This document shows, in pieces, positions 1-33,612 of a stretch of 33,612 bases of DNA. Every line of letters starts with the position of its first letter. The stretch's first letter is position 1. The stretch comes from Deltaproteobacteria bacterium (lineage in GTDB: Bacteria; Myxococcota_A; UBA9042), in NCBI GenBank assembly GCA_016218865.1, contig JACRCU010000455.1, positions 1 through 33,612 of the forward strand, read 5' to 3'. A program made the translations under genes and the position numbers. Below the pieces are notes generated by a model. It saw only the letters and a list, made by a program, of their open reading frames with translations. It was not told the DNA's origin and searched no databases.

Positions 1-770
1 GCTCGACGGTGGCGGCGCTGCTGCTGCGCGGAACTCTGCTGGATATCGAGGAAAAGTACCGCAAAGACGGTTTTCCGACCAACGACCTGACCGGCCGCGA
101 CTGCGAGCTGCCCAAGGCCTACGCCAAGCAGTTCAAGTGCCGCTACGACCTGCTGGGCCTGAACCTGGACGAGGGCTCGATCTCGGGCATGACCGAGCAG
201 GCCCAGACGATGCTGACCAAAGCCCAGGAAACCCTGGCGCAGTCGGGCGCGCTGGACAAGTTATCCGGTGATAACAAGGGCGGCGCCTCCAAGCCCATGG
301 CGAGCGACCTGGGCAAGTCGGCCGAGCAGGCGCAGAACGCCGGCATGGACCTGGGGGCGATCGCCAAGGGCACCGACCTGATGGGGCTGCTGCAGGTGAT
401 CCTGCTGTCTGGTCAACAGGGTATGAACCTGCTGGACCTCTGCGACATCAACATCGCCGTGCTGCAGATGTCGATGGGCCTGGTGATCAGCAACCTGTTG
501 CCGATGGTGCTGAAGCGCGCGAGCGACCGGACCCGCAAGGTGGTCATCCACCTGCAGTGGAGGGACGAAGAGGGCGACCAGCGCACCCTGGACATGGAGA
601 CCTTTACCACCGCGGTCAGCCAGGAGGAGGCCGAGGCGATCCGCAACCTGCAGAAACAGGAGAAGATTCAGAACGCTCTGGATCCCACGGGCGCGGGCGG
701 CATCCCGGGGATGAAGCCGGGCGGGCTACTGGGCAACATGGGCGGCATGGGCGGCGGGAGGAATCCATGA
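1..770 (+). CDS. gspI: Type II secretion minor pseudopilin GspI-like, 5' truncated by the window edge
   Basis: Frame is open to the window start (..STVAALLLRGTLLDIEEKYRKDGF), so the ORF-track GTG at 9 is probably internal. Position directly before gspJ with ATGA overlap. beta-strand segments RYDLLGLNL and RKVVIHLQWRDEEGDQRTLDMETFTT fit a minor pseudopilin. Contains a long Ala/Gln-rich insertion and a Gly/Met-rich tail. Confidence 0.72.
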   Translation, partial: STVAALLLRGTLLDIEEKYRKDGFPTNDLTGRDCELPKAYAKQFKCRYDLLGLNLDEGSISGMTEQAQTMLTKAQETLAQSGALDKLSGDNKGGASKPMASDLGKSAEQAQNAGMDLGAIAKGTDLMGLLQVILLSGQQGMNLLDLCDINIAVLQMSMGLVISNLLPMVLKRASDRTRKVVIHLQWRDEEGDQRTLDMETFTTAVSQEEAEAIRNLQKQEKIQNALDPTGAGGIPGMKPGGLLGNMGGMGGGRNP

Positions 771-1924
771 AACTTGCCTGCTTGCCTGGGCCTTGGGGCC
801 CGAACCAGGGGTCCCCGCGTGCCCGCAGGGACGGGCGAGTCCAGTGGACTCGGCCGAGTGGGGACCGTAGCCCGAACCCGAACCGGAGCCCGAGCCGGAG
901 CCCGAACCGGAGCCCGAGCCCGAACCGGAACCCGAACCGGAACCCGAACCGGAACCCGAACCGGAGCCCGAGCCCGAACCGGTATTCCCCAGCCGGCCAG
1001 GCCGGCTTCACCCTGATCGAGATCCTGGTGGCGGTGGGCCTGTTGGCGGTTTTGGGCGTGATTCTGGCGACATCTACGTCGTCGCTGATCGGCGCGATCC
1101 GCGACAACCGCAAAAGCCAGGAGTACTACCACGCGGCGCGGGTGGCGCTGGGGCGCATGGACAACGAGATCGCCATGGCCTACCTGAGCAAGCACCAGAG
1201 CGACCTGAAGACCACCAAGACCGTGTTCGTGGGCAAGCAAAACGCCTTGACGTTCGCGACGATCGGCCACCGGCGCATGGTCCGCGAGGCCCGCGAGAGC
1301 GACGAGGCGGTGGTGGAGTACAAGCTGGAGAAGGACAGCAAGACCGGCGACTCGATCCTGGTGCGCCGCGAAAAGCCGCTCATCGACGACCAGCCCTTCA
1401 AGGGCGGGCGCAAGCAGGTGCTGGCCTGGGGCGTGAAGAAATTGACCTTTGCCTACTGGGACATGGACAAGGAGTCCTGGCAGTCGGACTGGAAGGTCGA
1501 GATCGACAACGCCAAGGAAGAAGAGATGAAGAAGGCCCAGGCGGCGGCGGGCGTGGCGGCGGTGACCGGCAACGCGGCGCTGGGCTCGGCGCTGGCGTCG
1601 AACATGGCGAATCAAGAGCAGACCCACGGCCCGCAGGACCTGTGGCTGCCGGCGCGCGTCAAGGTCACGCTGGTGCTGGCGACCGAAGAGGGCGAGCTGA
1701 CCTTCGAAACCCAGGCGCGCATCCGCCTGCAGCAGCCGCTGAATCTGGGCGGCATCCATGTGCCCAAGCCGTTTGAGAATTCGCTGAATCCCTACGCGGC
1801 TATGCCGGGCCAGACGCCGGGCAATTTCAGCGTGCCGGGCGCGGGCGGCATGGGCGGCGGCCTGCCGGGCAACCCGATGATGCCACGGCCAAATTTGCCA
1901 TCCGGCCCGAGGCCACCTCCATGA
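767..1924 (+). CDS. gspJ: Type II secretion pseudopilin GspJ with atypically long repeat-containing leader
   Basis: ATG at 767 overlaps the gspI stop. Prepilin peptidase motif AGQAG|FTLIEILVAVGLLAVLGVI lies at residues 76-97. Operon order I-J-K. Confidence 0.85.
   Translation: MKLACLPGPWGPNQGSPRARRDGRVQWTRPSGDRSPNPNRSPSRSPNRSPSPNRNPNRNPNRNPNRSPSPNRYSPAGQAGFTLIEILVAVGLLAVLGVILATSTSSLIGAIRDNRKSQEYYHAARVALGRMDNEIAMAYLSKHQSDLKTTKTVFVGKQNALTFATIGHRRMVREARESDEAVVEYKLEKDSKTGDSILVRREKPLIDDQPFKGGRKQVLAWGVKKLTFAYWDMDKESWQSDWKVEIDNAKEEEMKKAQAAAGVAAVTGNAALGSALASNMANQEQTHGPQDLWLPARVKVTLVLATEEGELTFETQARIRLQQPLNLGGIHVPKPFENSLNPYAAMPGQTPGNFSVPGAGGMGGGLPGNPMMPRPNLPSGPRPPP
868..982. repeat. In-frame tandem repeat, 12-bp consensus close to RRCCCGARCCGG, encoding (N/S)P(N/S)R units
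   Basis: Direct reading: cccgaaccggaacccgaaccggaacccgaaccgg...; an 18-bp variant agcccgagcccgaaccgg occurs twice. Translates as NPNRSPSRSPNRSPSPNRNPNRNPNRNPNRSPSPNR in GspJ. Confidence 0.93.
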
Positions 1925-3201
1925 GCGCAACCACGCCAACCTGGAAGCTGGGTGCGCGGCTTAGCGAAGCGGTGCGGGCCGGTTTGCGCGCCACGGGCCA
2001 GGGCTCGGCGGGGCCCACCGACCGGCAGCGCGGCGTGGCGCTACTGCTGGCGATGGCGTCGATCGCCATTCTCACGATCTTTTCGCTAGAGTTCACCTAC
2101 ACTTCGCGGGTGGCGGTCAAGACGGCGACCTACGTGGAAGCCGAGGTAGAGGCGCACCTGCACGCGCGCGCGGCGGTGGAGCTGGCGGCGATGGTGATCG
2201 GCAGCAACGACCTGGTCGAGAAGATGATCGCCCAGTACTCGCAGATGCTGGCCGGCAAGAAGCCCAACATCAGCATCGGCGCCTATGCCTGCGAATTCGT
2301 CAACGCCTTCTGCAAGGGCGAGATGACGCTGATGGGCCTGCAACTGGTGAACCTGGAAGGGCATCCGGCGGTGGGCCTGAAGCGCGGCACCTGCGGCTGC
2401 CAGTCGGGCGACGACGATGGGCGAGTGAACATCAACCGCGTCAACGACTTGAACCAGAAGCAGGCGGTGTTCGACACGCTGTACAAGCTGCTGGAGCGCA
2501 ACGAGGGCGTGACGCGGCCCGGCGAAATCGACAAGGACATGGCGCAGCTGGCGCTGAACGTCATCGACTGGGCCGACAAGGACACGCTGAAGACGGACAT
2601 CGACCCGAACAGCAAGAAGCTGGTCGAGGGCTCGGGCGCAGAGGGCTCGAACTACGCCCGCAGCAACATGAAGGTCAAGGACGCGCCCTTCGACACCACC
2701 GAGGAAGTGCGGCTGGTGCAGGGCATGAACGACAAGCTGTGGTGCAAGCTGAAGAACCAGCTGACGGTGTACAATACCGAGAAGCTGAACGTGAACACCG
2801 CGCCGATCGAGGTCATCAAAGCCTTGATTTGCAAGAACTTGGCCAACCCGCAGAACGAGGCCATCGCCTGCGCGCGCGGCTATCAGCAAGACGCCTTCGT
2901 GCCGGTCAACGTGGCCGGTCAGTACATCGAAGTGTGCCGGACGCTGAAAAAGATGTTGTTCTCGCCGCCGTTTGCCAACCCGGGCCGGGTCGTCAATTTC
3001 TTTGACAAGCTGGGCACGGTGGTGCCGGCGGACTATGCGAAAGTCTTGGCGATCAACCAAGGCCGCATGCTCGAGGACGTGGGGACCAGCGGCAAGATCG
3101 TGCGGATCCAGGCCTACGGCACCAGTGGCAAGGTGCAGCGGCGCATCACCGCGCTGCTGGACACCACGTCGCAGCGGTACGTGTACTGGCGCGAGGACTA
3201 G
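1921..3201 (+). CDS. gspK: Type II secretion minor pseudopilin GspK
   Basis: ATGA overlap with gspJ; RQRG|VALLLAMASIAILTIFSLEFTY pseudopilin N-terminus; large C-terminal domain with NINRVNDL..., LNVNTAPIEVIKAL (GspK helix-hairpin signature). Confidence 0.9.
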   Translation: MSATTPTWKLGARLSEAVRAGLRATGQGSAGPTDRQRGVALLLAMASIAILTIFSLEFTYTSRVAVKTATYVEAEVEAHLHARAAVELAAMVIGSNDLVEKMIAQYSQMLAGKKPNISIGAYACEFVNAFCKGEMTLMGLQLVNLEGHPAVGLKRGTCGCQSGDDDGRVNINRVNDLNQKQAVFDTLYKLLERNEGVTRPGEIDKDMAQLALNVIDWADKDTLKTDIDPNSKKLVEGSGAEGSNYARSNMKVKDAPFDTTEEVRLVQGMNDKLWCKLKNQLTVYNTEKLNVNTAPIEVIKALICKNLANPQNEAIACARGYQQDAFVPVNVAGQYIEVCRTLKKMLFSPPFANPGRVVNFFDKLGTVVPADYAKVLAINQGRMLEDVGTSGKIVRIQAYGTSGKVQRRITALLDTTSQRYVYWRED

Positions 3202-3212
3202 CGGAAGGGGAC

Positions 3213-3254
3213 GGGGCGAATGGCGCACCTCTGGGTGGGCCGCAAACTCGCCCC
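3213..3254 (+). other. Inverted repeat (GGGGCGA...TCGCCCC) in the gspK-gspL spacer
   Basis: Perfect 7-bp arms at 3213-3219 and 3248-3254 with a 28-nt loop, in the only long spacer of an otherwise overlapping operon. Confidence 0.5.
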
Positions 3255-3325
3255 GATGGGGACTCGACGCGGCGAAGGGCCAGGCAGTACGGGAGCCCGA
3301 GGATGTACGAAGGGGTATAGCGGCA

Positions 3326-5323
3326 ATGGCTCATCGAATTCTAGGACTGGACATCGGCACCCGGGCGATTCGCTTGGCGATTGCCGACAAGTCGCTGCGG
3401 CAGACCGCGCTGACCGGCTGGGACGAGGAGCCCGTGGCGGCGCCGGATCCCGAGCAGCCGGCGCACCACCGGCACCCGCTGTTTTCGCCCGAACAGGTGG
3501 CGGCGGTGCAGACCCTGCTGCTGCGCAACCAGCGGCCCGACGACGTGGTGGCGGTGGCGATGCCGGCCACTTACGTGATGCACCGCGTGCTGGCGTTCCC
3601 GTTCCGCGACGATCAGGCCATCGCCGAAGCGGTGGGTTTTGAACTTGAAAATCATATTCCCACGCCGATCAGCGACGTGGTCGTCGACTTCGTGCGGCTG
3701 GGCGAGAAAGAGGGCCAGACCGAGGTGTTGGCGCTGGCGGCGCCGCGCGACATCGTCGTCAAACACATCGACGCCTATAAGGAAATGGGCATCGAAGCTC
3801 GCCGCCTGGGCCTGCAGTCGCTGGCCTACGCGCACCTGGTGCGGAAGCTCCCCGACGCCAAAGAGGGCGTCACGCTCCTCATCGACGTGGGCACGCGCTC
3901 GTCCGAAGTGCTGGTGTGCCAAGATGGCAAAGCCCAGATGCTGCGCAGCTTTGCGGTGGGTGGCCAGACCATCGCCGACCTGTTCGGCAGCCTGGTCCAG
4001 AGCGAACTGCAGCCCGCCGACCTGCTGCGCGGCCACGCCGTGCTGCTGCCCGACGAAGCGCTGGAGACCGACCAAGAGCGCGGTCTGGCCCTGGCGACCC
4101 GCCAAGCCGTCCAGCCGCTGCTGCGCGAGCTGCGCCTGACGCTGGCCAACTGGCTGCGCCGCTCGCACAAGCGGCCCGACCGCGTGTTGCTGACCGGCTG
4201 GCTGGCCGAGCTGGGCGGGATTCATGAGTTCATCGAGCGGTCCCTGGACGTGCCGGTCAAGGCCATCGAGCTGGGCAACATGCCCGACGTCCGCCTGGCC
4301 AGTGCCCACGACCTGGGCGACCGCGGCGCACTGGCGGTGGCGCTGGCGCTCGCAGCGGCCGACACCGAGAGCGGCGGCGACGTCGACTTCCGCCAGGGCG
4401 AGTTGGCCTACGAGGGCGACTTCAAGGTGCTCCGCCAGCGCTTGCCGCAGCTGGTGGCGTTCATCGTGGTGGCGCTGTGCCTGCTGGGCATCCGCGCCAG
4501 CCTGAACTACCGCGCGCTGGTGATCGAGCAGGAACAGCAACTCGCGATTCTGCAAGCGCTGTCCAAGCAGCTGACCGGTAAGGCCTCGACCGACTTCGAG
4601 ACCGTGCGCAAGGAGCTGGCGCGCGAGCCGGCGGTGGACATGGCCGCGCTCTACCCGGACATCAGCGCGTTCAAGGTGCTGGAAGACGTGTCGGGCATCC
4701 TGGACAAGGTGACCGAGCCGCCGGACTTCAAGCCGCCGGGCGGGCCCGAAGAGGAAGCCGCGCCGCAGCCGCCGCCGGGAATGGTGGTGCCGCCCGGGGT
4801 TGCGGGCATTCCGGCCCACCGCCTGCCCACCGTAGACGCTGTACGCAAGCCGCCGCGGGGAGCGGGGCACGGTCGCGGCGGCTCGGCAACGGGCGACGAC
4901 TCGGCCACTGAGGCGGCACCGTCGCCGAGTGTGCCTGGGGGCGCGCCGCCCGCCGGCCCTGGCAACCCCGACCCCAGCGCCAAGGACGAGGGCAAGGGCC
5001 TTGATCCGGCTGCACCTTTTACCGGGCACAAGGTCGAGCTGGCGGCGGTGCAGATCGAGCGCGGTCGCGCCACCCTGCGCGGCGATGCCGACACCCAGGA
5101 CGCGATCCTCGCGCTGCAGCAGGCCGTGGATGCCCACAAGTGCTTCTCGAAAGTGAAGTCGAGCTCGGATCGCATCACCTTCGAGCGCCACCGCGACTGG
5201 TTCAAATTCACGCTGGAATTCGAGATCGCCTGCCCCGTCGAAGCCGACAAGGCCAAGAAGGACAAGGCGGCCAAGGCCGACGCCGAAGCGGACAAGGCCG
5301 ACGGTGAGGGGGACGAGAAATGA
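3326..5323 (+). CDS. gspL: Type II secretion inner-membrane platform protein GspL
   Basis: MAHRILGLDIGTRAIRLAIADKSL (actin-like PilM/GspL fold), single TM segment LVAFIVVALCLLGI, C-terminal periplasmic domain after a Pro/Gly-rich linker. ATG at 3326 chosen over the longer ORF. Confidence 0.85.
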   Translation: MAHRILGLDIGTRAIRLAIADKSLRQTALTGWDEEPVAAPDPEQPAHHRHPLFSPEQVAAVQTLLLRNQRPDDVVAVAMPATYVMHRVLAFPFRDDQAIAEAVGFELENHIPTPISDVVVDFVRLGEKEGQTEVLALAAPRDIVVKHIDAYKEMGIEARRLGLQSLAYAHLVRKLPDAKEGVTLLIDVGTRSSEVLVCQDGKAQMLRSFAVGGQTIADLFGSLVQSELQPADLLRGHAVLLPDEALETDQERGLALATRQAVQPLLRELRLTLANWLRRSHKRPDRVLLTGWLAELGGIHEFIERSLDVPVKAIELGNMPDVRLASAHDLGDRGALAVALALAAADTESGGDVDFRQGELAYEGDFKVLRQRLPQLVAFIVVALCLLGIRASLNYRALVIEQEQQLAILQALSKQLTGKASTDFETVRKELAREPAVDMAALYPDISAFKVLEDVSGILDKVTEPPDFKPPGGPEEEAAPQPPPGMVVPPGVAGIPAHRLPTVDAVRKPPRGAGHGRGGSATGDDSATEAAPSPSVPGGAPPAGPGNPDPSAKDEGKGLDPAAPFTGHKVELAAVQIERGRATLRGDADTQDAILALQQAVDAHKCFSKVKSSSDRITFERHRDWFKFTLEFEIACPVEADKAKKDKAAKADAEADKADGEGDEK

Positions 5324-5994
5324 GCCTGATGGCGTCGAAATTGGGCAGGATCGGCGCGGCCTTCGAGCGCATGAGCGATCGCGAGCGCAAGCTGGTGATG
5401 GGCGGTATCGCCATCATGACCCTGATCGGCCTGGTGCTGGTGGCGGTGCTGGTGTCGCGGCGGGTCAGCGCGCTGGAAGAGGAAGTGCAGGGCAACGAGG
5501 CGGCCTTGAAGGACATCTCGGCCGCGGCGCCCCGCTACCTGGCCCTGCGCGAAGAAGAAAAGAGCGTCGCCGAACAACTGGACCGCGCCGCCAAAGAGCC
5601 GCTGCAGGCCACGGTGCTGGCGATCGCCAAGGAGATCAAGTACCAGTCCAAGGATGCCGACGGCGTGGAAGCCGAGACGCGCCTGGCGGATGTGATCAAA
5701 TTTGCCAATGCTTCGGATATCTTGGCCGAGCTGACCACCAAGGCGGCCAAGAAGGTGCAAAAGACCAAGACCAAGAAGAAGAAGGGCGCCAAAGAGGTGT
5801 TCTTGTCGACCATCGACGCGGTGTTCCAGAATGTGCCGGACGATGCGGTGCTGCGCTTCCTGTCCAAGCTGGAGACGCACCCCGAGCCGATGTTCGGCCT
5901 GACGGTGGAGATCACCCGCACCGGGCCCACGCGCGACCAGATGCAGGCGACGATCAAGATTGGGCAATTCCGGTACGGGCAGCTCGAGGAGTAG
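5320..5994 (+). CDS. gspM: Type II secretion protein GspM
   Basis: ATGA overlap with gspL; short cytoplasmic N-terminus, one TM (LVMGGIAIMTLIGLVLVAVLV), coiled coil plus small C-terminal domain; position between gspL and gspN. Confidence 0.8.
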   Translation: MSLMASKLGRIGAAFERMSDRERKLVMGGIAIMTLIGLVLVAVLVSRRVSALEEEVQGNEAALKDISAAAPRYLALREEEKSVAEQLDRAAKEPLQATVLAIAKEIKYQSKDADGVEAETRLADVIKFANASDILAELTTKAAKKVQKTKTKKKKGAKEVFLSTIDAVFQNVPDDAVLRFLSKLETHPEPMFGLTVEITRTGPTRDQMQATIKIGQFRYGQLEE

Positions 5995-5997
5995 CGG

Positions 5998-7578
5998 ATG
6001 CAGCGGTTCTGGCAACACCCACGGGTGATCGCGGCCCTGCAGTACGCAGGGTACGCGCTGTTTTTCATGGTGATCCTGGTGTTCGCCCTGCCGTGGACCT
6101 TCCCGGTGCGGCAGCTGCGCAGCTACGTGACCAAGCAGGCGCGCCAGCAGGGTTACCCGATGGAGATCGAGGAGATTCGCCTGCGCGGCCTGGGCGGTGT
6201 AGAGCTGAACGGCCTGAGCGTGACGCTGCCCGGCAAGCCGGGTGAGCCGACCGAAGGCGGCGGCATCGGCCCGGGTCTGCCCGAGGTGGAGCTGAAGATC
6301 GACCGGGTCTCGGCCAAAGTTGCGATCCTGCCGATGCTTTTTGGCAAGACCTTTGACGTACGCTTCGACATCGAGGCCGGCGGCGGCAGCATCAGCGACG
6401 GGCGGGTGGTGCGCAAGGGCGAGGTGTTCGACTTCGAGATCGGCGCCATCGACGGCCTGTCGCTGGCGGCCATGGGCATCGGCAAGCGCGCGCTGGGACC
6501 GCAGACCAGCCTGCTGGGCGACGTGGACGGCAAGCTGAACGGCAAGATGCAGATGCACTACGGCGGCAGCACCGACGACATGACCGGCCAGGTGGAGCTG
6601 GAGCTGGCCGACGCCGTGCTCCGCTCGCCCGAGCTGAGTGTGCAAGGTGGCTTGCGGCTTCAGGATCTGGGTGTGGGCACCTTCACGCTCAAGGTCAAGA
6701 TGAACCTGAAGCAGAACATCGCGGCGCTGTCGGCGGTGCGCGGGGCCGACAAGGCGACGGTGCTGCACATCGAGCAGATGCAGGCCGAGGGCGACCAGCT
6801 GGAGCTGGTGACCGAAGAGACCAGCCACATCCTGATTCCGCCGGGCAAGGCCGGCTTCAAGCAGGCAACTCTGCAGCTGCACTTTGCTTTTGCGCTGCCG
6901 GACAAGCCCAGCGCCAAGAAGAAGCCGGCCAAGGCCGATGCCGAAAAGAGCGACGAAGAAGCCGACAAGGCCCAGAGCGACCGCATCAAGTGGGCGTCGC
7001 TGCTGTCGCTGGTGGGCAAGAAGCTGCAGCCCTTCGAGCGCGGCGGCTACATCGGCATCGGCTGCACGGGTCCGCTGTCGCGGCCGCAGTGTAAGCCCGA
7101 ATTGCCCATGGTCAATGTGGGGTTGCGCGGTGCCGCCAAGGCCGACGGCGCGCCCGGTGCCCAGCCGGCGCCGCCTGCGGGAGCCCCGCCCAGTGCCAGC
7201 CCGCCGCCCGATCCTGCCGCGGTGCCGGCCGCCGCGCCGCCGCCGCCGACGTTCCAGCCCGTAGCGGCGCGCCCGGAGCCGACCCCGCAGCCGCCGCCGT
7301 CGCCCAGTGCCGCTGATCAGGCCGTGCCGGCCCAGCCGCAGCCCGCGCCGCCGCCGCCGCCGCCACCCCCGCCCGAGGGGGGCAGGGCCACCGATGGGCG
7401 CGGCCGTCCGCCGCCGCCCGAAGGGGAGCGCCCGCAGGGCAATCCGGGGCACGGCGAGGGCGACAACCGCGAGCCGCAAGAAAATGCGCAGGAAAAGCCC
7501 GAGGGCGAGGAGCGTCCGCCGCGCGAGGAGCGGGGCGGCGAGGCTCCGCCGGAAGGTGGCGGCGAAAATCCGCAGTAA
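5998..7578 (+). CDS. gspN: Type II secretion protein GspN with long Pro-rich tail
   Basis: N-terminal TM, GspN/AsmA-like repetitive beta region (IRLRGLGGVELNGLSVTLP..., LELADAVLRSPELSVQGGLRLQDLGVGTF), last gene of the gsp operon; C-terminal ~140 aa strongly Pro-rich. Confidence 0.82.
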   Translation: MQRFWQHPRVIAALQYAGYALFFMVILVFALPWTFPVRQLRSYVTKQARQQGYPMEIEEIRLRGLGGVELNGLSVTLPGKPGEPTEGGGIGPGLPEVELKIDRVSAKVAILPMLFGKTFDVRFDIEAGGGSISDGRVVRKGEVFDFEIGAIDGLSLAAMGIGKRALGPQTSLLGDVDGKLNGKMQMHYGGSTDDMTGQVELELADAVLRSPELSVQGGLRLQDLGVGTFTLKVKMNLKQNIAALSAVRGADKATVLHIEQMQAEGDQLELVTEETSHILIPPGKAGFKQATLQLHFAFALPDKPSAKKKPAKADAEKSDEEADKAQSDRIKWASLLSLVGKKLQPFERGGYIGIGCTGPLSRPQCKPELPMVNVGLRGAAKADGAPGAQPAPPAGAPPSASPPPDPAAVPAAAPPPPTFQPVAARPEPTPQPPPSPSAADQAVPAQPQPAPPPPPPPPPEGGRATDGRGRPPPPEGERPQGNPGHGEGDNREPQENAQEKPEGEERPPREERGGEAPPEGGGENPQ

Positions 7579-7633
7579 CGGCGGCCAAGTGTGACCAGGG
7601 TGGCTGCACACAGCCGCACTTCAGGGGGAAAAG

Positions 7634-8305
7634 ATGGTCGAAAGGCTGCCGTTTGCGGCGATTGAATTTGCCGCGAATCCCGAGCCGCGCTGCCCGTGCG
7701 TGCTGCTGCTGGACACCTCGGCGTCGATGGCGGGCACGCGCATCACCGAGCTGCAGCGCGGTTTAGCGCAGTTTCGCGACGAGCTGCAGGCCGATCCGCT
7801 GGCGCGCAAGCGCGTGGAGGTGGCCATCGTCACCTTTGGCGGCTCGGTGCGGCTGGCCAGCGACTTCACCGCGATCGAGAACTTCGATCCGCCGCGGCTG
7901 GTGGCCGACGGTCTGACGCCGATGGGCGCGGCTGTGCAGACTGGACTCGAATTGCTGCGCGGGCGCAAGCAAATCTACCGCGACAACGGCCTGGCCTACT
8001 ACCGGCCGTGGATGTTCCTGCTCACCGACGGCGAGCCGAACGACGACTGGCGCGACGGCGCGGCGGCGGTCAAGCAGGCCGAAGCGGCGCGACAGGTGGC
8101 GTTCTTTGCCGTGGGCGTGGGCGAGGCCAATTTCGACGTGCTGGGCCAGCTGGCGACGCGTCAGCCGCTGCACCTGCGCGGCCTGATGTTCCGCGAGATG
8201 TTCCAGTGGTTGTCGAACTCGCTGCGGTCGGTGTCGCAGTCCGGGATCACCGACGAGGTGGCCCTGAGCAATCCCGCCAGCCCGGACGGCTGGGCCAAGG
8301 TCTGA
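7634..8305 (+). CDS. TerY/YegL-like von Willebrand factor A domain protein
   Basis: Intact MIDAS: DTSASMAG, LTPMG, LLTDGEPND. Followed directly by PP2C and kinase genes. Confidence 0.9.
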   Translation: MVERLPFAAIEFAANPEPRCPCVLLLDTSASMAGTRITELQRGLAQFRDELQADPLARKRVEVAIVTFGGSVRLASDFTAIENFDPPRLVADGLTPMGAAVQTGLELLRGRKQIYRDNGLAYYRPWMFLLTDGEPNDDWRDGAAAVKQAEAARQVAFFAVGVGEANFDVLGQLATRQPLHLRGLMFREMFQWLSNSLRSVSQSGITDEVALSNPASPDGWAKV

Positions 8306-9135
8306 TGGCCACAGGCGCCGACCACCGCCAGCATGGAACGTTGCCGCGGGGGCCGCTGGCGGCGGAGTCTGCCTTGGACACCTGGCAAGTGCTGGCCGCC
8401 GTGGCCGCGGCACCGCGCAAGCGGCCGGGGCCGGGCGACGACGCGGTAGGGCACAGAACCGTCGACACGGACACGGGATTGTGGCTAGTGGCGGCTTGCG
8501 CCGACGGTGCAGGATCGGCCGCGTTGGGTCGGCGCGGCGCTGAGGTGGCGGTGCGGCAGGCGCTGGCGTGGCTGTCTACCCGGCTCAAGCGCAGCCGGCG
8601 TGCGGAGCTACCCCTGGCTGGACTGCAGCACGCCGTGGATCGCGCCCTGGCGGCCGAAGCGCGGCGCCGCGGGGTGACGGTGCGCGACCTGGCCACCACC
8701 TTGGTGTGCGCGGTGGCCGGACCGCAGCGGACCTGGCTGGCGCAGGTGGGCGACGGCGCCGCGGTGGTGCAGACCGACGAAACCCCGCACTGGCAAATGC
8801 CGATCTGGCCGGACCGCGGCGAGCACGTCAACGAGACCCAGTTTGCCGGCGACCCGCGCTCGCAGTGGCGTTGCGCCGAGTTGCCGCGGGCCCACGCGCT
8901 GGCGCTGCTGAGCGACGGGCTGCTGCCAGTGGCGGTCGATCAAGCGGCACGCCAGCCGTTCCAGCCGTTCTTCACGGGCTTTGCTGGCGAGCTGGCTCGT
9001 CGCGATGTGGACGAATTGCGCCCGGCATTCGAGGCATTTCTTACCTCGCCGCGGCTGGCCGAGCGCACCGACGACGACGTGAGCCTGGTGGTGGCCGTGC
9101 GCCGAGCGCAAGCAGGGGCCGATGTACCTGCATGA
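8305..9135 (+). CDS. PP2C-family protein phosphatase (YegK/TerY-P triad type)
   Basis: 1-nt TGATG overlap with the vWA gene; PP2C motifs ACADGAGSA, QVGDGAAVV, ALLSDGL, TDDDVSLVVA. Confidence 0.88.
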   Translation: MATGADHRQHGTLPRGPLAAESALDTWQVLAAVAAAPRKRPGPGDDAVGHRTVDTDTGLWLVAACADGAGSAALGRRGAEVAVRQALAWLSTRLKRSRRAELPLAGLQHAVDRALAAEARRRGVTVRDLATTLVCAVAGPQRTWLAQVGDGAAVVQTDETPHWQMPIWPDRGEHVNETQFAGDPRSQWRCAELPRAHALALLSDGLLPVAVDQAARQPFQPFFTGFAGELARRDVDELRPAFEAFLTSPRLAERTDDDVSLVVAVRRAQAGADVPA

Positions 9136-11074
9136 TGGCCGCCAGCAAGTCGAGATCGCGGACGAGCTGGGGCGCGGCGGCGAAGGCGTGGTCTATGCGG
9201 TGCGCGGCCAGTCCGACCGTGTCGCCAAGCTGTACAACGCGGCGCCGGACACCGAGGCCTCGGAGAAGCTGACCTACCTGGTGGCGCTGGGCGAACTGGC
9301 GCCCGAACTCACCCAGGTGAGCGCGTGGCCCTTGGCCCTGCTGCGCGACGGCGACGGCGCGGTGCGCGGCTTTGTCATGCAGCGCCTGGACGGGCCGCAG
9401 CCGCTCCACCACCTGTACAGTCCCGAGCAACGCAAGGTCCTGTTCCCCAAGGCGACTTGGCGCACACTCATCGAGGTCGCCGCCGACTGTGCGCGCCTGT
9501 TCGGCACCCTGCACGCCCGCGGCGTGGTGGTGGGCGACGTCAACGAGCGCAACGTGCTGGTCAATCCGGCCGGGCAGTTGGTGCTCGTCGACGCGGACTC
9601 GTTCCAGGTGCAGCAGGGCGACCGCGTGTTCGTGACCGGCGTAGGCGTGGTGGACTACACGCCGCCGGAGCTGCAGGGAAGCGACTTCCGGACGGCGGTG
9701 CGCACTCCCGACCACGACCGCTTTGGCCTCGCGGTGCTGCTGTTCAAGCTGCTGTTCATGGGCCGTCACCCGTTCTCGGGCGGCGCCGACGGCGATCTGG
9801 CGGCGGCGATCGCGGCCAAGCAGTACGACTACGGCGAGGTGGCCGAGCGACTGAAGCACCTGATTCCGCTGACCCTTCTGCCCAAGGCGCTGCAAGACCT
9901 GTTCGCCGCGGCCCTGACCGGCGAGGCCCGGCCGGCACCGCAGCAGTGGCAGACGCAGCTCGGCGCCTTTGCCGCGAGTCTGCAGGCGTGCCCCGACGAT
10001 CCGCTGCACGTGCTGCCGCCCGGACTGGTCCGCTGTCCGTGGTGCGCGATCGAGTCGCTGTTGCATTACGCGTACTTTGCGCGTCCCGATGGCGGCGCCT
10101 ACGCCTCGCTGTGGACGCCGCGCGAAGAGCAGCTGCAGAACTTGCGGCTGGCCCTGGCCGAGACGTGGGCGCCGCCGGATCCGACCGTGTTCTTGGTCCC
10201 GGCCGATCAGCCGGCGGCGGTGGCGGTGGCGCGGCGGGCGATGCGCATCCAAGTGCCCGTCGATCCGCGCAGTTGGTACTTGGGCGTTCTGGGCGGTCTG
10301 GCCGTGCTGGCCGGCTTGGCGCGACTGGCGGTGGTCGACGCCATCGACCGGGTGGTGCAATTGGCGGTGTGGGGCGGGGTGCTGGTATGGGCGGCGGCGC
10401 GCTGGCTGCGGTGGCGCTTCAAGCAGCCGTGGCTCCGCGACCTGGCCACGTTGCGCACACTGCTGGATCAGGTGGAGCACGCCGGCGACGCGTGGCGGGC
10501 CGAGGCCTACCAATTCCGCAGCCGCGACCGACAGTTGCTTCAGCGCTTTGGCCAGCTGGCGGCGCAGCACGAAGGGGTGGTGGCCTTCCGCACTGCCGAG
10601 CTAGAGCGGCTGACGTTCGACGCCGTGGACGAGAACATGCGCGCGGCGCTGCAGAAGATTCGCATCGAAGACGCCGAGTTGCCGCCCGCGGTGGGCGAGG
10701 CGCGCCGGCAGGCGCTGCGCATCCGCGGGTTGCTCACGGCGGCCGACGTGGACGAGCGGCAACTGCTGGGTCTGCCTGGGTTTACTCCGCAGGTGATCCA
10801 GGCCTTGGTCGAGTGGCGGCAGGCCCTGGAGGTGCGGCTGGGCGGGCGCAAGCGGCCGGCGGCGCGGCCCGAGCACCGCGCGGCCATCGACAACAACTGC
10901 CAGATCATGCAAGAGGAAATCGAGGCGCAGCTCGCCGAGGTGCTGCGGCTGCGGCAGCTGGCCAGCCACGAGGCGCGCGCGCAGCTGGAGGCGACCTACC
11001 GGCAGACCGAGCACGTGGTGGCAGTGCTGAAGCAGCACGCCGAGCGGTTGTTGTTGCGGTTGCGCGAGGGGTAG
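9122..11074 (+). CDS. YegI-like protein kinase with central TM pair and C-terminal helix-hairpin-helix region (COG4248-type)
   Basis: GRGGEGVVY glycine loop, VAKLYN Lys, VVVGDVNERNVLV catalytic loop, LVDADSFQ in the DFG position, CPWC half-knuckle, two TM segments, HhH-like LLGLPGFTPQVIQALVEWR. Overlaps the PP2C gene by 14 nt. Confidence 0.87.
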   Translation: MYLHDGRQQVEIADELGRGGEGVVYAVRGQSDRVAKLYNAAPDTEASEKLTYLVALGELAPELTQVSAWPLALLRDGDGAVRGFVMQRLDGPQPLHHLYSPEQRKVLFPKATWRTLIEVAADCARLFGTLHARGVVVGDVNERNVLVNPAGQLVLVDADSFQVQQGDRVFVTGVGVVDYTPPELQGSDFRTAVRTPDHDRFGLAVLLFKLLFMGRHPFSGGADGDLAAAIAAKQYDYGEVAERLKHLIPLTLLPKALQDLFAAALTGEARPAPQQWQTQLGAFAASLQACPDDPLHVLPPGLVRCPWCAIESLLHYAYFARPDGGAYASLWTPREEQLQNLRLALAETWAPPDPTVFLVPADQPAAVAVARRAMRIQVPVDPRSWYLGVLGGLAVLAGLARLAVVDAIDRVVQLAVWGGVLVWAAARWLRWRFKQPWLRDLATLRTLLDQVEHAGDAWRAEAYQFRSRDRQLLQRFGQLAAQHEGVVAFRTAELERLTFDAVDENMRAALQKIRIEDAELPPAVGEARRQALRIRGLLTAADVDERQLLGLPGFTPQVIQALVEWRQALEVRLGGRKRPAARPEHRAAIDNNCQIMQEEIEAQLAEVLRLRQLASHEARAQLEATYRQTEHVVAVLKQHAERLLLRLREG

Positions 11075-11165
11075 GGCAGGGGTCGCCCAGTGGCCCCCTT
11101 GCCGCAAGCCCGCACACACTCTACCTTTACCGCCACTTCGCCACGCGGCCACCCACGGAGGAACC

Positions 11166-11411
11166 ATGCAGCTGCCGCGCTACTTCCTGGTCGGTGACCG
11201 CCCGGTCCGCTTCGTCGCGACCCCGGGCGGCGGCATGGACGTGCAGGCGTTCGACTGGGCGACCGGCCACTTCGCCCGCGACATGGGCTACCTGACCCGC
11301 TGCTGCCAGGGCGGCGGCGAGATCGACGAGGTCGAGGCCACAGAGTTCGATCAGCGGGTTGCGAGGTTGCGGGCCGACCTGGCCGCGCGCAGCGGCGGGC
11401 AGCCCTGTTGA
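11166..11411 (+). CDS. Small conserved-looking hypothetical protein (81 aa)
   Basis: Strong Shine-Dalgarno (ggagg) before the ATG; product MQLPRYFLVGDRPVRFVATPGGGMDVQAFDWATG... TTGA overlap with the next gene. Confidence 0.65.
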   Translation: MQLPRYFLVGDRPVRFVATPGGGMDVQAFDWATGHFARDMGYLTRCCQGGGEIDEVEATEFDQRVARLRADLAARSGGQPC

Positions 11412-12181
11412 GCACGCCCGCGAGCCCCTGGCCCTGGGTCGGCCGCGCGCTGGCCACCGCCGCGCTGCTCGTGGTCCTGGGCTGGGCCGTTGGCGTCCTG
11501 GGCGCGCTGACCCAGCCGTGGCTGGCGATCCTGCTCGGCGCGGTCGGCATCTTCCTGGGCGGTGGCGCGTGGGCGGCCTCGCGGCTTGGCAGCGCAGGGG
11601 TGGCCGCGGCCTTCATCGGCTTCATCGCGGCGCACGCGATGGCGCTGGAGGGCCGTCATGCCGTGGTCGCGCGGTCGGCGGCGGTGGTCGAGCTGGCCGG
11701 GCTGTCGGCTTGGGAGCCCCGCGGCGGCGCTGTCGCCCTGCACGTGGGCGAGCTGAAGCACCTTTTCGCCCAGCAAACCTGGTACAGCAAGCGCACGGGC
11801 ACCGGCAAGACCGCCTCGTCCGTCTCCCTCGCCGTCACGCCGCTGTACGACCCGGCCGAGCAGCGCGTGGTCGGCTTCCACTGCGCCAGCCCCCGCGAGC
11901 CGCGCCGCGGCGATGGCCGGTGGGTGCTGGCTACCGCCGAGTGGCAGGCCGGCGCCACCGGCGGGTGCAGTGCCGGCGTCCAGGTCGCCGCGGCCAAGTG
12001 TGCGCAGGCCAAGCTGGCGGTGGCCGAGGGCTCGGAGCGCCGCCTCGTCGAGGTATTTGCCAGCGAGGCCGAGCTGCGCGGTGCCCACCGACTGGATCAA
12101 GCCGTAGGGATTCCGCTGGGTTTCTTGGTGTTCTACGCCGCGCTGGTGGTGATCTTTCGCCGCAAGGGCGCCGCGCGGTAG
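11408..12181 (+). CDS. Hypothetical membrane protein with about 3-4 TM segments and an extracytoplasmic domain
   Basis: TM segments ALATAALLVVLGWAVGVLGAL, WLAILLGAVGIFLGGGAWAA and C-terminal GIPLGFLVFYAALVVIF; TTG start overlapping the previous stop. Confidence 0.6.
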   Translation: MSTPASPWPWVGRALATAALLVVLGWAVGVLGALTQPWLAILLGAVGIFLGGGAWAASRLGSAGVAAAFIGFIAAHAMALEGRHAVVARSAAVVELAGLSAWEPRGGAVALHVGELKHLFAQQTWYSKRTGTGKTASSVSLAVTPLYDPAEQRVVGFHCASPREPRRGDGRWVLATAEWQAGATGGCSAGVQVAAAKCAQAKLAVAEGSERRLVEVFASEAELRGAHRLDQAVGIPLGFLVFYAALVVIFRRKGAAR

Positions 12182-12189
12182 CGGCCCAA

Positions 12190-13509
12190 TTACGCCACGC
12201 CGCCGCCGCTCGGTAGCACGATGCGCGTCAGGTTGTCGGCCGCGCGGGTGCCGATGTGCAGGTCGTCTTCGATGCGCACGCCGCCGAAGGGCGCCAGGGC
12301 CTCGACCCGCTGCCAGTCGACCAGGTGGCCGTGCGGACCCTGGCGCAGTGGCTCCAGCAGACCCGGGATGAAGTACACGCCCGGCTCGATGGTGAAGACC
12401 TGACCCGACTCAATGATGCGGGTGTTGCGCAGCCACGGATTGTCGGCGCGCGGGGCGATGCGGGCGCAGCCGACGTCGTGGGTCTGCAGGCCCAGCGAGT
12501 GCCCCAAACCGTGCGGATAGAAAGCAAAGGTGACGTCCTTGGCCACCGCCTCCTCGGGCCCGGCGCGCACCACCCCCAGCTCGCGCAGCAGCTGGCCGAT
12601 GCGCAGGTGCGACTCGTCGTGCAGGTCCTGGTAGGGGCGGCCGACCACCGCGCCGTCGCACAGCTGCTGCTGCAGGCGCTCGACGCCGCTGACCAGCGCC
12701 AAGAACAGGTCCTTGCTGGCGCCGTGGCCGCGCACCCAGGTACGGGTGATGTCGGCGTGGTAGCCCATGCAAGTGGCGCCGGCGTCAAGCAAAAGCGACG
12801 TCGCGTCGGTGTGGTGGGTGCCGCGGCCGTAGGCGACGTGGTGCAGCACCGCGGCGTGTTCACCCAGGGCCACGATGTTCTTGTACGGCGTCTCGGGGTC
12901 GTCCTGCGAGGTCGCCAGCAGGTAGCGCAGGTGCAACTCCAGCTCGATGTTGCCGCCCGCGGCAAACGCCCGCCGCAGCTCGTCGTGGCCGGCCGCCGCG
13001 CGCGCATTGGCCTCGGCGATGCAGGCGACCTCGTAAGCGGTCTTGTGCACGCGCAATTCGTCCAACTCGCGCTCCAGCTCGGCGTGGCGCTGCAGGCGGT
13101 CGTCCGGCGGCGCATCGCGGCTGTCGGCCACCCAGGCGAGCTTGCCGGCCGGCAGCAGCGGCGCCAGGTCGGCAAGACTGCGAATCACCTGGATGTCAAA
13201 GTGTTTTTCGAACAAGCGGTGCTCCGGCGCCGGCGGCCCCTCCCAGAAGCTGCCGGGCTGGCACCAGCACAGCAGCGGCCGCTGACCGGGCGCCAGCCGC
13301 AACACGCAGTCGGCGGCCTGCAGCGGTAGCCAGTGGCCAAAGTGCGGCGTCACCCGCAGCGACCAGCTCTGGTCATCGTGGCTGCTGCGCGAACGCGGCG
13401 CGCCGCTGTGGATCAGCACGGCGTCGCACTGGTGGTGCTGCAGGATCGCGGCGTACTTGGCCTGCAAGTGTTCGATATGATTGTGGTATAGCTGATCCAG
13501 CTGCGTCAT
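12190..13509 (-). CDS. pepQ: Xaa-Pro dipeptidase, M24 metallopeptidase
   Basis: Starts MTQLDQLYHNHIEHLQAKYAAILQHHQCDAVLIHSGAPRS; metal-ligand motifs LLLDAGATCMGYHADITRTW, HGLGHSLGLQTHDVG, FTIEPGVYFIPGLL, FGGVRIEDDLHI match PepQ. Confidence 0.92.
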   Translation of the reverse strand: MTQLDQLYHNHIEHLQAKYAAILQHHQCDAVLIHSGAPRSRSSHDDQSWSLRVTPHFGHWLPLQAADCVLRLAPGQRPLLCWCQPGSFWEGPPAPEHRLFEKHFDIQVIRSLADLAPLLPAGKLAWVADSRDAPPDDRLQRHAELERELDELRVHKTAYEVACIAEANARAAAGHDELRRAFAAGGNIELELHLRYLLATSQDDPETPYKNIVALGEHAAVLHHVAYGRGTHHTDATSLLLDAGATCMGYHADITRTWVRGHGASKDLFLALVSGVERLQQQLCDGAVVGRPYQDLHDESHLRIGQLLRELGVVRAGPEEAVAKDVTFAFYPHGLGHSLGLQTHDVGCARIAPRADNPWLRNTRIIESGQVFTIEPGVYFIPGLLEPLRQGPHGHLVDWQRVEALAPFGGVRIEDDLHIGTRAADNLTRIVLPSGGGVA

Positions 13510-13542
13510 GGATGGCTCGGGGGCCAGCTCGGCCCAGGCCCG

Positions 13543-13612
13543 GCAGTGTCGCACCGCGCCCCTCCTTTGCCAACGGCCGCTTGCCAAGCGCAGCAGTGCC
13601 GGCCGACACTGC
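13543..13612. promoter_or_regulatory. 9-bp inverted repeat GCAGTGTCG...CGACACTGC in a divergent intergenic region
   Basis: Perfect arms at 13543-13551 and 13604-13612, between pepQ (-) and the hypothetical gene (+). Confidence 0.4.
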
Positions 13613-13638
13613 GGCCCCGGAGTGCCGCTGGAGGTCGC

Positions 13639-14253
13639 ATGCAGCCCGAGTTCCTGCCCGATCACCGCGCGCTGGTGGCCGACGTGCTGGCCCGCAGCAA
13701 CCGCGAGCTGTGGAGAAACCTCTGCGAGGGCGCGGATTTCGCCGTGGACGACCTGGCCGGCTGGCAGTACCAGGGCCTGGCGTTGGGTCTGCCGCGCTGG
13801 GTCGAGCGCTTGACCTGGAAGGTGTTCGTCAAGGCCTTTGCCCACGACGCCCGCGGCGTGCACGGCTGGAATGTGCGGATGCAGCAGGGCGGCCCGCAAT
13901 TGTGCTTGCCCGGCGCGGACCTGCAGCCCACCCGTCGCACTTCCACACTTGGCGGTGCCGACCCGCGCACCTTTGGTCACTATCGGGTGCTGCCGATGGC
14001 GGAGTGGCCGCGCAACTTGCCGTCCGGCCTTGGCAAAGTCGGCGCGATGCTGGACTACGGCACCGGCGCCAACCCCTGGCTGGATCCGATGCGACCGATG
14101 CGCGACCCGCTGGTAGCCCTGCAACCAGGTGATCCTACGTGCCTGCTGGGCTGGTCCTACGTGGAATTGGGGCCGCTGCGGCTGCCGACCCCGAGCTATT
14201 TCCTGTTGGTGCGCTGGCGGCCCGTCGATTTCGTGCCGGCGCATGTGGCTTGA
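13639..14253 (+). CDS. Hypothetical protein (about 204 aa)
   Basis: ATG at 13639 preceded by ggaggtcgc; product MQPEFLPDHRALVADVLARSNRELWRNLCEG... ends just before the PFK-2/FBPase-2 gene. No family recognised. Confidence 0.65.
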   Translation: MQPEFLPDHRALVADVLARSNRELWRNLCEGADFAVDDLAGWQYQGLALGLPRWVERLTWKVFVKAFAHDARGVHGWNVRMQQGGPQLCLPGADLQPTRRTSTLGGADPRTFGHYRVLPMAEWPRNLPSGLGKVGAMLDYGTGANPWLDPMRPMRDPLVALQPGDPTCLLGWSYVELGPLRLPTPSYFLLVRWRPVDFVPAHVA

Positions 14254-14286
14254 CGGCGGCGCCGTGGTACGCTGACGCGCGAGATC

Positions 14287-15573
14287 ATGCAGCGAGGTTC
14301 GGCGATGCGCTTCAATCCGTTCACCCCCGAGGCGACGCGGCTCGTGCTTGTGCTGGTGGGGTTGCCGGCGCGCGGCAAGACCTTCATCGGGCGCAAGCTG
14401 GCCCGGTACTTGAACTGGCTGGGGTTTTCGGCGCGGGTCTTCAACATCGGCGACTACCGCCGCCAGCGGCTGGGCACCCACCACCGCCACGACTTCTTTG
14501 ATCCCAGCAACGTCGAAGGCAACCGCCCGCGCAACGAGTTGGCGGCCCTGGCGCTCGACGACTTGATGAAATGGATGGCGACGGGCGGCCAGGTCGGCAT
14601 CTACGACGCCACCAACACGACCCACTTGCGCCGCCAGCAGCTCCACGAGCGCTGCACCGAGGCGGGGCTCGACGTGGTGTTCGTCGAGTCGGTGTGCGAA
14701 GACCCGGCGATTGTCGAGGCGAATATCCGCGAGACCAAGCTGACCTCGCCGGACTACGAAGGCAACGACCCCGACGAGGCCGCCCGCGATTTCCGCGCCC
14801 GCATCGACCACTACACCCGCGCCTACGAACCGCTGAGCGAAGACGACTTCTCGTACATCAAGCTCATCGACGTCGGCCGCGTCATCGTCATGCACGCCAT
14901 CCACGGCTATGTACCGGGCAAGCTCGTCAATTTCTTGATGAACCTGCACCTGGTGCGCCGGCCGATCTGGCTGACCCGCCACGGCGAGTCGCAGTTCAAC
15001 GTCCACGGCCGCATCGGCGGCGATTCGTCGCTGACCCCGCAGGGCAAGGCCTATGCGGCGGCGCTGGCGCACTTTGTCCGCGAACACGCGATTCGGCCGC
15101 CGATTGTCTGGACCAGCACGCTCAAGCGGACCATCGAGACCGCCAAGCCGCTGCAGGTGCCGTCGCTGCCGTGGCGCGCGCTGGACGAGATCGACGCCGG
15201 CATCTGCGACAACCTGACCTACACCGAGATTGCCGAGAAATTCCCCGAAGAATACAACGCCCGCCGCAAGGACAAGCTGAACTACCGCTACCCGCGCGGC
15301 GAGAGCTATACCGACGTGATCTTGCGTCTGGAGCCGGTGATCCTGGAGCTGGAGCGCGAGCGCGAGCCGGTGCTGGTCATCGGCCATCAGGCGGTTTTGC
15401 GGATGCTCTACGCCTACTTCATGGACCGCCGCCCCGAGGACGTGGTCAACATGGAGATTCCCATCCACACCGTCATCGAGCTCACCCCCGGGCCCTACGC
15501 CTTCGAGGAGCGGCGCTACTGCCTGGATATCGGCGCCGATCCGTCGACCTGGGGCGCGGCGATGGACGATTAG
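14287..15573 (+). CDS. Bifunctional 6-phosphofructo-2-kinase/fructose-2,6-bisphosphatase
   Basis: Kinase half: GLPARGKT Walker A, FNIGDYRR, DATNTTHLRR, FVESVCEDPAIVEANI. Phosphatase half: LTRHGESQFNVHGRIGGDSSLTPQG, DEIDAGICDNLTYTEIAEKFPEEY, YRYPRGESYTDVI, VIGHQAVLRMLYAYF. Alternative ATG at 14305 has a better RBS. Confidence 0.93.
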   Translation: MQRGSAMRFNPFTPEATRLVLVLVGLPARGKTFIGRKLARYLNWLGFSARVFNIGDYRRQRLGTHHRHDFFDPSNVEGNRPRNELAALALDDLMKWMATGGQVGIYDATNTTHLRRQQLHERCTEAGLDVVFVESVCEDPAIVEANIRETKLTSPDYEGNDPDEAARDFRARIDHYTRAYEPLSEDDFSYIKLIDVGRVIVMHAIHGYVPGKLVNFLMNLHLVRRPIWLTRHGESQFNVHGRIGGDSSLTPQGKAYAAALAHFVREHAIRPPIVWTSTLKRTIETAKPLQVPSLPWRALDEIDAGICDNLTYTEIAEKFPEEYNARRKDKLNYRYPRGESYTDVILRLEPVILELEREREPVLVIGHQAVLRMLYAYFMDRRPEDVVNMEIPIHTVIELTPGPYAFEERRYCLDIGADPSTWGAAMDD

Positions 15574-15675
15574 CTGCAGGTCGGGCCGCCGCTGGGTGTG
15601 ACGCGGCGGTGACGCAGGCCGCCGCCCCCTGGTCGGTCGACGGCCCATTGCTCCGTAATTTCAAACAAGATCTTG

Positions 15676-15780
15676 GGGAATTCACGAATTTGCGTGGGTT
15701 GGCCAAATGGCCCATCTTCACCAAGACGGCCGCCCGGCCGCATGTCCCGTCCCGCGCAGAATTCTTCCCCAGTGTTCCTT
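15676..15780. promoter_or_regulatory. Probable pit promoter/operator region with short palindromes
   Basis: 220-bp, relatively AT-rich intergenic region; TTGGCCAA at 15699-15706 within GGCCA-AA-TGGCC; partner GGGGAATTC and GAATTCTTCCCC motifs. Confidence 0.3.
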
Positions 15781-15793
15781 GCTTGGGTGTCCC

Positions 15794-16783
15794 ATGCTTG
15801 TGTCGCTCATCGTCCTCATCGTTGCGGCACTCGTCTTCGACTTCCTGAACGGTTTTCACGACGCGTCGAACATCGTCGCCACCATGATTTCGTCGCGGGC
15901 TGTCTCGCCGCGCAAGGCCTTGGCGCTGGTGACGATTGGCGAGGTGAGCGGGCCGTTCCTGTTCGGCGTGGCGGTGGCCACCACCATCGGTTCCGGGGTC
16001 GTCGAGAAGGGCGCCGTCACGATGCCCGTGCTCATCGCCGCGCTGTGTGGCGCCATCACTTGGAACGTGATCACCTGGTTCTTTGGCATCCCGTCCAGTT
16101 CGTCGCACGCGCTGGTCGGCGGCATCATCGGCGCGGTGGTGGTCGAGCACGGCTTTTCGGCGCTGATGTGGAGCGGCATCAGCAAGATCTTGCTCGCGCT
16201 GTTCATTTCGCCGCCGCTGGGCCTGCTGGGCGGCTTCATCATCCAGCGCGCCATCCTCATCACCCTGAAGGCCACCGATGCGCGGCCGGGCACCAACTGG
16301 ATCTTCCGCAACGGCCAGCTCTTCACCAGCGCGTGGCTGGCGCTGTCGCACGGCAGCAACGACGCGCAAAAAACCATGGGTATCATCACCATGGGTCTGC
16401 TCGCCACCGGGCAGATCAGCGAGTTTGCCGTGCCCACGTGGGTGATCGCCCTGTCGGCCGCCGCCATTGGCCTCGGCACCGCCACCGGCGGCTGGCGCCT
16501 GATCAAGACTCTGGGCTACGGCTTCTACAAGGTGTGGCCGATCCACGCCTTTACCACCCAGCTGTCGTCGGCGGTGGTCATCTTGTCGGCGGCCTTGCTG
16601 GGCGGCCCGGTCAGCACCACCCAAGTGGTGTCCAGCGCTATCGTGGGCGTCGGCGCCTCGGAGCGCGTCCAAAAGGTGCGCTGGACGGTGGCCGGGCAGA
16701 TCGTGATTGCCTGGGTGTTGACGATTCCCTCGGCGAGCCTGGTGGCGGCCGGGGTGTACCTGCTGGTGCGGAGGTTTTCATGA
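15794..16783 (+). CDS. pit: Inorganic phosphate transporter, PiT family
   Basis: DFLNGFHDASNIVATMISSRAVSPRKAL and GSNDAQKTMGIITMGL, the two PiT signature repeats; multiple TM segments. Confidence 0.93.
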   Translation: MLVSLIVLIVAALVFDFLNGFHDASNIVATMISSRAVSPRKALALVTIGEVSGPFLFGVAVATTIGSGVVEKGAVTMPVLIAALCGAITWNVITWFFGIPSSSSHALVGGIIGAVVVEHGFSALMWSGISKILLALFISPPLGLLGGFIIQRAILITLKATDARPGTNWIFRNGQLFTSAWLALSHGSNDAQKTMGIITMGLLATGQISEFAVPTWVIALSAAAIGLGTATGGWRLIKTLGYGFYKVWPIHAFTTQLSSAVVILSAALLGGPVSTTQVVSSAIVGVGASERVQKVRWTVAGQIVIAWVLTIPSASLVAAGVYLLVRRFS

Positions 16784-17412
16784 GCTGGCTGAGCAACCCG
16801 CTGAAGCCCACCAAGGACCGCTTCATGGAGCGGCTGATCCGCCAGGCGCAGGCCTGCCAAGACGGCTTGGGCGGGCTGGTGGAGTACGTCAAGGACCCCG
16901 ATCCGGCGGTGGCGGCGCTGGTCCACCAAGCCGAACAGCGCGGCGACGAAGAGCGGCGGCTGCTCATCGACGAACTGAACCACACCTTCGTGACGCCGAT
17001 CGACCGCGAGGACCTGTTCGCGCTGTCGCGGGCCGTGGACGACGTGCTGGACTACGCCCTGTCGACCGTGGAGGAAATGGCCCTGTTCGGCGTGCCCTCC
17101 AACCCGTACCTCATCGACATGGCGCAGGCGCTGCACCAGGCCGGCCGCGAGTTGCACGCCTCGCTGGAGCTGCTGGTCGACCACCCGGCCGTGGCCAACG
17201 AACACGCAATTGCCGCCAAACGCCTGGAAAATCAGGTCGAAGCGGTCTACCGCCAGGCGCTGGCGGCGCTGTTCAACCAGAAGGTCCAGAGCTTTGAAGT
17301 GATGCTGGATATTCTGAAGACGCGCGAGGTCTACCGGCACCTGTCGAACGCCGCCGACCGGGCCGACACTGCTGGCAATATCATCACCGACATCATTATG
17401 AAGATCATGTGA
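16780..17412 (+). CDS. DUF47 / PhoU-like PiT accessory protein
   Basis: ATGA overlap with pit; helical protein with FVTPIDREDLFALSRAVDDVLDYA, typical of DUF47. Confidence 0.92.
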   Translation: MSWLSNPLKPTKDRFMERLIRQAQACQDGLGGLVEYVKDPDPAVAALVHQAEQRGDEERRLLIDELNHTFVTPIDREDLFALSRAVDDVLDYALSTVEEMALFGVPSNPYLIDMAQALHQAGRELHASLELLVDHPAVANEHAIAAKRLENQVEAVYRQALAALFNQKVQSFEVMLDILKTREVYRHLSNAADRADTAGNIITDIIMKIM

Positions 17413-17423
17413 GGACGGCGTCC

Positions 17424-17516
17424 GAACCAGAGGTTCTTCCGCCGCCCTGTGCTGCTGCTGGGTGGGTCGCAAGTGCGCGTCCCCTGTCGGGTCCGTCGCA
17501 CCGCTCCGAGTGGGGA
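17424..17516. repeat. Candidate copy of a dispersed intergenic structured element
   Basis: 5' end GAACCAGAGGTTC and 3' end CCGAGTGGGGA match the ends of the element at 802-866; internal CTGGGTGGGTCGCAAGTGCGC matches 17/21 with 3231-3251. Confidence 0.35.
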
Positions 17517-17588
17517 AGCTCCCGCACGCATTTGCGGCGCAGGTCAGCGACTGCCTTCCGAGCTGTCAGCGGCCATATCCTCGAAAGG

Positions 17589-18614
17589 TCAGCGCCCATC
17601 CGACAGCGACTGCAGCGTCTCGGCCCGGGCCATGACCACCACCCGGTCGGCCTGGTGCAGGACTTCGCGGCTCTGCGGCGGAAACACCAGCGCACCGTCG
17701 GCCTTGCGCACCGCCAGCACCAGGATGCCGGGGTTACCCCACAGCGGCGTCTTGGCGAGCTCGCTGCCCACCGCGCCGATGCGCTCGGGGGCCACTTCCT
17801 CGATGCCCAGCTCGACTTCGCCTTTGCGGCTCGCTAGTTCGATGAGGTCGGTGATCGCCGGCCGCACGATCTGCAGGGCAATCCGGTGGCCGAGCACGCG
17901 CGACGGCGAGAAGGCGTGGGTGGCGCCGGCGCGCTCCAATTTCTGAAGCGTGGCGGGGTCTTCGGCCTTGCCGTGGATGACCAGGCCCGGGTTGGTGTCG
18001 CGGGTCAGCACGCGGGCGGTCAGGGTCAGGAACACGTTGTGGGCGTCGTCGTTCAGCGCCGCCACCAGGGTCTGGGCGCGCTGGACGCCGGCCTGCAGCA
18101 GCACCGCGTCGTCGTTGGCGTCGCCCTCGATGAACGGCACCTCGTGGTGCAGGTGCAGCTTGTCGAAGGCGTTGCGGTCGATATCCACCACGACGAAGGG
18201 CATGTTCTTGGCGTGCAGCTCCAGCGCGACCGACGAGCCGAGCCGGCCGCAGCCGCAGATGACCGTGTGATTGCGCAGGCTTTCGAGCATCTTTTCCATC
18301 CGATCGCGGTTGCGGTAGGCGCGGAGGCCGCCGCCGGCGAAAAAGGCCGTCATCTCGGCCAGGGCATAGCCCAGGTTGCCCACGCCCACCAGGATGAGGC
18401 CGATGGTGAAGATGCGGCCGGCGTCGCTGAGGGTGTGGGTCTCGCCGTAGCCGATGGTGGCCAGGGTGATCACGGTCATGTAGGCGGAATCGAGCCAGCT
18501 CCAGCCCTCGATCCAGCGGTAGCCCAGGGTGCCCGAGGCGAGCACGACGCCCATCAGCGCCAGGGTCTGGGCGACCACTTTGCGGATGCGGCGGTTGTCG
18601 TCCGAAAGGTGCAT
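17589..18614 (-). CDS. Two-TM potassium channel with RCK (TrkA-N/TrkA-C) domains
   Basis: Selectivity filter TLATIGYGE; Rossmann motif VICGCGRLGSSVALEL; C-terminal TrkA-C-like region. Confidence 0.9.
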   Translation of the reverse strand: MHLSDDNRRIRKVVAQTLALMGVVLASGTLGYRWIEGWSWLDSAYMTVITLATIGYGETHTLSDAGRIFTIGLILVGVGNLGYALAEMTAFFAGGGLRAYRNRDRMEKMLESLRNHTVICGCGRLGSSVALELHAKNMPFVVVDIDRNAFDKLHLHHEVPFIEGDANDDAVLLQAGVQRAQTLVAALNDDAHNVFLTLTARVLTRDTNPGLVIHGKAEDPATLQKLERAGATHAFSPSRVLGHRIALQIVRPAITDLIELASRKGEVELGIEEVAPERIGAVGSELAKTPLWGNPGILVLAVRKADGALVFPPQSREVLHQADRVVVMARAETLQSLSDGR

Positions 18615-18638
18615 GGAGCCTGCCAGGGCGGGGTCGCG

Positions 18639-19469
18639 CTAGAACTGGCCCATGATGCCCCAGGATGGCGCGATGGTCACGCCGCCCAGGTCGCGGTCGC
18701 GGCCGAACGCCCGCAGCGAGCCGCTGGCGCGGAGCACGGTCAGCTCGCCCACGGCAAACACGTGGCGGAAACCGACGGCGACGCCGATGTTGCCGCCCCA
18801 GAACCAAATGTGGTCGCTGACTTTCTCGATCTGCAGGCCCAGGTCGGGGGCGCCCACTTCCAGGGTGTAGCCGCTGTACATGCCCTTGGCGCCGAACCAG
18901 AGCCGGCCCCACTCGCCGAATTCGCGGCCGAGCTGGGCGAACAGCTGGCCGTCGAAGCGCTTGGTCGAGACCAGGTCCACGTAGCCGTTGGCGTCGTCCA
19001 GGTACGAGATCACCGACTGGCCCGAGTTGTAGCCGGCGCGCAGGCCCAGTGCCGCGGCCCATGGGCCGAAGTCGTAGCCTTTGCGCAGACTTGCGGCGTA
19101 GATGCCGTTGCCGACGCGCAGCGACGTGTCCCAGCGGTAGCCCAGGCCCACGCCGATGTCGAAGTGGGTGGCGTAGCCGGGGCCGGCCAGGGCGATGGCG
19201 GTGGCGCGGCTGGCGTAGTCGCGGGCCTGGTCGTTCGACGGTTTTTCCTGCGCCTTCAGCGACGTGTACAGCGACTTGGTGCTGCTGATGCTGTCGCCGA
19301 TGGCCGAGGTGGGCACCACCACGTTGTTGATCTGCGCCAGCTGCACTTCGCCGCCGCGCAGGATGCGGGCCGGGCGCGCCTCGCTGAAGTTGACCGCGCA
19401 GCCCGCGCACGCCCAGGCGCAGAGTGCCAACAAACCTGGCCAAAACCGGGACGAAAAGTGCTGCGCCAT
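18639..19469 (-). CDS. Hypothetical lipoprotein / outer-membrane protein, possible beta-barrel
   Basis: Starts MAQHFSSRFWPGLLALCAWACAGCAVNF (signal with lipobox-like AGC); alternating amphipathic strands; ends WGIMGQF (terminal Phe). Confidence 0.68.
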   Translation of the reverse strand: MAQHFSSRFWPGLLALCAWACAGCAVNFSEARPARILRGGEVQLAQINNVVVPTSAIGDSISSTKSLYTSLKAQEKPSNDQARDYASRATAIALAGPGYATHFDIGVGLGYRWDTSLRVGNGIYAASLRKGYDFGPWAAALGLRAGYNSGQSVISYLDDANGYVDLVSTKRFDGQLFAQLGREFGEWGRLWFGAKGMYSGYTLEVGAPDLGLQIEKVSDHIWFWGGNIGVAVGFRHVFAVGELTVLRASGSLRAFGRDRDLGGVTIAPSWGIMGQF

Positions 19470-20014
19470 CAGATGTCCTCGCCAAGGGGGGCGTCGGCCG
19501 GGGCGCGCAGGACCAGCGGCGCCAAGGTGGCCGGCTGGCCGTCGATGCGCAAGTCGGGCAAGCGCACCTGCAGGGTGGCGAAACGGCGCAAGTCGCGGCG
19601 GCCCTGGCTGATGCTGATCTCGAGCGGCACGCTCTCGCCCGGGGCGATGGTCACCGGCGGGGCCGCCTTGCCGATGCCGATGTTGGCAAGACCCTTGGCG
19701 AATTCGGACTGCAACCCGCCGACCGAGCTGGTGAATTCCTGGCCATCGGGCAGGGTCAGGGTGGCGTTCTCGGCCTGGATGGTGATCGGCTGCGCGCCCG
19801 GGTTGTGCAGGCGCAGCTGCATCGCCAGGCGGCGCTGGCTCACGGCGGCACTCTCGACCTTGACCTGCAGCGCCGGGGAGCTGGTCGCCTCGGCCTGGAA
19901 CTGCCAGGTGCGGCGCATGGCGGCACAGCCCGTCAGCGCGGTGGCGGCCAGGACGGTTCCCAGCGCGACAGCGGCAATGCGCTTTGATTTCAGGATGTAG
20001 AAAATGGGTGCCAT
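19469..20014 (-). CDS. LEA14/WHy-like lipoprotein
   Basis: Lipobox LTGC at the end of the signal peptide; LRLHNPGAQPITIQAENATLTLPDGQEF typical of WHy/LEA14 domains; TGATG overlap with the next gene. Confidence 0.72.
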   Translation of the reverse strand: MAPIFYILKSKRIAAVALGTVLAATALTGCAAMRRTWQFQAEATSSPALQVKVESAAVSQRRLAMQLRLHNPGAQPITIQAENATLTLPDGQEFTSSVGGLQSEFAKGLANIGIGKAAPPVTIAPGESVPLEISISQGRRDLRRFATLQVRLPDLRIDGQPATLAPLVLRAPADAPLGEDI

Positions 20015-20172
20015 CCTCTTCTTCTCGGGCGAGGGCCGACGCCATGATGCGCCGGTCGGGGGCGGCGGTCAAAAAGCGACGCGAGACGGCGGCGGCACTG
20101 GCGTCCAAGGCAGCCATTTTCTAGTGTCTGAAAATAGTGGGGATTTGCTGGAAGCGGTCGGAGTGGCGCGGG

Positions 20173-20520
20173 CTACTGCGTCGAAGCGCGCCAAGGGTGG
20201 TTGGGATCGGCGGAGTTGAACGGATCGCGGAACGGCGGCGCCCCGGGCGGCACCTGGAACAGGCCGGCGACGAAGTGCAGCACCTGCAGCAGCCACGGCG
20301 CCAGTTCGGGCGCGCGGACATCCACGCCCGGCGGGGTGCCGGCGGGCGCAAGTGCGCGATTCTTAGACGGTCGCAGACCCGCCGAGGGCGGCGACTGCAG
20401 CACCGACTGCGCCTGAGCGTCGCGCACCGCCACGGCGGTCGGACCGCCCAGCGCCGCCAGCTCGATCACCAGCGCGGCCGCAATCGCCAGCCGTCTCTCT
20501 CGCATCGAGCACTGCCGCAT
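20173..20520 (-). CDS. Small secreted hypothetical protein
   Basis: ATG at 20520 (complement) preceded by gaggtactcc; signal-like MRERRLAIAAALVIELAALGG; Pro-rich mature region. Confidence 0.5.
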   Translation of the reverse strand: MRQCSMRERRLAIAAALVIELAALGGPTAVAVRDAQAQSVLQSPPSAGLRPSKNRALAPAGTPPGVDVRAPELAPWLLQVLHFVAGLFQVPPGAPPFRDPFNSADPNHPWRASTQ

Positions 20521-20690
20521 GGAGTACCTCGCTGGCGCGGTGAGCCCGCAACGCGCCGTGCACCCATCACGAAAGGCGACGGCGCCGGCCGCGTCAACGG
20601 CGCTGGGCAAGGCGCAGAACTTCGTCTGTCGCGACGACGTCACAAAACCTGCTGAAAGTAGATAGCTAAGTCGGCATGCGCCGGCCCAAT

Positions 20691-20707
20691 TGCGAAATTT
20701 TTTCGCA
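20691..20707. promoter_or_regulatory. Perfect AT-rich palindrome TGCGAAA-TTT-TTTCGCA
   Basis: 7-bp arms at 20691-20697 and 20701-20707 with a 3-nt loop in a noncoding, relatively AT-rich stretch. Confidence 0.4.
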
Positions 20708-20775
20708 CCGCACACGCTTTTTGCGATCCGGATTCGGGTAACATTGAGCAATTCAAGCGGGATTCACTCGGGCGC

Positions 20776-20810
20776 CACCTGCAACTGCGGAAAACGAACT
20801 CGCGCAGGTG
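20776..20810 (-). terminator. Possible stem-loop just after the LysR stop codon
   Basis: CACCTGC (20776-20782) / GCAGGTG (20804-20810), immediately 3' of the LysR gene; no U tract. Confidence 0.25.
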
Positions 20811-20814
20811 CCGA

Positions 20815-21735
20815 CTACGCCGCCGCGGGCCGATCCAGGATCCCCGCCAGGGCCGTCGCCACGGCCGCAGACACCGCCGGGCGGGTGTAGCTCGGACGCG
20901 TCACCAAGGCGATCGTGCGGGTCGGCGGCGGCTGCAGGCGGTGGATCTGCAGGCCCGCAGACTCTACCAGGCCGGTGCCCAGGGCCAGCGCCGGCAGCAG
21001 CGCATCGCCCAGGCCGGCCGCCACCATCTGCACCAGGGTCAGCAGGCTCGACGCCTCGAGTTCGCCCGCCCGCGCCGCGGCGCCGCAGGCCACCAGGGTG
21101 TGCTCGCGCAGGCAGTGCCCCTCGGTCAAGAGCACCAGCCGCGCCGGATCCAGCCGCCCGCCTTCAGGGGCCGCGCGACCCGGCGCCAGTGCCAGCACCA
21201 GCTCGTCGCGGCCGATCGGCTGCACCGCCAGCTCGCCGGTGTCGAAGGGCAGGGCCAGGATCGCCACGTCGACCCGGCCATCGCGCAGCCGCGCCAGCAG
21301 CTGGGCCGAGGTATCCTCGCGCACCGCCAAGCGGAGCCGCGGGTGCGCCGCCGTCAGACTCCGCACCACCCGGGGAAACACGAACGGCGCCAGCGTGGGA
21401 ATCGCCCCCAGGCGCAGGGTCGTGCTCAGCGGGTCCGCCTCGGCCTGGGCGCGGTCGCACAGATCGCTCGTCGCCGCCAGGATGTGCCGGGCGCGCTCGG
21501 CCAGCTCGACCCCCAACGGCGTGGGCCACACCCCCGACCGGCCGCGCTCGAGCACGGGCACGCCCAGTTGGGCCTCCAGCTCGGCAATTCCAGCGCTCAA
21601 GGTCGGCTGGGTAACGAAACAGGCGGCGGCAGCGCGGGTGAAGTGCCGCAGCTCGACCACCGCCACCAGATACTCCAGCTGGCGCAGACTCGGCAGGTTC
21701 GGCGCGGCAAAGCGCGGCGGGTTCGGGGTCGACAT
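20815..21735 (-). CDS. oxyR: LysR-family regulator, OxyR type
   Basis: LysR HTH LRQLEYLVAVVELRHFTRAAAACFVTQPTLSAGIAELE; redox-type segment EGHCLREHTLVACG with 9-residue Cys spacing as in OxyR C199/C208. Confidence 0.85.
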   Translation of the reverse strand: MSTPNPPRFAAPNLPSLRQLEYLVAVVELRHFTRAAAACFVTQPTLSAGIAELEAQLGVPVLERGRSGVWPTPLGVELAERARHILAATSDLCDRAQAEADPLSTTLRLGAIPTLAPFVFPRVVRSLTAAHPRLRLAVREDTSAQLLARLRDGRVDVAILALPFDTGELAVQPIGRDELVLALAPGRAAPEGGRLDPARLVLLTEGHCLREHTLVACGAAARAGELEASSLLTLVQMVAAGLGDALLPALALGTGLVESAGLQIHRLQPPPTRTIALVTRPSYTRPAVSAAVATALAGILDRPAAA

Positions 21736-21831
21736 GGCTCGGCTCGCAACGGCAGCCTCGCATCGAGGCCGTCGATGACTTCAGCACTTGCGATAGAGCG
21801 GGTCAACGTGCTCCGCGGCGGCCGGCTTGGG

Positions 21832-23664
21832 TCAGGTCAAAACCGCGGTGGGCGACAGGGTAAAGTGGCTGATACTGCGCTCGCGGTCGATGATGGCCTG
21901 CACCTCCGGCGCCGTGGCGGCGTGCAGCACGTCGATCATCTCCTCGGACTCCCAGCTGTAGAACATCGGCGCCAGCGAGCCGTGGGCGATCGACACGTCG
22001 CCTTTGGCAATCGCGCGCGAGGCGGGACCCAGCGCAAAGCCGCCGGACTCGTGCTGCAGGCGCGGCTCGGCCTGCAGGTCGCGGACCAGCGCCTCGAAGC
22101 GGCCCTGCACCTCGGGCTGGCGGAACCGGTAGCGGTAGCGCGCCGAATAGGCAACATGAAACCACGCCGGCCGCAGCACCACCCCCGCCAACCCCAGACG
22201 CTCGGCGGTCCTGGCCAACAGCACGCCGGCTTCGCGCGCCAGCCCCAGCCCGGGCACCGACTGACCCGGCAGCGGCGGCCGCCCCGCCGACCACGACCCC
22301 TTGGGGTGGCGCAACTCCAGCCAGTGCACGAACAGCACGTCGCCGTCCACCTCGTGGCGCCGCTCCAGGGCCACATCCACCAGCACGTGCACCGCGGGAT
22401 CGCCGGTGAATTGCCCCACCAGCCGCATGTGATCGGCCGGCTGCGCCTCGCGGATCTCGATGCGCAGGCCGTGGTAGCCCAGCCGCTGCAGGTGCTGCAA
22501 GATGCCGAGCTTGTAGTAGATGTACTCGATCGACTCGGCGGTGTAGTGGTCCAGCAGCCGCGGTGTCGTCGAGGTACGCATCCCCAGCTCGGCCTCGACA
22601 TCGCTCATGTCGAGCTGCCAGTCGCCGGGTTGGTCGAGCTGCAGCCCGTTGGCCACCAAGGCAAAGTGGCGGCTCAGCGGATCGGCCCGGGCCGGCACCG
22701 CCAGCGGCACTCCCAGCAGCGCGAGGGCAGCGTTGGCCACCAGCTGCCAGCAGTGCTCTTGGTAGCCGCCGCCCGGCAGCCACACGCTGGGCGTCTTCCC
22801 CAGTGCGTGCACCACCTTGCGATCGCGGCGCTGCACGCCCGCCACGCTCAGCCCCAGCCGACCGAGCGGGTCGCCCGCGAGCACGTCGCCGCCCGCCACC
22901 ACCAGGCACAGCCCGCAGGCCGGCATCCGCGCCAACAGGGCGTCCAGCGCGCGCAAGTAGCCCTCGTCGCCGGTCCCCGCTGGCAGCAGGGTCTCGTCCA
23001 CCCCCGGCAGCGGGCCCCAATCCGACCCCGAGATCGAGCCGATCCAGGCCGTATCCGTGGAGTCTGAGCCCAGGCGCTCGCCCAGGTGCAGCAGCACGGC
23101 GCGGGTGCCGTCGGGCGGATGGGCGTCCAAATCCAGCACGCCGACGCGCCCTTGGAAGCCATCGGCCCGCACCTGCGCCACCGCCAGGCCCAGATCCGAC
23201 ACCACGCACAGCCCCCCGCCCTTGTCGGGGAAGGCGTGGTGGAAGCCGCCGGCCAGATTGAACACCGGCACGCGCTCGTTCAGCGCCACCCGCGCCGCCA
23301 GCACCGTGCCGCCGCAGATCAGCCTCAGCGACGCCATCACCGAGTCGACGTCGATGTCCCACGGCTCCACGCTCAGGGCGCGCGCCAACGGCTCGGGCCG
23401 GCCCACGTCTTCCAGCCACTGCGCCGTGTGCACGACCGCCAGCTCTTGGTAGCTGATCCGCGCCGGTTTCAGCACGTCTTTCTCGGGCAGCCAGTCGCCG
23501 TCGCGCAGGTACCACAGCGCCAGATCGGGGCGGCGCGGGTCGAAGCCCGTGGTGCGCTGCAAGCTGGTCAGCGGCAGGCGATAGGCCTCGTCGTACACCA
23601 GCCGCAGGGGACTGCGGGGGGCCATCCGCGCCAGCTTCCGGAGCAATCGCCGAGTCCACGCCAT
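21832..23664 (-). CDS. Histone deacetylase superfamily enzyme with ~260-aa C-terminal extension
   Basis: GGFHHAFPDKGGGLCVVSDL, VLDLDAHPPDGT, AGGDVLAGDPLG and WLPGGGYQ align to HDAC/AcuC/APAH catalytic motifs. Start MAWTRRLLRKLARMAPRSPLRLVYDEAY. Confidence 0.88.
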   Translation of the reverse strand: MAWTRRLLRKLARMAPRSPLRLVYDEAYRLPLTSLQRTTGFDPRRPDLALWYLRDGDWLPEKDVLKPARISYQELAVVHTAQWLEDVGRPEPLARALSVEPWDIDVDSVMASLRLICGGTVLAARVALNERVPVFNLAGGFHHAFPDKGGGLCVVSDLGLAVAQVRADGFQGRVGVLDLDAHPPDGTRAVLLHLGERLGSDSTDTAWIGSISGSDWGPLPGVDETLLPAGTGDEGYLRALDALLARMPACGLCLVVAGGDVLAGDPLGRLGLSVAGVQRRDRKVVHALGKTPSVWLPGGGYQEHCWQLVANAALALLGVPLAVPARADPLSRHFALVANGLQLDQPGDWQLDMSDVEAELGMRTSTTPRLLDHYTAESIEYIYYKLGILQHLQRLGYHGLRIEIREAQPADHMRLVGQFTGDPAVHVLVDVALERRHEVDGDVLFVHWLELRHPKGSWSAGRPPLPGQSVPGLGLAREAGVLLARTAERLGLAGVVLRPAWFHVAYSARYRYRFRQPEVQGRFEALVRDLQAEPRLQHESGGFALGPASRAIAKGDVSIAHGSLAPMFYSWESEEMIDVLHAATAPEVQAIIDRERSISHFTLSPTAVLT

Positions 23665-23837
23665 GCGTCGCGCCTGCTTGCGCCGGGTCGGGCGCGCGTG
23701 CGAGTTTGGCACATACCGGGCAAGCGCGCGATCGCTTGGGTGGCCAACTGGCCTAGACTGCCGCGGCAAGGCTGGGCGCACGCCGCGCGAGTGCTCGGGC
23801 AAAGACAATGCCGTGACAAAATGGCATGCGCGGGGCT

Positions 23838-23868
23838 TTGACATGAAAATGCTGGGCGCGATGATGAT
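23838..23868 (+). promoter_or_regulatory. Possible sigma70-like promoter upstream of the metzincin gene
   Basis: TTGACA at 23838-23843 and GATGAT about 19 bp downstream; weak -10. Confidence 0.22.
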
Positions 23869-23999
23869 CAAGTCTCGGACTGGAACCCCGGCCAGCCGCG
23901 CAAACAGGGTCGCAGCCGCTTTGCGTCACGGCAGCGCCCACCGCTCGAATTCGGCACCTGACGTTCAGGGGTCGTCGCGGGTGGCTCAAGGTTCGGGGT

Positions 24000-26900
24000 G
24001 TGCCATGTTGGTCTCTCTCTCTACGATCAACTAGTTACGCGATTGTGATTGCTGCGGCGTTAGGGCTCCAAGTCCGCACGACACCTTCAGCACTAGCCGC
24101 GCAACCGGCAGCGACCGGCGTGGACGCACTCAAGGACGGAGCGGCGGCCGCTGCAGTGGCTGATCCGGCTCTTGCCACGGCGACGCCCGCCAGTTCTGGT
24201 CAACCCAATCAAGTCAAAGCCTTGGCCCAGTGCGTGGCGAACAGCAAGAAGGCCGGGTTGGCCGCCGCAAAGGACGCTGGCCTGTCCCCAGGCGACCCAG
24301 GTGCCCAGGCGGTAATCGACGCTGCAGCCGCCCAGAGCCTGGCTGCGTGCAAGGAACAGGCGCTGTCTGGCTCCAGCCCCAGCGGCGGCGGCGGCATGAT
24401 TCAGACGATGACGGTGGACCAGTGCGCGTGGGAGAACCCAGAGTGCACGACCGGCGACAAGATCGCCTGCACACGCCCGGATGTACCTGGGATCATGCGC
24501 GTGACCTTTGACGTCGTCGCGGGCCAGCCACTGCAGGTCTACACCGACACAATGTCGCCGAGCGCAACTGCCGACACCGTCCTTTACCTCATGCACTGCG
24601 ACGACAACTCCTGTACGTCTGGACAGTTGGTAGGTGTGGACGACGACGGCAACAGCGCCACGCCAGAGTTGTTCGACTCCAGGATCGAGATCGCCTGGCC
24701 CGGCGCGGGCAAGTACATGGCTGTCGCGATTGCATATAGCGAATGGCGTGGCGGGACGGGGCGCATTCATGCGGTTCAGGACGGCACGTTGCTGCCGGGG
24801 CCGTCGTGGTCCCTGCCGGTCGGTGGTTGGCGCATCACATGCAAGGAACTGCGAAGCGGCGACACACTCTACGTGTCGCGCGAAGCCTCGGGGCCGGCAC
24901 CTGGAGCCAACCCAGGCTACGACGACAGCGTGGTCCTTGCGCTCTCGACCAGCTCGGTCGCCCATTGCACCGGCAATTGCGGAGCGTTCCAGTTTGGCGA
25001 CGACACTGCGTATGGCGGCACGGCGACCACACTGGCGACGCGCTTGCCAATAAGCTGGACCCTTGGTAGCCCGCAAAGTGGCCGAGTCATCGTGGCGCCC
25101 TACCACGACGGGGCCCATTTGCGGCCGCAGTTCATGCATGTGCGTCGCTACTCCTCGTACGGCGGAGGCTGGAGTGGCGAGGACCAGCGCGACCTGGATG
25201 GCGACGGGCTGACCCACGAGCTTGAGCGCGAGTTGAAGACGTGCGATGTGCCGCCTGGTTGGAACTCGGGCGACGAGCCGGCGCTGGATACCGGGGTTGA
25301 TGTGGGCATTGTGGGGCAGAACTGCGCTACCTATCAGTCGGTTATCAATAATTGGGTAGCCACGCTGGCTACGCCAGAGATCTGCCCAGGATCCGTGCAT
25401 TGCTGGAATTCGACAGACTCCGACCACGACGGCCTAAAGGACAGCTACGAACTCTTCGCGGCGCCGATCCAGTGTGCGCACACTCCATCGGGACCGTATC
25501 GCGATGCCGGTGTTTGCCAGCAAATTTCCATCGATGCGGCGTGTGCGCCGGGGTCGTGGTGCATGGTCGAGCCGCTGCCGATCCGGGCTGGCGTGGACCC
25601 GGTGGCGCAGGCCGGACCGGATGTGCGGACGTTCGATATCTACCTGGACCAGGACTACTACCAGAAGAGTCAGGCGAACCTGGCGTTCAACGAGCCGCTG
25701 GGGCAGCATCGGCTGAATGCGGCGCAGTTGACGCTCCTTCGCTCCGTATTTGGCACGATGCCGAGCAGTTGCTGGGATGGGTCGACGCCAGCGACGGGGT
25801 GCTTGGCCGCCGGCGACTGGCGCCACAAAGTGGCCCTGCACCTACAGGCCGGGCTGGGTACGACAGTTGGGGACGATAGGTTCAGGGAAGAACTGCCGAC
25901 CGCGAACAGCGCTCATTTCGCACGCTCCCAGTGGTTTGCTCGGTTCGGCGTGGATTCGGCGGTGGGGCCGGCATTTCGCTTTGGCGGCTTGGGCAGGTAC
26001 ACGGTAGGGTGGCACAGTCCTTCGTCTGGCGGACTCGCGGATGGCCAAGGCAGCCGCTTATCCTCGTACGGTGACGATGCCGGTGATCTAGCGGGCGTGG
26101 GCATGATGGCCCACGAATTCGGCCACCAGTTGACGCTTTACCACCCGCATGGCCCAGGGTTGAATTGTGTGAACGGCCAATCCAATCCGCCAGATACAAC
26201 TTGCCGTTTTGATGCCCCGCCGTCCACGGCTGGACGGACTTGCCAGACGGTGATGAGCGCGCAGACGCCAGTTGCCTCGCTCATGTCGTACGAGTTTCTC
26301 AGTGGACCTGGGATGTTGCCGTTGGGGGCGGCGGCACCCGTGGCCACGCAAGTGTCACTGCAAGGGTGCGATCGCCTGAACCTGCGTTACTCCAAGGGGC
26401 TAGATCCGGAGATCTACGAGGGGAGCCTGCAAGAAGGGAACGTTGCAGGAGCGCCAACGCCGGATTGGCAACTTCGCAAGCTCTCTCAAGATTTGTTCTG
26501 CTTCAACGGCTACGACGATGGCCCGGGGCCTTTCTCGCAATACTCGTTCTACGCTACGCCCACTGGCAGTGCCCGAGTAGGCCCAGGTTGGGACGGCTCG
26601 CGCTACACGTTCAACTGGGACAGCGACACGGTCACCGGTCCTGAGGCCGGGTCCTATTCCTATGACGTTTCGGGCGGCAAGACCGACCCAGGCAGTCAAA
26701 GCTGCGCCACGGACCGGTTGCGCGACGTGAACGAGTGGGGGCGCATTGTCGCGTTGAGTCAGGGCTACCTGAACTGGCAGCCTGGGCATGGAATGTGCCT
26801 GTATGCCGACACGTTCAACGGACAAACTACGCCGGCTGGAGGCATATTCAGCGATTTCTGCGGGTGGGGTGAGGCGATCGAGACGCAGAATATGGTGGCG

Positions 26901-27836
26901 TCGCCGGTGAACTACCCTCGGGGGGCGTGTGTCGTGCTCCCGACCGGAACCGTCGGCTGTGCGGCATTGCAGGCTTGCTTGATCGATTCCTGCACGAGTC
27001 CGCACACATGTCGGACTGGTGCGACCTGCGTAGCCGAGTCCGGAGCATGCAGCTGCACTGGGAACGAGCATTGCTACTCTGGGGAGTGCGTTGCAGGTAT
27101 GTGCGTGAACTCATGGGGAGCTTGTGACTGCAGTCTTCCGTACTCCCCGTGTCCGCTCCAAGGCTCTTGTTCTGCCGACAAGGTGTGCCCAGCTACTGTG
27201 CTTTCCGATTCCGCCTACTCCGCATACCCGCAGTTCAGCAGCCAACCCTATCCATTTCTGGAATCCGCCGAATTCAACGGCACCAACGCCCGAATTCGGC
27301 TCCCCGGCGGCGCGAATTCCCGTCTGGAATCCATGTCCGGTTCCTACGAGAACGGCTTCGAGATTCAGTTTGACTTCCGCCACGACGGCTTCGACGGTGA
27401 GACGGAGCAAGTCGTATTCGCCTCGGGGGCGTTCCGGTTGACCAAAACCCGGACCGGGCTGACCGAGTCGCTTGACTTCCAGGTTGGCAACCAAACCGTG
27501 CTTTCCTACCCGCCGCGCAATGGCCGTCCGCTGCAGCGCGGCCGTTGGTACCGGATCGTCTGGTCGGCCAAACCCGGCCCGAATGGGACGGAGGGCAACC
27601 ACTTCGTGTGGGTGCGCCCTTGGGACGTGCAGGCCGGCGGGTACGAAGCCGGTGACTCTGCCCTGAATTGCGTGCGCCTGCCGTTTTCCGGGAGCTTGGC
27701 CGCTCCAGGCGACGTCTGGATTGGGTTCGACGGCGGCACAGACACGAGCCGGTACTTCAAGGGTCGGCTCGACAACGTGAGCATTCTGAACTACGTGTAT
27801 CGCGCACAGCCCGCGAATTGCACGCTTCAGCAGTAG
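24000..27836 (+). CDS. Large secreted metzincin-like metalloprotease with Ca-binding (TSP3-like) motifs, Cys-rich segment and C-terminal LamG/ConA-like domain
   Basis: GTG start, signal-like SYAIVIAAALGLQV; DLDGDGLTHELE and DSDHDGLKDSYE; AHEFGHQLTLYH zinc site (26112-26144) and Met-turn candidate ASLMSYEF; Cys-rich CTSPHTCRTGATCVAESGACSCTGNEHC; C-terminal jelly-roll-like region (FNGTNARIRLPGG...RLDNVSILNYV). Confidence 0.83.
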   Translation: MPCWSLSLRSTSYAIVIAAALGLQVRTTPSALAAQPAATGVDALKDGAAAAAVADPALATATPASSGQPNQVKALAQCVANSKKAGLAAAKDAGLSPGDPGAQAVIDAAAAQSLAACKEQALSGSSPSGGGGMIQTMTVDQCAWENPECTTGDKIACTRPDVPGIMRVTFDVVAGQPLQVYTDTMSPSATADTVLYLMHCDDNSCTSGQLVGVDDDGNSATPELFDSRIEIAWPGAGKYMAVAIAYSEWRGGTGRIHAVQDGTLLPGPSWSLPVGGWRITCKELRSGDTLYVSREASGPAPGANPGYDDSVVLALSTSSVAHCTGNCGAFQFGDDTAYGGTATTLATRLPISWTLGSPQSGRVIVAPYHDGAHLRPQFMHVRRYSSYGGGWSGEDQRDLDGDGLTHELERELKTCDVPPGWNSGDEPALDTGVDVGIVGQNCATYQSVINNWVATLATPEICPGSVHCWNSTDSDHDGLKDSYELFAAPIQCAHTPSGPYRDAGVCQQISIDAACAPGSWCMVEPLPIRAGVDPVAQAGPDVRTFDIYLDQDYYQKSQANLAFNEPLGQHRLNAAQLTLLRSVFGTMPSSCWDGSTPATGCLAAGDWRHKVALHLQAGLGTTVGDDRFREELPTANSAHFARSQWFARFGVDSAVGPAFRFGGLGRYTVGWHSPSSGGLADGQGSRLSSYGDDAGDLAGVGMMAHEFGHQLTLYHPHGPGLNCVNGQSNPPDTTCRFDAPPSTAGRTCQTVMSAQTPVASLMSYEFLSGPGMLPLGAAAPVATQVSLQGCDRLNLRYSKGLDPEIYEGSLQEGNVAGAPTPDWQLRKLSQDLFCFNGYDDGPGPFSQYSFYATPTGSARVGPGWDGSRYTFNWDSDTVTGPEAGSYSYDVSGGKTDPGSQSCATDRLRDVNEWGRIVALSQGYLNWQPGHGMCLYADTFNGQTTPAGGIFSDFCGWGEAIETQNMVASPVNYPRGACVVLPTGTVGCAALQACLIDSCTSPHTCRTGATCVAESGACSCTGNEHCYSGECVAGMCVNSWGACDCSLPYSPCPLQGSCSADKVCPATVLSDSAYSAYPQFSSQPYPFLESAEFNGTNARIRLPGGANSRLESMSGSYENGFEIQFDFRHDGFDGETEQVVFASGAFRLTKTRTGLTESLDFQVGNQTVLSYPPRNGRPLQRGRWYRIVWSAKPGPNGTEGNHFVWVRPWDVQAGGYEAGDSALNCVRLPFSGSLAAPGDVWIGFDGGTDTSRYFKGRLDNVSILNYVYRAQPANCTLQQ

Positions 27837-27846
27837 GGAGGTCGAC

Positions 27847-28764
27847 ATGGAGAAGATGATTCGAGCCCTTCTTGCGGGCGTGGCAGTGCTCGTGATCGGA
27901 TGCCAGGCCTGCAGCGATTCGGCCACGGGCACCATGGGCACCGTTGCGGACGCGCCGAAATCGAACGCGGACGCGGCGGCTGAGCCGGACCAGTTGGATG
28001 CCGAAGTGGATGCGACAGTGGACACTGAAACCGACGCGGTCGATTCGGCAGACGCCGCGACCAACGGCGGTGCGGCAGCCGACGTGGCCGATGCTGCTGG
28101 ATCCATGGAGGCGGTGTGCGGAGCGGCACTGCCCGTCCCAGGGCAGCCGTGCAGCAAGGTGGGTGAACTCCGGTGCACGAATCTCGGGGCAAGTACACAG
28201 CTGAACACCATTTGGCGGTGCATTCGGCCCAATTCGGTACGATGTGTTGACTCGAATCCGCCCGGTTCGCCGATGTGGAGTCTGGAGCCATGCCCCGCGC
28301 CAGGCAAAGACTGTCTTACATATTGGGGTTTTACGTGCGCGTCGGGCGCGTCGGGCGACAAGTGCGTCCTGCGCGCCTTGCCCCTGGATGCGATCAACCT
28401 TGTCCCTTCGAGTCCCTTTTTCCAAACCAGCCCAATCTGCGAAGGCCACGAAGGTATGGAGTTCTGCGCCGGATACCACACGCCAAACCGCTGCACAACC
28501 CTCGACAAGCTCCCCGCCCCCGTCGCCAACGAAATCAAACGCGTCATGGGTCCATGTGCCAGCTACCTGAGCGACGTCCCGTACTTCTACCCATCTGAGT
28601 TGTGCTCGCTCGACTACATCTACTGCAAGACGATAGACGGCTCGGGCGTAAAGCCCCCGCAGTCCGTACCCACCTCGCTCAACAAGTGCTACATCGACAC
28701 GAAGACTGGTCAACCGCACTGCGCCAAGACCTGTGCGGAGGCCGGTGCCATTGAAGTCTGGTAG
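27847..28764 (+). CDS. Cys-rich lipoprotein with Asp/Ala-rich linker
   Basis: Signal with lipobox VLVIGC; linker ADAPKSNADAAAEPDQLDAEVDATVDTETDAVDS; Cys-rich C-terminal domain; 10 nt downstream of the metzincin with gggagg RBS. Confidence 0.75.
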   Translation: MEKMIRALLAGVAVLVIGCQACSDSATGTMGTVADAPKSNADAAAEPDQLDAEVDATVDTETDAVDSADAATNGGAAADVADAAGSMEAVCGAALPVPGQPCSKVGELRCTNLGASTQLNTIWRCIRPNSVRCVDSNPPGSPMWSLEPCPAPGKDCLTYWGFTCASGASGDKCVLRALPLDAINLVPSSPFFQTSPICEGHEGMEFCAGYHTPNRCTTLDKLPAPVANEIKRVMGPCASYLSDVPYFYPSELCSLDYIYCKTIDGSGVKPPQSVPTSLNKCYIDTKTGQPHCAKTCAEAGAIEVW

Positions 28765-28874
28765 GCCGCGGGTGGCCAATTCTTCGCCACGGCCAAGTAG
28801 GCGCACACCTGCCCGGAGGCCGAGTACGCCAGACGCCCATTGACGGAACCCGCACGCCGTCCGAACCTGCGGCC

Positions 28875-31800
28875 ATGGACACCACCGACCCGACCCTGGC
28901 CGCGCTGCACCCCTTGGTTGCCCATTGGCTCCTCGCCCGGCGTGGACCGCCCACCGCCGTGCAAGTGCAGGCTTGGCTCAGTATTTCTGCGGGTCGCCAC
29001 GTGCTGGCGGTCGCGCCCACCGGCAGCGGCAAGACCCTGGCGGCCTGTCTGCTGGGGCTGCAGAACCTGCTGACGGGGGTGTGGCCGGCCGGCGAGCTGT
29101 CGCTGCTGTACGTGTCGCCGCTCAAGGCCCTGGGCGCCGACGTGCAGCGCAACCTGCTGGACCCCCTGGCGGATCTGCGGCCGCTGCTGGCGAGCCACGG
29201 CTTGGTTCCGCCCGACGTGCGGGTGGCCCTCCGCACCGGCGACACGCCGGCCAAGGAGCGGGCCGCGATGCTGCGGCATCCGCCCGAGATCCTGGTGACC
29301 ACGCCCGAGAGTCTGCACCTGCTGTTGATGAGCGACGGCGGCCGCAAGCTGCTGGCGACGACCCGCCAGGTGGTGCTGGACGAGATCCATGCGGTGGCGC
29401 GCTCGCCGCGCGGGGCGCTGCTCCTGTCCGCGTTGGAGGAGCTGGAAGAGCTGGTACCGGCACCGCTGCAGCGGGTGGCGCTGTCGGCCACGCTGCAGGA
29501 TCCGCGGCAGGCGGCGAGCGAGGTGCTGGGCCCGCAACGCCCGCCGCAGTCGCTGGATTTGCTGGCGCCCGCGACCGTGAAGGCCATCGAGCTGCAGAGC
29601 GTGGCGGTGCCGCTAGGCGACCTGCAGGACCCCGGCGCGCGCGAACCGGGCTGGTGGCCGGCGGCGACGCGGGTGGTGCACCGCGAGCTGCAGCAGGCCC
29701 GCTCGGCGCTGGTTTTTGGCAGCGGGCGGCGCTCGGTCGAGCGGCTGGCGCGCGAGCTCAACGCGCTGGAGAACGAGCCGATCGCCTGGGCCCACCACGG
29801 GTCGCTGGCCCAGGAGCTGCGCCGCAGCGTGGAGCAACGCCTGAAAGCCGGGGAGCTGCGCGCGGTTTGTGCCACCTCGTCGCTGGAACTGGGCATCGAC
29901 GTGGGCGCGGTGGACCGGGTGGTGCTGGTGGGCGCGCCGATGACGGTCAGCTCGACCCTGCAGCGCATCGGCCGCGCCGGCCACGCGGTGGGGGCGACCA
30001 GCGTCGGCCGGCTGGTGCCGCTGTACGGCCGCGACATCCTGTACGCCGCGGTGCTGCCGCTGCTGGTGGCCGAGGGGCGCCTGGAGCCGCTGCCGCCGCA
30101 GGTGCCGCCGCTGGACGTGCTGGCGCAGGTGGTGGTGGCGCGCTGCGTGGCCCGGCCGCGCTGGCCCGACGAATTGTTCGAGCAGCTGCGGCGTTCCGCG
30201 CCCTTTGCCGAGCTGGAGCGGCGCGACTTCGACGACGTGGTCGCCATGCTGCTGGGGCGCTTCGACGGTCTGCGCCTGCGCGAGCTGCAACCCCGCCTGC
30301 AGCGCGATGCGGCGGGGCGGCTGCAAGTGCGACCCGGTGCGACCCTGGCGGCGCGCAGGTCGGCAGGGGTCATCGCCGATCGCGGCTATTTCCGCATCGA
30401 GATTCAGGGCGAACGCACCCAGTTGGGCGAACTGGACGAGGAATTCGTGTGGGAGCGCCGCACCGGCGACGTGTTCGCCATCGGCGCCCAGGCCTGGCAG
30501 GTGGCGTCGATCGGCCGCGACGCCGTGGAGGTGGTGCCGTCGCCGCGCAAGCTGGCCATGGCGCCCTTCTGGCGGGCCGACGTCCGCGACCGCAGCGCGC
30601 CGATGGCTCACGCCGTGCTGGACCTGAGCGAGCTGTTGGAGCCGCAACTGGACGATCCGCAAGCGGTTGGCGAGCTGACCGCCCGCGGCGTGGACCCCGA
30701 GTTGGCCGAACAGGTGCTGGAGCTGCTGCGGACCCAGCGCGCGGCGACCGGCGGCCTGCCCACCCACCAGCGCACCATCGTGGAGCTGTGCCGGGTCGCC
30801 AACGAGCCGACCGGCTACGCCATCTGGCACACCGGCTGGGGCGGCGCGCTGACCCGGCCGCTCGCCATCGCCCTGACCGCGTATCTGCAGGCGCGCCATG
30901 CGGAAATGGGCGGGGCGTCAGGGCTGGCGCAGCGGCCGCCGCTGGTCAACGACGACGCGCTCTTGCTGCTGTGCGAGGACGGCGAGGCGGCCGTGCAGGC
31001 GATCCGGGCCTTCTTGACCGAGGACTGGCGGCACTGGCTGGAGCGCGGTCTGGGCGATTCGGCCTTGCTGGGCGCGCGGTTCCGCGAGTCGGCGGGTACC
31101 GCGCTGCTGCTGCCGCGGCCGCCGCCCGGCAAGCGCGTGCCGCTGTGGCAGACCCGCGAGCGCAGCAAGCAGCTGCTACAAGCCGTGGCGCGCACAGAGG
31201 ATTTCGTGCTGCTCCGCCATGCGCGGCGGTCGCTGACCCACGAACGCTTCGACCTGGACGGCCTGGGCGAGCGCATGGCCGGGCTGGCGGCGGGGACCAT
31301 CGCCCTGCACGTCGCCACCACCGGCAAGCCGTCGCCGCTGGCCACGGGTGTCCTGTGGCTCGCGACCGGGACCATGGTGTACCAGGACGACGAGCCGCTG
31401 CCGCTCGACTTCGACGGCGCGCTGAGCGAGGTGGCCCGCTCGACCCAGCGGCCGCCGCTCGATCCCGCCGTGCTGGCCCAGCTGCGCGGTCGCTGGATGC
31501 ACACACGGGCGCCTTTTGGCGCGGCCAATGCCGAGGAACTGGCCGATATCGCCGCGCAATTGTCGCCCATTTCGCGCGAGGAGCTGGGTGCGCTGCAGGC
31601 GGCGGCCCAGGGCGACCCAGCCGGGCAGGGCGGCGGTATGGAACGGCCTGCGGACGTGGTGGAATTCGGTGCAGACCGCTTCTGCCACGCCGACGACGCG
31701 ACCACGCTGGGCGAGCTGGCGCGGGTGCCGGCCACCGATCCGCGCCTGCGGGCCGGGCTGCTGCGCTGGCTGGCGCCGCGGGTGGTGGCGACCTGGGCCG

Positions 31801-33176
31801 AGCTGGCCCGCGCCTGGGGACGCAGCGAGCTGGACGCGCGGCAGGCACTGGAACCGGCTGTGCTGCAAGGTGAAGTTGTGCCGGGCGTGGTCATCGCCGG
31901 CCAGCCGGGCGAGTACCTGGCGGCCACGCCCAGCCTGGAGCAGGTGCTGCGGGCGATGCGCCGTTCGCGCGCCCAACGGCCAGCGAGCCGGCCGGCGCCC
32001 GACGTGGTGCTGCTGCGCGCCAGCTTGGGCGGGCTGCTGAAGCCTGGGCGCGGGCCCGGCGCGGTCGAGCAAGCCCTGGATAGTCTGCAAGGCCTGACGG
32101 TGCCAGCCCAATTGTGGGAGTCGGCGATCCTGCCGGCCCGCGTGCGCGACTACCGCCCCACCGACCTGGATGCGGCGCTGGCCGCCGGGGATTTCCGATA
32201 CATAGGCGGCGATGGCCCAGAGCGCCTGGGGTTTTCGCGGCCCGACCTGCTGCCGCTGTGGGGCGCCGCGCCGGCCGATCCCGACCTGGAGCGCTGGATG
32301 CCCGACGCCGACGCCGGCTACCGCTTCGACGTGCTGCGCGCCCGCAGCGGCCTGGGCGATGCCGCGCTGTCCGAGCGCCTGTGGCAAGGGCTGTGGAATG
32401 GCCAGTTGGCGGGCAGCGAACCGGCCTCGCTGCGGCGCGGACTGCAAATGAATTTCGCCTTGCCCGCGCAGCCGCGGCGACCGGGTGGCGGCGGCTGGCG
32501 GCTGCGCGCAGCCAGCGAGGCGGGGCCCTGGCCGGGGCCGTGGTGGCGGCGCCTCGCGGTGACGCCGACCGACGCCGTGGAGCGGGCCGAAATGCAAACC
32601 GAGCGCGTGCGGCAGGTGGCACTGCGCTGGGGGCTGCTGGGCAGCGGCCTGCTGGAGGGCGAGCCGAAGTGGCTGGCCTGGCGCGAGCTGCGCGGGGCGG
32701 CGCTGCGCCTGGACTGGGCCGGGGAACTGCGGGCCGGCGCTTGGTTTTCGGGCATGGGGGGCTGGCAGCTGCTCACCGAGGCGGCCGAGCGGCACCTGGC
32801 CGAGCTGGATCAGCACCGCGAGACGCTGTGGTGGTGCAACGCCGCCGACCCCGCCGCGCCCTGTGGCTTGCCGCCGGCCTGCGCGGGCCACTTGCCGCTG
32901 CCGCCGCGGTCGCCGGCCAATTGGCTGGTGCTGCAGGGCAGTGCCTTGTTGGCGGTGGCGCGCCGCGACGGCCACAGCTTGGAACTGCACCTGGAACCGG
33001 GCGATTCGCGCGCGTCCGCGGTCCTTGCCACGCTGCTAGCGAGCCTGGCGCGGCTGCCCAAGCGCACGGCGCGCATCGAGGATATTGGCGGCGAGCCAGC
33101 TTATCGCTCGCCGTGGCGGCCGCACATCGAAAACCTGGGGTGGGTCGCCGACTTTCGCGACCTGGTCCTGCCGTAA
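28875..33176 (+). CDS. lhr: Lhr-type large DEAD/H-box ATP-dependent helicase
   Basis: APTGSGKT, YVSPLKALGADVQRNL, VVLDEIHAV, ALSATL, SSLELGIDVGAVDRVV, QRIGRAGH; followed by an Lhr C-terminal-like domain. Confidence 0.92.
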   Translation: MDTTDPTLAALHPLVAHWLLARRGPPTAVQVQAWLSISAGRHVLAVAPTGSGKTLAACLLGLQNLLTGVWPAGELSLLYVSPLKALGADVQRNLLDPLADLRPLLASHGLVPPDVRVALRTGDTPAKERAAMLRHPPEILVTTPESLHLLLMSDGGRKLLATTRQVVLDEIHAVARSPRGALLLSALEELEELVPAPLQRVALSATLQDPRQAASEVLGPQRPPQSLDLLAPATVKAIELQSVAVPLGDLQDPGAREPGWWPAATRVVHRELQQARSALVFGSGRRSVERLARELNALENEPIAWAHHGSLAQELRRSVEQRLKAGELRAVCATSSLELGIDVGAVDRVVLVGAPMTVSSTLQRIGRAGHAVGATSVGRLVPLYGRDILYAAVLPLLVAEGRLEPLPPQVPPLDVLAQVVVARCVARPRWPDELFEQLRRSAPFAELERRDFDDVVAMLLGRFDGLRLRELQPRLQRDAAGRLQVRPGATLAARRSAGVIADRGYFRIEIQGERTQLGELDEEFVWERRTGDVFAIGAQAWQVASIGRDAVEVVPSPRKLAMAPFWRADVRDRSAPMAHAVLDLSELLEPQLDDPQAVGELTARGVDPELAEQVLELLRTQRAATGGLPTHQRTIVELCRVANEPTGYAIWHTGWGGALTRPLAIALTAYLQARHAEMGGASGLAQRPPLVNDDALLLLCEDGEAAVQAIRAFLTEDWRHWLERGLGDSALLGARFRESAGTALLLPRPPPGKRVPLWQTRERSKQLLQAVARTEDFVLLRHARRSLTHERFDLDGLGERMAGLAAGTIALHVATTGKPSPLATGVLWLATGTMVYQDDEPLPLDFDGALSEVARSTQRPPLDPAVLAQLRGRWMHTRAPFGAANAEELADIAAQLSPISREELGALQAAAQGDPAGQGGGMERPADVVEFGADRFCHADDATTLGELARVPATDPRLRAGLLRWLAPRVVATWAELARAWGRSELDARQALEPAVLQGEVVPGVVIAGQPGEYLAATPSLEQVLRAMRRSRAQRPASRPAPDVVLLRASLGGLLKPGRGPGAVEQALDSLQGLTVPAQLWESAILPARVRDYRPTDLDAALAAGDFRYIGGDGPERLGFSRPDLLPLWGAAPADPDLERWMPDADAGYRFDVLRARSGLGDAALSERLWQGLWNGQLAGSEPASLRRGLQMNFALPAQPRRPGGGGWRLRAASEAGPWPGPWWRRLAVTPTDAVERAEMQTERVRQVALRWGLLGSGLLEGEPKWLAWRELRGAALRLDWAGELRAGAWFSGMGGWQLLTEAAERHLAELDQHRETLWWCNAADPAAPCGLPPACAGHLPLPPRSPANWLVLQGSALLAVARRDGHSLELHLEPGDSRASAVLATLLASLARLPKRTARIEDIGGEPAYRSPWRPHIENLGWVADFRDLVLP

Positions 33177-33193
33177 AGTCGACCGGCGCGCGC

Positions 33194-33439
33194 CTATCGC
33201 TCCGAGGCCTGGCCGCGGCGATTGCGCTTGGGCGGCGGCGCCGGTTGGGCGGGCTTGCGCCGCAGATACGAGCCATTGCGCTGTTGGATGAGCACATCGA
33301 CCTGCTCGTCCCAAGCCTGGCGCAGCGCCGCGTGGATGGCCTGTTGTTCCGTGTCGTGCACCGAGATCAAGCGCAGTTCGCCCTGGCGCCGCACGGCCCA
33401 ACCTTCGCCGATCTCGATGACGCAGAGTTCGCGCAGCAT
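33194..33439 (-). CDS. DUF2188 domain protein
   Basis: GWAVRRQGELRLISVHDTEQQAIHAALRQAWDEQVDVLIQQRNGSYLRR fits the DUF2188 pattern; basic Pro-rich tail. Confidence 0.72.
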   Translation of the reverse strand: MLRELCVIEIGEGWAVRRQGELRLISVHDTEQQAIHAALRQAWDEQVDVLIQQRNGSYLRRKPAQPAPPPKRNRRGQASER

Positions 33440-33585
33440 AACACCCCCACGCGGCTAGAACGCCCCCAAACCGCACTGCCATGCCACCGCGCGGTCCACC
33501 CTTCAAAGGTGCGCCTTTCGCCGCGATTGTCAACCGCTGCACCCCGCGCTTGCCAAGGGCCGGCGGCCTTGCGATCATCCGCGCC

Positions 33586-33612
33586 ATGCTGCGCCGCACT
33601 GCCCTTGTCGCC
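33586..33612 (+). CDS. Possible start of a gene running off the window
   Basis: ATG CTG CGC CGC ACT GCC CTT GTC GCC: signal-like start, only 9 codons visible. Confidence 0.22.

Follow-up and report, generated by a model that had tools for sequence, protein, structure and literature searches.

PFK-2/FBPase-2 makes and destroys fructose-2,6-bisphosphate (F2,6BP) in animals, fungi and plants, and textbooks treat F2,6BP as an essentially eukaryotic signal. In eukaryotes, class I FBPase is the type of FBPase that F2,6BP inhibits. F2,6BP control of PFK was described as eukaryote-specific as late as 2026 (PMC12873801), and a passage of PMC9721465, citing Rider et al. (2004), names Desulfovibrio desulfuricans as the one exception to an absence of F2,6BP in bacteria. 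No characterised bacterial PFK-2/FBPase-2 was found in the open-licence papers searched. The protein analyzed here belongs to this known family, and Pfam 6PF2K already takes in bacterial members. Since the literature holds F2,6BP control to be eukaryote-specific and F2,6BP to be nearly absent from bacteria, the surprising part is the phylum-wide, FBPase-linked picture that we report.

The gene, its start and its neighbourhood

The window (the whole stretch of DNA that was analyzed, 33,612 nt) lies in a bin of 5.35 Mb, distributed over 576 contigs and 82% complete. The relatives of the host genome are Myxococcales metagenome bins, and the host is myxobacterium-like. The gene had been placed at 14287-15573 in the earlier note, and a 428-aa open reading frame is indeed present there on the + strand, but its start is better assigned to ATG 14305, because a sister species (protein 94% identical) has CCT where the window has ATG 14287, and retains ATG 14305 and the GAGG site ahead of it. 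Similarity to the window protein also begins near ATG 14305 in other same-genus relatives, and residues 1-9 of the 428-aa form were predicted with pLDDT <50 by AlphaFold. ATG 14305 is most likely the true start, and the gene then spans 14305-15573 (422 aa). The features of the locus are:

13639..14253, +, upstream ORF, 204 aa, no known family, judged not a partner
14294..14297, +, GAGG ribosome-binding-like site, 7 nt 5′ of ATG 14305, retained in the sister species
14305..15573, +, predicted PFK-2/FBPase-2 gene, revised start, 422 aa from ATG 14305
14329..14952, +, PFK-2 kinase domain (Pfam 6PF2K, profile positions 10-221 of 223)
14359..14382, +, Walker A GLPARGKT, ATP binding (aa 25-32; K31 invariant in 80/80 bacterial proteins)
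14605..14622, +, DATNTT catalytic/F6P loop with liver Asp130 and Thr132 (aa 107-112; D107 and T109 invariant, 80/80)
14965..15516, +, FBPase-2 domain, histidine phosphatase fold (Pfam, PDB alignment)
14977..14991, +, RHGES with the phospho-accepting histidine, liver His258 (aa 231-235; R231 and H232 invariant, 80/80)
15187..15201, +, EIDAG with catalytic Glu327 (aa 301-305; E301 invariant, 80/80)
15385..15396, +, HQAV, second catalytic histidine (His392) and Gln393 (H367 invariant, 80/80; Gln in 61/80)

The upstream ORF had been proposed as a partner of the enzyme, to be checked by its linkage to the gene. It had no match in Pfam or NCBIfam. Divergence from the sister copy was of the coding type (34% at third positions, 13-14% at the others), and that copy is broken by a TGG to TGA stop and a deletion. 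The ORF was absent beside the enzyme gene in other same-genus genomes. Because it occurs only in the nearest sister, and is broken there, neither partnership nor steady linkage held up and the candidate was rejected. Among 81 loci, no neighbour was conserved across families, with synteny at the genus or family level only, and no operon or regulator link to the enzyme gene was detected.

Directly downstream (15707-17412) lie a Pit-type phosphate transporter and then a PhoU-like DUF47 protein, syntenic in the nearest sister (L002), not in L003. Upstream and divergent (12193-13509, -), a PepQ-like M24 metallopeptidase adjoins the enzyme gene in several genomes of the window's family, f1 (L003, L052, L111). 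On the strand opposite the enzyme gene, a 1152-aa ORF (12190-15648, -) extends across that gene; outside the M24 peptidase it appears to be an artefact of G+C richness. At 9122-11074 (+), the window encodes a protein, conserved at 51% in L003, whose Ser/Thr kinase domain is borderline (32.1 bits for Pfam Pkinase, cut-off 31.7).

Domains, residues and predicted structure

Two Pfam domains were recognised in the window protein, 6PF2K (aa 15-222, E 8.5e-76) and, behind it, His_Phos_1 (aa 227-409, E 5.2e-40). Both domains were full length, in the eukaryotic order and with their motifs present, including NVHGRIGGDS at aa 238-247, as expected for the complete two-domain PFK-2/FBPase-2 that the earlier note had described. 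The best PDB match was human PFKFB3 across both domains (E 2.2e-125, ∼48% identity in the multiple alignment), and the phosphatase half was 54% identical to the rat liver enzyme. Letters were read from PDB alignments, and we take the roles of the checked rat liver and PFKFB3 residues to be those in ATP, F6P, phosphohistidine and 6-phosphate pocket functions. The window protein keeps K47, T48, R98, D124, T126, R132, K168, R189 and Y193 (PFKFB3 numbers), and R257, H258, N264, R307, E327, Y338, R352, K356, Y367, H392, Q393 and R397 (liver numbers). All substrate residues checked on the alignment were present, so no missing residue speaks against the assignment. A TIGR03162 score of 91 bits (cut-off 163) and scores below the NCBIfam cut-offs for CobC, PspA, Gpm and others were obtained; a stand-alone histidine phosphatase of the CobC/TIGAR type was rejected, since a kinase domain is fused and the family cut-off was not reached.

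We compared 80 distinct bacterial proteins, and each of them had the two domains together with the core catalytic residues. On the kinase side, the Walker Lys, Asp130, Thr132, Lys174 and Arg195 (liver numbers) were present in 80/80 proteins and Arg104 in 73/80. On the phosphatase side, Arg257, His258, Arg307, Glu327 and His392, together with the 6-phosphate pocket (Tyr338, Arg352, Lys356, Tyr367 and Arg397), were invariant (80/80). GHQAV (aa 366-370) had been singled out because mammalian enzymes have CHQAV. The glycine is present but unremarkable: the position ahead of the invariant His is variable, with Ala in 54, Gly in 18, Ser in 6 and Thr in 2 of the 80 proteins.

At position 307 the rat liver enzyme has Arg and PFKFB3 has Ser (PDB alignment), and this Ser is one cause of the kinase/phosphatase imbalance of PFKFB3. 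The kinase activity of PFKFB3 exceeds its phosphatase activity ∼740:1 (PMC6937325, PMC5617549). All 80 bacterial proteins have Arg307, which would lead us to expect both activities. At least one checked site varied in 27/80 proteins, mainly R98 (Leu in 7/80) or Q393 (Arg, Asn, His or Leu in 19/80), so that kinetics need not be alike in all. Leu in place of Arg98 (liver Arg104), an F6P contact, was found in L041, L048, L056, L060 and L098 (family f18) and in L074 and L075 (f39); common to two separate families, it may mark a changed F6P affinity or substrate. Family f17 (L099-L102, L104-L106 and L109) had Arg for Gln393 in 8/8 proteins, and Asn or Glu for kinase Cys160; by these residues f17 is a putative phosphatase-side variant subgroup.

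A structure prediction, proposed in the earlier note, agreed with this assignment. The AlphaFold model (pLDDT 92, pTM 0.89), whose input alignment consisted of 61 proteins, all from genomes of the present survey, was of low confidence at two tips only. In a Foldseek search against the PDB, ranks 1-28 were all PFKFBs. Human heart PFKFB2 (5htk_B) superimposed at 1.9 Å (TM 0.91/0.93), and for the phosphatase half the deviation from 1tip, the rat liver domain, was 1.0 Å. Similarity to other branch-1 histidine phosphatases was far weaker. The residues and the predicted fold together suggest that the protein is, very probably, an intact PFK-2/FBPase-2 enzyme by identity.

Distribution in Myxococcota

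The survey covered Myxococcota (379 genomes), Cyanobacteriota (194) and the phylum of L007 (17). The enzyme gene was found above the Pfam cut-off in 83/379 sampled Myxococcota genomes, about a fifth of the phylum. Eighty-one of these matches were strong (198-273 bits) and two were short fragments. The strong matches recovered were all full two-domain proteins except for one ended by a contig edge. Near-closed chromosomes of 10-13 Mb in one or two contigs (G178, G356 and G340) were among the carriers. A true copy was present in 0/194 Cyanobacteriota genomes (best match 35 bits), and the gene was present in 0/17 genomes of the phylum of L007.

Class I FBPase, GlpX and PFK in carriers

Class I FBPase (PF00316) was present in 76/83 carriers vs. 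126/296 non-carriers (Fisher p 6e-17), and in 65/68 vs. 88/191 when only genomes at least 90% complete were counted. Class II GlpX (PF03320) was present in 1/83 carriers vs. 66/296 non-carriers. The FBPase link persisted after stratification by family (Mantel-Haenszel odds ratio 9.1, CMH chi-square 9.98, p ∼0.002), with the within-family signal coming mostly from f21 (2/2 carriers vs. 1/28 non-carriers) and f39 (2/2 vs. 1/9); the co-occurrence is partly lineage-bound. The gene is thus phylum-wide and tracks class I FBPase, and the earlier note had missed both. Association with class I FBPase and near-absence of GlpX is the pattern that F2,6BP control predicts.

In the window's genus, class I FBPase was detected in 4/6 genomes, and the two genomes without it are 82% and 77% complete. 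None was detected in the bin that contains the window (the 82% complete one), and given the incompleteness of both genomes this absence is probably due to missing sequence. The sister's class I FBPase, the one same-genus FBPase examined, keeps Asn212, Arg243, Tyr244, Tyr264 and Lys274, which we take to be sugar-phosphate contacts for F1,6BP that would serve F2,6BP as well.

PFK was near-universal in the phylum (358/379 genomes), and therefore does not track the enzyme gene. The own genome encodes two PFKs. Both contain GGDG...PKTIDND and have the size of bacterial single-unit proteins; they do not show the duplicated architecture of animal and fungal PFKs, in which the F2,6BP site resides. A PPi-type PFK as special partner was rejected, since the donor site of the own PFKs has Gly rather than Asp. 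Both own PFKs may be read, with caution, as ATP-type enzymes; the caution is due because, according to a review, phosphate-donor specificity does not follow from the P(G/K)TIDXD motif by itself (PMC12203962).

Three PFKs from f39 genomes without the enzyme (L119, L120 and L124) have GGED in place of GGDG, which suggests that they may use PPi as donor; f39 carriers have class I FBPase. On the single-contig carrier chromosome G178 (L155), class I FBPase (728-1891) and PFK (4505-5776) share a strand and are separated by ∼2.6 kb, and the two genes are also near each other in G356. The pair in G178 is possibly a glycolysis/gluconeogenesis cluster apart from the PFK-2/FBPase-2 gene.

Proposed function

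The probable function, in our view, is an F2,6BP switch whose target is class I FBPase; catalysis is deduced on strong grounds, the target from distribution. The N-terminal P-loop kinase would convert F6P and ATP into F2,6BP, and the C-terminal histidine phosphatase would remove the 2-phosphate from F2,6BP via a phosphohistidine, so that the kinase/phosphatase balance would set the F2,6BP level. F2,6BP would most likely inhibit the host class I FBPase and thereby restrain gluconeogenesis when sugar is plentiful. An action of F2,6BP on PFK is possible, though without a positive sign here.

The enzyme could instead act on F6P and F2,6BP but serve a target other than FBPase (pyruvate kinase, an ATP-type PFK or some other enzyme), in which case the FBPase link would arise secondarily from lineage or from a gluconeogenic way of life. 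The F2,6BP target of trypanosomes is pyruvate kinase, the own genome offers two PFKs and its bin no FBPase I, and class I FBPase is also found in many non-carriers. Targets do vary among eukaryotes, the plant target being PPi-PFK (PMC12203962). Against these points, PFK is too widespread in the phylum to track the gene, and the own single-unit PFKs do not have the architecture that bears the F2,6BP site; we consider a non-FBPase target rather unlikely.

A repurposed sugar-phosphate kinase/phosphatase, with another substrate (e.g., sedoheptulose-7-phosphate) or a role in metabolite repair and no F2,6BP signalling, appears improbable. Some relatives do vary at F6P/F2,6BP contacts, namely at R98 and Q393, no neighbour links the gene to glycolysis, and the description of F2,6BP control of PFK as eukaryote-specific would fit. 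The window protein, however, keeps every checked F6P and F2,6BP contact, the 6-phosphate pocket is invariant across the bacterial proteins, and the class I FBPase association with near-absence of GlpX fits F2,6BP control.

Descent of the gene

On a tree of 399 columns, families mostly cohered (16 label changes vs. 52 in shuffles), and the window's family f1 formed a supported clade. This cohesion suggests an old gene, inherited mainly by vertical descent within the phylum and subject to losses or internal transfers. Mean identity was 47% between the bacterial proteins and the human protein and 54% among the bacterial proteins (minimum 43%). When the phosphatase tree was rooted by histidine phosphatases, outgroup branches ran to the upper limit of 10 and the human protein took no settled place; the full-length tree likewise gave it none, and the eukaryotic side of the trees consisted of mammalian sequences only.

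A mobile or viral origin was rejected: there was no phage match and no viral contig, and plasmids had plain histidine phosphatases only. Contamination of the metagenome bin by eukaryotic DNA, or a gene acquired very recently from a eukaryote, would suit the fragmented, incomplete bin and a human protein nearly as similar to the bacterial proteins as these are to one another, but is extremely improbable, as introns are absent, the local G+C (66%) fits the window (62-74%), the flanks consist of bacterial genes with synteny to an independent bin, families form clades and near-closed chromosomes carry the gene, which refutes contamination for the phylum.

It is doubtful, in our judgement, that Myxococcota possess a complete F2,6BP switch, directed at class I FBPase and old in the phylum, and that the eukaryotic PFK-2/FBPase-2 descended from that lineage instead of being fused in an early eukaryote.

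Comparison with known systems

About one in five Myxococcota genomes encodes a predicted intact enzyme, linked to the class of FBPase on which F2,6BP acts as inhibitor. This makes an F2,6BP circuit in bacteria directly testable, and the bacterial PFK-2/FBPase-2 set is material on where the eukaryotic enzyme arose. The Desulfovibrio desulfuricans case is a metabolite report from another lineage. Branch-1 histidine phosphatases (CobC, PhoE/YhfR, TIGAR and phosphoglycerate mutase) share the fold and the RHG/Glu/His set of the C-terminal half, but have no kinase domain and are structurally much more distant.

The closest system is the eukaryotic PFK-2/FBPase-2 (PFKFB1-4; EC 2.7.1.105/3.1.3.46), which the bacterial protein resembles in domain order, catalytic-core length, fold and all checked residues. 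Three differences stand out: (i) the bacterial protein has no N-terminal regulatory extension and its C-terminal tail is short and variable, so control by mammalian-type phosphorylation is not expected and we infer control by metabolites or expression; (ii) it keeps Arg307, unlike PFKFB3; and (iii) its host does not have the duplicated animal/fungal PFK-1.
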